Shown here: piece by piece, positions 1 through 64,000 of the stretch
Position numbering within the stretch: position 1 is the stretch's first letter
Layout: each line of letters starts with the position of its first letter
Assembly: GCA_004322275.1 (NCBI GenBank)
Contig: SCTA01000018.1
Span: 62,001 to 126,000 of the forward strand
Source: a bacterium
GTDB lineage: Bacteria; Desulfobacterota; Deferrisomatia; Deferrisomatales; BM512
Length of the DNA: 64,000 nucleotides
Direction: 5' to 3'
Position numbers and translations under genes: made by a program
The notes under the pieces: model-generated
Database searches by the model: none
What the model was told of the DNA's origin: nothing
What the model saw: only the letters and a program-made list of their open reading frames with translations

Positions 1-2143
1 CTTCTTCGCTCGTCGCGTTTTCTTCGGTGGCTATCTTGTCCAGGAGGTCCGCGCAGCCGGCTTCCTCACCCCTCTTGCGGATGATATCGGCCATGGATTC
101 CTTGAGAGCCTTGGGGAGCCACGCGACGCGCAGGATGCCGCCCTCGGCGGAGACGAACTTCTTGGAGCCGATGTAGAACTTGGAGATTCCGACAAAGCCC
201 GGAATCTGGGAGCCGCCGCCGACCGTGCCCGCGAGGGTGGAGAAGGGCATGCCGCTGGGGGTCATGCCCGCGTAGTCGCGGTCAACGACCATGATGGCGT
301 TGGACATCGGCAGGAGGGCGACGATGGCCTCGAAGCAGCCGCAGGAGGTCATCGGGTTGTCCATGAGGGAGTAGGCGCTGAACTGCGGCACCGCCTCATG
401 GCTGTTCTGGTAGACGAAGGACTGGACTCCGATCCACTGGCCGAGGCGGGCGTCGATTACATCGCCCTTCTTGATGGGCTGGTTGGGGCCGGTGGGGGTT
501 ATTTCAAAGGCGGCCTTGCCGTCGAGCCAGTTGTAGGCGCCGCACAGGCCGGGACGCTCGGGGGTGATGACGCAGACGTGGTCCGGAGCGAAGGACTGGC
601 AAAGCGTGCAGCTGTAGTAGGTATCGACCGTCTCGTCGGTCATGGAGCCGAGGCGCTCTTCGCGTTCCCTGTAGGTGGCGCGGGCCTTTTCGAGGAGTTC
701 GGCGACCTTCGCCTTGTCGGTGTAGAGGGTGACCTGGACCTTGTCCACGATCTTGCCGAATTCGTTGTGGAACTTGGCGTGGAGGATCGTGCCGAAGTGC
801 TTGAGGCTGAGCCCCGCCGCGACGGACTTCTTGGATATGCGCATCCAGAGGATGTCGCGCTGGCCGATGTGGAGGATACCCTCCGCGCCGTTCAGGAGGT
901 GGTGCATCTGGCGTTCGAGGATGGGCTCGAAATCGGCCTGCATGTTTCTTCCGGCGACTTCCACCCAGATGGCGAAGTCGTGGACGGAGCCGGGAGCCAT
1001 GTCGGCGAGGTCGGGGCCGACGACGGTGAACTTGCCGTCCTCGACCTGGTCGAGGGGCTTCATCTGGCAGAACTCGAAGGCACTGGCCTTGGGTCCGCCG
1101 AGCTCGACGTGCATCGCGTCTCTGCCGATGCGCTCGCCTTCGTAGGCGGGCGAGTAGGAGACGGGAATGTCGATCTTGGTGATGTGGATCTTGAGACCGC
1201 GGACTTCGATCGCCTTCTGGACGATTTGGTCGTGCGGGATGTTGGAGACGACGTGCTCGTAGGTGCAGATACCGGTGACCAGAATCTCCGGAATGTCGGA
1301 ATCGGCGATGGTCGGGAAGCCGTAGTTGATGGCGCCCGCCGCGGCCGCGTACCACTCGTCGGTGACTTCGCCGAGTGCGACGACGAAGGCGAAGACGCGG
1401 TTCTTCTGGTAGCGGAGGATGCCGGCGTAGTCGCCGGGCTGTACGCCGCCGAAAGCGATGGCGGCGCGGGTGGCGAAGCCGACGGCGTGGATAGCCGCCG
1501 AGGTGTCTTTCCCGAAGGGCACGAGGCGGGTGGGCCAGCCGACCTGCACGCCGGCGTCGCGAAGCTGCTCGGCGAAGGTCTGTCCCTTGTGGGAACCGGC
1601 CATGAAGACGTAGATGCCCTTTTCCTGAAGTTCCTTGGCCATGGCGGCGGCGATTTCCTTGGTGGGAGCCGCGCCGACGATGGCTGCGAAACCGGGAGCG
1701 GAGCCATCGACGAATTCGACGCCGCGCTTTCTCATGATGATGTCGTCCGCGGCGCCGAGCCAGATGTTGTCATCGGTCGGGTCTTCGCCCAGGACGTAGG
1801 GAATCGGGGCTTCGAGATACTTGAGAGCCTCTTCCATGTCGAAGCAGAAGAGGGTCTGCATGCCCGCGTCGAGGCCGTGGCCAAGGTAGGGCACCCAGAG
1901 GTTTTCCGCGACCTTGGGCGGAAGCAGGGATTTGCACTTCGCAAGCACCGGGAGCATGTCGCCGAGCTTTTCGACCTTCATGCCGAGTATGCCGTAGATG
2001 ACCGGCAGGTAGTAAGCGGTGTTGGGAAGTTTGACTTCCTTTTCCGCGCCGTACTTCGCGATGGCGTCGTTAACTTTCTTTTCCACGCGGGCATAGATTT
2101 CGTGCGCCCCGCGGATAACTCCTGAAAGGATGATTTTAGACAT
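1..2143 (-). CDS. acsB: acetyl-CoA synthase catalytic subunit (CODH/ACS), 3' end cut by window
   Basis: Condenses a methyl group from the corrinoid iron-sulfur protein, CO and CoA into acetyl-CoA (or the reverse) at the Ni-Ni-[4Fe-4S] A cluster; cytoplasmic partner of CooS. About 714 residues are visible; the bacterial family is about 730, so only the last few residues are missing. The A-cluster ligands are present: C512, C515, C524 and C534 with the family spacing 3/9/10, and the C601-G-C603 motif that holds the two nickels. The N-terminal CODH-contacting domain is present, so this is the bacterial AcsB rather than the shorter archaeal CdhC. ATG start has a strong GGGAGG SD 8 nt upstream. 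It lies 21 bp after cooS and is last in the visible operon; acsC and acsE may follow beyond the left edge. Confidence 0.96.
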   Translation of the reverse strand, partial: MSKIILSGVIRGAHEIYARVEKKVNDAIAKYGAEKEVKLPNTAYYLPVIYGILGMKVEKLGDMLPVLAKCKSLLPPKVAENLWVPYLGHGLDAGMQTLFCFDMEEALKYLEAPIPYVLGEDPTDDNIWLGAADDIIMRKRGVEFVDGSAPGFAAIVGAAPTKEIAAAMAKELQEKGIYVFMAGSHKGQTFAEQLRDAGVQVGWPTRLVPFGKDTSAAIHAVGFATRAAIAFGGVQPGDYAGILRYQKNRVFAFVVALGEVTDEWYAAAAGAINYGFPTIADSDIPEILVTGICTYEHVVSNIPHDQIVQKAIEVRGLKIHITKIDIPVSYSPAYEGERIGRDAMHVELGGPKASAFEFCQMKPLDQVEDGKFTVVGPDLADMAPGSVHDFAIWVEVAGRNMQADFEPILERQMHHLLNGAEGILHIGQRDILWMRISKKSVAAGLSLKHFGTILHAKFHNEFGKIVDKVQVTLYTDKAKVAELLEKARATYREREERLGSMTDETVDTYYSCTLCQSFAPDHVCVITPERPGLCGAYNWLDGKAAFEITPTGPNQPIKKGDVIDARLGQWIGVQSFVYQNSHEAVPQFSAYSLMDNPMTSCGCFEAIVALLPMSNAIMVVDRDYAGMTPSGMPFSTLAGTVGGGSQIPGFVGISKFYIGSKKFVSAEGGILRVAWLPKALKESMADIIRKRGEEAGCADLLDKIATEENATSEE

Positions 2144-2164
2144 ATCTTAGGCCTCCCTGGTCCC

Positions 2165-4108
2165 TTAGAGCTGGCGGCGGGCTTCCATGTCGAAGAGCAC
2201 GCGCTCTTTCTGGACATGGATTCCGAGCGCCTGGCGCTTGCTGTCAATGTGGTCGATCATGAGCTGGGCCATCTTGTAGGGGTCCGTCTCAAAGGCCCAT
2301 TTGCCGCCGAGGTCCTGCTCGATGCCGTTGAAGATGTAGTCGGCGAACTTGGTTCCCTCGGTGACGGGGAAGGTTACGCCAAAGACGGTGAAGACGCCGC
2401 TGGCCACGAAGTAATGACCGATGGCGATAGCCTTTTCGCTCATGTACTCGGGAGCCGCTCCGGCGACGGGAAGGTCGGAGATGTCGTCGCCGAGACCGCC
2501 GGCGCGAACCATTTCGCAGACCGCTTCGAGGATGCGGCTGTTGTCTACGCAGGCGCCGGAGTGGAGGACGGGCGGCATGCCGACGGCCGCGCATACTTCC
2601 CGGAGGCCGGGGCCGCAGTACTTGAGGGCCGCCTCGGGCTGCATGAAGCCGAGCTTGGCCATCGCGATCGCGGAGCATCCCGTCTGGACGACGAGTACGT
2701 CGTTGCGGAGGAGTTCCTTGACCAGTTCGGCATGGACCCAGTCATGCTTGACGCGCGGGTTGTTGCAGCCGACGACGCCGGCTACGCCGCGTATCTTGCC
2801 GTTGATGATGTTGTCGTTGAGCGGGGTGTAGGAACCGCGGAAGGAGCCGCCGAGCATGTAGTTGATCGCTTCGTGCGAAAAACCGCCGATCATCTTGGTC
2901 TTCTTCGAGGGTATCTGGACCACGCCGCGATTCTTGAAGTTTTCGACGGCCTTCGTGACCAGCTCTACCCCGGCCTCGCGGGCGCCGTGCTCGCCGTGGA
3001 ACTCGACGTGCTCCGCGCCTTCGATCTTGCAGCGGTAGTTGGTGGTAATGAACTTGGTGTGGTAGCACTTGGAGAGCGGCACGAGGCCCATCTGGATGCA
3101 CTGCACGTCCACGAACATGGCATCGACGGCGCCGGTGATGATGGCGGAGTCGCACTGCATGAAGTTACCCGCGTGCGGAATACCGCGGCGGACGAGCTGC
3201 TCGTTGCCGGAGCAGCACATGCCGACCACGTTGATGCCCTCCGCGCCGACGGCCTTGGCCTTGGCGACCATTTCGGGGTCGGTGGAAAGGCGGCAGACCA
3301 TGTCGAGCATATGGGGTTCGTGGCCGTGCACCACGATGTTGACCATGTTCTTTTCGAGGACGCCGAGGTCAACCGTGGCCTCTATCGGCTTGGGGGTGCC
3401 GAACATTATGTCGGAAAGGCCCGTGGAGATCATGGAGCCGCCCCAGCCGTCGGCCAGAGCGCAGCGGGCAGCGCCCAGAACCAGGTTCTTGTAGTCCTGG
3501 TCAACGCCCATGTGGGTGCGGTGCATCATTTCGACGACTTCGCGATCGACGCCGCGGGGGAGAATGTTCAGATCCTGCCACTTCTGGAAGCGCTTCTTGG
3601 GGGCGCGGTCGAGAAGCTTGAGGTAGCCGTGCTGCTGGCCGAACTGGGCGAGGCACTTCTCGCCGAGCTCGATCGCGATGTCTTTTTGCTCGCGGCCTTC
3701 GGTGGCCACTCCCATGTCCTTTGCCATGCTCATGAGCTTGGGCACGTCGGTAATCGAATAGTCGGAATTTTCGCCCTTCGCAACGGAGAGGAAGAGCTCG
3801 GACATCTCGCGACCGTGGTCGGAGTGAGCGGCGGTGCCGGCTGCGACGATGCGGCCGAAGCCGCGGGCCTGGAAAACGTCGATGTTGGCGCCGCAGACGC
3901 CCACCTTCTCGTAAGGCGCCTTGCTCGAAAGACGGCAGGGACCCATGAAACAGTGCTTGCAGCAGGCCTGCAGCGCGCCGATCGGACAGGGTTTGATGTC
4001 GTCGGCGCGGTCGAACGCGGTGGATACGTTGTCCGCCCGCCCCTTGATTAGCATTTCCGTTGTGGACTCACATATTGTGATGTCCTTGATTTCACGCAAG
4101 TTCGCCAT
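2165..4108 (-). CDS. cooS/acsA: anaerobic Ni-Fe carbon monoxide dehydrogenase catalytic subunit
   Basis: Interconverts CO2 and CO, supplying CO to the acetyl-CoA synthase. 647 residues, normal for CooS/AcsA. The N-terminal cysteines match the family exactly: C41 and C49 (D cluster shared by the dimer) and C50, C53, C58, C72 (B cluster). C-cluster motifs follow: the HGHEP histidine, GMCCSG, DVQCIQ, GCNNP, TGCSAIAMA and HSGACVDN. Flanked by acsD (40 bp upstream) and acsB (21 bp downstream), so it works in the CODH/ACS complex rather than in a hydrogenase-linked CooS system; no CooF-type ferredoxin gene is next to it. ATG preceded by an extended SD containing GGGAGG. Confidence 0.97.
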   Translation of the reverse strand: MANLREIKDITICESTTEMLIKGRADNVSTAFDRADDIKPCPIGALQACCKHCFMGPCRLSSKAPYEKVGVCGANIDVFQARGFGRIVAAGTAAHSDHGREMSELFLSVAKGENSDYSITDVPKLMSMAKDMGVATEGREQKDIAIELGEKCLAQFGQQHGYLKLLDRAPKKRFQKWQDLNILPRGVDREVVEMMHRTHMGVDQDYKNLVLGAARCALADGWGGSMISTGLSDIMFGTPKPIEATVDLGVLEKNMVNIVVHGHEPHMLDMVCRLSTDPEMVAKAKAVGAEGINVVGMCCSGNEQLVRRGIPHAGNFMQCDSAIITGAVDAMFVDVQCIQMGLVPLSKCYHTKFITTNYRCKIEGAEHVEFHGEHGAREAGVELVTKAVENFKNRGVVQIPSKKTKMIGGFSHEAINYMLGGSFRGSYTPLNDNIINGKIRGVAGVVGCNNPRVKHDWVHAELVKELLRNDVLVVQTGCSAIAMAKLGFMQPEAALKYCGPGLREVCAAVGMPPVLHSGACVDNSRILEAVCEMVRAGGLGDDISDLPVAGAAPEYMSEKAIAIGHYFVASGVFTVFGVTFPVTEGTKFADYIFNGIEQDLGGKWAFETDPYKMAQLMIDHIDSKRQALGIHVQKERVLFDMEARRQL

Positions 4109-4148
4109 ATCCTTTTAACCTCCCTGGAGGGGATTTTCGACGCCGGCC

Positions 4149-5099
4149 TTAAGCCATAACGTCGTTGATGACTTTTTTAATTACGCGCACCGTTTCGGGG
4201 TGACGCAGGATCAGGATGTCCGCTCCGGCCGCGAGGAGGTCGGTCGCAGTGATGATTTCCCAGAGGACGCCGCGCTTGGCGATGTTGCCGAAGGTGGGCT
4301 CGTCTTTTTCGCTGATGTTGGCCTCGCGGGTCTTCCATGCGTACTTGGCCACGTCGCAGATGACGGGAAGCTGCATCTTGTCGTCGCCCTGTTTGAGGCC
4401 GGTGAGGCGCATGCGCTCGATGACCGAGTAGGAGTACTCGATGCCGTAGCCGAGGGCGCCGGTTGAGGGATCCATTATCAGCTTGTCGTTCTTGACGCCG
4501 AGGTTGCCGAGCAGGATGTTGAGCTGCTTGGCCATGTTGACGTCGATCGGGGTCTGGGCGACAAGCGTGTGGCCGTAAGCGATGACCGCGCCGCCGATCT
4601 TCTTGTAGTTGTCTTCGACCGCGGGGCCGAGGACGAGGTTCATGCCCTCGCAGGCTTCGGCGACGGCGGAAAGGAGTTCCGCGTCCTTTTCGCTGTTCTC
4701 GCAGCCCCAGACGATGAGGGGGACGTTGATGGCTCCGGCGACTTTCTTGACGGTTTCGACCGCCTCGGCGGTGCTGGTGTTGAGGCCGTTGGGGTCGCAG
4801 GAAGCCAGTTGCAGACATATGAGGTCCGCCCCGTTCTTCTCGATGTTCTTTTTCGCCCATGCTACGGGGTCTCCGATGACGTCGGCGAAGGGGGCCTTCG
4901 CTTCTTCGGCCCAGTTGGCGGTGATGGCGGCCTTGTCGAAGACTTCCATCGCCACCAGCGCGCGGTTCGGAACGGTCCCCTCGAAATTGCACAGGGGCAT
5001 TACGTTCTGGCCGCCCACCTTCAACGCCTTGCCACCACTCCCCACGGCGATCTCTCTGATGGACCCGGCGTAGGAGTCTTTGGGAATTTCAAATGCCAT
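4149..5099 (-). CDS. acsD: corrinoid iron-sulfur protein small subunit (CODH/ACS delta)
   Basis: TIM-barrel small subunit of the corrinoid iron-sulfur protein that carries the methyl group from methyl-tetrahydrofolate to acetyl-CoA synthase. 316 residues against about 320 in the family. Recognisable segments include the N-terminal MAFEIPKDSY region, NRALVAMEVFD and the C-terminal ADILILRHPETV. An in-frame ATG lies 6 codons upstream, but AAAGGAGAGAGCACC sits just before the ATG at 5099, which is chosen. The large subunit (acsC) carrying the [4Fe-4S] cluster and corrinoid, and the methyltransferase acsE, are not in the window. Gap to upstream cooC is 70 bp. Confidence 0.93.
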   Translation of the reverse strand: MAFEIPKDSYAGSIREIAVGSGGKALKVGGQNVMPLCNFEGTVPNRALVAMEVFDKAAITANWAEEAKAPFADVIGDPVAWAKKNIEKNGADLICLQLASCDPNGLNTSTAEAVETVKKVAGAINVPLIVWGCENSEKDAELLSAVAEACEGMNLVLGPAVEDNYKKIGGAVIAYGHTLVAQTPIDVNMAKQLNILLGNLGVKNDKLIMDPSTGALGYGIEYSYSVIERMRLTGLKQGDDKMQLPVICDVAKYAWKTREANISEKDEPTFGNIAKRGVLWEIITATDLLAAGADILILRHPETVRVIKKVINDVMA

Positions 5100-5169
5100 G
5101 GTGCTCTCTCCTTTCATCCGTCGGCTTTAAATTTTTGCCAAACGGTCAAGTAAAAAAACGTCGGAGCCG

Positions 5170-5931
5170 CTATTTTTGCGGCCCCTCCACATTCAGGTAT
5201 TTGTCCATAATCTTCCCCACCGCCACAACCGCCGGGGAATCGTCCGGCAGAAGGAAGGTGGCCTTGCCTTCGAGATCGTATCTGTAGACGTTCGGGTCGT
5301 TCGGGATGACCCCGGCCAGTTCGAGGCCGATCTTTTCAATCTCTTTTTTGGTCGCTTCTTCGAGTTCGCCGGGAACCCTGTTGATGATGAGGGCTATCTT
5401 CCCGATCTTGAGCTTCAACTCCCCGACGAGGTCCCTGATGCGCCCCGCCGCCTGTATCCCCCTTACCGAGGAGTCGGTGACGGCGAACATGAGATTCATG
5501 TTGTGTGTCGTCCGGCGGCTCAGGTGCTCCATCCCCGCTTCGTTGTCGAGGACGACGTACTTGTAGTTGTCCGCCATCTCGTCGACGTATTTTTTGCAAA
5601 GGGTGTTGGCGTAGCAGTAACAGCCCGGCCCCTCGGGCCGCCCCATGCATATGAGGTCGTACCCCTCGCCCTCTATCAGGCACTCCTGGGTACGGTAGTT
5701 TATGTAGGCGTCCTTGGTCATCCCGGCGGGAGTGGCGCCGAGCCCTTCGCGTATCTGGCCTACCGTCTGATGCACCCCTATGCCGAGAACCTCGTTCAGG
5801 TTCATGTTCGCGTCGGCGTCTACCGCCAGAATCCTGCCGTTCTTAAGGCCGATAAGGTGGCGGATGATGAGGCCGGTGACGGTGGTCTTTCCGGTGCCGC
5901 CTTTGCCGGCTACTGCTATATTGAAACTCAA
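5170..5931 (-). CDS. cooC: CooC/AcsF-type nickel-insertion ATPase
   Basis: MinD-like P-loop ATPase that loads nickel during maturation of CODH and/or acetyl-CoA synthase. 253 residues. A deviant Walker A motif (GKGGTGKTT, residues 9-17) opens the protein, followed by the VDADAN switch. The nickel-binding CxC pair characteristic of CooC is seen at C104-Y-C106. It lies inside the Wood-Ljungdahl operon between the RACo-type activator and acsD. The sequence does not decide whether CODH or ACS is the client (CooC versus AcsF). Confidence 0.94.
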   Translation of the reverse strand: MSFNIAVAGKGGTGKTTVTGLIIRHLIGLKNGRILAVDADANMNLNEVLGIGVHQTVGQIREGLGATPAGMTKDAYINYRTQECLIEGEGYDLICMGRPEGPGCYCYANTLCKKYVDEMADNYKYVVLDNEAGMEHLSRRTTHNMNLMFAVTDSSVRGIQAAGRIRDLVGELKLKIGKIALIINRVPGELEEATKKEIEKIGLELAGVIPNDPNVYRYDLEGKATFLLPDDSPAVVAVGKIMDKYLNVEGPQK

Positions 5932-5955
5932 GATCTTTAAAACCTTTCTTTTTTC

Positions 5956-5992
5956 AGGTTGTTGAAAAACTGCTGCGACTTTTCAACAACCT
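5956..5992. repeat. Short inverted repeat (13-bp stem), deletion form of the parA/parB element
   Basis: Perfect 13-bp arms (AGGTTGTTGAAAA / TTTTCAACAACCT) with an 11-nt loop, starting 3 bp after the RACo stop on the minus strand. Positions 5956-5978 are identical to 57235-57257, the left end of the 140-bp element between parA and parB; the right arm matches its other end. It has no U tract on the minus strand, so termination is doubtful; mRNA processing or 3'-end protection is possible. Confidence 0.8.
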
Positions 5993-5994
5993 CC

Positions 5995-7983
5995 TTATGG
6001 ATTCTCCTGCGGGTGCGCCCGCCGGATCTCGCCGAGGAGTTTGTTTGTCTCCTCCAGTTTTTTCGCCCGCAGCGGAAACTCTTCCATCCTCGTGTGGGGG
6101 AGAAAAAGCGCCGCCACGTATTCTTCCATGTAAATTCTCGATACGGAGAGCTCGATGTTCGTAATCATCGAACCTATCTGCTCCGCCTCGGCCACCTTGC
6201 CCGACCAGAGGCAGGCTATCCTGCAACCTTCAAGGCTGGTGTTTCCGCCGTAGCTGACCTTGGAGGGCTCGACCTCCGGCAGAAGGCCTATCGTCATAGC
6301 CTTCTCAACGTCTATGTACTGCCCGAAGCCGCCGGCGATTATTATCTTCTGAACGTCGCCGAAGTGCAGCCCGACCGATTTTAAAAGCACCGAGCAGGCG
6401 GCGTAAATCGAGGCTTTGGTCCTTATGAGGTTGTCGATATCCGGCTCGGTTATCGTCAGGTCCTCTTCGAGCTGGCTGTCCTCCGCCTTGCAGAGGACGT
6501 ATTCCCAGCCCCCTTCCCCCTCGCGGATTCTCCAGGTCACGCCGGAGAGCTCGCGGTTGAATTTCCCGTTCTGGGAGATGAGGCCGCACTGCTGAAGCTC
6601 CGCTATGCAGTCGATCATTCCGGAGCCGCATATACCCTTGGGTTTTTGCTGGCCTATGGTCATGAACATCGGCTCGAGATCCAGGGGGTTTATCCTGACC
6701 TGCTCTATCGCGCCGTAGGAGGCTCTCATTCCGAACTTCACGCCGCCGCCCTCGAAGGCGGGCCCGGCGGAGGCGGAGGCCGAGACCATCCAGTCCTTGT
6801 TCCCTATGACTATCTCCCCGTTGGTGCCCACGTCCATGAAGAGGGTAAGCTCGTCGTGGAGGTGCATCTGGGTGGCCAGCACCCCGGCGGTTATGTCGCC
6901 GCCGACGTAGGAGGCGACGCAGGGCATGGCGTAAGCCAGAGTCCTCGGGGTGAGCTCGATTCCCAGTTCCGAGGCGGGGAAGACCGGGAAGAGATTCGCC
7001 GCCGGGACGTAGGGGGCCTCCCTGATGTACCTGGGGTAGATGCCCAGTATAAGCTGCGTCATCGTGGTATTTCCGCCGAGTACGAGGTGGGTGACCTCCT
7101 CTCGCAAAACTCCCGTTTTGTCAAAGACCTCTTTTAAAACCTCGTTGACGGTCTTTACCGCGCGCTTCTGGAGAATCTCCAGCCCGCCCGGCTTTATCGC
7201 GTGGACGATGCGGGTGATAACGTCCTCGCCCATCGACATCTGCGCGTTGTATTCGGCGGCCTTCGCCAGCTTCTCTCCGGTGAAGGCGTTGACGAGCTGC
7301 GCGTGGATGGTCGTCGTGCCGATGTCAACCGCGAGAGCGTAGGCGTTTTTTCTGGTGTCTCCGGGCTCGACCCGGAGTATCCGGTTTCCGCACCGTCCGG
7401 TAAGGACCGTCGCGGTAACCTTCCACTCGCCTTCTCTCAGGACTTTGGGGAGAGAGCGTATCATCTCCATCTCACCCAAGACCTGATCAATCCTGTAATC
7501 CCGCTTCAGCGCCTGCGCGAGGCGCCCCATGTCGGAGATGTTGTCACCCTCCGAAGGGGGCGTAAGCTCCAGGAAGTACTTTCTGACGAGCGGTTCCGGC
7601 GGAACCGTCTCGTACTCCGCTCCCCAGTGCTTCTCCGCAAGGACATGGTCCTGGCCCGTCCCCCTGAGCCTCGCCAAAACGCCCTTTTCATGGCGGGATT
7701 CTATGGGCACCTCTACGACGAGATCGCCTGTTACGCGCGTCCGGCAGGCGAGGCGATAACCCTCCTCCCACTGCTCGTCCGATATTTTCGCCGACCTGTC
7801 GGCTTCGTATTCGCCTTCAAGGATCTTGACCTTGCACTTGCCGCAGGTCCCGGACCCTCCGCAGGAGGCGTTGACGTGAACCCCCGCCACCAGAGCTACC
7901 CGAAGGAGGTTCTCAGCTTCCGCGAATACGTCAACCGAAACACCGTCCGGCATGAACCGCACGGTGTGCTTCGTTTTGGGCAC
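5995..7983 (-). CDS. RACo-type reductive activator of the corrinoid iron-sulfur protein (2Fe-2S + ASKHA ATPase)
   Basis: Reactivates corrinoid protein that has been oxidised to Co(II), using ATP and an electron from its own [2Fe-2S] cluster. 662 residues. The N-terminal plant-type ferredoxin domain has C41, C47, C50 and C80 (CGGSGTCGKC plus a distal cysteine). The rest is the RACo linker/ASKHA domain, with phosphate motifs such as DIGTTTIHAQL, DVGTNGEIV and GGFGQYI. GTG start with GGGAG SD 9 nt upstream. It sits between fhs and cooC, consistent with a role on the corrinoid protein of this operon; related DUF4445 proteins also serve other corrinoid methyltransferases. Confidence 0.92.
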   Translation of the reverse strand: MPKTKHTVRFMPDGVSVDVFAEAENLLRVALVAGVHVNASCGGSGTCGKCKVKILEGEYEADRSAKISDEQWEEGYRLACRTRVTGDLVVEVPIESRHEKGVLARLRGTGQDHVLAEKHWGAEYETVPPEPLVRKYFLELTPPSEGDNISDMGRLAQALKRDYRIDQVLGEMEMIRSLPKVLREGEWKVTATVLTGRCGNRILRVEPGDTRKNAYALAVDIGTTTIHAQLVNAFTGEKLAKAAEYNAQMSMGEDVITRIVHAIKPGGLEILQKRAVKTVNEVLKEVFDKTGVLREEVTHLVLGGNTTMTQLILGIYPRYIREAPYVPAANLFPVFPASELGIELTPRTLAYAMPCVASYVGGDITAGVLATQMHLHDELTLFMDVGTNGEIVIGNKDWMVSASASAGPAFEGGGVKFGMRASYGAIEQVRINPLDLEPMFMTIGQQKPKGICGSGMIDCIAELQQCGLISQNGKFNRELSGVTWRIREGEGGWEYVLCKAEDSQLEEDLTITEPDIDNLIRTKASIYAACSVLLKSVGLHFGDVQKIIIAGGFGQYIDVEKAMTIGLLPEVEPSKVSYGGNTSLEGCRIACLWSGKVAEAEQIGSMITNIELSVSRIYMEEYVAALFLPHTRMEEFPLRAKKLEETNKLLGEIRRAHPQENP

Positions 7984-8010
7984 TTATAAAAACTCCCGCA
8001 GGGGAGGTTA

Positions 8011-8037
8011 CGCGGGGCGGCACCCTGCCGCCCCGCG
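8011..8037. other. Strong intercistronic hairpin between fhs and RACo gene
   Basis: Perfect 12-bp GC-rich stem (CGCGGGGCGGCA and its complement) with a CCC/GGG loop in the 87-bp gap between fhs and the RACo gene. No T tract follows on the minus strand, so it is not a canonical terminator; likely a processing, stability or attenuation hairpin separating fhs expression from the distal genes. Confidence 0.75.
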
Positions 8038-8070
8038 CCAGTCAAAACTGCGACCTTACTGCTTTATGAC

Positions 8071-9801
8071 TTAGAACAGACCCTTGATGAGGCCCTTGTC
8101 GTCTACGTCGATATACTTGTAAGCCGGGTCGGCGGAGAGACCGGGCATGGTGCGCATTTCGCCGAGCAGCGGATAGAGAAAACCGGCGCCGAGGCTCGCG
8201 CGAATTTCGCGGACGGTGATGGTGAACCCCTTCGGGCGGCCCTTGAGGGTCGGGTCGGCGGAGAGGGAGAGGTGGGTCTTGGCCATGCAGATCGGCAGTG
8301 TGGCGTAGCCCATCTCGGTGAACTTCTTGATCTTGTCTTCGGCCTCGGGGAGGTAGTTGACGCCGTCCGCGCCGTAGATCTCCTTGGCGATGATTTCGAT
8401 CTTCTGCTTGATCGACCAGCTGTCGGGGTAGAGGAACTTGAAGTTGGAAGGCTCGTTGCAGGCCTTGACGACTTCTTGGGCCGCTTCGGTCGCGCCGGCT
8501 CCGCCGTGCATCCACACTTCGATCGGAACGGAGGCGCTGGCGCCGGAGGCTTCCGCACCGGCCTGGATGATCTTGACCTCTTCGTCGGTGTCGAAGGCGA
8601 AGCGGTTGACGGTGTTGACGACCGGGATGCCGAACTTCTTCATGTTCTCGATGTGCTTGGCGAGGTTCTCCAGGCCCCTTTCGAGGTAGGCGGCGTTCGG
8701 CTGCTTGAGGTATTCGGCCAACTGCTTGGGCGTCATCTTTGAGGCTTCGCCCGCGGGCATGCCATGCATCTTGAGGGCGCGCACGGTGCAGGTGACGACT
8801 ACGCAGTTGGGCTTGAACTTGCCGTAGCGGCAGGTGATGTTCATGAACTTCTCGGCGCCCATGTCGGCCGCGAAACCGGACTCGGTCACGACGTAGTCGC
8901 GGAGCTTGAGGCCCACGCGGTTGGCTATGATGGAGTTGTTGCCGTGGGCGATGTTCGCGAAGGGGCCGGCGTGGATGATCGTGGGGTTGCCTTCGAGGGA
9001 CTGAATCAGGTTGGGCTTGAGGGCGTCCTTCATGAGAACGGTCATCGAGCCGGCGACCTTCAGGTCCTCGGTGGTAACGGGCTTGCCGTCGTAGGTGTAG
9101 CCGAGGAGGATTCTGCCGAGGCGCTTGCGAAGGTCCTTGAGGTCCGTGGCGAGGGCCAGAATCGCCATGACTTCGGAGGCGACCGAGATGTCGAAGCCGG
9201 TCTCGCGGGGAACGCCGTTGAGCTTGCCGCCGAGGCCGACGACGATCGAGCGGAGCGAGCGGTCGTTAAGGTCGACGACTCTGCGCCACTGGACCGTATG
9301 GGGATCGATGTTGAGGGGGTTGCCGAGGAGAAGCGAGGTCTCCAGGGCGGCGGAACAGAGGTTGTGGGCGATGGAGACGGCATGGATGTCGCCGGTGAAG
9401 TGGAGGTTGAGATCCTCCATCGGGACAATCTGGGAGTAGCCGCCGCCCGCCGCGCCGCCCTTGATGCCGAATACCGGCCCGAGGCTGGGCTGGCGGAGGC
9501 AGAGCATCGAATTGACGCCGATCTTGTTGAGACCTTCGTTGAGGCCGACGGAGGTGACGGTCTTGCCCTCGCCGAGGGGGGTGGGGGTGCAGGCCGTGAC
9601 GTCGATCAGCTTGCCGTCGGGCTTCTTGGAGAGGCGCTTGAGTACTGCTTCAAAATCGATCTTCGCCTTGTACTTGCCGTAGTACTCGATTTCATCTTCG
9701 AGGAGGCCCGCCTTCTCCGCGATGTCGCGGATATGGAGCATCTTGTGCTTCTGGGCGATCTCAAGGTCCGACGGGACGTTCTTGGGCTTAAGCTTTGCCA
9801 T
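8071..9801 (-). CDS. fhs: formate--tetrahydrofolate ligase
   Basis: ATP-dependent synthesis of 10-formyl-tetrahydrofolate from formate, the entry step of the methyl branch of the Wood-Ljungdahl pathway (run backwards it yields ATP during acetate or C1 oxidation). 576 residues, slightly above the usual 555-560. The P-loop TPLGEGKT lies near residues 73-80, followed by family blocks LRQPSLGPVFGIKGGAAGGG, HAGPFANIAHGNNS and ESGFAADMGAEKF. ATG start with the extended SD CCAGGGAGG 7 nt upstream. First gene of the operon; the folD/metF genes needed next are not in view. Confidence 0.97.
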   Translation of the reverse strand: MAKLKPKNVPSDLEIAQKHKMLHIRDIAEKAGLLEDEIEYYGKYKAKIDFEAVLKRLSKKPDGKLIDVTACTPTPLGEGKTVTSVGLNEGLNKIGVNSMLCLRQPSLGPVFGIKGGAAGGGYSQIVPMEDLNLHFTGDIHAVSIAHNLCSAALETSLLLGNPLNIDPHTVQWRRVVDLNDRSLRSIVVGLGGKLNGVPRETGFDISVASEVMAILALATDLKDLRKRLGRILLGYTYDGKPVTTEDLKVAGSMTVLMKDALKPNLIQSLEGNPTIIHAGPFANIAHGNNSIIANRVGLKLRDYVVTESGFAADMGAEKFMNITCRYGKFKPNCVVVTCTVRALKMHGMPAGEASKMTPKQLAEYLKQPNAAYLERGLENLAKHIENMKKFGIPVVNTVNRFAFDTDEEVKIIQAGAEASGASASVPIEVWMHGGAGATEAAQEVVKACNEPSNFKFLYPDSWSIKQKIEIIAKEIYGADGVNYLPEAEDKIKKFTEMGYATLPICMAKTHLSLSADPTLKGRPKGFTITVREIRASLGAGFLYPLLGEMRTMPGLSADPAYKYIDVDDKGLIKGLF

Positions 9802-10119
9802 GTTTAATCCTCCCTGGAAACCCGGTTCTGGGCCGTTGCAATCTTGGAGTCTAGGCCCGGTTACAATTTACAAGGCGAAAGAAACGGCGCCGCGGTAAGT
9901 AGCCGGTTCAGCCGTTCCTGTCGTGAATGATAAACCCGGAGGAAGGGGAACCCCGGCGGGAAAAAACCCCAAATCTCCTTGCCATCCCCTTGAATCCGAG
10001 ACCCCCGGCAGGCGTCCGGAATCCGGCTCCCGCACCTGGGTCAAGAGGGCCGCGAAAAACCGGGCCCAATCATAAAAACGAGGTTGTCAAACGCTGTTAC
10101 CGAGGGGAAAAGCTTCGCC
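9802..10119 (-). other. Long leader region of the Wood-Ljungdahl operon
   Basis: About 310 nt between the predicted promoter and the fhs start. No convincing ORF with an SD is present (short open frames here lack RBS and family features). Several G/C-rich runs could pair, for example GGGG-T6-CCC around 9958-9972. No known riboswitch class was recognised by eye. The stretch 10150-10301 to its right holds only the 3' inverted repeat of the neighbouring outer-membrane protein gene. Confidence 0.5.
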
Positions 10120-10149
10120 AGAATACGCCGCCGCAAAACGACGTGTCAA
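10120..10149 (-). promoter_or_regulatory. Sigma-70-type promoter for the fhs operon
   Basis: On the minus strand TTGACA (10149-10144), an 18-bp spacer and TATTCT (10125-10120). It is the best consensus match in the 500-bp gap and points at fhs. Transcription would start near 10112. Confidence 0.6.
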
Positions 10150-10230
10150 GCACAAATTGTACAAACTTTTACGGGCGATTTTCCGTTTAAACAACAAGCG
10201 GTTACGGGACTGCCCGGGGCTTTGCGCCGA

Positions 10231-10268
10231 GCGGTTCTATGCAAATTTTCAAACTGTTTTAGAACCGC
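10231..10268. repeat. Inverted repeat downstream of the outer-membrane protein gene
   Basis: GCGGTTCTA at 10231-10239 pairs with TAGAACCGC at 10260-10268, with a 20-nt A/T-rich loop. It lies just past the stop of the gene at 10302 and could be a weak terminator or a protein-binding site. Confidence 0.4.
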
Positions 10269-10301
10269 CTTGTCCGAATTTAAAACGGAACGCCCGGAGT
10301 C

Positions 10302-10982
10302 TTAGAACCGGTATCCGGCGGTCAGGGAAATCGATTCCTCGTCGAAGATATGCATCTCGCCCGAGAAGAAGACGTTCGGGTTAACGAAATAATCGGCCCC
10401 GCCGAAAAAGCCGAGATTGTGATTCTCGTCGTAATCCCTCCAGTCGTCGTTCGAGTAATGGGCGTCGGAGTACCTAAGGCCCGCGTACGGATAAAAGTAT
10501 CCTATCTTTCCGGCAGCGCCGAATTCCCGGACTATATAGGCCGCGACGTGCTTCGTATCGACGGTCGCCTTCCGGTCGCCGTCCTCGCTGCCGAAATATT
10601 CCCACTGGAGGTCTATTACCATCCTCGCGGGCCCTTCCCCTATGAGGAACCCGCCGTAGCGCATCCCAAGGCCGATTAGTTCGCCCAGAGAGCCGGAAAA
10701 GGAGGATTCGTCATATTTGAGGTCGGAAAAGCCCAGGTAGGCGTAGCCGTCGAAGCCTCCGCCGAAACCGAAGCCGCCCTTGAAGAAAAGCTTGCGGCTC
10801 TGGGCTTCCGGGGCGTCGTGAAGATCTTTCTGGGAATAGCCCATCGTCACCCCGAACATGCCCGAGCCCTTGGAAAAGGGCTGGGCCAGTCCTCCCGAGC
10901 CCGAGGCGTGGGCGACGCCCTGCAGAGGCATGGCGAAAAAGGTCAAAATCACAGCGGTCAACAACGCTTTCCCGAAACGCAT
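10302..10982 (-). CDS. Predicted outer-membrane beta-barrel protein, unknown function
   Basis: 226 residues from the ATG at 10982, which has AAAGGAG 5 nt upstream; an upstream in-frame ATG overlaps that SD and is not used. A Sec signal peptide is clear (MRFGKALLTAVILTFFAMPLQGVAHA, cleavage after AHA). The mature part alternates short hydrophobic and glycine/aromatic strands (GFGFGGGFDGYAYLGF, KIGYFYPYAGLRY) and ends in Y-R-F, the C-terminal aromatic recognised by the BAM machinery. The family was not recognised by name. Transcribed alone. Confidence 0.75.
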   Translation of the reverse strand: MRFGKALLTAVILTFFAMPLQGVAHASGSGGLAQPFSKGSGMFGVTMGYSQKDLHDAPEAQSRKLFFKGGFGFGGGFDGYAYLGFSDLKYDESSFSGSLGELIGLGMRYGGFLIGEGPARMVIDLQWEYFGSEDGDRKATVDTKHVAAYIVREFGAAGKIGYFYPYAGLRYSDAHYSNDDWRDYDENHNLGFFGGADYFVNPNVFFSGEMHIFDEESISLTAGYRF

Positions 10983-11146
10983 ATCGTCTCCTTTCAAAAT
11001 GGACCCTGCCGGAAAATCCAGACTTTCCTACGAGGTAGATTTAGCACACAAAGTATGGTTTCGCATCTCTTGATTTTCGCGGCCTTTCAGTGTAGCGTAA
11101 CCGCCTTTGAAAAGCTTTGACACAACATTGATTTTGGAGCCCAAAG

Positions 11147-12772
11147 ATGCTTGCAGCGATCCGTAAAAACGCGAGAAACCGCGTCTTCCAGGTCATACTG
11201 GGGCTGATTATATTCGTCTTCGCCTTCTACTTCGGCTACGGCACCTTCCGCGACACGAAGAAAACATACGCGGTGACGGTCAACGGCGCCGGAATAACCG
11301 CCGAACAGTACACCGACTCCTACAGAAGGCTCGAATCCTTCTACCGGAAGAATTTCGGGGACCAGATCCCGCAGGAGCTTTTCGACCAGCTCGGCCTCAA
11401 GGACCGCGCCCTCGACCTCCTCATCGACCGCGTCCTCCTTTTGAAGACCGCCGGCGAGATGGGAATCAAGGTGACCGAAGAGGAACTGAACGCGGCGATA
11501 AAGAGCCAGCCCGCCTTCGCGGAAAACGGCGCTTTCAGCCAGGACCGCTACATGGCTATCCTCAGGGCCAACAACTACACCCACGACCAGTACAAGGCCG
11601 AGCGCAGGGAAGAACTGCTCCTCACCAAGGCGCAGGATGCGGTAAAGAATTCCGCCGCAGTCTCCGACGCGGAGGTGGAGGAGGAATTTCGGAACCGCAA
11701 CACACAGATTACTGCCGACTACGTGGCCTTCAAGCCTGAAAATTTCATCTCCTCCGCCTTCGCCACCGACGAAAAGCTCGCCGAATTCCTGAAGACCGAA
11801 GGGGAGTTGTTCAGGACCCAGGAAAAGAGAAGCGCCAAGTACGTTTTTCTGCCCTCCACGAAATTCATGGCCGAGGTTTCGGTCCCCGACAAACAGCTCG
11901 AACAGGAATATCAGGCGCGCGCCGCCCTCTTCTACGATGAAAATCTCAAGCGTCAGAAGCCTCTCGCCGAGGTGAAGGACGAACTTGCCGTCATCGTCAG
12001 GCGCGAAAAGGCCCGCGAGCTGGCTTTCAAGGCCGCGGACAACCTCCTTATGGACATCGAGGACAAGAAGACCTCCTGGGAAAAGCTCTCCCCCTCGGTA
12101 ACGCCGCTTGTCGCGCAGGGCGAGCCGCATCCCGCCGTCCCGCAGGAAAAGAAATTCCTCGAAGCCCTCTTCGCCCTCTCCCCGAGCGCTTCGGGCGAGG
12201 TTGTGGAAGGCAATGAAGGGGTCTACCTCGTCGCTATTGCCGTCGCCCAGCCGAGCGAAATACCTCCCCTCGCCAGGATACGCGAGCAGGTGAAGGCCGA
12301 GTGGGCGAAGGTGGAGGCAAAAAGGCTGGCCAAAGAAGCAGCCAGGAGGTTCGCACAGTCCGCGAAGGGCGGCAACTGGGGTTCGGCCGTGGCCGCCGGG
12401 AGATACACCTCCCTCGCCACCCAGCCCTTCAACAAAAAGAGCGATTCGATACAGCCGCTCGGCGCCTCACAGGAGGCCAAAGACGCCCTTTTCGCGAACC
12501 TCTCCCCCGGCTTCGTGCCGCAGGACGGCTTCGAGATAGGCGAAGCGGCCTACGCCTTCCGCATCTCCAGCATCTCCATGCCCAACATGGGGAATCTGGA
12601 ATCGGAGAGGGAAAAGATACGGCAGGAGCTTCTGCCCGCCAAGCGCGAGCAGGTTCTCGCCGACCATATGAAGCAGCTTCGCGAAAAAGCCGAAATCGAC
12701 TACAACGTAGCCTTCTTCCCCGAAAAGGCGTTGAAACCCGCCGGAGCAGTCGCGGAAGAACCCAAGAAATAA
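11147..12772 (+). CDS. PpiD/SurA-like membrane-anchored periplasmic folding chaperone
   Basis: 541 residues. An N-terminal transmembrane anchor (VFQVILGLIIFVFAFYFGYGTF, about residues 14-35) keeps a large periplasmic part in place. The SurA N-terminal domain follows (VNGAGITAEQYTDSYRR, then helices to about residue 190). The middle, about 225-370, is in the place of the parvulin domain but I cannot see the usual active-site blocks, so isomerase activity is uncertain. A C-terminal helical region returns to the chaperone core. Layout and length match PpiD (about 620 in E. coli, shorter in other lineages). SD is GGAG 9 nt before the ATG. Monocistronic, closed by the terminator at 12789. Confidence 0.82.
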   Translation: MLAAIRKNARNRVFQVILGLIIFVFAFYFGYGTFRDTKKTYAVTVNGAGITAEQYTDSYRRLESFYRKNFGDQIPQELFDQLGLKDRALDLLIDRVLLLKTAGEMGIKVTEEELNAAIKSQPAFAENGAFSQDRYMAILRANNYTHDQYKAERREELLLTKAQDAVKNSAAVSDAEVEEEFRNRNTQITADYVAFKPENFISSAFATDEKLAEFLKTEGELFRTQEKRSAKYVFLPSTKFMAEVSVPDKQLEQEYQARAALFYDENLKRQKPLAEVKDELAVIVRREKARELAFKAADNLLMDIEDKKTSWEKLSPSVTPLVAQGEPHPAVPQEKKFLEALFALSPSASGEVVEGNEGVYLVAIAVAQPSEIPPLARIREQVKAEWAKVEAKRLAKEAARRFAQSAKGGNWGSAVAAGRYTSLATQPFNKKSDSIQPLGASQEAKDALFANLSPGFVPQDGFEIGEAAYAFRISSISMPNMGNLESEREKIRQELLPAKREQVLADHMKQLREKAEIDYNVAFFPEKALKPAGAVAEEPKK

Positions 12773-12788
12773 TTCCTAACCGGAACGA

Positions 12789-12825
12789 CAAAAGGGCCGT
12801 CCAACACTGGGCGGCCCTTTCTTAT
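12789..12825. terminator. Bidirectional terminator, GGGCCG family
   Basis: AAAGGGCCGTCC-AACACT-GGGCGGCCCTTT followed by CTTATT. It ends the PpiD-like gene on the plus strand and the beta-propeller gene on the minus strand. Its core is shared with the terminators at 14739, 15522 and 50247. Confidence 0.88.
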
Positions 12826-12839
12826 TCCATCAGCACGGT

Positions 12840-13913
12840 TCATCTTATCTTCAGGGCATAAACGGTCTTGCCGGTAGTGAAGTAAAGCATGGAGCCGGAA
12901 ATAACGGGGGTTTCGTTTATCTCGCCGTCGGCCCTGAACCGCCAGGTCTCTTTGCCTGTATTCGCGTCGAGCGCGTAAAGATTGTTGTCCCAGCTCCCGA
13001 AGTAAACCCTATCATTCTCCACCACCGGCCCGGTCATCACCTCCGCCTCGAATCGCCAAAGCTCCTTCCACGTCTTTTTGTCGAGTTTGTATAGGCGGTA
13101 TCTGGGCACCTTTGGCAGAAAATCGCCGTATTCCCTCGGTTCGACCGTGTCGGTCACGTAAATCGAATCGCCAGTTATGGCGGGCTCTCTTTCTATCCAG
13201 CCATCGCTGAACTTTTTCTTTCCGATATCCTCGCCGGTCTTAGCGTCCAGCGCCCACAGGTAAGACCCGTCGCCGACGTACAAAACTCCGTCCGCCAAAA
13301 TCGGGTCTGCGTCTATGATCCCGCCAAGCTCGCGCTCCCAGTACTTTTTGCCGGTAAACGCCTCGTGCACCCAGACGAAACCGCCGTCCCCTCCGTAGTC
13401 GTAAACGGTGTTTCCCTCCCAGGAGAGGCCGCCGACCCGGCGGGGAAGGTCGCTCTTTACCCTTTTGTCCCTCGGCGGATATTTGTCGTAAGCCACCTTC
13501 ACGTCCTTGGGAACATTCTGAGAGAAAAGCTCGGCCCCTTTTGAAAGATCGAAGTAACGCAAGGCGATTACTTCTTTATCTATTCCCCCGTCCCCCTTGT
13601 AAAAAGTCTTTTGGTCCTCAACGCACAATATATCTCCAAACCTGGCGGGAGTCAGCACTTTCCGCCCGGATGCCGCCTTTAGAACTTCTTTGCCGCTAAA
13701 TGCATTTACTACCAAAATCGTGTTTGAAATTTCATCGGCTTCGCTGATGAATTCCGTATGCATGTAGAGTGCATCTCCAAGAAGCATCAAATCGTAAACG
13801 TTCCCGTCTCCGCGGGACGCCTTGTTTTGCGACCACACCAACTCGGGTAAATCGGCGGCAATGGCGGAGGCCGACAAAAGCACCCAAAGCACACCTGCAA
13901 AAAAAGCTCTCAT
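12840..13913 (-). CDS. Secreted PQQ-type (BamB-like) beta-propeller protein
   Basis: 357 residues with a Sec signal peptide (MRAFFAGVLWVLLSASAIA, cleavage before ADLPE). Repeated blades contain A-L-D-A-x-T-G-K/E and W-R-F signatures (LWALDAKTGEDIG, LYALDANTGKETWRF, TVYALKI), giving a propeller exported to the periplasm. It is too short and divergent to call BamB itself. Its ATG overlaps the stop of the upstream NlpC/P60 gene in ATGA, so the two are translationally coupled. An immunity or inhibitor role for its partner enzyme is possible; an assembly or sensor role is the alternative. Confidence 0.8.
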   Translation of the reverse strand: MRAFFAGVLWVLLSASAIAADLPELVWSQNKASRGDGNVYDLMLLGDALYMHTEFISEADEISNTILVVNAFSGKEVLKAASGRKVLTPARFGDILCVEDQKTFYKGDGGIDKEVIALRYFDLSKGAELFSQNVPKDVKVAYDKYPPRDKRVKSDLPRRVGGLSWEGNTVYDYGGDGGFVWVHEAFTGKKYWERELGGIIDADPILADGVLYVGDGSYLWALDAKTGEDIGKKKFSDGWIEREPAITGDSIYVTDTVEPREYGDFLPKVPRYRLYKLDKKTWKELWRFEAEVMTGPVVENDRVYFGSWDNNLYALDANTGKETWRFRADGEINETPVISGSMLYFTTGKTVYALKIR

Positions 13914-14584
13914 GGTTCCTTTTTCCCGGGTTTTTTCACGTACCGAAACCAGACCGGCTTTCCATATTGACTCTCGAACATCTTGGTGTTCGCAGGACCG
14001 TAATCAACCCCGGGCCTTCTTGCACTCCAACTGTCCCCGGTCATGCCGTTTTTGGTTTTTGGCGCTTTGGGGTCGTAAATAACCATGTGGCCTCCGCTTT
14101 TATTCCCGTACCAGCCCACGTCACCCGCTCTTGGCGAAACCCCGTCCGGTATATTCTCGAATTCTTTGGTGGTGGTAAAGTTTTTAGGGCCTTTATTCGG
14201 GTTTGCATACTTGTATTCATATGGAAATCCTGCGGCCTCGTATATCGCGCATGTGGAACCGGAACAATCAGCACCTTTCCCTTTAACAGCATTTGCTCCG
14301 GAATATTTTTCGCCCTTAGGGTAAGGAGTTTTGTCCCACTGTTTCGCCTGCTCTATTATTTTATTTCTCTCCTTATCGGTTAAATATTTGTCTTTGTCCG
14401 GGTAGTCCCTTTGCGCCACTTTAAGGCCGCCGATAGTAGGAGTGTGATTTTTTTCAGGGGCCGGGGGGCTTTTCGGAACTTTCGTGGGGGCAATCCGCTT
14501 GCCGCTGTTATTTTTTTTATCGTTTCCGCCAGCCCCGTCAAAAAAGTCTATAACCTTGTCCCGTATTCCGCTTAAAAATCCCAT
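13910..14584 (-). CDS. NlpC/P60-like cysteine peptidase/amidase without signal peptide
   Basis: 224 residues from the ATG at 14584 (AGGAG 7 nt upstream); a longer in-frame start has no SD. The N-terminal 70 residues are a lysine/proline-rich linker (GNDKKNN, TKVPKSPPAPEKNH). The catalytic half has the NlpC/P60 nucleophile motif A-D-C-S-G-S near residue 107 and a histidine block G-G-H-M-V-I-Y near 170. Such enzymes cut peptidoglycan peptides or amide bonds, but no secretion signal is visible. The gene is visibly more A+T-rich than its neighbours, suggesting transfer. It overlaps the secreted beta-propeller gene by 4 bp. Confidence 0.75.
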   Translation of the reverse strand: MGFLSGIRDKVIDFFDGAGGNDKKNNSGKRIAPTKVPKSPPAPEKNHTPTIGGLKVAQRDYPDKDKYLTDKERNKIIEQAKQWDKTPYPKGEKYSGANAVKGKGADCSGSTCAIYEAAGFPYEYKYANPNKGPKNFTTTKEFENIPDGVSPRAGDVGWYGNKSGGHMVIYDPKAPKTKNGMTGDSWSARRPGVDYGPANTKMFESQYGKPVWFRYVKKPGKKEP

Positions 14585-14738
14585 TTCATTTCTCCTTTTA
14601 CACCGCGTTGTCGCCTTTTGCCTCACTCAAAGGAGTGATTTCCCGATTGTAAAACTCAGACGGGTTCACGCGGCGCAGAAAAAACGATTTTTTATCCGGC
14701 GATTACAAGAACTTACGGGATACAGGAATCAGGGCATG

Positions 14739-14775
14739 CAAAAGGGCCGCCCAGTGATGGACAGCCCTTTATATT
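14739..14775. terminator. Terminator, GGGCCG family
   Basis: Imperfect stem AAAGGGCCGCCCA-GTGA-TGGACAGCCCTTT with TATATTTT after it on the plus strand and TGCATG after it on the minus strand. It closes the XRE gene on the minus strand and separates it from the NlpC/P60 unit. Confidence 0.7.
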
Positions 14776-14790
14776 TTCACTCAATATTAT

Positions 14791-15012
14791 TTATTCGTTC
14801 CCATCAAGGAGTCTGGCGGGAGGCACCCCGAGAGCGCGAGCCAGTTTGATTATGTTCAAAAGGGCGACGTTTCGCTCGCCCCGCTCGACGCTCCCCACGT
14901 AGGTCCTGTGGATTCCGGAAAGCTCGGCGAGCTTCTCCTGAGAAAACCCCGCCTCATATCTGAGACGGCGCAGAGTATCCCCGAAAGCAAGCAACTCTTT
15001 CTTGTTCGCCAT
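14791..15012 (-). CDS. Small XRE-family helix-turn-helix regulator
   Basis: 73 residues, essentially one HTH_3 domain: [21 protein letters not shown], then the recognition helix [15 protein letters not shown] and the closing helices [15 protein letters not shown]. Size and pattern resemble restriction-modification controller (C) proteins and phage-type repressors, but no restriction or methylase gene is beside it. No good SD precedes the ATG, so expression may be low or the message leaderless. A perfect 22-bp inverted repeat begins 31 bp upstream, a natural candidate operator. Divergent from the PEGA lipoprotein gene. Confidence 0.88.
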
Positions 15013-15042
15013 GCGAACGATTTCAGGGCAATACCGCCTATG

Positions 15043-15090
15043 AGTCTACAGCCTATGAGTAGCATTATTGCTACTCATAGGCTGTAGACT
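15043..15090. promoter_or_regulatory. Perfect 22-bp inverted repeat with a third half-site; candidate operator
   Basis: Arms 15043-15064 and 15069-15090 are exact reverse complements separated by TTAT. The box CCTATGAGT occurs at 15037-15045 and again at 15052-15060, with its complement ACTCATAGG at 15073-15081, giving three copies. It lies in the divergent gap between the XRE regulator and the PEGA lipoprotein. The arms lack the GC-then-T-tract design of a terminator. Confidence 0.8.
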
Positions 15091-15170
15091 TCTTTATTTC
15101 CAGCACCTTATTATCTCTTACGCACCACGACATAAAGCCACCACTCCAAATCATTGAAAGGAGCGAGTTT

Positions 15171-15512
15171 ATGAAAAAGGCGAGGTTGTTTCTTGTCTGC
15201 GTTTTAGCGCTTATGATGTTTGCCGGATGCTCGAAAACGACAACCGCAATCAGGTCGGAGCCTACAGGCGCTACAGTATTCGTCGAAGGGAAAGACGAGC
15301 CGATAGGCAATACGCCCTTCTACTACGATTTCGACAAACTGATGGGCTGGCTCCAGGGTTTCGGACTGGAGACAAAGCAGGTAATTCTTAAGTTCGTAAA
15401 GCCCGGCTATGCGCCCGAGACCACTCAGGTTATGAAAAGCAGCGGGGCTTTGATAGAGGCTGCAAAATGGCCGCAAGACGTGTTCATGCGCATGAAAAAA
15501 GAAGATAACTAG
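15171..15512 (+). CDS. Small PEGA-domain lipoprotein
   Basis: 113 residues. The lipoprotein signal peptide ends in the lipobox F-A-G-C (C20). A PEGA-like segment follows (SEPTGATVFVEGK, then IGNTPF), a small beta-domain common in surface lipoproteins; the second half (QVILKFVKPGYAPETTQV) completes it. Strong AAAGGAG SD 7 nt before the ATG. Stands alone, ended by the terminator at 15522, and shares its upstream region with the XRE regulator, which may control it. Confidence 0.85.
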   Translation: MKKARLFLVCVLALMMFAGCSKTTTAIRSEPTGATVFVEGKDEPIGNTPFYYDFDKLMGWLQGFGLETKQVILKFVKPGYAPETTQVMKSSGALIEAAKWPQDVFMRMKKEDN

Positions 15513-15521
15513 CACCAGACG

Positions 15522-15560
15522 AAAAAAGGGCCGCCCCGAAATGGACGGCCCTTTCTTTTT
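15522..15560. terminator. Terminator, GGGCCG family
   Basis: AAAAAAGGGCCG-CCCCGAAATGGA-CGGCCCTTTCTTTTT, 10 bp past the lipoprotein stop. A plus-strand intrinsic terminator, also usable on the minus strand. Confidence 0.9.
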
Positions 15561-15576
15561 ACTTTTTCTTTTTTTC

Positions 15577-15755
15577 AAACGGCGCAGGATTTTGCCGCCG
15601 GGCGAGGAGTTTTCCCTTCGCTTTTAAAGCCCGGCGCGGTTTTTCGTTCCCGGCGAGGAATCCCGCAGCGAGAGGGCGAGGCAGTAGCAGCGCTACGGCG
15701 AGCCCTTAAGCGAGGACATGACGACGCCGGGGGCGAAAAGGATGCGCCGGTTTTT
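15577..15755. repeat. Large imperfect hairpin repeat, copy 1
   Basis: Outer arms (CGGCGCAGGATTTTGCCG region and the complement-like CGGGGGCGAAAAGGATGCGCCGG region) enclose an inner stem with GGCAGTAGC-AGC-GCTACGGC. Copies 2 and 3 near 34110 and 50118 have the same plan. No gene is contained; this is the 3' region of the outer-membrane protein at 15758. Confidence 0.6.
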
Positions 15756-15757
15756 CC

Positions 15758-16513
15758 TCAGAAGGAGAGAGTTACCCCCGCATACGGCCCCCTCTGCGAA
15801 AGCTCCAGCTTCACATCGCTGTAATCGATGTTGACGCTCATCATGCGATAACCGGCGCTTATGTCAAGGAAGGGGAAGGGCGTGAAGGATATCTCGGCGA
15901 GGCCGTCGAGCACCCTGTTTCCGCCGTAGCCTATACCGGCGACCTGCGCCCTGGCTTCGAGAAGGTCGAGGAGTATGCCGACGTGGAGGCCGAGGCCCAC
16001 CATCGGAATCGGCGCGGTGAAATCCTGCGTTTCTTTGGCGGCGACGGTCTCGTTTTCTATCTCGACCGTGCCGTCCAGGTACTTGAGGTTGAATACCGGG
16101 CCGAGCGAGAAACCGGCGGCCACGTTTTCGAGGTCGATGAGGTCGTACTGGTAGGTCGCGTCGATCATGGTGTAGTCGTAGGTGAAGGAGCCCTTCTGCC
16201 CGGCGCTGACGATAACCGTATCGCCCCAGGAGATGTCTTCGGAGATGGTCTTGGTACCGTCGTAGGTGGCGGCCTGTCCGCTCACGCTTATGTGGTGGTC
16301 GCCGATGCCGAAAAAGGCGCGGACGCCGGGAATGCCCTGATCGTCGTCGACGCCGAAGTCGTCGGTGGCGCTGAACTTGGTCCCGCCGTCGATTTCGAGA
16401 TCCGCGCTGAACTTGGGCATCCAGTAGATCCCCTGAACGCCCACTTCAAGCGCGCTGGCGGCTATCGGCGTCAAAAGCGCCGCAAAAGCCGTTATGGCTA
16501 TCTTTTTTCTCAT
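15758..16513 (-). CDS. Predicted outer-membrane beta-barrel protein, unknown function
   Basis: 251 residues with a Sec signal peptide (MRKKIAITAFAALLTPIAASA). The mature part is rich in alternating strand segments (GVQGIYWMPKFSADLEI, ISVSGQAATYDGTK, DISAGYRMMSVNIDY) and ends in L-S-F, the C-terminal phenylalanine of barrel proteins. A specific family was not recognised. SD GGAGG 6 nt before the ATG. It is the upstream neighbour of no obvious partner; the DAHP synthase gene upstream of it is a separate function, 36 bp away on the same strand. Confidence 0.75.
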   Translation of the reverse strand: MRKKIAITAFAALLTPIAASALEVGVQGIYWMPKFSADLEIDGGTKFSATDDFGVDDDQGIPGVRAFFGIGDHHISVSGQAATYDGTKTISEDISWGDTVIVSAGQKGSFTYDYTMIDATYQYDLIDLENVAAGFSLGPVFNLKYLDGTVEIENETVAAKETQDFTAPIPMVGLGLHVGILLDLLEARAQVAGIGYGGNRVLDGLAEISFTPFPFLDISAGYRMMSVNIDYSDVKLELSQRGPYAGVTLSF

Positions 16514-16549
16514 CTCAAGCCTCCTTTTGTCTTTTGGTTTACTTCCCTG

Positions 16550-17563
16550 TCAGAAACTCGCAAGCGCGGATTTGAGCGCCTTTATCTCCTTCATCATTGC
16601 CGCGAAACCCTCGGGGGGAAGCGACTGCGGCCCGTCGCAGAGGGCGCGGGCGGGCTCCGGGTGCATCTCCACCATCACCCCCGCCGCCCCTACCACTATG
16701 GCGGCCTTGGCGATTACCGGTATTATCTCGCGGATGCCGATGGCGTGGCTGGGATCGACCATCACCGGCAGGTGGGTTATCTTTTTCAGGTAAGGGACGA
16801 CGCCGAGATCGAGGGTGTTGCGAAGCGCCCGCTCGAAGGTGCGAATCCCGCGCTCGCAAAGTATGACCTGATCGTTCCCCCCCGCGACCAGATACTCGGC
16901 GGCGGCCAGAAACTCTTCGAGGGTCGCGCTCATCCCGCGCTTTAAGAGAATCGGCTTTTTAATCCTGGCGGCCTCCTTCAGGAGGTCGAAATTCTGCATG
17001 TTGCGGGCGCCTATCTGTAGGCAATCGACGTATCCGGCGACGGTTTCGAGCTGGTCTATCCTCATCACCTCGGTGATTACCGGAATCCCCAGCTCTTTTT
17101 TGACCTCGCCGAGCATTTTTATGCCCTCGTAGCCGAGACCCTGAAAGGTGTGGGGGCCGGTGCGGGGCTTGAACGCGCCTCCCCTGACTATGGAAGCGCC
17201 GTTAGCCTTAGCGGTCTTCGCCGCCGAGAAGAGCTGCTCTCTGCTCTCGATGGCGCAGGGACCGGCGATTATCACCGGCTCCTCCCCCCACCCAATCTTC
17301 ACCCCCCCGACGTTTACGACGGTGTCTTCGGGGTGAAAATCCCTGCTGACGAGCTTGTAGGGCTTGGTGACGTGGATAAAATCCCTCACCCCGCCGAGGC
17401 CGCGAAAGGGAGTTTCGTCCACGTAGCCGTGGTTGCCGAGGACGCCTACGGCTACGCGGTCGCCCCCCGGTATCGGCTGCGCCTTATAGCCCTGCGCCTC
17501 TATCGCCGCGACCAGCGTCTTTAGCTGCTCCGGCGTCGCGTGGTGCTCCATCACGATGAGCAT
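16550..17563 (-). CDS. aroF: 3-deoxy-7-phosphoheptulonate (DAHP) synthase
   Basis: First step of aromatic amino acid biosynthesis: phosphoenolpyruvate plus erythrose 4-phosphate. 337 residues. It is the class I subtype with an N-terminal ferredoxin-like (FL) regulatory extension (about 1-70), as in Thermotoga/Bacillus enzymes, and not the AroG/H/F type of E. coli. Active-site blocks are visible: GPCAIESREQ, RGGAFKPRTGPHTFQG, QIGARNMQNFDLL, KRGMSATLEEFL, PVMVDPSHAIG and GVMVEMHPEP. The ATG at 17563 has GGAG SD; the TTG 4 codons upstream is not needed. The FL domain suggests feedback control by an aromatic amino acid. Confidence 0.93.
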   Translation of the reverse strand: MLIVMEHHATPEQLKTLVAAIEAQGYKAQPIPGGDRVAVGVLGNHGYVDETPFRGLGGVRDFIHVTKPYKLVSRDFHPEDTVVNVGGVKIGWGEEPVIIAGPCAIESREQLFSAAKTAKANGASIVRGGAFKPRTGPHTFQGLGYEGIKMLGEVKKELGIPVITEVMRIDQLETVAGYVDCLQIGARNMQNFDLLKEAARIKKPILLKRGMSATLEEFLAAAEYLVAGGNDQVILCERGIRTFERALRNTLDLGVVPYLKKITHLPVMVDPSHAIGIREIIPVIAKAAIVVGAAGVMVEMHPEPARALCDGPQSLPPEGFAAMMKEIKALKSALASF

Positions 17564-17641
17564 TTCTCTCTCCAAAACCTCGCAAGCCGGGAACTAAACC
17601 TCAGCCCGGTTAAACCAAATTACCACGATAGCCCCGGCCCC

Positions 17642-18103
17642 TCAAGCGCACACATCGGCTTCGACGCCGTGGGTGACTTCGAGAAGCTTTTCTACCGTGA
17701 CCGGAACGGCGCTGTGGTCGTTGCCGGCGGCGGCGTAAACCACCCCGAAACGGCGCATGGAGGAATCGACGACGAGGGCAAGCTCCTTCGGAAGGAGAAA
17801 GGGGCAGACGCCTCCCGGCCTGTACCCGGTATGGGCGAAGACCTCCTCCTCGCCGGGGAGGCGGACCTTGCCCGATAGCCCGAGCGCCCTCTTGAGGGCC
17901 GACCCCTTCACCCGCAGGTCTCCCGAAGTCACCACCGCGACGGGCTTTTCGCCGACGATGAAGAGCACCGTCTTCGCTATCTGCCCCACCGCGCACCCCA
18001 CCGCGAGGGCGGCGGTCTCGGAGGTGGGGGTGGGCTCGGCGAACTCCAGCACCTCTATCCCCTTTGAAGAAAGGAAAAGTCTTACGTCTTCTATCGTCGG
18101 CAT
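17642..18103 (-). CDS. YbaK/EbsC-family aminoacyl-tRNA deacylase
   Basis: Trans-editing domain that hydrolyses mischarged tRNA, typically Cys- or Ala-tRNA(Pro). 153 residues, a stand-alone YbaK fold. Key pieces are the substrate lysine in Q-I-A-K-T-V-L-F, VTSGDLRVKGSALKRALG, the glycine-rich TGYRPGGVCPFLLP loop and VYAAAGNDHSAV near the C-terminus. Upstream of aroF on the same strand with a 78-bp gap. Exact tRNA specificity cannot be read from the sequence. Confidence 0.88.
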   Translation of the reverse strand: MPTIEDVRLFLSSKGIEVLEFAEPTPTSETAALAVGCAVGQIAKTVLFIVGEKPVAVVTSGDLRVKGSALKRALGLSGKVRLPGEEEVFAHTGYRPGGVCPFLLPKELALVVDSSMRRFGVVYAAAGNDHSAVPVTVEKLLEVTHGVEADVCA

Positions 18104-18206
18104 TTTTGCTCCGTTTCAGATTTTACAGGCGGATGTATTGTCGCGGGTACGCTACGCGCCGTCAAGAAGTTGAGTGAAACTGCGCCGATGTGTACAATCA
18201 CCTATT

Positions 18207-19496
18207 ATGACTACCCCCTTTACCTTCATACATGCCGCCGACCTGCATCTCGACACTCCCTTCAAGGGGGTCTTGGCCAAAAACCCCGAGGTGGCGGCGC
18301 TCCTGCGCGATGCGACCCTGAGGGCGTTCGACTCGCTCATAGAGCTTTGCCTCAGCGAAAAAGCCGCCTTTCTGCTTATCGCGGGAGACCTCTTCGACGG
18401 GCCGGAGCACGGAATCCGCGCCGCGCTGGCGCTGCAAAGGGGGTTCGGACGGCTGGACAAGGCGGGGATACGGGTCTTTATCGTCCTCGGAAACCACGAC
18501 CCTCTCTATAAAGAGCTCCTGAACAAATGGCGGGCAAAGAACGGCTTCGGTCCCAACGTAACTGTTTTCGGGCCGGAGCCTGCGACAGTCCCGGTCGAAA
18601 GGGACGGCGAAAAACTCGCCCTCGTTCACGGAGTCAGCTACAAAAAACGAGAGGAGACCGGCGATCTCGCCTCGCTCCTCAAGCGGGCGAAAGAAGATGT
18701 TTTTCAGATCGGCCTCGTCCACGCTACCGTCGGAAAGGCGGACGGACAGCAGCCCTATGCCCCCTCCTCCCTGGAAACGCTAAGGGCTTCCGGGCTCGAC
18801 TACTGGGCGCTGGGCCACGTCCACACCCACGCCGTCATCAGCGAAGAAAACCCGGCCGTCGTCTACCCCGGCAACCTTCAGGCCCTCTCGCCGAGGGAAA
18901 CCGGCGAGCGCGGCGCTTACGTGGTGAAGGTCGACGCGGCGCGCAGTACGAAGCTCGACTTCGTCCCCCTCGATTGCCTCCGCCAGAGCAGAAAGACAGT
19001 TTCCCTTGAGGGTTCAGACGATCTTCTCTTTCTTTCTTCGCTTCTCTCAAAGGCCAAAGAGGAGGCGCTGAGAGAGGCGGGCGGCAGGCCGGTCGTCCTC
19101 AGAGCCGTTTTAAAGGGAGCCACTGCCCTTTACGGGGAACTGACGGCGCAGGGAGAGCTCGATCAGCTGGTTTCCCAATTGAGGGAAGAGGCGGCGGGGA
19201 GCGAGCCCCTCTTGTGGTGGAACAGGATCGACGTCGAAGTTACTCCGGTAATCGACATAGCCGAGCTTAAGGAAAGGCAGGGTTTCGAGGCGGAACTGAT
19301 CGGGCTCGTCGAGACCCTCGGAGGTGACGCGGAAGCGCTTGGGGCTTTCTCCAGAGAATGCTGGGGCGACCTTTACGGTAAACAGCCGCAATTGAGAAAA
19401 TTCGCCCCCCCGGCCCCCGAAGGCGAGGACCTTTTCGCCGAGCTGCTGGCCGCCCGCGATCTCGCCCTCGAAAAGCTGACGGAGCCCGGCGAATGA
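18207..19496 (+). CDS. SbcD/YhaO-like metallophosphoesterase (DNA repair exonuclease subunit)
   Basis: Calcineurin-like phosphoesterase, 429 residues. Metal-binding motifs appear in order: HAADLHLD (about 9-16), AGDLFDG, GNHDP, then GHVHTHAV. Family members (SbcD, Mre11, YhaO) act as nucleases with an SMC-like ATPase partner, and the next gene encodes one with a 4-bp overlap. The ATG at 18207 is chosen because the conserved domain begins right after it; an in-frame GTG at 18174 is possible and neither has a clear SD. The C-terminal half is divergent from SbcD, so YhaO-like is the safer label. Confidence 0.87.
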   Translation: MTTPFTFIHAADLHLDTPFKGVLAKNPEVAALLRDATLRAFDSLIELCLSEKAAFLLIAGDLFDGPEHGIRAALALQRGFGRLDKAGIRVFIVLGNHDPLYKELLNKWRAKNGFGPNVTVFGPEPATVPVERDGEKLALVHGVSYKKREETGDLASLLKRAKEDVFQIGLVHATVGKADGQQPYAPSSLETLRASGLDYWALGHVHTHAVISEENPAVVYPGNLQALSPRETGERGAYVVKVDAARSTKLDFVPLDCLRQSRKTVSLEGSDDLLFLSSLLSKAKEEALREAGGRPVVLRAVLKGATALYGELTAQGELDQLVSQLREEAAGSEPLLWWNRIDVEVTPVIDIAELKERQGFEAELIGLVETLGGDAEALGAFSRECWGDLYGKQPQLRKFAPPAPEGEDLFAELLAARDLALEKLTEPGE

Positions 19497-22420
19497 AGAT
19501 CACCGGCTGGCAGATCGACGGCTACGGAGTCTTTTCGGGCTACCGTGAGGAAAACCTGGGAGCGGGGCTCAACGTCTTTTGCGGCCCGAACGAGGCGGGA
19601 AAGTCCACCCTCCTCGCCTTTTTGCGCGGCGTCCTCTTCGGCTTTCCGGGGGCCAGGCAGGGCGGTCCCCTTCCGGCTCTCAACGGCGGCGCGCACGGCG
19701 GCAAGGTTTTCCTGGAAAGCGGCGGCGAAAGGTGGACCGTAAGCAGAAGGCCGGGCAAGAGCAACTTCTCCCTAACACGCCCCGACGGAACCGCGGGCAC
19801 CGAAGAGGAGCTGAAAAAGCTCCTCCACGAGTTCGACGAAAAGAGCTACCGCGCCGTCTTCGGCTTCGATTTAGGCGATCTGGCGGAGTTCGAGGTGCTG
19901 GGCGAAAACAGGACGGCCGACGACAGGGCGGGAAAAGACAGGATCAGGGACAAGCTCTTCAGCGCGGGCGTGAGCGGGGCGGGGACCTCGGCGAAAGACG
20001 CCGAATCCTCGCTGAGAAAAGAGATGGAAGCCATCCTGAAGCCAAAAACCGGCGGGCTGATCAATGACGCGCTCTCCCAGCTCCGCGCGCTCGAAGCGGA
20101 GCTTAAAAAACTTGAGGAAAACGCCGAAGGGTACGCAGCAAAAGTCATTCAGGCGGATGAGATCAGGGTCGAAATCGAAAGATTGACCGCCGAAAAAGAG
20201 ATATTGACCAACGATAAGGCCCGGCTCGAGCTGTTGGTAGCCCTCTGGGGACCGTTCAGCCGTAAGAAGTCCGCCGGGGTCGAGCTGTCAAACCTCGGCG
20301 CTCCGCCTGTATTCCCCCAAAACGGCCTTGAGACTCTCGCCACCCTGGAAAGCGCGGTTGAAAATGCCCGCAACTCCCTCGACAGGGCGAAGGAGGATGC
20401 CGAAAAGCTGCGAAGACAGCTCGGCCAGCTCGATCCGGACCTCGGGCTCGCCGCCGCGGAACCGGTTCTGAGGCCTCTCAACGCGCAGATACCCGTCCAT
20501 CGCGAAAGAGTCAAAAACGCCCTGGCGGCAGCGGAGGAAGCGGACAAGGCCGGCAGGGAGGCTAAAGCGGGGCTGGCCCGCCTCGGCGCGGGCTGGGACG
20601 AGGAGAGACTCGGTCGCCTCGCCTTCGGCGTCGAGTCCGAAAACAAGGCCCGCGAGTGGGCGGAAAAATTCAGGCACGCCGAGGAAAGCGCGCGCGAAGC
20701 AAAGCGGCGTCTCGACGAGGCGAAAACCGGCCTCGAAAAGCTGCCTCCCCTCTCCATAAGCGTCGAGGACCCCCCGGAAGCGCTGATAAGGCTGGCGGAC
20801 CTGAAAGAACCCGCCCGCCAAGCCCGCGAACGGCGCGACGCTCCGCCGCCGCCTTTTATACTGATCTGCGCGCTTCTCGGCGTCGCGCTTGCGGCCGGAG
20901 CAGCCCTTGCGCCTTTGGCCGCTTTCCCTGCGGCCGCGCTCCTGATCGCCGCGGCAACGCTTTATTTCCTGAACTCGCGCGACAAAAAACGCCTCGCAAA
21001 GCAGGTGGCCGCTTCCGCCGCGTTCTTCGGCCTACCCCCCCTCCCCACTCCGGGCGAAATCGAGCGCGTCGAAGCCGAACTCCGGCGTTTTGGAGAAGTT
21101 AAAGCCTGCGAGGCCGGTCTTCACGCCGCAAAAGCCGGTCTGGCGAGCGCAGAAGAACTTCTCGACAGACTGACGGAAGACTGGAAGGAAGAATCTTCCG
21201 CCCTCGGCGGAGGCGATTACCCTCCTGCAACCTTTCTGGAGCTTCTGCGCGAGGGCGAAAGGGCGAGAAACGCCCTTGCAAACGCAAAACTTAAAGCCGG
21301 GTACGCCGAAAAGCTGCGCGAAGAGTCGGCGGACTGGGAAGAGGCGGCCGCAAAGACCCTGTCGTCCCTCGGGGAGAGGTTTGCCGCACAAAACCGCAGC
21401 GAACCGCTCCTTGACGCTATCGAGCTTGCGTATGAGAAAGCTGCGGAGGCCAGAGAAGCGCTGGAAGAGAAAAACCGCCTCCGGTCCGCCCTTGGGGGAG
21501 AAGAGGAGGAGCTTGAAAGGCTGTCCGCCGCGTTCGCAGGAGCCCAAGACAGGCTGGACAAACTGCTCGTCTCCGCCGGAACCGCCGACGCGCAGGGGTT
21601 CAGGGCTTCGGCCTCCCTTTACGCGCAGGCGCGCGACCTGAAAAAGGAAATGGCCCTCTGCGAGGCGCAGATTACCGAAAGCCTGGGGGAAGGCGAAGCC
21701 GCTAAAGCCATTCTCAGCGCCCTTTCTCTGGGACAGAAGGTTCAGTGGGAAATCGAGCTTGCCGAAACGAAGGAAAAAACAAGAGAGCTTGAAGCGGCTC
21801 TTGGCGACGCGAGGCAAAGGTTCGGACGCATTAGCGTACAGATGGAGAGCATCGAATCTTCCTCCGAAATGGCCGGGCTTGCGCAGAAAATCGAGTCCCT
21901 GAGAGCCGAAATCCTCGACAGTGCCCGGCGATGGCGAATTTTATCCCTCGCGAAGAGCCTCATCCGCGCCTCTCTGGACAAATACACGCTGGAAAGGCAG
22001 CCGGCGGTCCTCGAAAAAGCCTCCAAAATCCTTTCACAGATAACCGGCGGGCGCTTTATGCGGATTCTGCCCTCGCAGGAAGGGGAAAAGCCCGATCTGG
22101 CCGCTGTAAAATTTGACGGGGAACGGCTTTTGACCGGGCAGCTCTCCCGGGGGACGAAAGAGGAGCTTTACCTCTCCCTCCGCCTCGCTCTGGCCCACGA
22201 TTTCGGAGAAAAAACAGGCCGCCTCCCCCTTATCCTCGACGACGTTTTCGTGAACTTCGATCCGGCAAGGGCGGCAGCGTCCCTGCGCGCCGTCGCCGAC
22301 TACGCCGGAGACGGACAGGCCATCCTCTTCACCTGCCACCCGGAGACCGTCGGGAGGATAAAAAACTCCGGCATTACCGCAAACTTTTTTGAACTAGGCC
22401 CCCCTTCCCTGCCCTCCTGA
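19493..22420 (+). CDS. YhaN/SbcC-like AAA ATPase with central hydrophobic hairpin
   Basis: 975 residues. The N-terminal ATPase half has Walker A G-P-N-E-A-G-K-S-T (about 31-39). Long coiled coils (about 160-430 and 500-850) are broken by two hydrophobic helices near 450-490 (FILICALLGVALAAGAALAPL and AALLIAAATLYFLN). The C-terminal half has a signature-like L-S-R-G-T-K-E-E-L and Walker B L-P-L-I-L-D-D-V-F. This is the SMC/Rad50 plan, and the membrane-like hairpin is typical of YhaN rather than SbcC. ATG overlaps the stop of the phosphoesterase gene, so the two proteins are made together and probably form an SbcCD-type complex in DNA end processing. Confidence 0.88.
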   Translation: MKITGWQIDGYGVFSGYREENLGAGLNVFCGPNEAGKSTLLAFLRGVLFGFPGARQGGPLPALNGGAHGGKVFLESGGERWTVSRRPGKSNFSLTRPDGTAGTEEELKKLLHEFDEKSYRAVFGFDLGDLAEFEVLGENRTADDRAGKDRIRDKLFSAGVSGAGTSAKDAESSLRKEMEAILKPKTGGLINDALSQLRALEAELKKLEENAEGYAAKVIQADEIRVEIERLTAEKEILTNDKARLELLVALWGPFSRKKSAGVELSNLGAPPVFPQNGLETLATLESAVENARNSLDRAKEDAEKLRRQLGQLDPDLGLAAAEPVLRPLNAQIPVHRERVKNALAAAEEADKAGREAKAGLARLGAGWDEERLGRLAFGVESENKAREWAEKFRHAEESAREAKRRLDEAKTGLEKLPPLSISVEDPPEALIRLADLKEPARQARERRDAPPPPFILICALLGVALAAGAALAPLAAFPAAALLIAAATLYFLNSRDKKRLAKQVAASAAFFGLPPLPTPGEIERVEAELRRFGEVKACEAGLHAAKAGLASAEELLDRLTEDWKEESSALGGGDYPPATFLELLREGERARNALANAKLKAGYAEKLREESADWEEAAAKTLSSLGERFAAQNRSEPLLDAIELAYEKAAEAREALEEKNRLRSALGGEEEELERLSAAFAGAQDRLDKLLVSAGTADAQGFRASASLYAQARDLKKEMALCEAQITESLGEGEAAKAILSALSLGQKVQWEIELAETKEKTRELEAALGDARQRFGRISVQMESIESSSEMAGLAQKIESLRAEILDSARRWRILSLAKSLIRASLDKYTLERQPAVLEKASKILSQITGGRFMRILPSQEGEKPDLAAVKFDGERLLTGQLSRGTKEELYLSLRLALAHDFGEKTGRLPLILDDVFVNFDPARAAASLRAVADYAGDGQAILFTCHPETVGRIKNSGITANFFELGPPSLPS

Positions 22421-22509
22421 GCTCCCGTCATCCGCCCCCCGGCGCAGCCATTCCCCGAAAGAGGAAGCCGGGACTCGCGGCAGATTTCCAGTAGCCTCAC
22501 CCAAAAGTG

Positions 22510-22537
22510 TTGTACCCCCGCGCAAGTGTGTTAAACT
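22510..22537 (+). promoter_or_regulatory. Sigma-70-type promoter for xerC
   Basis: TTGTAC (22510-22515), a 16-bp spacer, TAAACT (22532-22537), 38 bp before the xerC ATG and downstream of the YhaN-like stop. It may also serve hslV-hslU-arg. Confidence 0.5.
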
Positions 22538-22574
22538 ACTTGTTTCCCCTCGGCGGAAAATCAAGAGGGCGTAG

Positions 22575-23504
22575 ATGAAAAGCGGCGGCGAAGAAAATCC
22601 GGTGCGCAGAACCGACCCCCTCATAGAGGAGTTCTGCTCGCACCTCACCTATGAGCGGAACGCCTCGGCGCACACGGTGCGGAACTACCGGCGCGACCTC
22701 GAAGCCTTCGCTGCGAAAACGGCCTCGGGCGAGGAGAAGGGCGCCGCCCTCTGGTCGAAGATCGAGCCGGGAGACGTGCGGGCCTACGTGGGCTCCATGC
22801 ACCTGACGCACATGAAATCCTCGATGCAGAGGAACCTTTGCGCCATAAAATCCTTCTTCAAGTATCTGGTGAGGGAGGGTCATCTGGGATCGAGCCCGGC
22901 GGAGACGGTGGCCTCGCCGAAGCTGCCGAAAAAGCTGCCGGAGTTCATGCCCGTGGACGAGGTTTTCCTGCTCCTCGACAGCGTGAGGGAGGAGGGGCTT
23001 TCGGGGGCGAGGGACAAGGCGATTCTGGAGCTTCTCTACGCAACCGGCGTCCGCGTGAGCGAGCTTACGGCGCTCAGCGTGAAGGACCTCGACCTGACGA
23101 ACCTTACCGCCAGGGTCAAGGGCAAGGGGAAGGTCGAACGGGAGGTGGTGCTCACCTCTCCCTCGGCGAAGGCCGTGTCGGAGTACTTCCGGGAGCGCAG
23201 GGAAGCGGGGTTTCCCCCCGATTACGAAGCGCCGGTCTTCCTGAACGCGAGGGGAGGAAGGCTGACCGACCGGAGCGTCCGGCGGATACTTAACGAGTGG
23301 CTGATGCGGGCGGCGATTTCGCGCAGGGTAAGCCCCCACACCCTCCGTCACACCTTCGCGACCCATCTCCTCGGAGGCGGGGCTGACCTCAGGGGCATTC
23401 AGGAGTTGCTGGGCCACAAGAGCCTTTCGACGACGCAGAAGTACACCCATCTCGGCATCGAAAAGCTTATGGAGGTTTACGACAAGGCTCACCCCAGAGC
23501 TTAG
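22575..23504 (+). CDS. xerC: XerC/XerD-type tyrosine recombinase
   Basis: Resolves chromosome dimers at dif with a partner recombinase. 309 residues. The N-terminal SAM-like core-binding domain spans about 12-105, the catalytic domain about 125-300. Catalytic residues are visible: the Arg in T-G-V-R-V-S-E-L, the Lys in KGKGKVER, H-T-L-R-H, G-H-K-S and the nucleophile Tyr in Q-K-Y-T-H-L. Its position directly before hslV-hslU is the common arrangement for XerC. XerD cannot be excluded on sequence alone. No phage or integron genes are nearby. Confidence 0.92.
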   Translation: MKSGGEENPVRRTDPLIEEFCSHLTYERNASAHTVRNYRRDLEAFAAKTASGEEKGAALWSKIEPGDVRAYVGSMHLTHMKSSMQRNLCAIKSFFKYLVREGHLGSSPAETVASPKLPKKLPEFMPVDEVFLLLDSVREEGLSGARDKAILELLYATGVRVSELTALSVKDLDLTNLTARVKGKGKVEREVVLTSPSAKAVSEYFRERREAGFPPDYEAPVFLNARGGRLTDRSVRRILNEWLMRAAISRRVSPHTLRHTFATHLLGGGADLRGIQELLGHKSLSTTQKYTHLGIEKLMEVYDKAHPRA

Positions 23505-23664
23505 GGGACCACGGGCAACGCAAAGAGAGCCTCCCCCTCGGAAGGATCGGGGAGCAGGGTTTGTTTTTAAATCCGGCATACTATTTCGGTGAAGGGCAAG
23601 GAGTCCGCAGGGCGCGCTACGAGACAGTATCGTTTATACGGCGAGGAGCGCGCACGAGAAACGA

Positions 23665-23687
23665 CCCCCGGTAAATACTTCCGGGGG
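23665..23687 (+). other. Hairpin in the hslV leader
   Basis: CCCCCGG pairs with CCGGGGG across a 9-nt loop, 40 bp before hslV, with no T tract after it. The 223-bp gap between xerC and hslV otherwise shows no gene. Confidence 0.4.
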
Positions 23688-23727
23688 CAGGCATAGCCGA
23701 AAGAGAAGCCGGACTGGAGAAGAGGAA

Positions 23728-24276
23728 ATGGAAGAACAGGCGAAATTTCACGGTACGACCATCGTTTGCGTAAGGAAAGGCGAAGAGGTAGCCATGGCCG
23801 GGGACGGCCAGGTCACCTTCGGCGCGACGATCCTCAAGGGAAACGCAAAGAAGGTCCGCCACCTCCTCGGGGGAAAGGTGCTGGCCGGTTTCGCGGGGGC
23901 AACGGCGGACGCCTTCACCCTCATAGAGCGGTTCGAGGGCAAGCTCGACGTGCATCGGGGAAACCTCCGGCGGGCGGCGGTAGAACTGGCGAAAGACTGG
24001 CGCACCGACAAGTACCTCAGAAGGCTGGAGGCGATGCTGCTCATCGCCGACAAGGAGGCGACCCTCATCCTCTCCGGCACCGGCGACGTGGTCGAGCCTA
24101 CCGAGGGTGTTGCCGCCATAGGCTCGGGCGGGCCTTTCGCCCTTTCCTCGGGGCTGGCCCTTTACGAGCACACGGATTACACGCCGGAGAAGATAGCAGC
24201 CGAGGCGCTACTCATGGCGGCGAGGATATGCATCTACACCAATTCAAACATCGAGCTTCTCAAGCTGGAGCAGTGA
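23728..24276 (+). CDS. hslV: ATP-dependent protease peptidase subunit HslV
   Basis: Proteasome-like threonine peptidase that forms the HslVU (ClpQY) protease with HslU. 182 residues. After removal of a 9-residue propeptide (MEEQAKFHG) the mature chain would start with the catalytic Thr of T-T-I-V-C-V. Other family blocks: [36 protein letters not shown] and the C-terminal ICIYTN. SD GAGG 4 nt before ATG. hslU starts 1 bp after the stop, so synthesis is coupled. Confidence 0.97.
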
Positions 24277-24277
24277 C

Positions 24278-26469
<2,192 letters not shown>

Positions 26470-26472
26470 ATT

Positions 26473-27678
26473 ATGAATAATTCCGAAATTATCGCCCTTG
26501 GCGAAAAGCACATAATGAACACCTACGCCCGGTTCCCCATCGCGCTTGTGCGGGGGGCGGGGATGAAGGTCTGGGACGCCGACGGGAAGGAGTACCTTGA
26601 TTTTCTGGCGGGCATAGCCGTCTGCAACCTCGGCCACTGCCACCCGAAGGTCACCGAGGCTATCACCCTTCAGGCGGGCAAGCTCCTCCACGTCTCCAAC
26701 CTCTACCACATAGAGCCGCAGGCGCTCCTCGCCCAGTGGCTGACCTCCCACACCTTCGCCGACAGGGTCTTTTTCTGCAACTCCGGCGCGGAGGCGAACG
26801 AGGGAGCCATAAAGCTGGCCCGGAAGTACCACTTCGACCGGTGCGAGGTGAGGCGGCAGATTGTCGTGAGCGCCACGATGAGCTTTCACGGCAGAACGCT
26901 GGCCACCCTCACCGCCACCGGGCAGGAGAAGGTGAAGAAGGGGTTTTCCCCCCTTCCCGAGGGGTTTATCCACGTCGCCTACGACGACCTCCTCGCCCTT
27001 GAAAGCGTGGTCGGCGAGACCACCGCCGCCGTAATCCTCGAACCCGTTCAGGGCGAGGGAGGCGTCCGGGTTCCCTCGCCGGGGTATCTGGCGAAGGTGC
27101 GGGAGCTCTGCGACAAAAAGGGCGCGCTTCTCATCTTCGACGAGGTGCAGACCGGGGCCGGGAGAACCGGAACCTTTCTCGCAAGCGAAGGCGAGGGGGT
27201 AACCCCCGACATGGCGACAATGGCCAAGGGTCTCGGCGGGGGAGTGCCCCTGGGGGCGCTGCTCGCGACCTCGGCGGTAGCGGAGCATTTCGTTCCGGGG
27301 ACCCACGCCACCACTTTCGGCGGCAACCCCCTTTCGGCCTCCGCGGGGCTCGCCGCCATGAAGGCGCTGGAGGAAGAGAACCTCCTCGCGAACTGCCGGG
27401 AGACCGGGGCGTACTTTCTGGAAAAGCTCTCCTCTCTGGCGAAAAAATTCCCCGTGGCGCGGGCTGCGAGAGGGCGGGGACTTCTCTTGGGCCTCGAACT
27501 GGCCCCTTCCCTCCCGGCGGTATCGGTAGTGAAGGAGCTGATGGCGGAAGGCTTTCTGACAGGAACGGCGGGGGAGAGCGTGCTTCGGTTCGCTCCGCCG
27601 CTTATCGTAACTAAAAAAGAGGTGGACGCTCTTGTCGCGGCCCTCGAAAAGACCCTTTCGGCGGGAAGGAAAATATAA
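26473..27678 (+). CDS. argD: acetylornithine aminotransferase
   Basis: PLP-dependent class III aminotransferase that converts N-acetylglutamate semialdehyde to N-acetylornithine (and may act as SuccDAP transaminase for lysine). 401 residues. Visible are the PLP-phosphate loop F-C-N-S-G-A-E-A-N-E-G-A, L-I-F-D-E-V-Q-T-G, the Schiff-base lysine in T-M-A-K-G-L-G-G-G and T-T-F-G-G-N-P. Starts 3 bp after argB. Confidence 0.95.
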   Translation: MNNSEIIALGEKHIMNTYARFPIALVRGAGMKVWDADGKEYLDFLAGIAVCNLGHCHPKVTEAITLQAGKLLHVSNLYHIEPQALLAQWLTSHTFADRVFFCNSGAEANEGAIKLARKYHFDRCEVRRQIVVSATMSFHGRTLATLTATGQEKVKKGFSPLPEGFIHVAYDDLLALESVVGETTAAVILEPVQGEGGVRVPSPGYLAKVRELCDKKGALLIFDEVQTGAGRTGTFLASEGEGVTPDMATMAKGLGGGVPLGALLATSAVAEHFVPGTHATTFGGNPLSASAGLAAMKALEEENLLANCRETGAYFLEKLSSLAKKFPVARAARGRGLLLGLELAPSLPAVSVVKELMAEGFLTGTAGESVLRFAPPLIVTKKEVDALVAALEKTLSAGRKI

Positions 27679-27679
27679 A

Positions 27680-28591
27680 ATGATCAGACATTTTCTGAGC
27701 CTTCAGGATTTTTCGAGGGACGAACTTCTGGAGATTCTCTCTTTCGCGGCGGAGTTGAAGAAAAAGCAGCTCGAAGGCGTTCCCCACAAGCTGCTGGCCG
27801 GAAAGACCCTCGGCATGCTCTTCGACAAGTCCTCTACGCGCACCCGCGTCTCCTTCGAGGTCGGAATGACGCAGCTCGGGGGCCACGCCATCTTTTTGTC
27901 GCCCCGCGACACGCAGATAGGGCGCGGGGAGCCGATAAAGGACACCGCCCGCGTCCTCTCGCGCTACGTGGACATGCTGATGATACGAACCTATTCCCAC
28001 GAGAACGTCGAGGAGCTGGCGCGCTGGGGTTCGGTGCCTGTTATCAACGGCCTCACCGACCGCCTCCACCCCTGTCAGGTGATGGCCGACCTCCAGACCG
28101 TGATCGAGCGCCTCGGAACCCTCGAAGGAATCACCGTCGCGTGGGTCGGCGACGGGAACAATATGTCCCACTCCTGGATAGAGGCGGCGGCGGCGATGGG
28201 CTTTACGCTTCGCCTCGCCTGCCCGCCGGGATACCTCCCGAGCCCCGCGATAATCGGACCGGCGAAAGAGGCCGGGGCGAAAATATCCCTCTGTTCCTTC
28301 CCGGCGGAGGCCGTGCGGGGGGCGGACGTGGTCACCACCGACGTGTGGACCTCGATGGGGCAGGAGGAGGAAAAGGAGAAGCGAAAGCACGACTTCGCGG
28401 GCTACATGGTGGACGAAAGGCTCCTCTCCCTCGCCTCCGACCGCTCGATCTTCCTCCACTGCCTCCCGGCATACCGGGGCGAGGAGGTGAGCGACGGAGT
28501 GATGGAATCGAGCCGCTCGGCGGTTTGGGATCAGGCCGAAAACCGCCTTCATATACAGAAGGCTATTATGGTAACTCTCTTCAATTATTAG
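27680..28591 (+). CDS. argF: ornithine carbamoyltransferase
   Basis: Makes citrulline from ornithine and carbamoyl phosphate. 303 residues from the ATG one base after the argD stop; AAGGA SD lies inside argD. Carbamoyl-phosphate site S-T-R-T-R-V-S-F, the H-P-C-Q motif, [10 protein letters not shown] and the ornithine-binding H-C-L-P-A-Y-R-G are present. An apparent longer frame starting 48 bases upstream lies within argD and has no support. Confidence 0.96.
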
Positions 28592-28643
28592 AAACCGCCC
28601 GGCGTACACCGCCCGGCTCCACTGCATTAAGGAAGGTTTCAAG

Positions 28644-29849
28644 ATGGCTAAATCCAAGGTGAAAAAGGTCGTTCTGGCTTACTCCGGCGGACTCGACACT
28701 TCCATCATCCTGCGCTGGCTCATAGAGGAATACGGCTGCGAAGTCGTCTGTTTTGCGGCCGACCTCGGGCAGGAAGAGGAGCTTGCAGGACTCGACGAAA
28801 AAGCCAAGAAAACCGGCGCTTCCAAGATCTACATAGAAGACCTCCGCGAGGAGTTCGTGCGCGATTTCGTCTTCCCTATGTTCCGCGCCGGGGCGATCTA
28901 CGAGTCCTACTACCTTCTCGGGACCTCCATCGCCCGCCCCCTCATCGGAAAGCGCCTAGTCGAGATAGCCCAGATGGAGGGAGCCGACGCCATAAGCCAC
29001 GGAGCCACCGGCAAGGGCAACGATCAGGTGCGCTTCGAGCTCACCGCCTACGCGCTGGCCCCCGACATCAGGATAATCGCCCCCTGGCGCGAGTGGAAGC
29101 TGGGCAGCCGCGAGCAGCTTATCGCCTACGCCAAAAAGCACAACATCCCGGTGCCCGTCACCAAGGCGAAGCCTTACTCCAGCGACAGGAACCTTCTCCA
29201 CATCTCCTTCGAGGGCGGAATCCTTGAAAATCCCTGGAACGAGCCCTCCGAGGACATGTTCATCCTCTCGACCAGCCCCGAGGAGGCCCCCGACACCCCC
29301 GAGTACGTCGAGATCGAGTTCAAGAGCGGCAATCCGGTGAAGGTCAACGGCAAGAAGCTGGCCCCCGCCGCCCTTTTGAAGAAGCTCAACGAGATCGGCG
29401 GCAGAAACGGCGTCGGCAGGGTGGACATCGTGGAGAACCGCTTCGTGGGCATGAAGTCGAGAGGCGTCTACGAGACCCCCGGCGGCACCATCCTCCGCGC
29501 CGCGCACAAGGCGGTCGAGTCGCTGACGATGGACCGCGAGGTTATGCACATGCGCGACGGCCTCGTGCCCCAGTACGCCCGCCTCGTCTACAACGGCTTC
29601 TGGTTCGCGCCCGAGAGGGAAGCCCTGCAGGTCTTCATGGACCAGACGCAGAAGAACGTCACCGGCACAGCGCGCATTAAGCTCTACAAGGGCAACTGCA
29701 TCGTCGCCGGACGCCAGAGCCCCAACACCCTCTTCGATCCCGAGACCGCCACCTTTGAAAAGGACACGGTCTACAATCAGGCCGACGCCACCGGCTTCAT
29801 CAAGCTGAACGCCCTGCGCCTGCGCCTCATGAAGAAACTTCTGGGCTGA
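28644..29849 (+). CDS. argG: argininosuccinate synthase
   Basis: Joins citrulline and aspartate with ATP. 401 residues. N-type ATP pyrophosphatase loop A-Y-S-G-G-L-D-T-S (about 12-20), the citrulline/aspartate block [13 protein letters not shown] and the signature [25 protein letters not shown] before ATG. Gap to argF is 52 bp, enough for separate initiation but without a terminator. Confidence 0.97.
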
Positions 29850-29864
29850 CAAGAGGGAATTAAA

Positions 29865-31262
29865 ATGGCCGAGAAACCCTGGGGAGGGAGATTTTGCGAG
29901 GAGACGTTGAAGATCGTCGAGATCTTCACGGCTTCCATAGCTTTCGACAAGAGGATGTACCGTCAGGACATCCGGGGGTCGAAGGCGCACGCCCGGATGC
30001 TGGCGAAGGTGGGGGTGCTCACCGAAGCCGAGGCGAAAACCCTCGTCGACGGCCTCGGCGAGGTGGAAAAGGCGATCGAGCGCGGCGAGGTCGACTTCCC
30101 CGTCTCTCTCGAAGACATCCACATGGCGGTGGAGAAGAAACTCACGGAACTGGTCGGGCCGGTCGGGGGAAAACTCCACACCGGCAGGAGCAGAAACGAT
30201 CAGGTAGCGCTCGACCTGCGCCTCTACCTCTCCGACGAGATAACCCTCGTTCTCGACCTCCTGCGGGGGCTCTGCGAGACCTTCGCCGAGAGGGCGGGAA
30301 GGGAATCCGGCGTTCTCCTCCCCGGCTACACCCACCTCCAGCGGGCCCAGCCGGTGACCTTCGGCCACCACTGGCTTGCCTACTTCGAGATGTTCCTACG
30401 GGACGTCGAGAGGATGAAGGACACCCTCGAAAGAACCCGCCGCTCGCCCCTCGGCGCGGGCGCGCTGGCCGGAACCCCCTACCCCCTCGACCGCGAGATG
30501 GTGGCGCGGGAACTGGGTTTCGGCGAGATATGCCGAAACAGCCTCGACGCGGTCTCCGACAGGGATTTCGCCCTCGAATTTCTCTTCAACTGCTCGGTGA
30601 TAATGACCCACCTCTCCCGGCTGAGCGAGGAACTGGTCCTCTGGTCGAGCCAGGAGTTCCGCTTCATAACCCTCTCCGACGGTTTTTGCACCGGCTCCTC
30701 GATAATGCCCCAGAAGAAGAACCCCGACGTGCCGGAGCTTCTTCGCGGGAAGGTAGGGAGGGTCAACGGAAACCTCTCCGCGCTCCTCACCACCATGAAA
30801 TCCCTGCCTCTGGCCTACAACAAGGACATGCAGGAGGACAAGGAGCCTGTCTTCGACTCCCTCGACACCGTCAAGGGCTCGCTGGCGATTACCATCGAGA
30901 TGGTCCGCTCCCTCGCCATAAACCCCGGCCGCGCCGGAGAGGCCTTGAAGGCTGGTTTCGTAAACGCCACAGACCTCGCCGACTACCTCGCGAAAAAGGG
31001 TATGCCCTTCAGGGAGGCGCACGAAGTGGCGGGCAAGGCCGTGTCCCACTGCGAGGAGCGCTCCATCGGCCTGGAGGAGCTTACCCTCGACCGGCTAAGG
31101 GAGTTCTCGCCGCTCATCGAGGAGGACATCTACGACGCCCTCTCCATCGAGAGGAGCGTCTCCGCCCGGAAAGCAGCCGGAGGCCCCGCGCCGGAAAACG
31201 TCCGCGCCGAGAGCGAAAAAGCCCTCCTCCGGCTCGACGCGCTCTGGCCCAGAAGCGCCTGA
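29865..31262 (+). CDS. argH: argininosuccinate lyase
   Basis: Last step of arginine synthesis, releasing fumarate. 465 residues. Family signature [12 protein letters not shown] (catalytic serine loop) and [31 protein letters not shown]. Starts 15 bp after argG with GAGGG SD. Argininosuccinate-specific rather than fumarase or adenylosuccinate lyase because of the HTGRSRNDQ block. Confidence 0.97.
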
Positions 31263-31266
31263 CAAG

Positions 31267-32277
31267 TTGAAGCTCCGCTTCCTCGCCGCCCTTTTCCTCT
31301 TTATGGCTCCCCTCTCCTGCGGGAGGATGGGCGACCCGATCCCGCCGGGAGTGTCGCTCCTCGGAAACCCGAGGGACCTCGTGGCGAGGGGAAGGGAAGA
31401 CGGCCTTACCGTAGCGTGGTCGATGCCTTCGCGCACCCTCGCGGGCGGGCCGGGGGAGGCTGCCTCGTTTTACATCGAAAGAGCCCCGCTTCCGGAGGGG
31501 AGCGAGGACTGCGCCACCTGCGCCGGAAGCTACTCGGAAGCGGGCCAGCTCCCTTCGCAGGGAGAAGCTGCGCTCTATTCGTGGACGGACGCTTCCGCCG
31601 AGCCGGGAAAATCCTACAGCTACCGCGTCTACGCCAGAGACGAGCGGGGAAGGTCAAGCGCCCCCTCCGCGCCGGTCGCGGCGACCTGGTACAAGATTGA
31701 AAAACCTGTTGTTGAGATTATCCCGGCGGACGGCGGGGCGACGGTAAGGTATTCGATGCCCGACCCCACTATCCACTACGAGGGGATCACCGTCTACGGG
31801 CCGGACGACAAGCTCGCCGCCGTTCTGGAGGAGGGGAAGACCGAAGCCCGGCTGACGGGGTTCAAGAACGGTGAAACCGTGAAACTCGCTTTCAGGACTT
31901 CGGCGATAACTCCGCAGGGGTGGAGAATAGAGTCCGCTCTCGTCTACTTTGACCTCACCCCCCGCGACGCCGAGCCGCCTCTTCCGCCGAAGGAGCTGGC
32001 GGTCTTTATAGAGGGTGCGGCCGTGCGGCTGATGTGGATGGCCCCGCAGGGAGAGCCTTACGCCAGGGTCTTAATTTACCGCGCCCCTGCCGAAGGGGAG
32101 CTTGCAAAGCTCGCCGAGGTTCCCGGCGGCGAAAGTTTTTATCTGGACAACACCGCAACCCCCGGCGCCACGTATCTCTACGGGTGCACGGGAGTGGACG
32201 AAGCGGGAAACGAAAGCGGGATGTCTCCGGTGGCTAGGGTGAAAGTTCCCGAGCGAAAAGACGAAAGTACAAAATAA
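31267..32277 (+). CDS. FN3-domain lipoprotein with LptM-like N-terminus
   Basis: 336 residues from a TTG start 4 bp after argH. Lipoprotein signal with lipobox L-S-C (C18). The first mature residues C-G-R-M-G-D-P-I-P-P resemble the C-G-x-x-G-P motif of LptM (YifL), the small lipoprotein that helps LptD assembly. Three beta-sandwich repeats follow, recognisable as fibronectin type III by W-x-M-P near residue 55 and Y-S-Y-R-V-Y-A-R-D, and by a last repeat ATYLYGCTGVDEAGNES. Function unknown; the LptM comparison rests on the short motif only. Confidence 0.75.
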   Translation: MKLRFLAALFLFMAPLSCGRMGDPIPPGVSLLGNPRDLVARGREDGLTVAWSMPSRTLAGGPGEAASFYIERAPLPEGSEDCATCAGSYSEAGQLPSQGEAALYSWTDASAEPGKSYSYRVYARDERGRSSAPSAPVAATWYKIEKPVVEIIPADGGATVRYSMPDPTIHYEGITVYGPDDKLAAVLEEGKTEARLTGFKNGETVKLAFRTSAITPQGWRIESALVYFDLTPRDAEPPLPPKELAVFIEGAAVRLMWMAPQGEPYARVLIYRAPAEGELAKLAEVPGGESFYLDNTATPGATYLYGCTGVDEAGNESGMSPVARVKVPERKDESTK

Positions 32278-32314
32278 CCGGTTTACAGGCATGTGCCGAA
32301 ATTGAGGTGAAACC

Positions 32315-33250
32315 GTGAGGATCGCCATCATCGGACCCGGAGCTCTTGGCTCCCTCTTCGCCGCGCTGCTTGCCCGCTCGGGGCACTTCGTCCGCCTCGT
32401 GGACCGCGACTCCGCGCGCGCCGAAAAGATTAACGCCGGGGGGCTGCGTCTGTGGGAGGGGGAAGCGCTCTCCGTGGTTCCAGTCCGCGCTATAGCCCCT
32501 CCTTTTCGCGAAGAACCCTTCGATCTCGTCCTCGTCACCGTAAAATCCGCCGACACCCGCGAAGCCGCTAAAACGGCCGGAGCACTCATGGGCCCCGACT
32601 CGGCTGTGCTGACCCTTCAGAACGGCCTCGGCGGCGCTGAGATACTCTGCGAGGAACTCGGCGCAAAGCGTGTTCTCGTAGGGGTCACGGCGCAAGGGGC
32701 GACCTTACTCGGTCCCGGAGAGGTTCGCCACGGGGGGGCGGGAGAGACAATCATCGGCCCCGCCTCGCCTAAGGGCAACATCGGCCTTCGTTTTTCCGAT
32801 ATCTTCGCCTCCTCGAAGATACCCGTCCGCTTCACCTCCGACATCCAGCCCCACGTCTGGAAAAAGCTCGCCGCGAACTGCGGCATCAACGCGCTCACCG
32901 CTATTCTGGGTGTGCGAAACGGCCTCATACCCGAAATTACCGAGGCCGCCGAACTCTCGGCGCTGGCGGTGAGGGAAACCGTCCGCGTCGCTCAAAGTCT
33001 GGAGATAGACCTCGGCGAGGAGGAGGAAGTGGTAAGCTGGGTTCTCGGGGTCGCAAAGGCCACAGGAGAAAACCGCTCCAGCATGCTTCAGGACCTCGAA
33101 AGAGGCAACCCCACCGAGATTGACTTCATAAACGGCGCCGTGGCGCGCCTCGGGCAGAAGGCCGGTGTCCCCTGCCCCGTCAACATGACTCTCACGAGAC
33201 TCGTCACTGCGCTTGTAAAAGCCGGGAGGATACAGCCATGCCGAAAATAA
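32315..33250 (+). CDS. panE: 2-dehydropantoate 2-reductase
   Basis: NADPH-dependent reduction of ketopantoate to pantoate. 311 residues from a GTG start with GAGGTG SD. N-terminal Rossmann motif G-P-G-A-L-G-S-L-F (ordinarily G-x-G-x-x-G), LVLVTVKSADT, the catalytic lysine in V-W-K-K-L-A-A-N-C-G-I-N and C-terminal SSMLQDLERGNPTEIDFINGAV. Overlaps panB by 13 bp, so ketopantoate formation and reduction are coupled; panC and panD are not in view. Confidence 0.92.
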   Translation: MRIAIIGPGALGSLFAALLARSGHFVRLVDRDSARAEKINAGGLRLWEGEALSVVPVRAIAPPFREEPFDLVLVTVKSADTREAAKTAGALMGPDSAVLTLQNGLGGAEILCEELGAKRVLVGVTAQGATLLGPGEVRHGGAGETIIGPASPKGNIGLRFSDIFASSKIPVRFTSDIQPHVWKKLAANCGINALTAILGVRNGLIPEITEAAELSALAVRETVRVAQSLEIDLGEEEEVVSWVLGVAKATGENRSSMLQDLERGNPTEIDFINGAVARLGQKAGVPCPVNMTLTRLVTALVKAGRIQPCRK

Positions 33251-34035
33251 CCGCCCCCGACCTCTTGGCCCGCAAAAGAAAGGGCCCGCCTATAACGATG
33301 GTCACCGCCTACGACTACCCGACGGCGAAACTCGTCGATTCGGCGGGAATCGACGTGGTCCTCGTGGGCGACAGCCTCGGAATGGTCTGCCTCGGCTACC
33401 CCGACACCGTCTCCGTGACGATGGAGGAGATGCTCCACCACACGGCGGCGGCGGCGCGAGGGACCCAAAGCGCGATGGTGATCGCCGACATGCCCTTCCT
33501 GTCCTATCAGGTCAGCGTGGAGGAGGCGGTGCGAAACGCCGGGAGGTTCTTAAAGGAAGGGCGCGCCGACGCGGTAAAGCTGGAGGGCGGCGTGCATCAG
33601 GCCGCCGCGGTGGCGGCGATTGTCAGGGCTGGGATTCCGGTGTTCGGCCACATCGGGCTCACCCCCCAGACGGCGGGGCAGCTTGGCGGCTTCAAGGTTC
33701 AGGGGCGCGACACCCAGACGGCGCTCCGGCTCGTCGAGGACGCCAAAGCCCTCGAAGCGGCGGGGGCCTTCGGGATAGTCATCGAGTGCGTCCCCTCGAC
33801 GCTGGCGGCGAAAATCACGAGTGAGGTCTCGATCCCCACCGTCGGCATAGGCGCCGGGCCCCACTGCGACGGTCAGGTGCTGGTCTTCCACGACATGACG
33901 GGACTGTACGACCGGTTCACCCCCAAATTCGTAAAAAAGTACTTCGACGCCTCGCTCGGAATAAAAGAAGCCCTGAAAAAATACAAAGAAGAAGTGGAAA
34001 ACCGCACTTTCCCCGGCGAAGAGCACCAGTTCTAG
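33238..34035 (+). CDS. panB: 3-methyl-2-oxobutanoate hydroxymethyltransferase
   Basis: Makes ketopantoate from 2-oxoisovalerate and methylene-tetrahydrofolate. 265 residues. Blocks present: M-V-T-A-Y-D-Y-P-T-A, VGDSLGMVCLGYPDT with the metal-ligand Asp, VKLEGG, HIGLTPQ and VPSTLAAKIT. Starts within the end of panE. Ordinary member. Confidence 0.96.
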   Translation: MPKITAPDLLARKRKGPPITMVTAYDYPTAKLVDSAGIDVVLVGDSLGMVCLGYPDTVSVTMEEMLHHTAAAARGTQSAMVIADMPFLSYQVSVEEAVRNAGRFLKEGRADAVKLEGGVHQAAAVAAIVRAGIPVFGHIGLTPQTAGQLGGFKVQGRDTQTALRLVEDAKALEAAGAFGIVIECVPSTLAAKITSEVSIPTVGIGAGPHCDGQVLVFHDMTGLYDRFTPKFVKKYFDASLGIKEALKKYKEEVENRTFPGEEHQF

Positions 34036-34109
34036 GAGGGTTCCAGAGGGTTTGCAGAACAAGCGCCATGCAACGGGCCAGAATTTGAAACCCTTAGACC
34101 AGAGGCTTT

Positions 34110-34285
34110 ATGAAAACGTCGCGAGAAGCTGGAGGCGGACTTTCGTTTCTGCGTTTTTTATACGGCTTTGGATTTTTTCGTCAGGCTAGGAGCCGTCGAG
34201 CAAGGGCGCGCAGACAGTAGCGTGACTACGGCAAGCGCCCGGCGCAAGGCGGCGACAACGCATGACGGAAAAAGCCGAAGCCGTC
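34110..34285. repeat. Large imperfect hairpin repeat, copy 2
   Basis: Outer arms 34162-34182 and 34263-34283 match in about 18 of 21 positions as reverse complements. The inner part has GGGCGC...GCAGACAGTAGCG-TGA-CTACGGC...GCGCCC. The left flank 34113-34130 (GAAAACGTCGCGAGAAGC) is the exact complement of 57347-57364 in the parA/parB element. It fills the 253-bp gap between panB and the GGDEF-type gene; no gene is seen there. Confidence 0.65.
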
Positions 34286-34288
34286 CCC

Positions 34289-36349
34289 CTAGTCGCGACT
34301 CTTGAGAACCACCCTGTTCCCCCCCGACCGCTTCGCCTCGTAAAGAGCCGTCTCCGCCCTCCCCGCCATCTTCTGCGCGTTGTCCTCGTCCCCGCGCCAG
34401 CAGCAGATCCCCATGCTGACCGTTACACGCAACTGCATGTCGTTCCACGGCAGAGAGGTCGCGGCGATTATCCGGCAGAGGCGGTCGGCCATCTTGACGG
34501 CCTCCTCCCCTTCCACCTCGGGAATCAGCATTCCGAACCTGCCGCCGCCGAGGTAGGCCGCTATCTCCCCGTCGCGAAGGTCGTTGCCGACCAGCTTTCC
34601 GAGCCCGGACAAAAGCACCCTCAGCGCCTCCTGCCCGTAGCTCTCGGCTAGCTTGGCGAACTGGTCCACGTCGTAGATGAGTATCGAGAGGCCGCGCCCG
34701 TACCGGCGGGTCCTTCTGGCCTCGTGCTCAAGCAGCGAGACGAAGCCGGAGTGGGAGAGAAGGCCGGTGGTCTCGTCTACCGCCAGCGCCCTTCGGAGCC
34801 TCTCGGCGTCCCTGGCGTGCACCAGGGCGAGGGCGAGCTGGCGCGTCAGTATGCCGCAAAAATCGAGGGCGGACTGCTCCATCGCGTTCGGCTCCTCCCA
34901 CCCCGCGACGAGAACGCCTATCGCGCTGCCCCGTGAGGCAATCGGGTAGACGAGAAGCGTCTCGTAACCCTTCGCCGCAATATCCCTGGAGAAGAGGGGC
35001 TTGGCAGGCAGGTCTTCCTTGCGGGTGCAAAGCAGGTACTTATTGGACCCTACCACCCATTCGGAGAGGCTTTCGGAGGAGTCGAAGGTCTTTCCCTTAA
35101 GCTCTTCCTCCTCCTTGCCGCTCACCGCCGCTATCTCCATCTCGCTTTTGTCGGCGACGAAGACAAGCGCCGCGAAATCGGGGGAAAGCCTCTCGCGGAC
35201 GACGTTCAGCGTCAGGAGGGGAAGGTCCCTCGGGAGGGGGGAGGCGGCAAGAAGCTTGGAGTATTCGCGGAAGACCCGAAGATCCTTTATCTGCAGCGAA
35301 GCCTGCTCCATCTCCCGGCAGTGGTCCATCATGGAGGATATCTGCTTTCCCGCGAGGCGAAGAATGGGCATCTTTTCCGCCGGGAACCACCCTTCCTTCA
35401 GGCTGTCCACCGCGACAATCCCTTCGACCCGGCCCCCTATAACCAGGGGAACGGCTGCGAAGCTCTTTACGTTGACCTGCGAATCGTAATAGCCGAGCAT
35501 CTTTTGGGGGTCGCTCACCAGCGGCAGGACCGTCTCTTTTTTGTTGCTCAGAACCCAGTGGAAGAGCGAGCCCTTGAGCTTGACCCTCGCCTCGTAGGCG
35601 ACGTCGCCCACCTCTCCCACGATGTGCTTCAGATAAAGGCTTCCCTGAGGAGTCTTGAGAGCCAGAAGGCAGCTGTGCGCGTCCATCGCTTCGCGTATCT
35701 CGGAAATGGCGGCCTGCACCGACGCTTCGAGGCGGTAGAGCGGCTCGTCGCCTTCCGAGGGAGAGTCTCCCCGCCTTTCGGTGTCGAGCTTCATCCTCTC
35801 GTAGCGTTTCTTGAGCTGGCCGAGCCGCCCTTTCTGGATTGCGACCGGGATAGTCCCGCACAGCGAAACCAGAAGAAGGCCCGCCGAGGCGGGAAGCCAG
35901 TTTTCGCCGAGGACTCCCGGCGACAGCTTGCCGACGGCTACCGCGCAAAGACTGAGGAGGAGAATTTCCGGCCACCTCGCCACCGAGGAGAGGAGCACGA
36001 AGACGGCGGCGTGAGCTATCAGCCAGGCCGGGGCGGCCTCGGGGATGAGCTGAAAAGCGGTGCCGAGAGCGAAGACCGCGAGGAGGCCGAGCTCCACCGC
36101 GCTGGCGACGGGAACGCCCTGCCCCTCGCGCCTCGCCTGCTCGGAGAAGATGGCGAAGACGCGCCAGAGAAGGTAGACCGTGTACACTCCGAGAGCGCCG
36201 ACCAGCACCGCCGGGGGAAAGTCGGGCGAAGAGAATATTCCGAAAAGGAGAAGCGCCCCGTAAAGCGCCGGAACCATCAGCCGGAAAAAGGCGCTGCCGA
36301 CCGAGGGCTCCCCCGCCTCTTCCCTTTTTTCGCTACGGTTGTTTGCCAT
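34289..36349 (-). CDS. Membrane protein with two GAF-like domains and a degenerate GGDEF domain
   Basis: 686 residues. N-terminal membrane region with about six hydrophobic helices (about 22-175), a coiled linker, two GAF-like domains (about 215-345 and 365-520), and a C-terminal diguanylate-cyclase fold (about 525-686; DETTGLLSHSGF, ILIYDVDQFAKLAESYG, RVTVSMGICC). In the active-site loop the canonical G-G-D/E-E-F is G-G-G-R-F (AAYLGGGRFGM), lacking the acidic residues that bind metal and start catalysis, so it is probably a non-catalytic sensor or GTP-binding regulator. The first 17 bases overlap the end of ftsB. Confidence 0.85.
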   Translation of the reverse strand: MANNRSEKREEAGEPSVGSAFFRLMVPALYGALLLFGIFSSPDFPPAVLVGALGVYTVYLLWRVFAIFSEQARREGQGVPVASAVELGLLAVFALGTAFQLIPEAAPAWLIAHAAVFVLLSSVARWPEILLLSLCAVAVGKLSPGVLGENWLPASAGLLLVSLCGTIPVAIQKGRLGQLKKRYERMKLDTERRGDSPSEGDEPLYRLEASVQAAISEIREAMDAHSCLLALKTPQGSLYLKHIVGEVGDVAYEARVKLKGSLFHWVLSNKKETVLPLVSDPQKMLGYYDSQVNVKSFAAVPLVIGGRVEGIVAVDSLKEGWFPAEKMPILRLAGKQISSMMDHCREMEQASLQIKDLRVFREYSKLLAASPLPRDLPLLTLNVVRERLSPDFAALVFVADKSEMEIAAVSGKEEEELKGKTFDSSESLSEWVVGSNKYLLCTRKEDLPAKPLFSRDIAAKGYETLLVYPIASRGSAIGVLVAGWEEPNAMEQSALDFCGILTRQLALALVHARDAERLRRALAVDETTGLLSHSGFVSLLEHEARRTRRYGRGLSILIYDVDQFAKLAESYGQEALRVLLSGLGKLVGNDLRDGEIAAYLGGGRFGMLIPEVEGEEAVKMADRLCRIIAATSLPWNDMQLRVTVSMGICCWRGDEDNAQKMAGRAETALYEAKRSGGNRVVLKSRD

Positions 36350-36635
36350 TCTTTATTTTCTCTGGAATGAAAAAGACAGTCTCCCCCTCGCGGACCCAAC
36401 CCTCTTTGCGGGCGTATTTTTCCACCACTTCGGGGTCTACGTCGATGTCGTGGATCTCGCGGGTGAGGGTTTCGCTCTCCCTGCGGAGCCTTTCGACGGA
36501 AATCTCTTCTTTTTTGCAGTCTTCGCGGAGGCGGGATATCTTCGGATATTCAAAAAAGACGATCTTGACGAGGGCGAAGAGGGCGCCCACGACGCAAAAA
36601 GTTATAAATGCGTATTTGTAAAGCCTGTTCTTCAT
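36333..36635 (-). CDS. FtsB/DivIC-type septum formation initiator
   Basis: 100 residues: short cytoplasmic start, one transmembrane helix (YAFITFCVVGALFALVKIVFF, about 8-28), a coiled coil (ISRLREDCKKEEISVERLRRESETL) and the conserved C-terminal stretch VEKYARKEGWVREGETVFFIPE typical of FtsB/DivIC. It bridges FtsL and FtsQ at the division site. Overlaps the downstream GGDEF-type gene by 17 bp, so the two are likely co-transcribed. Confidence 0.88.
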   Translation of the reverse strand: MKNRLYKYAFITFCVVGALFALVKIVFFEYPKISRLREDCKKEEISVERLRRESETLTREIHDIDVDPEVVEKYARKEGWVREGETVFFIPEKIKNGKQP

Positions 36636-36689
36636 TAGAGGGTCTTGCCAAAATCGCCGGGGCGTCTTTCGACTTGCCGGACGACGTTA

Positions 36690-36695
36690 ATTATA
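36690..36695 (-). promoter_or_regulatory. Possible -10 box of the ftsB promoter
   Basis: TATAAT on the minus strand, 55 bp before the ftsB ATG. No convincing -35 hexamer at 16-18 bp. The 189-bp gap shows nothing else I can name. Confidence 0.3.
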
Positions 36696-36824
36696 AAGGC
36701 GGCCTTTCACCGTAGCGAGGACGCCGTAATCAAGAACGGAGTGTAAACCTATCGGGGCTGCCAGTCATGCTAAACCTTCTTAGGGCCGCCCAAAAAAACT
36801 GCCGGAAGTTGAAGAAGCGGGTGC

Positions 36825-39758
36825 CTATTGCATCGCCTCCAGCCGCGACGCCGCCTCTTTTTTTACCGCCTCGCTCCCGTTTTCGGCTATGCGCTTGAAT
36901 ATCTCGGCAGCCTCGGTGGCTTTGCCTCCCTTGAGGAGGAGGTCCCCGGCGCGCAGGAGCGCCCTTCCAGCCTCTTCGTTTTCGAGGGAGTAAAGGTAGC
37001 CGACGCTACCGTAGACCTCTATCGCTCCTTCCTCGTCGCCCGAGCCCTCCAGCGCCTTTCCGAGCAGGACGCCCGCGCGAAGCCCTTCCGCCCCCTGCAG
37101 CATTGAAAAACTCTCCCTGAGGGGCTTGACCGCCTCGCCCGGCCTGTTCGCGCCGAGGAGGTATTCGCCGAGGTCGGCCAAAAGCGCCTGCCGGGGGCCG
37201 GGGTCGTCCACGGGCGCCCTCGAAAAAGCCTCGTTGACAAGTTTCACTGCGCTCTCGATGTCTCCCGCGCCCGCAGCCGCCTTTCCGGCGTTCCGGAGAG
37301 CCGCCGATACGCCTGCGTCCTCTTTCAGGTCCCCGGCCAGACGGGTGAACTCCTCGCGGGCCTTGTCGAACCTGCCCAGCTTGAGCAGGGTTGCCCCTAA
37401 CTCTTCCCTCGCGGTCAGGGACACCGGATCCTTTTCGGAGGACAAAAGTCCGTACGCTTCCAGCGCCTCTTCGGTAAGTCCGGCCCCGGCGAGGTTTCTC
37501 GCGGAGGCCAGCACCGCCCGGGCGCGCTTTTCGCCTTTTATTCTCTCGGCGGTGCGTCGGTAGTAGGCGGCGGCGTCCTGCTGGCGGCCAACTCTGGAAA
37601 GCCCCTCCGCGAGAGTTGTTTCGAGATCGAAGATCCTCTCGTCGCCGGGGTAGATCCCGGCGAATTCGTCCACGGCGGCCATCGAGAGATCCAGCCGCCC
37701 GAGCTTTATCAGGCTCATGCACTCTCCGTAGAAACCGTCTCGCGTCCGGCCCAGCTTTTTAAAGGCCGCAAGCGCCTCTTCATGCCTGCCCGCGCCGAGG
37801 AGGGCGAAGGCGAGACCTTTTTCCGCCTCTTTCTTCTCCGCTTCCGGCGGATTTTGGGCTAGGGCCTTTTCAAAGTAAGGCAGGGCGAGGGCGAACTTCG
37901 ACTCCGCCGAATAGCTTCTGCCCAGAGTCAGCGCTATGAGAAGGGAGTTTTTCCCCCTGGGCGAAGAGGCGAGCAGCGAATCGAAAAGCTCCCTCCCCGC
38001 TTCGGTTCTACCCTCCGACATAAGGATAAGCCCGCGCCTGTATCTGGCCTCCTCCCGCAAGGTCTCGTCCGTTCCGCTCTTTTCAAGGTCTGCGTAGACG
38101 ACCGCAGCCGCCTTGAGGTCTCCCCTCATGAGACCCGCCTCCCCCAGCAGCGAAGCCGCCTTGTCCCTTCGCGGATCGGCGGGGAAAACGTTGATGAATT
38201 TCGTTAAGAGCCTCGCCGAGCGATCCCAGTTCTCCTCCTCGTGCGCCATCAGGGCCAGCTCGAAGAGCGAGGAGGCGAACCAGGGCGAGTTTTCGGGAAT
38301 GGATTCAAAGGCCGCCCACGCCCCGCCGTCGTCGCCGGAGGCGAGGAGCGCCTTTCCGAGGAGGTAGCGGGCCTTGTGCAGGTGCTCGAAGGCGGGAAAT
38401 TTTTCGCTTATCGCGCGGAAGGAGGAGGCGGCCCGCTTGTTCTCCGCTACCCGAAGGTCGTTTTCCCCGGCCCGCAGAAGGGCGTAGGGGACGAGTGAGG
38501 AGGGTTCTTTCACCCTGAGAAAGGTGTCAGCGGCGGCGCGGTGTTCTTCGAGGCAGGAGAAGCTCTCGCCAGCCATGTAAAGGGCCGCCGGGCCGAACTC
38601 GCCCTCCGGGTGGATTTCAACCGCCCTGCTGAAGGCGTCCAGCGCCCCGCGGCAGTCTTTCGAGTTGTAAAAAAACCTCCCGGCCTCCACCCATCCGCGA
38701 AATCTCCAGAGCGGATCGACCCTTGCCTTTTCCAGCCCGCCAAGCTCCTCTCTGAGCAGGCCGGCGCTTCCCTCCTCCGAGGCCGCCCTGACGAGGCCAT
38801 ACCTCGCCCTCGGCTCCAGAGAGGAGGGAATCTCTCCCTCCAGCGCCCAGCCAAAGCGCCTTCGCGCCGCTTCGGGGTTTTTCTCCTCCAGAAAGACCCA
38901 TCCCAGAGCGCCCTGCGCGCTTTTGGCCAGCCTGTGTTCCGGGAAATTCAGCAGAAAGCCGGTGAGGAGCTTTTCCGCCGACTCGAAATCCCCCCTCCCG
39001 CTGCGCATCAGCCCGAGGAGAAAGGCGGCGTCGCCCGACCCCGGCCCGCCGATAAGGATTGACTCAAGAAGGGCTTTTTCAGCCCCGGCCATCTCCCCCG
39101 AGAGATAGAGGTCTTTCCCGGTCCACGCCAGAGCCTCGGCGCGGTGGCTTGAGGTGTCGGAGGAGGCGAGCCCGGTAAAGGCCGCGCGCGCCTCATCGAT
39201 GCGCCCCGCCTCGTCCGCGACGACGGCCAGCCGGAACCTTGCCTCCGGGGCGCTGCCGCCCCTGACTTTTCCGAAATACAAAATCGCCTGACCGGGCTTT
39301 TTCTGCTGTCTTTTCAGCTCCCCGATGTAAAAGGCCGCCGAATCCTTCTCGGACTCGACGGGAGACTTAGCCCTCGTCTCCTCAAGGTAAAAGAGGGCGT
39401 CCTCCGTCCTTTTCCCCCCGAGCGCCTCGATTGCTTTACGGTACTCGGCAGAGGATTCCGCCGCTGCGGAGGGGGAGAGCTGCGGGAAAAGATCGTGGAG
39501 GGGGAACTTCATGGCCTCGTCGATAGGTATCCCGACGGCCATCAGGGTGGAGCTGCGATTAACTCCGGCAGGGAGGTTTTTCGACGAGGTTATGCGTATC
39601 TCGTCGAGCAGGGAGCCAAGGACGGCAGGAAGTTCCTTTTCCGGGAGGGGCGAGGATGAGCAAAACGCCGAGGAAGCGAGGAACGCCAGTCCGATTCCCC
39701 CCGCAAGGGAGCGTAAAAACCTCTTTCCCGCCTTTTCGGTAAAAACCTGGGCCCCCAT
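36825..39758 (-). CDS. Large secreted TPR-repeat protein
   Basis: 977 residues, almost entirely tetratricopeptide-like helical pairs. The N-terminal 35 residues contain a signal sequence (FLRSLAGGIGLAFLASSAFCSS); the A-F-C ending leaves open a lipobox-like site. Many repeats carry A-x-x-x-F/Y and G-x-x-x-x-A spacing (AILYFGKVRGGSAPEARFRLAVVADEAG; ALDAFSRAVEIHPEGEFG; SAESKFALALPYFEKALAQNP). Such proteins scaffold envelope assemblies, for example polysaccharide or outer-membrane machinery. No partner can be named. Monocistronic, downstream of nothing obvious; 81 bp follow before the glycosyltransferase pair on the same strand. Confidence 0.8.
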   Translation of the reverse strand: MGAQVFTEKAGKRFLRSLAGGIGLAFLASSAFCSSSPLPEKELPAVLGSLLDEIRITSSKNLPAGVNRSSTLMAVGIPIDEAMKFPLHDLFPQLSPSAAAESSAEYRKAIEALGGKRTEDALFYLEETRAKSPVESEKDSAAFYIGELKRQQKKPGQAILYFGKVRGGSAPEARFRLAVVADEAGRIDEARAAFTGLASSDTSSHRAEALAWTGKDLYLSGEMAGAEKALLESILIGGPGSGDAAFLLGLMRSGRGDFESAEKLLTGFLLNFPEHRLAKSAQGALGWVFLEEKNPEAARRRFGWALEGEIPSSLEPRARYGLVRAASEEGSAGLLREELGGLEKARVDPLWRFRGWVEAGRFFYNSKDCRGALDAFSRAVEIHPEGEFGPAALYMAGESFSCLEEHRAAADTFLRVKEPSSLVPYALLRAGENDLRVAENKRAASSFRAISEKFPAFEHLHKARYLLGKALLASGDDGGAWAAFESIPENSPWFASSLFELALMAHEEENWDRSARLLTKFINVFPADPRRDKAASLLGEAGLMRGDLKAAAVVYADLEKSGTDETLREEARYRRGLILMSEGRTEAGRELFDSLLASSPRGKNSLLIALTLGRSYSAESKFALALPYFEKALAQNPPEAEKKEAEKGLAFALLGAGRHEEALAAFKKLGRTRDGFYGECMSLIKLGRLDLSMAAVDEFAGIYPGDERIFDLETTLAEGLSRVGRQQDAAAYYRRTAERIKGEKRARAVLASARNLAGAGLTEEALEAYGLLSSEKDPVSLTAREELGATLLKLGRFDKAREEFTRLAGDLKEDAGVSAALRNAGKAAAGAGDIESAVKLVNEAFSRAPVDDPGPRQALLADLGEYLLGANRPGEAVKPLRESFSMLQGAEGLRAGVLLGKALEGSGDEEGAIEVYGSVGYLYSLENEEAGRALLRAGDLLLKGGKATEAAEIFKRIAENGSEAVKKEAASRLEAMQ

Positions 39759-39857
39759 GGGTTCCTCCGGGCTGTCTGTTAACTTGCCGGATTATAACAC
39801 CTGCGGGGCGGGTGTGGAAATCATCGTTAAGCGCCCGGCACCCGGCCCTCTCTACCT

Positions 39858-41462
39858 TTACTTTCCAGCAAGCATTTTCGCTTTTGCCACACCTCCCAGG
39901 AAATTAATAGCCTGCCAGGCAACTTTGTCTTCCGGCCATTTTTTAATGTTTTCCAGTGCCTGTCTCGCTCCTTCCGGCAGGTCTCCCGCCATGACCAGAG
40001 CGTTCGCGAGCATCAGGCTGAAATCCTTGTCACCCGGAACCCTTTTAAGCTCGATCCTGTAAAGCTGCGCGGCTTCGCGGTACCTGCCGAGATTTGCTGC
40101 GGCATGACCCTTGTAGCCAAAACCCTGCAGCACGGAGGGATCGACCAGTAACGCCTGTGTAAAGTAGCTGTAAGCCTCTTCAAATTTCTTTGAGTTCAGA
40201 TAGGCTATGCCGAGCGATTTCTTGGCCGTCGCGCTCTGCCCGCCGGTCATTTTGTCGATATAGCCGAAGAAGATGAAGTCGTTTTTCCAGAGGGAGACCT
40301 GCCGGAAGCAAAGCACCGACAGGACAACCACCAGTGTTCCCCCGACAACAGCCAATGATCGCGTATCTTTCAGGAAACGGCTGCAAAGGTTCTCGGTTCC
40401 CCACACAAGCGCAACCATGAGGCCGATATGGGGAAGGTAGCTGAAATGGTCGGCCACGAAGAAAAAATCCAGCAGTACGACCCCGCTTACCGGGAAGAGC
40501 AGGGCGAGGTACCAGCACCACCCGGCGGTTGCCGCAGGGACCGTTTTCCTCGCCTTCCAGGCGAGAAAGGTGAGAGCGAGTATAAGAAGTCCCGCGCCAA
40601 ACGCAGATAACCCCGTGAGGTGAACCTCCGTGTTCCTGTCTTCCATCACCAGACCGAAGGGCCACAGGGTTTCCCCCAGATAGTGGAGATAGGCGGTAGA
40701 CATGTCGGCAAGGCGGCCGAGGAGCGGCTTTTGCCCCTGCATATGGAAGGTGTTCCTGTGAACGTAGAGAGACAGTCCCGAAAAAAGGATTGAAAGCGAA
40801 ATAAACGGGATTTTCTCGATGAGCAGTTTTTTTGGCGTTTCTCCCTGCCTGAACCTTTCAAGGGGCCATAAATCCGCAATCAGGAGCGCGGCGGGGAAGA
40901 CCACGACGATGGACTTGGAGAGCAGGCCGAGAACCATTGCGGCTAGAGTCGTAGCGTAAAAGACAGGCCGCCTGCTCCTCGCGTATTCGCAGTAGGCAAG
41001 AAGTCCCGTGAGGAAGAAAAACCCCGCCAGCACGTCCTTTCGCTCCGCGACCCAAGCTACCGATTCCGCCCGCAGGGGATGAACCGCCCAGAGGGCCGCA
41101 GCGAAGAAACTTTTCCAGCCTGAGCCCGTGGCCCGGTAAAGAAAAGCGAAGAGCAGCAGGGTATTTAGAAGATGCAGAAGGGTATTCGTGAAGTGAAAGC
41201 CCGAAGGCTTCAGGCCGAAGATTTGAACGTCGGCCATTAATGAAAGGATGGTAACGGGCATGTAAGTGCGAAGCTGAATCGAAGTAAAAGCCTCTTTTAT
41301 TTCCGCAAAAGTCAGGCCGTCCTTTAGCAGGGGATTAAGAACCGTGTACTCAAGATCGTCGAGGTTGATAAACTCAAACCCCGTCGTCTGCCAGTAGACG
41401 GCCAGCACCAGTCCCGCCAGCAGGGCCGCGAAGATCGCAGTCTGTTTGTTTTTAAAGGTCAT
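39858..41462 (-). CDS. TMTC-like GT-C glycosyltransferase with C-terminal TPRs (copy 2)
   Basis: 534 residues. About 11 membrane helices in the first 400 residues, then TPR units (KSLGIAYLNSKKFEEAYSYF, GYKGHAAANLGRYREAAQLY). The first extracytoplasmic loop has N-L-D-D-x-E-Y, the acidic motif of lipid-linked-sugar GT-C enzymes, and H-P-L-R-A-E-S-V-A-W-V-A-E-R-K-D corresponds to the TMTC/PMT-like block. Presumably transfers a sugar from a polyprenyl-phosphate donor to exported protein. ATG overlaps the stop of copy 1 (ATGA); an upstream in-frame start lies inside copy 1 and is rejected. Confidence 0.82.
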   Translation of the reverse strand: MTFKNKQTAIFAALLAGLVLAVYWQTTGFEFINLDDLEYTVLNPLLKDGLTFAEIKEAFTSIQLRTYMPVTILSLMADVQIFGLKPSGFHFTNTLLHLLNTLLLFAFLYRATGSGWKSFFAAALWAVHPLRAESVAWVAERKDVLAGFFFLTGLLAYCEYARSRRPVFYATTLAAMVLGLLSKSIVVVFPAALLIADLWPLERFRQGETPKKLLIEKIPFISLSILFSGLSLYVHRNTFHMQGQKPLLGRLADMSTAYLHYLGETLWPFGLVMEDRNTEVHLTGLSAFGAGLLILALTFLAWKARKTVPAATAGWCWYLALLFPVSGVVLLDFFFVADHFSYLPHIGLMVALVWGTENLCSRFLKDTRSLAVVGGTLVVVLSVLCFRQVSLWKNDFIFFGYIDKMTGGQSATAKKSLGIAYLNSKKFEEAYSYFTQALLVDPSVLQGFGYKGHAAANLGRYREAAQLYRIELKRVPGDKDFSLMLANALVMAGDLPEGARQALENIKKWPEDKVAWQAINFLGGVAKAKMLAGK

Positions 41463-43114
41463 GGCCCGGCCCCGGAATTTCCGGATTGCGCCAGCGCTCT
41501 CGCCTTTGCTTCCCCGCCCAGGTAATTCACCGCCTCCCACGCTACTTTGTCGTCCGGCCAGCGGCGGATGTTCTCAAGACCGAGCCTGGCTCCACCCGGC
41601 AAGTCTCCCGCCCGGATCAGAATGTACGCGAGTCTGGTGGTTATCTCCTTGTTTCCCGGATTAAGCTGCAGTTCCTTCCTGCAAAGCTCCGACGCTTCCG
41701 CGTACCTGCCAAGCCTCGCCGCCGCCAGCCCCTTATATCCATACCCCCCGGCAAAGCCCGGATCGAGTTCAAGCGCCACGGTAAAACTGTCGTAGGATTC
41801 CTGATACCTGCCGACAAGGAACCATGCGACACCCAGCACTTCCTTGGCCATGGCGCTTTTCCCTCCGGTCACCCTGTCGGCGTGAGTGAAGAGGGAAATA
41901 TCGTTCTTCCAGATTGAAACCTGCCGGAAACAAAGAATGGAGAGGATGGCTATTATCCCCGCTCCCGCCGTCGCCAGCGGCCTTAAATCCTTCGCAAAAC
42001 GGCTGTAAAGACGTTCGACGCCCCACACTGCGGCCACCATGATGCCTATGTGGGGCAGGTAGGTGAAGCGGTCGGAGAAAGTACTAATCCCCGCCCGCAC
42101 TATCCCGCTGTTGGGAAAAAGGATAAGCAAATACCAGAACCAGCCGAAAGCAAGTTCGGGGAAACGCTTGCGATGTTTGAAGGCGAGAAAGGAGACGAGC
42201 ACGAGAACCGCGAAGCACAAAATCGTGAGCGGCACGCCGAAGGTCAACTCATACTCTTTACCGCGCAGGTAGAGCCCAACCGGCCAGAATGTCCCGAAGA
42301 TATAGGCGCAATAGGCTTTTACTGCGGCGGCGAAATTGACATAAGCGCCTGCCGTATTAGTCAGGCCTGAGTTTAAGGCGTCGTCGATCTTCTGCGATTT
42401 AAGGGTTATCAGTACAAAGACCGCCGAGAGGGCGAAAAGGTGGGCTTTTTCAAAGAGAAGCTTTCCGTAGCCCGGAAGGTTTTCCTTCAATCTTCCTTCC
42501 GGAAAACGCCCAAGAGGCCAGAAATCCATTAGCAGCAGGGCAACCGGCAGCACCATCACCACCGGCTTTGCCATAAGCCCAAACAGAGCGAAAACGGTTA
42601 TCGCCGCCAGCCAGAGCTTTTTCCCCGTCCTTGCGTACTCGATGTGCCCCAGGAGCGCCAGCAAAAAGAAAAACCCGGAAAGAACATCCTTTCGCTCGGC
42701 CACCCAGGCGACCGATTCGGCGCGCAGGGGGTGAATCGCCCAAAGAGCCGCTACGAAGAAACTCCTGACGGTCGAACCGGTAGCGTTACGAAGAACAAAA
42801 AAGAGAAGGAGAACGTTCAAACCGTGGAGAATGACGTTGGTGCGGTGAAACCCCTCCGGGGACAGGCCGGAGACGCTGACGTCGGCCATGTAGGAGAGCC
42901 ACGTGACCGGGATCCAGTACCTTCCCCAGAATTGAGTGAAAGCGGCATGAATTCCCTCTATGCTCAGGCCGCCGTTAACAAAGGGATTTCGGACCGTGTA
43001 TTCCGGATCGTCGAGGTTGATAAACTCAAACCCCGTCGTCTGCCAATAAACCGTCAGCACCAGCCCCGCCAGCAGGGCCGCGAATATCGCCGTGGAGTAT
43101 TTTTTGAAGGTCAT
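41459..43114 (-). CDS. TMTC-like GT-C glycosyltransferase with C-terminal TPRs (copy 1)
   Basis: 551 residues, a close paralogue of the next gene: same start (MTFKKYSTAIFAALLAGLVL), same N-L-D-D-P-E-Y loop, same H-P-L-R-A-E-S-V-A-W-V-A-E-R-K-D block, same order of helices, and TPR units in the last 130 residues. ATG at 43114 is chosen by alignment with the paralogue; a GTG 4 codons upstream is possible. Donor and acceptor are unknown. The two copies make a tandem pair and may have diverged in acceptor choice. Confidence 0.82.
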   Translation of the reverse strand: MTFKKYSTAIFAALLAGLVLTVYWQTTGFEFINLDDPEYTVRNPFVNGGLSIEGIHAAFTQFWGRYWIPVTWLSYMADVSVSGLSPEGFHRTNVILHGLNVLLLFFVLRNATGSTVRSFFVAALWAIHPLRAESVAWVAERKDVLSGFFFLLALLGHIEYARTGKKLWLAAITVFALFGLMAKPVVMVLPVALLLMDFWPLGRFPEGRLKENLPGYGKLLFEKAHLFALSAVFVLITLKSQKIDDALNSGLTNTAGAYVNFAAAVKAYCAYIFGTFWPVGLYLRGKEYELTFGVPLTILCFAVLVLVSFLAFKHRKRFPELAFGWFWYLLILFPNSGIVRAGISTFSDRFTYLPHIGIMVAAVWGVERLYSRFAKDLRPLATAGAGIIAILSILCFRQVSIWKNDISLFTHADRVTGGKSAMAKEVLGVAWFLVGRYQESYDSFTVALELDPGFAGGYGYKGLAAARLGRYAEASELCRKELQLNPGNKEITTRLAYILIRAGDLPGGARLGLENIRRWPDDKVAWEAVNYLGGEAKARALAQSGNSGAGP

Positions 43115-43193
43115 AAGCCTGCTCACAACGGGTAAATTTACGGCTCATGGTACACCATCGGGCCTGATTTTTAAATTAACCGTCCGGCGTCCT

Positions 43194-44339
43194 TCACCGC
43201 CCTGAGCTTACCTGATTCAGAAAATCACCGGCTATGGGGGCCAGAAGGTTGTGCTCGACGAGAAAGGCGTCGTGGCCGTAATCGCTCCTCAGGCAGAAAT
43301 GCTCGACAGGGTGGCCCCTCTCTTCGAGTATGGAGGTGAGCGCCTCGGTGTCGGCGGGGTTGTAGAGCCAGTCGGAGGTGAAGGTGACGAAGCGCACCCT
43401 CGCCGTTATCCGCGAAAGCGCCTCCTCGACCCCGCCGGGAAAACCGTCGGAGACGTCGAAGGTGTCGAGGGTCTTTGTCAGGTAGAGGTAGCTGTTGGCG
43501 TCGAACCTTTTGGGGAAGTTGTAGCCGTTGTAGTGGAGGTACCTTTCCACGTCGTACTGCGCCGTAAAGGCGTAAATGCCCTCGCGCCCGGAGATCTTCC
43601 TGCCGAATTTGCGCCTCATCGATTTGTCGCTCATGAAGGTGAGGTGTCCGATCATCCTCGCTATGGCGAGGCCGTCGGCGGGTGGCTCCCCGCTCTCGTA
43701 GTAATCCCCGCCCCGCCAGTTGGCGTCGGACATTATCGCGCTGCGGCATATCTGGTTGAAGCCTATGCACATCGGGGAGCTGGCCCCGGTGGTGGAGATG
43801 GGCATTATCGAGCGCACCCTGCCGGGATAGCGCACGGCCCACTCCAGTGCCTGCATCCCGCCCATCGAGCCGCCGATTACGCAAAGAAGGCTCTGTATCC
43901 CGAGCTGGTCGAGAAGGCGAGCCTGCACGTCTACCATGTCGCGTATGGTGATGACGGGAAACTTCATCCCGTAGGGCTTTTTTGTCCGGGGATTTATCGA
44001 GGAGGGGCCGGTGGTGCCCTTGCAGCTGCCCAGCACGTTCTGGCAGATGACGAAATACCTGTCGGTGTCGATGGGCTTGCCGGGGCCGATCATCGCTTCC
44101 CACCAGCCGGGCCTTTGGCCTTCGGGGTCGATTCCCGCTGCGTGGGCGTCGCCCGCGAGGGCGTGGCAGACAAGTACTACGTTGGAGTCGTCGGGCGCGC
44201 GCGTACCGTAAGTTTCGTACGCGACCTCGATGGGACCGAGGATACGGCCGCTCTGGAGATTGAGTTCGCCGGGCGGGGCGCACACCACCAACTTGTGGCT
44301 CGTCACTACCCCGACGGTTTCACCGGTTTTGATAGTCAA
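43194..44339 (-). CDS. metX: homoserine O-acetyltransferase (MetX)
   Basis: Acylates homoserine to start methionine synthesis by direct sulfhydrylation or transsulfuration. 381 residues. Alpha/beta-hydrolase fold with nucleophile G-G-S-M-G-G (about 150), oxyanion segment VCHALAGDAHAAG, FTSDWLYNP with the catalytic Asp, and the His of Y-G-H-D-A-F-L. Acetyl versus succinyl specificity cannot be settled by eye. Start is TTG with GGGAGG SD about 10 nt before it. Preceded by a SAM-I riboswitch, so repressed when S-adenosylmethionine is plentiful. Confidence 0.93.
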   Translation of the reverse strand: MTIKTGETVGVVTSHKLVVCAPPGELNLQSGRILGPIEVAYETYGTRAPDDSNVVLVCHALAGDAHAAGIDPEGQRPGWWEAMIGPGKPIDTDRYFVICQNVLGSCKGTTGPSSINPRTKKPYGMKFPVITIRDMVDVQARLLDQLGIQSLLCVIGGSMGGMQALEWAVRYPGRVRSIMPISTTGASSPMCIGFNQICRSAIMSDANWRGGDYYESGEPPADGLAIARMIGHLTFMSDKSMRRKFGRKISGREGIYAFTAQYDVERYLHYNGYNFPKRFDANSYLYLTKTLDTFDVSDGFPGGVEEALSRITARVRFVTFTSDWLYNPADTEALTSILEERGHPVEHFCLRSDYGHDAFLVEHNLLAPIAGDFLNQVSSGR

Positions 44340-44347
44340 CTTTTCAA

Positions 44348-44383
44348 GGCCTCCCGGAAGGAGACCCGCGTATAAAGGAGGCC
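44348..44383 (-). promoter_or_regulatory. Predicted SD-sequestering hairpin of the metX riboswitch
   Basis: On the minus strand GGCCTCC (44383-44377) is complementary to GGAGGCC (44354-44348), which contains the metX SD. This would hide the ribosome site, suggesting a translational expression platform rather than a terminator; no T tract is seen between aptamer and start. Confidence 0.5.
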
Positions 44384-44461
44384 GGACGCCACGCCGCCGG
44401 ACCTGTAAGATTCAAGTCCGGGCGGGGCATCAGGGCAAGCCGTCTTCGGCGGGCCGTCCCA

Positions 44462-44574
44462 CTCATCTTTCGGGGCGTTTTCGTGCCCCGCAGGAATTAG
44501 CACCTGATGCCGTTTTACGGGCCGGTTGCTGTGGCTTCGCAGGGCCTGGTCCCTCCGCCACTCTAGATAAGAAG
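44462..44574 (-). ncRNA. SAM-I (S-box) riboswitch
   Basis: Minus-strand aptamer upstream of metX. P1 is CTTATCT (5' side, 44572-44566) with AGATGAG (44468-44462). Conserved core blocks appear in order: AGAGTGGCGGAGGGAC, GGCCCTGCGAAGCC, CAGCAACC, then AGGTGCTAATTCC and a P4 stem GGGGC-ACGAAAAC-GCCCC. Sequence and order match the S-box consensus, and the gene downstream belongs to methionine synthesis. Confidence 0.95.
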
Positions 44575-44665
44575 TCTTCGGCCAGCCGCCTGACTGACCT
44601 GCATGGGCCGCCTCTTCGCCGGTGTTCTACACGCCGGGTGGTGAGGTATAAACGGCCACAATTTT

Positions 44666-44692
44666 AATATACCAGATTTTTGCGCTCAGCAA
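44666..44692 (-). promoter_or_regulatory. Promoter for the metX riboswitch transcript
   Basis: Minus strand TTGCTG (44692-44687), 15-bp spacer, TATATT (44671-44666). It overlaps the last bases of the fur gene and lies about 90 bp before the aptamer. The spacer is short. Confidence 0.45.
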
Positions 44693-45147
44693 TTATTGCA
44701 TTTCGGGCAAAGCCCGTAAAGCTCCATCCGATGATGTGTTACACAAAACCCCTTCGCCTTCGCGATCGACTCCTGAAGCTTTTCTATCCGCTCGTCCTCG
44801 AATTCGAGTATCCGCCCGCATTTGGTGCAGATCAGGTGGTCGTGGTGCTCGGCCATCACCGCGGGCTCGTACCTGACGCGCTCCTCGTCGAACCGCCTCT
44901 CCTTGGCTATCCCCGCCTCCACGAAGAGGTTCATGCAGCGGTAGACCGTGGCGAACCCCATCTCCGGACAGTTCTTCCGGACGAGCCCGTAAAGCTCTTC
45001 CGCGCTGAGGTGCGCGTCGGCGTGCAAAAACGCCTTCAGGATCGCGTCCCTCTGCTGGGTCCAGCGAAGTCCTTTTCCCTTGATGTGCTCGAAGAGAACC
45101 TTTCGCCCCTCCTCGGAACGCTTCTGCGCCTTCCTGTCGCGGGACAT
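44686..45147 (-). CDS. Fur-family transcriptional regulator
   Basis: 153 residues. N-terminal winged helix (GLRWTQQRDAILKAFLHADAHLSAEELYGLV, GFATVYRCMNLFVEAG) and C-terminal dimerisation domain with HHDHLICTKCGR, the structural zinc pair C-x-x-C, and a second C-P-K-C at the end. Fur, PerR and Zur cannot be told apart by eye. Its ATG overlaps the stop of the flavodoxin-like gene, so the pair is one transcription unit. Confidence 0.88.
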   Translation of the reverse strand: MSRDRKAQKRSEEGRKVLFEHIKGKGLRWTQQRDAILKAFLHADAHLSAEELYGLVRKNCPEMGFATVYRCMNLFVEAGIAKERRFDEERVRYEPAVMAEHHDHLICTKCGRILEFEDERIEKLQESIAKAKGFCVTHHRMELYGLCPKCNNC

Positions 45148-45770
45148 CAGGCCGAAAGCCCCGCAATCTCGGCCCCAAGCTCCCCGGCGAGGCGCTTTCC
45201 CAATTCTCTGGCCTCGGCGAGGGTTTCGGGATGCTTGTCGATGTCTCCCTTCACGTCGACCTCCCGGCAGACCACCTCCCCCCAGGGGTCGGCGTCGAGG
45301 GCGTCCAGAAAATACCTGAAGATGAGGCGAAGCCCGTCGAAGACCTTCTGCCCCCTGGAGCCGGCGACGGAGAGGAGCACCCCCTTACGCTTTTTCAGCC
45401 TCCCTGTGGCGACCTGCTGATTCAGGAGGTATTTGATGCCCCAGAGGGCCTGGGCGCGGTCGATGAAGGACTTTGCGAGGGCGCCCGCCCCGTAGAACAT
45501 CACCGGCATGGCGAAAGCAATCGCGTCAGCGGAGCGCAGCTCGGCGTAGATGGCGGTTATGTCGTCCTTGAGGGCGCATTCGCCGCTGTTGCGGCAGGCG
45601 TATATTTCCCTGCAGGGATTGAAACGTAGTTCCCTAAGGTAGATCTTCTGCGCCACTGCCCCGCCCTCCTCAAGCCCCTCCACGAAGGCGTCCATGAGAC
45701 GGTCGGAATTTCCGTCCTTCCTCGGGCTGCCGTAAATGCACAGTATCCTCGGAGCGGTAATTTGTTCCAT
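45147..45770 (-). CDS. Flavodoxin-fold NAD(P)H-dependent FMN reductase-like protein
   Basis: 207 residues. The N-terminal flavin phosphate loop Y-G-S-P-R-K-D-G-N-S (about 14-23), a cysteine-containing insertion N-P-C-R-E-I-Y-A-C-R-N-S-G-E-C and A-M-P-V-M-F-Y-G-A identify the NADPH-dependent FMN reductase/iron-sulfur flavoprotein group. It probably moves electrons to a small acceptor or iron. It precedes and overlaps the Fur-type regulator, suggesting an iron or oxidative-stress context. Confidence 0.82.
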   Translation of the reverse strand: MEQITAPRILCIYGSPRKDGNSDRLMDAFVEGLEEGGAVAQKIYLRELRFNPCREIYACRNSGECALKDDITAIYAELRSADAIAFAMPVMFYGAGALAKSFIDRAQALWGIKYLLNQQVATGRLKKRKGVLLSVAGSRGQKVFDGLRLIFRYFLDALDADPWGEVVCREVDVKGDIDKHPETLAEARELGKRLAGELGAEIAGLSA

Positions 45771-45786
45771 GCGGCTCTCCTCCGGG

Positions 45787-45813
45787 TTGTAGAAGGAATT
45801 AGAATCATATAAT
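45787..45813 (+). promoter_or_regulatory. Promoter for the ferritin-like gene
   Basis: Perfect TATAAT (45808-45813) with TTGTAG (45787-45792) at 15 bp, 34 bp before the start codon. The -10 is convincing, the -35 less so. Confidence 0.5.
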
Positions 45814-45846
45814 CTTTCAGGAGAAATATTTCAATGGAGGATGACG

Positions 45847-46308
45847 ATGAGCGACTCGGCGGTGCTGGCCCTTGAGCAGGCCCTGAAATTTGAATCGGAC
45901 GGAAGGGAATTCTACCTCCTCGCGGCCGAAGAGGCGAAAAGCGCTCTCGTAAAAGCCATTTTTCTCGCTCTTGCCGAGGAGGAGGGTTCCCACGTCGCCA
46001 GAGTAAGGGCGATCTACGAGGAACTTAAAAACAACCCGGGCTGGCCGGAAGAGATAGCGATGGTCGCCGCCCAAACCGGCGTGGTGGACGTTTTCGAGCG
46101 CGAAAGTTCCCGCCTTCCCCTCCCCTCCGACATCTCGGTCAGGGGAGCCCTCCAAAAGGCGCTCGAACTGGAAAAGGAGGCGATGGAATTCTACAACCTT
46201 CGCCTCCTCAAAGCCTCCTGCAAGGCCGAGACGGCCTTTTACAAAAGGCTTGTGGCCGAAGAAACCCTTCACCTCGAAACGCTCAAAAAAGCACTCGGGG
46301 AAAGCTGA
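45847..46308 (+). CDS. Ferritin-like (rubrerythrin-type) diiron protein
   Basis: 153 residues, a four-helix bundle with two ExxH-type carboxylate motifs, E-E-E-G-S-H (about 45-50) and E-E-T-L-H near 142, and E-x-x-x-x-E-F-Y-L and E-x-x-A-M-E-F-Y partner helices. No rubredoxin domain follows, so it is a ferritin-family protein rather than a full rubrerythrin. GGAGG ends 6 nt before the ATG at 45847; an in-frame ATG at 45841 directly abuts the SD and is rejected. Confidence 0.83.
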   Translation: MSDSAVLALEQALKFESDGREFYLLAAEEAKSALVKAIFLALAEEEGSHVARVRAIYEELKNNPGWPEEIAMVAAQTGVVDVFERESSRLPLPSDISVRGALQKALELEKEAMEFYNLRLLKASCKAETAFYKRLVAEETLHLETLKKALGES

Positions 46309-46341
46309 TATTTTCAAAATTCTTCCCGAGGCGCTTCATAA

Positions 46342-47418
46342 ATGAGAAGGTTTGTCGCTCTTTTCCTCTGCCTTTTTTTCGCCCTGAACCTCGTCTCCTG
46401 CTCGAAGGAGAAAGGGGCCGGCGCCCCTGCCAAGGCAGAGGACCAGTCCGGCACGATAAAGGAGAGGCTTTCCGGCGATACGGTGCTGGTCGAGGTCAAC
46501 GCAAAGGCCCCGGCTTTCGCCGCGCCCCTTCTGGGAGGCGGAGAGGGCCGTCTTTCGGATTTCATCGGCAACCACGTCGTCCTCCTGGAGTTCTGGTCGA
46601 TCTTCTGCAAGTCCTGCATCGAGGAGATGCCCAAGATACTGAAACTGCACGACAAGTATTCCTCAAGGGGGCTGACGGTGCTCTCCGTCAACACCGACTT
46701 TTTCCCCGACGCGAGGATAATCCAGACCCTCTCGAAGGCCGGAATAGATTTGAAGTACCCTGTCCTTCGCGACAAGGACCAGCAGATATCCAAAGACTAC
46801 AACGTCGAGCTTCTTCCCGTGACGCTGGTCATAGACAAATCCGGCTACATCCGCCTCTTTCAAGAGGGGTACAAGCCCGGCGACGAAGAGCGCTTCGAGG
46901 AGGCGGTTCAAAAACTTCTCGAGACGAAACGGGACGAGAACGTGACCCTCGCCAGCAAGAACGGACTCACGACCTTCGCTCCCTCGGGAATGGTCCTGCG
47001 CAAGGAGGGGGCAGTCGGGAAAGCCACCGGCATCGCTACCCTCGACGGCGGCGAGGCGATAATAGGCGGCGGCGAGAACGTGCTCTTGTTTTTCTGGAGC
47101 TTTTACTGCCAGCCCTGCCGGGAAGAGTTCCCGTCGATGGAAGAGCTTGCGAAGCAGTATCCCAGGGTAAAGGTCTACGCCGTCAACGTCGATTCCCCCT
47201 ATCTGGAAAAGCGCATTCGCGGGTTTTTGAGCGCCAACACCACCCTTCCCTGCATTCCGGACTGGGGCAAGGGCGGCATCGCCGGGCCGCTGGCCAAGGC
47301 TTTCGGAGTCAGCGCCACTCCCACGACGGTTCTTCTGGACGGCGCGGGCAGGATAATCCACTCCGGCGAGGGGGCTAAGGACATGGACGATCTGAAAGCG
47401 CATCTTGAAAAAATCTAG
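46342..47418 (+). CDS. Lipoprotein with two thioredoxin-like (TlpA) domains
   Basis: 358 residues. Lipobox L-V-S-C (C20). Domain 1 (about 50-190) has the redox pair C-K-S-C in F-W-S-I-F-C-K-S-C; domain 2 (about 220-358) has C-Q-P-C in F-W-S-F-Y-C-Q-P-C. Each ends with the cis-proline strand (E-L-L-P-V-T, S-A-T-P-T-T). It probably reduces or isomerises disulfides in the periplasm, for instance in cytochrome c maturation; the tandem suggests electron relay or two substrates. Follows the ferritin-like gene by 33 bp. Confidence 0.86.
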   Translation: MRRFVALFLCLFFALNLVSCSKEKGAGAPAKAEDQSGTIKERLSGDTVLVEVNAKAPAFAAPLLGGGEGRLSDFIGNHVVLLEFWSIFCKSCIEEMPKILKLHDKYSSRGLTVLSVNTDFFPDARIIQTLSKAGIDLKYPVLRDKDQQISKDYNVELLPVTLVIDKSGYIRLFQEGYKPGDEERFEEAVQKLLETKRDENVTLASKNGLTTFAPSGMVLRKEGAVGKATGIATLDGGEAIIGGGENVLLFFWSFYCQPCREEFPSMEELAKQYPRVKVYAVNVDSPYLEKRIRGFLSANTTLPCIPDWGKGGIAGPLAKAFGVSATPTTVLLDGAGRIIHSGEGAKDMDDLKAHLEKI

Positions 47419-47444
47419 CTATACTTTCTTTATAGTCGCGGACT

Positions 47445-47473
47445 TTGACTCTTGAGCAGCCAATTGATACATT
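47445..47473 (+). promoter_or_regulatory. Sigma-70-type promoter for nifU-nifS
   Basis: TTGACT (47445-47450), 17-bp spacer, TACATT (47468-47473), 54 bp before the nifU ATG. Good match and spacing. Confidence 0.6.
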
Positions 47474-47527
47474 GCACCGGTAAACATTTAGCACGCAAAC
47501 CCGCTTTTTCGGGAGGTCATTCAACCT

Positions 47528-48385
47528 ATGTGGGATTACACCGATAAGGTAAAAGATCACTTCATGAACCCGCGCAACGTGGGCAAGATCGACGACGCCG
47601 ACGCCGTGGGCGAGGTCGGCAGCCTTGCCTGCGGCGACGCGCTTAAGCTCTACCTGAAGCTGGACAAGGACGGTCTCATAGAGAAAGCCACCTTCCAGAC
47701 CTTCGGCTGCGGGAGCGCCATAGCCTCAAGCTCCGCCCTGACCGAGATGGTCAAGGGGAAGACTCTCGACGAGGCCCTTAAGATAACCAACAAGGACATC
47801 GCCGATTTTCTCGGCGGCCTTCCCAAGGAAAAGATGCACTGCTCCGTCATGGGACGGGAAGCTCTGGAGGCCGCGATAAACAGTTACCGCGGTATAAAGA
47901 GCGACATCCACGAGCTGGAGGGCGAGCTTGTCTGCGAGTGCTTCGGCGTCACCGACACCCAGATACGGCGCGCCATCCACGAAAACAACATAGGGACCGT
48001 CGAGGACGTTACCAATTTTACCAAGGCGGGGGGCGGCTGCGGTCGCTGCCTCGAACGGATCGACGAGATTTTGAAGGAGGAGCTTGGCGCGAAGCAGGCG
48101 AAAGCCCCCGCCGCTCCCTCGAAGGTTCTTACCAACCTCCAGCGCATCTCCCTCATAAAGAAGGTAATCGACGAGGAGCTTCGCCCCGCCCTCCAGGCCG
48201 ACGGAGGCGACCTCGAACTTCTGGACGTCGAAGGCAAGAAGGTGCTCGTGAGTTTGCGCGGCGCCTGCACCAACTGCCCCTCGGCCCAGATAACCCTCAA
48301 GGACGTTGTGCAGGGCAAGCTGCGCGAACTGGTCGATCCCGAGATCGAGGTGGTCGAGGAGGTAAAATGCACACTGTCTATCTAG
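47528..48385 (+). CDS. nifU: Fe-S cluster scaffold NifU (three-domain)
   Basis: 285 residues in three parts. The IscU-like N-terminus (about 1-125) has three cysteines in S-L-A-C-G-D, F-G-C-G-S-A and K-M-H-C-S. A central [2Fe-2S] ferredoxin-like domain (about 135-185) has C-E-C-F and C-G-R-C. The C-terminal Nfu-like domain (about 205-285) has C-T-N-C-P. The whole matches full-length NifU of nitrogen fixers and epsilon/delta-type general Fe-S assembly. GGGAGG SD about 10 nt before ATG. nifS overlaps by 19 bp. No nif structural genes are in view, so general assembly (CODH/ACS also needs Fe-S) is likely. Confidence 0.93.
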
Positions 48386-49524
48386 ACAACAACGCCACCA
48401 CCCGCGTAGACCCCCTCGTCTTCGAGGAGATGCGCCCGTTCTTCTGCGACAGGTACGGAAACCCCTCCAGCATGCACTCCTTCGGCGGGGAGGTGGGGAA
48501 AGACCTGAAGACCGCGCGCGAGCGGGTGGCCGCCCTCATCGGGTGCGACCCTTCCGAGGTCATAATGACCTCCTGCGGCACCGAAAGCGACAACACCGCC
48601 CTTCGCTCCGCCCTCGAATCCCAGCCGGAGAAGCGCCACCTCATTACCACCAAGGTAGAGCATCCCGCCGTCCTCAATCTGGCGAAGCACCTCGTCAAGA
48701 AGGGGTACCACCTGACCCTTCTGGGCGTCGATCAGGACGGGGCTCTGGATATGGACGAGCTTCGGGACGCCATCCGCGACGATACGGCCCTCATCTCCGT
48801 GATGTGGGCCAACAACGAGACGGGGACGATCTTCCCGGTCGAGGAGATAGCCGAACTCGCCAAATCCAGGGGGGTTCTCTTTCACACCGACGCGGTGCAG
48901 ACCGTAGGCAAGTTACCGATGAACATCGCCAAAACTTCGGTGGATTTTCTGGCTCTCAGCGGCCACAAGCTTCACGCACCGAAGGGTATCGGCGCGCTCT
49001 ACGTCAGGAAGGGCACCCCCTTTCGTCCCTTCATCATCGGCGGCCATCAGGAGCGCAGTAGAAGGGCGGGAACCGAGCCGGTACCCTCCATAGTCGGGCT
49101 CGGCAAGGCCTGCGAAATCGCCCTTGAGAACATCCACCACGAGAACACCACCGTCCGCGCGCTTCGCGACCGCCTCGAAAAGGGGATACTCTCCTCCATC
49201 TCCGATTCCCGGCTGAACGGCCACCCGACCGACCGGCTTCCGAACACCGTCAACATCTCCTTCAAGTTCGTCGAGGGAGAGGCGATACTGCTTCTCATGA
49301 ACGAACTTGGCATGTGCGCCAGCTCCGGCAGCGCCTGCACCTCGGGGAGCCTCGAACCTTCCCATGTCCTTCGCGCAATGGGCGTTCCCTTCACCTTCGC
49401 CCACGGCTCGATCCGCTTCAGCCTGAGCCGCTTTAACACCCGTGAGGAAATTGACTTTGTAATCGAGAAACTTCCGCCTATAATTGCGCGTCTGCGCTCG
49501 ATATCCCCCTACATGGAAGGCTGA
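48367..49524 (+). CDS. nifS: cysteine desulfurase NifS/IscS
   Basis: PLP enzyme that takes sulfur from cysteine for cluster assembly on NifU. 385 residues. Start ATG at 48367, with [12 protein letters not shown] beginning the conserved domain; a much longer open frame that starts inside nifU is not real. Visible: E-S-D-N-T-A, N-N-E-T-G-T, H-T-D-A-V-Q, the PLP-lysine block [10 protein letters not shown] and the sulfur-carrying loop [11 protein letters not shown]. It shares 19 bases with nifU. Confidence 0.95.
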
Positions 49525-49534
49525 AGGCAAAAGG

Positions 49535-50107
49535 TTGGCGCCACCCCGGGACACAAAAATCGTAGAGCTCGAATTAAAGATTGAGGAACTGCGCCGCCAG
49601 TACGACCTCTATCTTTCCGGCCTCCGAAAGACCGAGCCCGCTTCCCTCATGGCGGAGGTGGAGAGCCTCGTCCAGAAACTGACCCGGCAGATGTCCACCC
49701 GCTCGACCCAGCTCCAGTTCCAGATCCGCACCCTCGCCTTCAAGTTCCGCTCCCTGCAGGCGCAGCTTCGCCGCTTTCTGGAACGCCGCGAAACCTACAT
49801 AAAATCCAAGCTGGAAGAGACTTACGGGAGCGACGTGGAGGAGTTCGGCCAGACGATCTTCATCGACCGCCTGGTTCTGGCGAATCCCAAGCTGATCACC
49901 GGCAAGGTCCGCACGATGGTCACCACCTCGGGCGCCGCCGGCAAGGTAGTCCCCGACGAGCTGGCGCAGATGCTGATAGCCAAGGCCAGCAAGGTGATAA
50001 ACCGGCAGGACGTGGCCGCCGTGCGCTTCACCATCGTCAAGGGGGAGAACGGCCCGAAGATAAAGGGCGATATAATTCCGAAGAAGACCGCCGAAGAACC
50101 TGCCTGA
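49535..50107 (+). CDS. Conserved coiled-coil protein of unknown function (MXAN_5187-like)
   Basis: 190 residues from a TTG codon with GAAGG 7 nt upstream, 10 bp after nifS; a longer open frame reaching back into nifS lacks an SD. The first 85 residues form an amphipathic coiled-coil (KIVELELKIEELRRQYDLYL; LQFQIRTLAFKFRSLQAQLRRFLERRE). The C-terminal half is hydrophilic with a short beta-like end (VAAVRFTIVKGENG). The coiled-coil pattern recalls the C-terminal domain named after MXAN_5187, a tentative comparison from memory. No signal peptide. Confidence 0.65.
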   Translation: MAPPRDTKIVELELKIEELRRQYDLYLSGLRKTEPASLMAEVESLVQKLTRQMSTRSTQLQFQIRTLAFKFRSLQAQLRRFLERRETYIKSKLEETYGSDVEEFGQTIFIDRLVLANPKLITGKVRTMVTTSGAAGKVVPDELAQMLIAKASKVINRQDVAAVRFTIVKGENGPKIKGDIIPKKTAEEPA

Positions 50108-50117
50108 CAACATAATC

Positions 50118-50246
50118 AGCTCGCGCCGGATTTTGAGAGCGATTTTGTCGCGAAGACAGAGCAAAACCGCAGTCGTAGTTGTTCTACGCCCTGGATTTTG
50201 CGATTGATGAGCGGCAAAAGCGGGCCAAAAGCCGGATGCGAGAATG
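50118..50246. repeat. Large imperfect hairpin repeat, copy 3
   Basis: Outer arms CTCGCGCCGGATTTTG and the complement-like CCAAAAGCCGGATGCGAG, with inner GCAGTCGTAG-TTGTT-CTACGCC. Most diverged of the three copies. It sits between the coiled-coil gene and the terminator at 50247. Confidence 0.5.
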
Positions 50247-50280
50247 AAAAAGGCCGCCCAATCAGGACGGCCTTTTTTTC
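50247..50280. terminator. Bidirectional terminator between the atp operon and the nifS unit
   Basis: AAAAAGGCCG-CCCAATCAGGA-CGGCCTTTTTTT. It faces the 3' ends of both the plus-strand coiled-coil gene and the minus-strand atpC. Confidence 0.92.
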
Positions 50281-50298
50281 TTTATATGTCTTGCTTCG

Positions 50299-50715
50299 TT
50301 ACTGTCTCTTGGCTATGGCGACCTGATTCATTGCGCGGTCGAGCTTCGCCTGGGCTTCCATGTATTCCTTTGACTCGCTCGATACGACAAGCTCGCTGAC
50401 TTTCTGCTCGGCTTCGGCCAGGAGCCTCTCGGCCTTCGCCAGATCGATATCCGCCGGGAACTCGGCCTCTTCGGCGAGGACCGTCACCTTGTCGAGGGTG
50501 ACCTCCGCGAAGCCCCTGCGCACGGCGAGGAAGCTCTTTTCGTTCCCGATGCGGTACATCAGTTCACCCAGCCCGAGTTCAACCAGATAGGGTGTATGGC
50601 CGACCAGAACGCCGAACTCGCCATCGACGCCGGGGGCCGTCACCTCTTCCACGCCCTCGCTCACGAGGTGGCGCGTCGGGGTGACTATCTCCAGGCGAAA
50701 TTTCGCTTCGCTCAT
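50299..50715 (-). CDS. atpC: ATP synthase epsilon subunit
   Basis: 138 residues: N-terminal beta-sandwich (KFRLEIVTPTRHLVSEGVEEVTAPGVDGEFGVLVGHTPYL) and two C-terminal helices. Rotor-stalk subunit that regulates F1. ATG at 50715 with AAGGTG SD; an in-frame codon 3 positions upstream is not used. Last gene of the atp operon, closed by the terminator at 50247. Confidence 0.95.
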   Translation of the reverse strand: MSEAKFRLEIVTPTRHLVSEGVEEVTAPGVDGEFGVLVGHTPYLVELGLGELMYRIGNEKSFLAVRRGFAEVTLDKVTVLAEEAEFPADIDLAKAERLLAEAEQKVSELVVSSESKEYMEAQAKLDRAMNQVAIAKRQ

Positions 50716-50725
50716 GGGGTTCACC

Positions 50726-52168
<1,443 letters not shown>

Positions 52169-53032
52169 TTATTTCATTGATTCGACGCCGTTGACGATGT
52201 CCATCAGTTCGCTTGTGATGGACTCCTGGCGAGCGCGGTTGAACTTCAGGGTCAAGCGCTCGATCATGTCGCTGGCGTTGTTGGTTGCACTGTCCATAGC
52301 CGTCATGCGCGCGCCGTGTTCGCTCGCGGTGGACTCCAGAAGAGCCCGGAAGATGCGGACGTCGACGTAGCGCGGTAAAACCCAGCTGAGCATGTGCTCC
52401 TTGCTGGGCTCATAAATGTAATCCGGGTTTACCGCATCGGCTCCCACCGCGGGGGGCTCGACAGGGAGAAGCCTGTCGTAGACGACCACCTGAGAGAGGG
52501 CCGAACGGTATTCGTTGTAGACCATGTAGACGAGGTCGAGCTCTTTATTGGTGTAGCGTTCAACGACCTCGCGGCCGATCTCCTGGGCGTGGCCGTAGGA
52601 CACGTTCCCGAAGAGTTCCGCCTTTTCGCCGAATTTCTCGACGGGCCTCGACTTGTAGTAGTCGCGTGCCTTCTTGCCGACGACGTAAAGGCTTATCTGG
52701 TCGTGCTTCCCGGCCTTTTCCTTCAGGAAACGGTCGATGCTGCGGATAATCGAGCCGTTGAAGGAGCCGCAAAGCCCACGGTCGGAAGTAAAGACGATTA
52801 TTCCGACGTTTTTGGCTTCGCGCCTCTCCAGAAGGGGGTGAGCCTCCTCCTCGGTACGAAGGGCCAGGCTCCCGAGCACTTCCAGAATCTTGTCGGAGTA
52901 AGGCCTGTTCTCGATGATGGACTCTTCCGCCTTGCGGAACCGGGCGGCCGAGACCATCTTCATGGCCTTTGTGATCTGCTGCGTACTTTTTACGCTCGCG
53001 ATCCTGGTTTTTATATCCTTGAGGTTCGCCAT
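52169..53032 (-). CDS. atpG: ATP synthase F1 gamma subunit
   Basis: Central rotor shaft, 287 residues. Conserved N-terminal helix [39 protein letters not shown], and C-terminal signature [29 protein letters not shown]. Between atpA and atpD. Confidence 0.97.
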
Positions 53033-53047
53033 CTCGAAAGCTCCAGG

Positions 53048-54559
<1,512 letters not shown>

Positions 54560-54566
54560 GACTTGC

Positions 54567-55109
54567 TCACCCCTTGACCAAGGAATCCTTCATGCGTTCA
54601 AGTTGGGTTTTAACGCTCGCATCAAAGACTAGGTTACCCACGCGAGCCACGACGCCGCCTAACAGCGCCTTGTCCTCGCGCGAGGAAAGAATTACTTCTT
54701 TGCCGAGAGTCTTCGAGAGGGCGGCGGAAAGTTTCGTAAGCGCCGCTTCGTCGAGGGCTATCGGTGAAATCGCTTCTCCGCGAAGCCTGCCGGAGACTTC
54801 ATCGGCCATTTTGGCGTATTCGTCGGAGATTTCGGTAATGACCGAGATCTTGCGGGCGGCGAGGACGACCTTGAGGAAGTTCTCGACGAGAATGTCCGCC
54901 TTTATTGCGCCGGTAATTTCCGCAAGCACGCCCGCCTTTACCTCGCGGGAGGTGACGGGAGTAGTGAGCCCGGTCTTTACGGCCGGATTTTTTTCCAGTA
55001 TCTCGACCACGGAACGGATGTCCGCGCCGATCTTTTCTACCGTGCCGCTCTCTTTCGCCAGTTCAAAGAGGGCGCGTGAATATCTCTTGGCGATGCGCGT
55101 CTTAATCAA
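54567..55109 (-). CDS. atpH: ATP synthase delta subunit
   Basis: Stator subunit that ties the b dimer to F1, 180 residues. Conserved N-terminal [17 protein letters not shown], middle [14 protein letters not shown], and C-terminal signature [34 protein letters not shown]. Overlaps atpF by 4 bp. Confidence 0.95.
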
Positions 55110-55672
55110 TGGAGCCCCTCGATCTTGTCGATGGTCTTTTCAATCGCTCGCTTCTGGTCCTCGGCGCCGTAAGCCTTGGCCAGAATCTCCCCGGCGAGGG
55201 CCAGAGCCTGCTTGACGGCCTCTTCCCTTATGGAATCGATCGCCATCTTGGCTTCGCGCTCTCCGACGGTTGCGGCGTTTTTGCTTATCGCCTCGACCGA
55301 TTTTTGGGCCTGTTCCAGAATCCGTTTCTTCTGAAGCTCGCCCTCGGCCTTGAAATCGGCGCGGAGCGCCGCTATCTCGCTCTGGAGGTTGGCAACCTTC
55401 TGCTTGTATTCCGCGAGCCTCGCCTCGGCGTCTTCCTTGGCTTTTTTGGCTTCGCAGAGCTCCTTGGCGACGCCTTCCTTCCGGTCCATAAGGGCCTGGG
55501 GCACCACCTTGCGCAGGGCGTAGTAGAAGATGCCCAGAAGGACGCTCAGATTTATGAACTTGAAGATTATGTCGCGCCAGGGGTGCGCGGCTTCGCCGCC
55601 GCCGCTGGCAAGGGCCAGAACGGGCAGAAGCGCCAGAAGAATAGTCATTGCCGTTACGGCGCGGCGTCTCAT
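55106..55672 (-). CDS. atpF: ATP synthase b subunit
   Basis: 188 residues. A signal-like hydrophobic start (MTILLALLPVLALASGG) precedes the membrane helix IIFKFINLSVLLGIFYYALRKVV (about 35-58), then a long charged coiled coil to residue 188. The extra N-terminal hydrophobic stretch is common in delta-type b subunits. Overlaps both atpH and atpF'. Confidence 0.92.
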   Translation of the reverse strand: MRRRAVTAMTILLALLPVLALASGGGEAAHPWRDIIFKFINLSVLLGIFYYALRKVVPQALMDRKEGVAKELCEAKKAKEDAEARLAEYKQKVANLQSEIAALRADFKAEGELQKKRILEQAQKSVEAISKNAATVGEREAKMAIDSIREEAVKQALALAGEILAKAYGAEDQKRAIEKTIDKIEGLH

Positions 55673-56100
55673 CAGACTGCCCTCCCAAGGATTTTTTCGG
55701 CCATCGTCCTTGCAAGCGCATCTATCTCGCCGCGGACGGTCGCGCGGGCTTCACCCGCCTCGGACTGTACTCTGGCCCGAAGCTCGCAGACCACCTTGTC
55801 GGACTCCGCAGTCGCGCCGTCGATGAGCTTTTGCTTCTGTGCCTCGGCTTCGCGGACAACCGCGAGACGGGCGGCCTCGGCCTGCGCCTTCGCCGCAGAG
55901 ATCTCTTTCTGGTAGTTATCCCAGATCGAGTCCGCGTCGGCGTTCGCCGCGGCGGCGATCTTTCTTCGCCCCTCGGTGCGGCTGCGCCTCTCCTCGATTA
56001 CTCTCAGCATGGGCTTGAAGAGAAGCCCATTGAGAACGAGCATCAGGACGAAGAAGACGGCGATTTGTACAACTAGCGTAATATTCGGTATCAAATTCAC
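55672..56100 (-). CDS. atpF': ATP synthase b' subunit
   Basis: 142 residues from a GTG start with GGGGAGG 9 nt upstream; an in-frame start 17 codons earlier has no SD. Membrane helix ITLVVQIAVFFVLMLVLNGLLFKPML (about 8-33) then coiled coil. A second b-type gene next to atpF indicates a b/b' heterodimeric stator, known from delta-proteobacteria and photosynthetic organisms. First gene of the operon. The a and c genes (atpB, atpE) are not in the window. Confidence 0.9.
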   Translation of the reverse strand: MNLIPNITLVVQIAVFFVLMLVLNGLLFKPMLRVIEERRSRTEGRRKIAAAANADADSIWDNYQKEISAAKAQAEAARLAVVREAEAQKQKLIDGATAESDKVVCELRARVQSEAGEARATVRGEIDALARTMAEKILGRAV

Positions 56101-56139
56101 TTGGGCGATCCTCCCCAGTGCCGGTTGGAAAGCGGTCGC

Positions 56140-56167
56140 AATATACAACAATCCTTTGCCAAATCAA
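56140..56167 (-). promoter_or_regulatory. Sigma-70-type promoter for the atp operon
   Basis: Minus strand TTGATT (56167-56162), 16-bp spacer, TATATT (56145-56140), 40 bp before the atpF' GTG. The rest of the 259-bp parB-atpF' gap is A+T-rich with no gene. Confidence 0.6.
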
Positions 56168-56359
56168 ACCGCCTTTTTATTTTTTTTCGCTTTTTTTGTG
56201 AAGCTTGCGATTTTATCCGCCCGGCAAACGCCCAAAACCCTCACCGGACGCGACCTTTTTCATTTATTCAATATTGCAAACTCTCTGCAGTATATGGAGA
56301 TTTCACTTTTGCGCAAGGGTTTTCGGAAAGACGCTTTTTTATCCGCGCTTTCCCCTGGG

Positions 56360-57217
56360 CTACCTGCCCCTCCCCTCAACTATCTCTATTATTCTGTCGA
56401 GTTCGTCAAGGGTCTGGTAACGGAGGGTTATCGTCCCCGACCCCTTTTTCCTGCCCTGCCTGAGAGAAGCCTTGGTTCCCAGCGCCCGCGACAGCTTCTT
56501 TTCAACCGCCATTATATCGGGGTCCCGGTGCGCCTTCGCCGCGGCTTTGGGCTTTAGCGGCTTCGAGGCCAGCGCCTCAGCCTCCCTGACGGAGAGCCCC
56601 CTGTCTATTATTACATGCAGAAGGTCCATCCGGTGCTGGTGGGGGGCGGCGAGGAGGGCGCGGGCGTGGCCCGCCGTTATGTTGCCGTTTCGCACCTCGT
56701 CGAGGCAGTCGGGCGAGAGGGAAAGGAGGCGCAGGGAATTGGCCACGGCTACCCGCGATTTGCCTATGCGTCCGGACACCGATTCCTGCGTCATCCCCGT
56801 GGTGTCCATGAGAAGTTTATAGGCCCTCGCCTCGTCAACGGGGTTAAGGTTCTCGCGCTGGACGTTCTCCACGAGGGCGAGTTCCAGCACCTCTTCCGCC
56901 CCGGCGTTTCTGAGTATGGCGGGAAGCTCCATGAGCCCCGCCTTTTGCGCGGCGCGCCACCGGCGCTCGCCCGCTATAAGCTCGTACCCCCCCTCCCCCA
57001 GCTTCCTTACCACTATGGGCTGTATGAGCCCCTTCTCCCGAAGGGACTGGGCCAGCTCCTCGATGGAGTCGGGAGGAAATATCTTTCGCGGCTGGGAGGG
57101 GCTCGGCGTTATCTTTTCAACCGGGCAGAGGAAATAATCCCCTTCCAGCGAATCGGTGAGCAGAGCGTCCAGACCCATTCCGAGCGCGGGACGCGCTTTT
57201 CTTTTATCAGTGGACAC
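56360..57217 (-). CDS. parB: Chromosome partitioning protein ParB
   Basis: parS-binding CTPase clamp, 285 residues. ParB N-terminal domain with the ParA-contacting head (RPALGMGLDALL), the CTP-binding G-E-R-R-W-R-A-A-Q (about 78-86), ENVQRENLNPVDEA, the HTH block (TQESVSGRIGKSRVAVANSLRLL) and a C-terminal dimerisation helix. GTG start with GGAGGG SD 6 nt before it. Downstream of parA but separated by the 140-bp repeat element. Confidence 0.95.
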   Translation of the reverse strand: MSTDKRKARPALGMGLDALLTDSLEGDYFLCPVEKITPSPSQPRKIFPPDSIEELAQSLREKGLIQPIVVRKLGEGGYELIAGERRWRAAQKAGLMELPAILRNAGAEEVLELALVENVQRENLNPVDEARAYKLLMDTTGMTQESVSGRIGKSRVAVANSLRLLSLSPDCLDEVRNGNITAGHARALLAAPHQHRMDLLHVIIDRGLSVREAEALASKPLKPKAAAKAHRDPDIMAVEKKLSRALGTKASLRQGRKKGSGTITLRYQTLDELDRIIEIVEGRGR

Positions 57218-57233
57218 TTAAATCCCTCCATGA

Positions 57234-57373
57234 GAGGTTGTTGAAAAACTGCTGCGAGCCCCGTCTTCTTCGTCGCGTGCTCACTCGAAGCTCGCCTAAC
57301 TGCCAGTTATGTCTCGCTTCTCGCTGTGCGTCTCCTCGAACCCGGGGCTTCTCGCGACGTTTTCAACAACCTC
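57234..57373. repeat. 140-bp inverted-repeat element between parA and parB
   Basis: Fourteen-base terminal inverted repeats (GAGGTTGTTGAAAA ... TTTTCAACAACCTC), with near-symmetrical subterminal CTGCTGCGAGCCCCG and CGGGGCTTCTCGCGACG. No ORF inside. The right end supplies the last codons and the TGA of parA. A deletion form is at 5956-5992; 18 bases are shared with 34113-34130. MITE- or REP-like. Confidence 0.75.
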
Positions 57374-58130
57374 CCCAAGCAAGAAGTTCTCTGGCTACTT
57401 CCTGATAGCTCACGGCCCCTGCCGAGCGGGAATCGTAAAGCAGCACCGGCTTGCCGTGGCTGGGCGCCTCGCTCAATCTGACGTTTCTCGGTATCACCGA
57501 AGCGAAGACCTTGTCGCTGAAGTGGCGCTTGACCTCCTCGGCCACCTGACGGCTGAGGTTGTTGCGCCCGTCGTACATGGTGAGGAGTATCCCCCGGACG
57601 TCGAGGGAGGGGTTGAGGCTTCGCTTGATGCGGTGGACGGTGTGAAGAAGCTGGCTGAGGCCTTCGAGCGCGTAGTACTCGCACTGCATCGGTATTATGA
57701 CAGCCTCGGCGGCCACCAGCGCGTTCACCGTGAGGAGGCTGAGGCTCGGGGGACAATCCATTATCGTGTAGTCGAAGAGCGGCACGATATCCGCCAGAGC
57801 GGACTTGAGGCGGGTGGAGCGGGCGGGATCCGAAACCAGCTCGACCTCGGCCCCGGCGAGATCGCGGGTAGCCGGAATCACGGAAAGTCCCTGTATTTCC
57901 GATAACCTGACCGTCTCCCCGCAGGGCGCGAGGCCCATTATCAGGTCGTAGCTCGTCCTCTCGCCCTCGCCGGGCCGTATCCCGACGCCGCTGGAGGCGT
58001 TCCCCTGCGGGTCCATGTCCACGAGGAGCACCTTTTTGCCCGCCAGCGCCAGCGCCGCCGAGAGGTTGACGGCGGTGGTCGTCTTGCCGACGCCGCCCTT
58101 CTGATTCGTTATCGCGTATACCCTGCCCAT
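57363..58130 (-). CDS. parA: Chromosome partitioning ATPase ParA (Soj)
   Basis: 255 residues from the ATG at 58130 (GGAGG 5 nt upstream). Deviant Walker A N-Q-K-G-G-V-G-K-T-T (about 8-17), V-D-M-D-P-Q-G-N-A-S and YTIMDCPPSLS identify a Soj-type ATPase that moves ParB-parS complexes and tunes initiation. A longer frame starting upstream uses a poor start. The final residues G-G-C and the stop are encoded by the end of the inverted-repeat element, so the ancestral C-terminus may have been different. Confidence 0.95.
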   Translation of the reverse strand: MGRVYAITNQKGGVGKTTTAVNLSAALALAGKKVLLVDMDPQGNASSGVGIRPGEGERTSYDLIMGLAPCGETVRLSEIQGLSVIPATRDLAGAEVELVSDPARSTRLKSALADIVPLFDYTIMDCPPSLSLLTVNALVAAEAVIIPMQCEYYALEGLSQLLHTVHRIKRSLNPSLDVRGILLTMYDGRNNLSRQVAEEVKRHFSDKVFASVIPRNVRLSEAPSHGKPVLLYDSRSAGAVSYQEVARELLAWGGC

Positions 58131-58201
58131 CTCTACCTCCGAAGGGCGTGAAAATATCACACCCCCGCACCCGCTCCAAGGACGGAGGCGAAGCGGATAA
58201 T

Positions 58202-58217
58202 TGTTTCACGTGAAACA
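58202..58217. promoter_or_regulatory. parS centromere site 1
   Basis: TGTTTCACGTGAAACA, identical to the widely conserved bacterial parS 16-mer, extended here to an 18-bp palindrome by T and A. It lies between rsmG and parA. Confidence 0.95.
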
Positions 58218-58240
58218 ATGGCTGTCGTTTTTACGATTGT

Positions 58241-58852
58241 TCAGGGCTGGCGGGAATATCCGACTACGTATCTTTTTCCGAGCGATTCGGCCCCCCGGTA
58301 CTCCAGAAGTCTCGTAATCCTCCACCCCCTCACCTCGGGGGGCGCTTCCCCGCCTCCCCTTCCCAGAAGCACCTCTCCCCCCGGAGCGAGGCAGGGGAAA
58401 GCCCAGCCGAGAAGGGTGGGGATGTCCGAAACCGCTCTCGCGGTCGCGCACCTGAACGCCCCCGCCATCTCCGGAAGGGGCGGTCGGGCGGGGTCGGCCC
58501 TCCCCTCGACGACCTTGACGGAGGCGAGGCCGAGCAGCCGCGCCGCGTGGCGGAGAAAACTCACCCTCTTCGCCCTCGGCTCAAGGCAGCATATCTCTTC
58601 GCCGGGATGGGCGATAGCGAGGGGTATCGCCGGAAGTCCCGCGCCGCTGCCGATGTCGAGGAGCGGGAAGGCGGGCGGGGCGACGAGGAGGGGGAGGAGG
58701 GAATCGGTAATCTGAAGGGCTACCCCCTCGATGTCTCCGGGTCCAACGAGCCGTATCGCCTTGTTCCAGCGCAAAAGCTCCTCGGTGAACCCGTCGAGGC
58801 GGGCCGTGTCAAGCTCCGGCATCCTCTCAAGGAGAAGGTTCCAGCGGCTCAA
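58241..58852 (-). CDS. rsmG: 16S rRNA (guanine527-N7)-methyltransferase
   Basis: 203 residues. SAM motif L-L-D-I-G-S-G-A-G-L-P-A-I-P-L-A (about 64-79), CCLEPRAKRVSFLRHAARLLGL, and CATARAVSD identify RsmG (GidB). TTG start inside the mnmG stop (TTGA, 4-bp overlap), so it depends on mnmG translation. Upstream of parA. Confidence 0.92.
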   Translation of the reverse strand: MSRWNLLLERMPELDTARLDGFTEELLRWNKAIRLVGPGDIEGVALQITDSLLPLLVAPPAFPLLDIGSGAGLPAIPLAIAHPGEEICCLEPRAKRVSFLRHAARLLGLASVKVVEGRADPARPPLPEMAGAFRCATARAVSDIPTLLGWAFPCLAPGGEVLLGRGGGEAPPEVRGWRITRLLEYRGAESLGKRYVVGYSRQP

Positions 58853-60750
58853 AGGCTTCCCCGCTTCTTGAGGTGTATGAGGAGCACCGCCGCCGAGGCG
58901 GGAGTGACTCCGGGAATGCGCTGGGCCTGCCCCAGGGTAAGAGGGCGGGACTTTACGAAGATCTGCCGGACCTCGTTGGTAAGCCCTTCGACCTTGCAGT
59001 AGTCGATGTCAGCGGGTATCGGGAGGGTGTCGAGCTTGGAGATCCTCTCAAGGGCTTCCCTGTCGCGCCGAACGTACCCCTCGTACTTCACCTCGACCTC
59101 CACCGTGGTCTCGCTGCGGGAGTCCGTCTCCGGCCAGCCATCGACGACGGCGCGAAGATCGACCGCCGTGACCTCGGGCCTCCTCAGCACCTCGACCAGA
59201 CGGGCGGGCGCTCGAAGCGGCGCAGTGCCGAGACGCGTGAAAAGTTCGTCCGCCTCCTTCGAGGGGTAGAGGGTGGTGTTTTCCAGAAACTCCGCCAGCC
59301 TTTCCCCTTCCCCGCTCCTCTTTTTGAACCGCTCGGCCCGCTCCGGGGTGACCGACCCCGCAGCGATGCCCAGCGGGGTAAGCCGAAGGTCGGCGTTGTC
59401 CTCCCTGAGAAGGAGGCGGTGCTCGGCCCGCGAGGTGAACATCCTGTAGGGCTCCTTCGCCCCCTTGGTGACGAGGTCGTCCACCATCACCCCCAGATAA
59501 CCCTCGTGCCTGCCGACGATGAGGCCGCTTTTGCCCGCGGCCTTTTTGGCGGCGTTGATCCCGGCCAGTATCCCCTGCGCCGCCGCCTCCTCGTAGCCGG
59601 AGGTGCCGTTTATCTGCCCGGCCATGAAGAGCCCCTCCATGTGCTTGGATTCGAGGGTCGGGTAGAGGGAGGCCGGGTCGCAGTAGTCGTACTCGACCGC
59701 GTACCCCGGACGGACGATTTCCGCCCCCTCAAGCCCCTCCATCGAGCGGACGATCCGGTACTGCACGTCCAGAGGAAGGGAGGTGGATATCCCGTTCGGA
59801 TATATCTCCGGCGATTCCAGCCCTTCCGGCTCCAGAAAGACCTGATGGCGCTCCTTGTCGGCGAAGCGCACCACCTTGTCCTCTATCGAGGGGCAGTAGC
59901 GCGGCCCGACGCCCTCGATGACCCCGGAGTAGAGCGGGGAACGGTCGAGGGACTCCCGGATTATCTTGTGTGTCTTTTCGTTGGTGTAGGCGATGTGGCA
60001 GGGGAGCTGCGGCCTCGTTATCGCCGGAGTGTCCACGGAAAAGGGCACGAAGCTTTCGTCGCCCTCCTGCGAGGGAAGGATCTTCCAGTTTATCGTCCGC
60101 GCGTTGAGCCTCGGAGGTGTGCCGGTCTTCAGCCTCCCCATCGGGAACCCCAGCTCCTTGAGATTTTCGGCGAGAAGCTTCGCCGGCGGGTCTCCGGCGC
60201 GTCCGGCGGGGTAATTTTCGAGCCCGATGTGAATCAGGCCGTTGAGGAAGGTTCCGGGGGTGATGACAACCGTGCTCGCGGCATAGCGGGTCCCCGTCCT
60301 TCCGACGACGCCGAGAAGGCGGCCGCGGTCGACCCAGAGGGCGATTATCTCCTCCTGCCGCACCGTGAGATTCGGGTCGCGGGCGACAGCGTTTCTCATC
60401 CACGAGGAATAGGCGAAGCGGTCGGCCTGTGCGCGGGAAGCCCAGACGGCGGGACCCTTTCGGGTGTTGAGTCTCCGAAACTGTATCCCGGTGGCGTCGA
60501 TGGCCCTCCCCATCTCTCCGCCCAGGGCGTCCACCTCCCGGACGAGGTGGCCCTTGGCCACGCCTCCCACCGCGGGGTTGCAGGACATTTTCCCGACGGA
60601 GTCCAGGTCCATTGTGAAGAGGGCCGCAGCCGCGCCCATCCGGGCAGCCGCGAGAGCCGCCTCTATGCCGGCGTGGCCCGCGCCCACGACAGCTACGTCG
60701 TACCTGACTGCCCATTCCGTCTTCGCCGGAAATTGTTTCACGTGAAACAT
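58849..60750 (-). CDS. mnmG: tRNA uridine 5-carboxymethylaminomethyl modification enzyme MnmG
   Basis: FAD-dependent partner of MnmE in wobble-uridine (mnm5/cmnm5U34) modification. 633 residues. FAD motif V-V-G-A-G-H-A-G-I-E-A-A-L-A (about 20-33), TPGTFLNGLIHIG, RLKTGTPPRL, and C-terminal EVKYEGYVRRDREALERISKL. The ATG at 60750 lies inside a parS site (first residues MFHVKQ), and the GAGAGG SD touches it directly; the in-frame GTG at 60741 is better placed, so the true start may be codon 4. Confidence 0.95.
   Translation of the reverse strand: MFHVKQFPAKTEWAVRYDVAVVGAGHAGIEAALAAARMGAAAALFTMDLDSVGKMSCNPAVGGVAKGHLVREVDALGGEMGRAIDATGIQFRRLNTRKGPAVWASRAQADRFAYSSWMRNAVARDPNLTVRQEEIIALWVDRGRLLGVVGRTGTRYAASTVVITPGTFLNGLIHIGLENYPAGRAGDPPAKLLAENLKELGFPMGRLKTGTPPRLNARTINWKILPSQEGDESFVPFSVDTPAITRPQLPCHIAYTNEKTHKIIRESLDRSPLYSGVIEGVGPRYCPSIEDKVVRFADKERHQVFLEPEGLESPEIYPNGISTSLPLDVQYRIVRSMEGLEGAEIVRPGYAVEYDYCDPASLYPTLESKHMEGLFMAGQINGTSGYEEAAAQGILAGINAAKKAAGKSGLIVGRHEGYLGVMVDDLVTKGAKEPYRMFTSRAEHRLLLREDNADLRLTPLGIAAGSVTPERAERFKKRSGEGERLAEFLENTTLYPSKEADELFTRLGTAPLRAPARLVEVLRRPEVTAVDLRAVVDGWPETDSRSETTVEVEVKYEGYVRRDREALERISKLDTLPIPADIDYCKVEGLTNEVRQIFVKSRPLTLGQAQRIPGVTPASAAVLLIHLKKRGSL
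60734..60749. promoter_or_regulatory. parS centromere site 2, overlapping the mnmG start
   Basis: TGTTTCACGTGAAACA, exact parS consensus. It covers the first six codons of mnmG and lies about 2.5 kb from site 1. Confidence 0.95.
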
Positions 60751-60754
60751 CCTC

Positions 60755-62134
60755 TCACTTGCCGATGCAGAACTCTGAAAAGATCCTGTCCACCACTTCC
60801 TCCGGCGTTCCCCAGCCGAGGAGTTCTGCGAGGCAGCGCCGCGCCCTCTGCAGCTCGCTGGCCGCCGCGTCGGGGTAACCGCCCCCTGCGAGAAGCTCCC
60901 TCGCCTTCCCGACCGCTTCCAGCGCGCTCCTGACGGACTCCCTGTGGCGCAGCCTCGTGAGCGCTCCTCCGCCCGCCGGAACCCTCCCGGCCCATGCCCT
61001 GTCGCGAACCCGTCTTAAAAGCTCCTCGACCCCCTCGCCCGTCCGGGCGCTGACGAAAAGCGGGGGTTCCCCGAAGAGTTCGGAAAGCTCCTCCTCGGGA
61101 ACCCTCCCGAGATCCGCCTTGTTGACTACCGCCAGAACCTTGTCGCCGGGGATCAGCGCAAGCGCCTCTTTGCGCTCCTCCTCGCCGAGTGGGCGGGAGC
61201 CGTCGTAGACCATCAGAACCAGCCCCGCCTCCTCCGCCGCCCGCCGGGCGCGAAAGACCCCTTCCTCCTCCACCGTGTCCGCCGGGCTGCGAAGCCCCGC
61301 CGTGTCGATGACGTGGACAGGAGCGCCGAGGGCGTTAACCCTCACCTCTATGGTATCCCGGGTGGTGCCCGCTATCGGGCTGACGATGGCGCGTTCCTCC
61401 TCGGCGAGGCGGTTCAGGAGGCTGGATTTGCCGACGTTCGGCAGGCCGAGTATCGCGACGCGAAACCCCTCTCTCGCGGTGCGTCCCCACGCGAAGGTTT
61501 CGAGCTTTCCGGCCATCGAGGCTGCAACCTCGTCCAGCGCGGCTACAAGTTCAGCACCGCCCTTGAGGTCGAGCTCTTCTTCCGGAAAATCGAGAAAGGA
61601 CTCGAGGTGGACCAGCACCGTCCCCAGCGCTTCCTGCCACCCCGCGACCTCGCGGGAGAGAGCGCCTTCGAGAAGGGTTTCGTGAACTTTCAGGGAATCG
61701 GCGGTTTCGGCGTGGATTACGTCGGCAACGGCTTCCGCCTGGACGAGGTCAATCCTTCCGCGAAGGTACGCCCGGAGGGTGAACTCGCCGGGGTCGGCGA
61801 GACGCGCTCCCGAAGACAGGAGCAGGTCCAGAATCGCCCCCGCCGCCGCCCTCCCGCCGTGGCACTGGATTTCGACTACGTCCTCCCTCGTGTAGGAGGC
61901 GGGACCGGCCATGAAGATGGCCAGAACCTCGTCGATGACCTCCGCGGTCCCGGGGCAGACGGCGCGGCAGAAGACGGCGACGCGGGGCGAAAGTTCCGGC
62001 GTCTCGCCGGACCCCAGACGCAAAAGCCCCCGCGCCGCCGTGGAGGCGCGGGGACCGCTTAGCCGTACAATCGAGATTCCGCCCTCGCCGGGCGGGGTCG
62101 CTATCGCCGCTATGGTGTCGTCAAGAGACCTCAC
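60755..62134 (-). CDS. mnmE: tRNA modification GTPase MnmE
   Basis: 459 residues. N-terminal tetrahydrofolate-binding domain (IAAIATPPGEGGISIVRLSGP), helical domain, inserted G domain with G-L-P-N-V-G-K-S-S (about 223-231), D-T-A-G-L-R and N-K-A-D, and the C-terminal F-C-I-G-K whose cysteine is essential. Works with MnmG, whose gene starts 4 bp later. Confidence 0.97.
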   Translation of the reverse strand: MRSLDDTIAAIATPPGEGGISIVRLSGPRASTAARGLLRLGSGETPELSPRVAVFCRAVCPGTAEVIDEVLAIFMAGPASYTREDVVEIQCHGGRAAAGAILDLLLSSGARLADPGEFTLRAYLRGRIDLVQAEAVADVIHAETADSLKVHETLLEGALSREVAGWQEALGTVLVHLESFLDFPEEELDLKGGAELVAALDEVAASMAGKLETFAWGRTAREGFRVAILGLPNVGKSSLLNRLAEEERAIVSPIAGTTRDTIEVRVNALGAPVHVIDTAGLRSPADTVEEEGVFRARRAAEEAGLVLMVYDGSRPLGEEERKEALALIPGDKVLAVVNKADLGRVPEEELSELFGEPPLFVSARTGEGVEELLRRVRDRAWAGRVPAGGGALTRLRHRESVRSALEAVGKARELLAGGGYPDAAASELQRARRCLAELLGWGTPEEVVDRIFSEFCIGK

Positions 62135-62155
62135 TTCACCTCATCCGTCCCTGCC

Positions 62156-63742
62156 TCACGCGGGCTTGGCGTTCCTGCGAAGCTGCATCCCCTGCTGGGC
62201 GATGGATATCAAGTTGTTGAGCAGCCAGTAGACCACCAGACCCGAGGGGAAGTCCTTGAAGAGCCAGGTGAAGAGAACCGGCAGGCCGTAAAGCATCAGC
62301 TTTCTTTGCATCTCGTTTGTCGCGCCCGCGGGGGTCATCTTCTGCTGGAAGAACATCGAGAGGCCCATCACCACCGGGGTTATATAGTAGGGGTCGGGCG
62401 CGGAAAGATCCTGCAGCCACCAGACGAAGGGCGCGTGGCGAAGCTCTATCGCGTAGAGAAGAACCCTGTAAAGGGCTATGAAGACCGGTATCTGCACCAG
62501 CATCGGCAGGCAGCCGCTGAGGGGATTCACCTTGTGGGTCTTGTAGAGGTGCATCATCTCGCGGTTGAGCTTTTGCGGATCGTCGCCGTACTTCTCGCGC
62601 AGCTTCTCCATCTTCGGCTGGATCTCCTTCATCCGCGCCATCGACTGGTAGCTCTTCGCGGTGAGGGGCCAGAAGATGCCCTTGATGAAGGCGGTGAGGA
62701 TGAGGATCGCGACGCCGTAGTTTCCGACGAGCCCGTAAATCCAGTTCAGGAAGGTGATCATCGGGCGGCCGATGAAATTGAACCAGCCGTAATCGATGGC
62801 CAGTTCCAGCTTCAGCCCCAGAGGCTCGATTATCTTCTTGTCCTTCGGCCCGATGTAGAGGCGGCCGGTGAAGGATTTCGCCTGACCGGGGGCGAGGTCG
62901 AAGACCGGGGTCTCGATATCGACCGAAACCACGTTCTTCACGTCTCCGGCGGGGGCTACCCGCGTGGAGGAGATCGTTTCGTTCTCGGGGGCGAGAACGA
63001 CCATGAAATATTTGTCGGTGAGGCCCGCCCAGGCTACCGGGGGGACAGTCATGGTCTTGCCGTCGGCGTCGTCGGGGTCTGTCTGCGTCAGCTTTTCGCC
63101 CGCGAGGTACGAGGGCCCCTGAAAGATGTAGCTGGAACTTTTGACGTTCGAGTAATCGCCCACGGTTGAAAAGACCAGCCGGTCGGAGATCGCGGAAGAG
63201 CCCTGATTGGATACCGTTACCTTGAGGGAGAGGTCGTAGCGGCCCTGCTCAAGCACGAAGGTCTTTTCAAGCCTCGCCCCCGAGGGAGACTGCCAGGCGA
63301 AAACCACCTTTTCGGGGGTGGACTCGGCGACGGAAAAGATAACGTCCTTCGAGGGCGCGAAAACCGGGAGAGTCGTGTAGCCAGAGCCGTCGCTCTCGCC
63401 AGGAAGAAGGACCAGAGGCTTTCCTGAAGGGCCGGGAGCGTCCCTGTACTTTTCAAGCACCACGCCCTCCACCCTGCCGCCCGCGCTGGTGAGAGTCACG
63501 GTTGTCAGATCGTTCCTGAGGGTGACGGTGGTGGCGACCGCGGCGGGAACGGGCGGAGCAAGGGGGGCTGCTGACGCCGCGGGCGCAATGGCCGCAGGCG
63601 CAGCGGGCGTTGCGGCCTGACCGGAGACGGCGGCGGGAGTTTCGGCTCCCTTCACCGGCGGTTTCGGGCCGAAAAAGTACTGCCAGCCAAGCAGTATGGC
63701 TATGCTTATGACCATAGCGAGTATCGTTCGCTTTACTTCCAT
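62156..63742 (-). CDS. yidC: Membrane protein insertase YidC
   Basis: 528 residues. One N-terminal membrane helix (ILAMVISIAILLGWQYFF), an Ala/Pro linker, a large periplasmic beta-domain (about 70-340), and the conserved insertase core with five helices from about 345, including the positively charged cytosolic loop (KSYQSMARMKEIQPKMEKLREKYG) and WLQDLSAPDPYYI. Gram-negative form. Immediately follows yidD. Confidence 0.97.
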   Translation of the reverse strand: MEVKRTILAMVISIAILLGWQYFFGPKPPVKGAETPAAVSGQAATPAAPAAIAPAASAAPLAPPVPAAVATTVTLRNDLTTVTLTSAGGRVEGVVLEKYRDAPGPSGKPLVLLPGESDGSGYTTLPVFAPSKDVIFSVAESTPEKVVFAWQSPSGARLEKTFVLEQGRYDLSLKVTVSNQGSSAISDRLVFSTVGDYSNVKSSSYIFQGPSYLAGEKLTQTDPDDADGKTMTVPPVAWAGLTDKYFMVVLAPENETISSTRVAPAGDVKNVVSVDIETPVFDLAPGQAKSFTGRLYIGPKDKKIIEPLGLKLELAIDYGWFNFIGRPMITFLNWIYGLVGNYGVAILILTAFIKGIFWPLTAKSYQSMARMKEIQPKMEKLREKYGDDPQKLNREMMHLYKTHKVNPLSGCLPMLVQIPVFIALYRVLLYAIELRHAPFVWWLQDLSAPDPYYITPVVMGLSMFFQQKMTPAGATNEMQRKLMLYGLPVLFTWLFKDFPSGLVVYWLLNNLISIAQQGMQLRRNAKPA

Positions 63743-63997
63743 TTATATTTCCTGACTCCGCCCGGCCTTCAGGGAGGGCCGGCGGCTGGGAACGGGGTCG
63801 AAGCCCCCGGGGTGAAAGGGATGGCACCGGCAAACCCGCATGAAGGTCAGCCCCGCGCCGCGAAAAAAGCCATGTATTTCAAAGGCTTCGCGGGCATAGG
63901 CGGAGCAGGACGGGTAAAACCGGCAAGAGGGGGGCAGAAGCGGCGAAAGAAGCTTCCGGTAGAGGTCGATGAATGCGATTGCTAGTCTGGACGCCAT
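63743..63997 (-). CDS. yidD: Membrane protein insertion efficiency factor YidD
   Basis: 84 residues. Signature C-R-F-Y-P-S-C-S-A-Y-A-x-E-A-F-E-I-H-G and R-V-C-R-C-H-P-F-H-P-G-G-F-D-P-V. An amphipathic N-terminal helix attaches it to the inner membrane. ATG 3 bases from the window edge; rnpA and rpmH usually precede it. Stop abuts yidC. Confidence 0.94.
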   Translation of the reverse strand: MASRLAIAFIDLYRKLLSPLLPPSCRFYPSCSAYAREAFEIHGFFRGAGLTFMRVCRCHPFHPGGFDPVPSRRPSLKAGRSQEI

Positions 63998-64000
63998 CTT

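Follow-up and report, generated by a model that had tools for sequence, protein, structure and literature searches.

The locus

The window (the whole stretch of bacterial DNA that was analysed, 64 kb in length) contains a long palindrome between two divergently transcribed genes, one encoding a 73-residue regulator and the other a putative lipoprotein (Table 1). The palindrome comprises two arms of 22 nt (15043-15064 and 15069-15090) that are 100% complementary, separated by a 4-nt TTAT spacer. A third CCTATGAGT box is set by a direct repeat of 15-bp spacing. The perfect 22-bp arms, the TTAT centre and the third box had all been placed correctly by the original prediction.

Table 1. Coordinates of the genes, operator elements and putative promoter elements in and around the palindrome (positions in the window).
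Feature	Position	Strand	Basis or remark
Low-GC block, ~3 kb	12773-15757	unstranded	In relatives the flanking genes are present without it
PQQ-repeat gene in block	12840-13913		
NlpC/P60-like gene in block	13910-14626	-	Sub-threshold Pfam match
Gene of 73-residue C (controller) protein, XRE/HTH_3 fold	14791-15012	-	PDB phmmer, PADLOC
OR, proximal (proposed repressing) half	15032-15048	-	17.4 of 40.5 bits; contains third box, 15037-15045
Putative C-gene -35, TAGACT	15043-15048	-	First bases of OR
OL, distal (proposed activating) half	15049-15064	-	23.2 bits, same matrix
Central TTAT, separating the OL sites	15065-15068	unstranded	
Mirror copy of OL, toward the lipoprotein gene	15069-15084	+	Matrix
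Putative sigma-70 promoter (TAGACT-18-TATTAT) for the lipoprotein gene	15085-15114	+	9/12 match
Gene of 113-residue putative lipoprotein	15171-15512	+	Lipobox FAGC; sub-threshold PEGA match

The regulator is a C protein

The nearest relatives of known structure found for the regulator by a phmmer search of the PDB are C.AhdI (5.8e-18) and C.BclI (2e-17), with C.Esp1396I lower down, and its best PADLOC model is Control_protein (4.6e-23). In the alignment with 3clc the residues T36, Y37 and R46 of C.Esp1396I, which contact the DNA, are identical in register, while S52 is replaced by N. Mutagenesis of C.Esp1396I has indicated that T36, Y37 and R46 are important for DNA binding (PMC4041747). Its sequence places the regulator in the C-protein family of type II restriction-modification (R-M) systems. 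This is confirmed by the genomic setting of its homologues, since many of them adjoin restriction enzymes (of the DraIII, PvuII, ScaI and HaeIII families) or methylases. The regulator was originally described as an XRE regulator; it does have the XRE/HTH_3 fold, but it is a C protein rather than a generic member of that class.

Stand-alone C homologues also occur elsewhere, e.g. several in Acidobacteria. We note that at the acidobacterial loci L022, L027, L016 and L010 a stand-alone C-like gene with a canonical C operator has CBASS-type (cyclase, capP), Fic or RES-domain genes in its vicinity in place of R-M genes, and C proteins may control other defence or toxin-like modules. At a further locus (L009:4989-6089) the C-like domain is N-terminal in an ORF of 366 codons, possibly fused to another domain.

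The operator of the C gene

The operator was studied using 80 homologous loci from other genomes, including those of Acidobacteria, Chloroflexi, Proteobacteria, Actinobacteria and Planctomycetes. A matrix of 33 positions was iterated from a consensus read off the upstream DNA. It is based upon 62 distinct sites, has an information content of 35.6 bits, and gives the consensus TGCTACTCATAGTCTGTAGACTTATAGTCATCA for the 33-bp OL-OR operator. An operator scoring >15 bits is found upstream of 71 of the 80 homologues, where the maximum in ~300 shuffled regions was 2.0; the homologue scores are somewhat inflated because the matrix was fitted on those same loci, the window itself being excluded from the training. 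In 46 of the 71 loci the operator ends 18-19 nt ahead of the chosen start codon.

The held-out site on the minus strand of the window, at 15032-15064, scores 40.5 bits and lies 19 nt before the ATG of the C gene. Leaving aside the mirror copy described below, the next-best match to the matrix anywhere in the 64 kb is -3.2 bits. The arrangement agrees with the layout of the published C-box, in which two quasi-palindromic dimer sites with a conserved central GT occupy ~35 bp overall (PMC3115060). On these sequence criteria, the identification of 15032-15064 as a complete canonical C operator is strongly supported. Other HTH genes in this genome and in the congener (identities of 41% and 48%) are without a C operator.

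Since the held-out match covers the whole of 15032-15064, the third box is OR; OL together with the initial bases of OR makes up the palindrome's left arm. The proposal that this is an autoregulatory operator array was right in kind, in that the regulator is of the C family and the operator is conserved before its homologues, but the third box is the standard OR and not an extra element. The palindrome had also been thought far longer than a usual XRE operator; its length is explained by the ~33-35 bp of a normal C operator with its two dimer sites, the outer half of which is here mirrored.

The palindrome is unique in the genome

The runner-up among perfect inverted repeats in the window has 12-nt arms (loop up to 10), and 12-nt arms were also the longest obtained in 20 Markov-1 simulated sequences. 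The 22-bp inverted repeat is far above chance expectation. A search of the genome for further copies had been proposed with the original prediction. Three copies of the 12-mer CCTATGAGTAGC are present in the 2.88-Mb genome, two in the arms of the palindrome and one on contig 39, which overlaps an ABC-permease ORF at its 3′ end and is without operator match or context. A repeat family is ruled out, the palindrome being unique in the genome. Two sites with two mismatches, on contigs 29 and 32, were rejected; by our own calculation ~1.5 such sites would be expected by chance, and on the matrix the two score ≤1.9.

The palindrome was also sought in relatives, and it was found in none of 395 genomes of the phylum. 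Again none was found in viral contigs, and an Rfam search gave no match. When the 395 genomes were searched by pattern for mirrored operators, the locus in the window was the sole match, and neither a second operator-like site (up to 5 kb on each side) nor a head-to-head operator pair was found at the 80 homologue loci. These searches of the phylum, the viral contigs and the homologue loci used fixed patterns, which diverged versions may escape. A Granulicella homologue (L043) has a 13-bp inverted repeat of another sequence (GAGTACATAGGCT, with a loop of 14 nt) that overlaps its OL, at ~87 to 48 nt upstream of the start of the C gene. It is not a second copy of the operator.

The mirrored half-operator and the lipoprotein gene

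On the plus strand the matrix scores 25.2 bits at 15069-15101, wholly from the first 22 positions, which are identical to those of the C-gene operator. The last 11 positions score -8.4 bits, which is lower than at any of the 71 homologue sites (minimum -4.8), and the mirror copy is therefore without OR; only OL and TAGACT have been duplicated. The end of the palindrome arm coincides with the putative -35 on the lipoprotein side. Between this and the putative -35 of the C gene lie 36 bp, which are exactly two 16-bp OL sites plus 4 bp. The putative TAGACT-18-TATTAT promoter is the sole promoter-like match in 14600-15700, although with 0.8 such matches expected by chance this is a weak call. The ATG of the lipoprotein gene is preceded by a GAAAGGAG ribosome site. 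The original span of 15043-15090 does hold the palindrome, but the putative functional unit is larger, extending from 15032 (in OR) to ~15114 (the -10 of the divergent promoter).

The product of this gene had been called a PEGA lipoprotein. The lipobox is present, but the PEGA match of 19.3 bits falls just short of the Pfam cut-off of 20.8 bits. The phylum contains only weak partial matches to the protein, without the operator, and no relatives were found in plasmids.

The matrix gives a probability of ~1.6e-4 that two independently maintained OL sites would be identical at 22 positions. The perfect symmetry of the arms therefore suggests either that the copying was recent, for instance by a template switch, or that the arms continue to correct one another.

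A model for the function of the palindrome

In the C.Esp1396I switch a dimer bound at OL recruits sigma and activates transcription, and a dimer bound later at OR displaces the polymerase (PMC4041747). We propose, with a probability that we put at about 0.7, that the palindrome comprises two back-to-back C operators. Through OL-OR the C protein would control its own gene, and the mirrored OL would serve to switch on the lipoprotein gene with no means of shutting it off. At a low level of C protein a dimer on OL would bring sigma-70 RNA polymerase to the TAGACT -35, turning on the C gene; at a higher level a second dimer on OR would shut it off. The mRNA of the C gene is probably leaderless; the conserved T located 7-8 nt before the start codons of the homologues, and the TGAAAT found 7 nt before the ATG in the window, fit the reported C genes, among which leaderless mRNAs are common (PMC4824078). 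The mirrored OL and its TAGACT would provide the lipoprotein gene with an activator site and a -35 but with no repressor site, so that this gene would be turned on by C and would stay on. By analogy with the known switch we infer the binding of C, the activation of both promoters and the missing shut-off on the lipoprotein side.

Some considerations count against two outputs. The divergent promoters may compete instead of both firing, the call of the lipoprotein promoter is weak, and the mirrored OL is without counterpart in relatives, so that conservation cannot support its function. Alternatively, the operator on the minus strand could be an ordinary C operator, and the mirrored OL might have no part in activating the lipoprotein gene. 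The copy might tune the autoregulation of C, acting as a site for a third dimer ~20 bp from the first that competes or cooperates at the C promoter, or it might be inert, the by-product of a template-switch (quasipalindrome) mutation. The identity of the 22-bp arms points to recent copying and the copy is present in no relative, both of which are consistent with this. However, a -35-like hexamer lies at the end of the copy at a usable distance from TATTAT, the copy is situated between the two starts, and the gene downstream has a ribosome site, all of which count against it. We regard a non-activating mirrored OL as unlikely, at somewhat better than one chance in five, and prefer the model of two back-to-back operators.

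The genes lie in a probably acquired block

The PQQ-repeat, NlpC/P60-like, C and lipoprotein genes together constitute a block with a GC content of ~0.49 over most of its length, compared with ~0.60 around it. The flanking genes, encoding SurA-like and outer-membrane proteins, are directly adjacent in the congener and in two members of another genus of the same family (L108, L109, L110). As the flanking genes adjoin each other in three relatives, the block has probably been gained in this lineage; loss elsewhere is the alternative.

Near-identical terminator-like stem-loops (AAAGGGCCGCCC-N4-ATGGACGGCCCTTT) are located at 12791-12820, 14741-14770 and 15525-15554. They bound the block and split off the PQQ-NlpC unit from the C-lipoprotein unit, and only two copies, both weaker, are found elsewhere in the genome. 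The stem-loops might have aided insertion of the block, or of its two units, by homologous recombination. The NlpC-like protein has no relatives in 297 genomes of the phylum, in plasmids or in viral contigs. Its similarity to a family of phage minor tail proteins (phrog_329, 2e-4) is weak, and its fold predicted from the single sequence (pLDDT 33) is unusable.

Models of R-M proteins gave no match to the four genes of the block, and no R-M gene was recognised among the other ORFs located at 9-22 kb on reading their translations. Because no linked REase or MTase gene was recognised, the regulator is filed as a C-family regulator and not as part of an R-M system. The locus might then be the remnant of an R-M system that is without its enzymes, with the C gene and its operator left over and the palindrome having no present role, as the association of many homologues with REase or MTase genes could suggest. 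Against this, both the C gene and the operator, with its canonical spacing, are intact, the block is lineage-specific with intact neighbours, and C homologues stand alone elsewhere; we regard a remnant as very unlikely.

A structural element (a cruciform, a bidirectional terminator or an attachment or recombination site) is the most improbable reading of all. With their length and a loop of only 4 nt the arms are capable of folding, and a terminator scan flags the palindrome owing to the length of its arms. Against this, it lies between divergent starts rather than convergent ends, it is unique in the genome with no match in Rfam, and each arm matches a protein operator that is conserved across phyla at sites without any palindrome. 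Nothing speaks for the cruciform or for the attachment or recombination site of the original prediction. Neither an integrase nor recurrence was found, and the block edges (~12.8 and 15.6 kb) are far from the palindrome.

Implications

The palindrome is a real feature that is largely explained as a C operator with a mirrored activating half. More tentatively, and at slightly less than even odds, we suggest that this is a C switch that has become detached from R-M and has been rewired through its mirrored activating half-operator, giving a divergent device with a self-limited regulator and unlimited output of the envelope lipoprotein in a small acquired block. None of the individual parts is new; their stand-alone, mirrored arrangement with two proposed outputs was found in no other genome searched.

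C proteins are studied as timers of restriction enzymes. The locus suggests that a C switch can drive other acquired genes with no restriction enzyme nearby, and that its operator may acquire a second output in a single step by mirroring the activating half. The mirrored half-operator also provides a natural test of the model in which OL activates and OR represses, as OL is present alone at a real, if putative, promoter.

Comparison with known C-protein systems

The regulator is of the same protein family as C.AhdI, C.BclI, C.Esp1396I and C.PvuII, with the same length and DNA-contact residues. The operators are likewise similar, with an OL-OR of ~33-35 bp that has a central GT and lies just upstream of the C start, in a geometry consistent with leaderless mRNA. 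Unlike the C loci of type II R-M systems, the window has no recognised REase or MTase gene, and the outer half of the operator is mirrored before a divergent lipoprotein gene.

The OM site of Esp1396I resembles the proposed arrangement in that a lone C-dimer site governs a second gene. OM represses the M (methylase) gene from its transcription start (PMC4041747), whereas the lone site in the window is upstream of the -35, the position from which OL activates. The divergent kpn2I.C and kpn2I.M genes of the Kpn2I system provide another parallel, with C-type control beside a divergently transcribed gene. By contrast, the C.Kpn2I site has a different motif and is located within the gene of that protein itself, where binding creates a roadblock to elongation. 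Related XRE proteins that are unlinked to R-M systems have been reported (PMC6237814).
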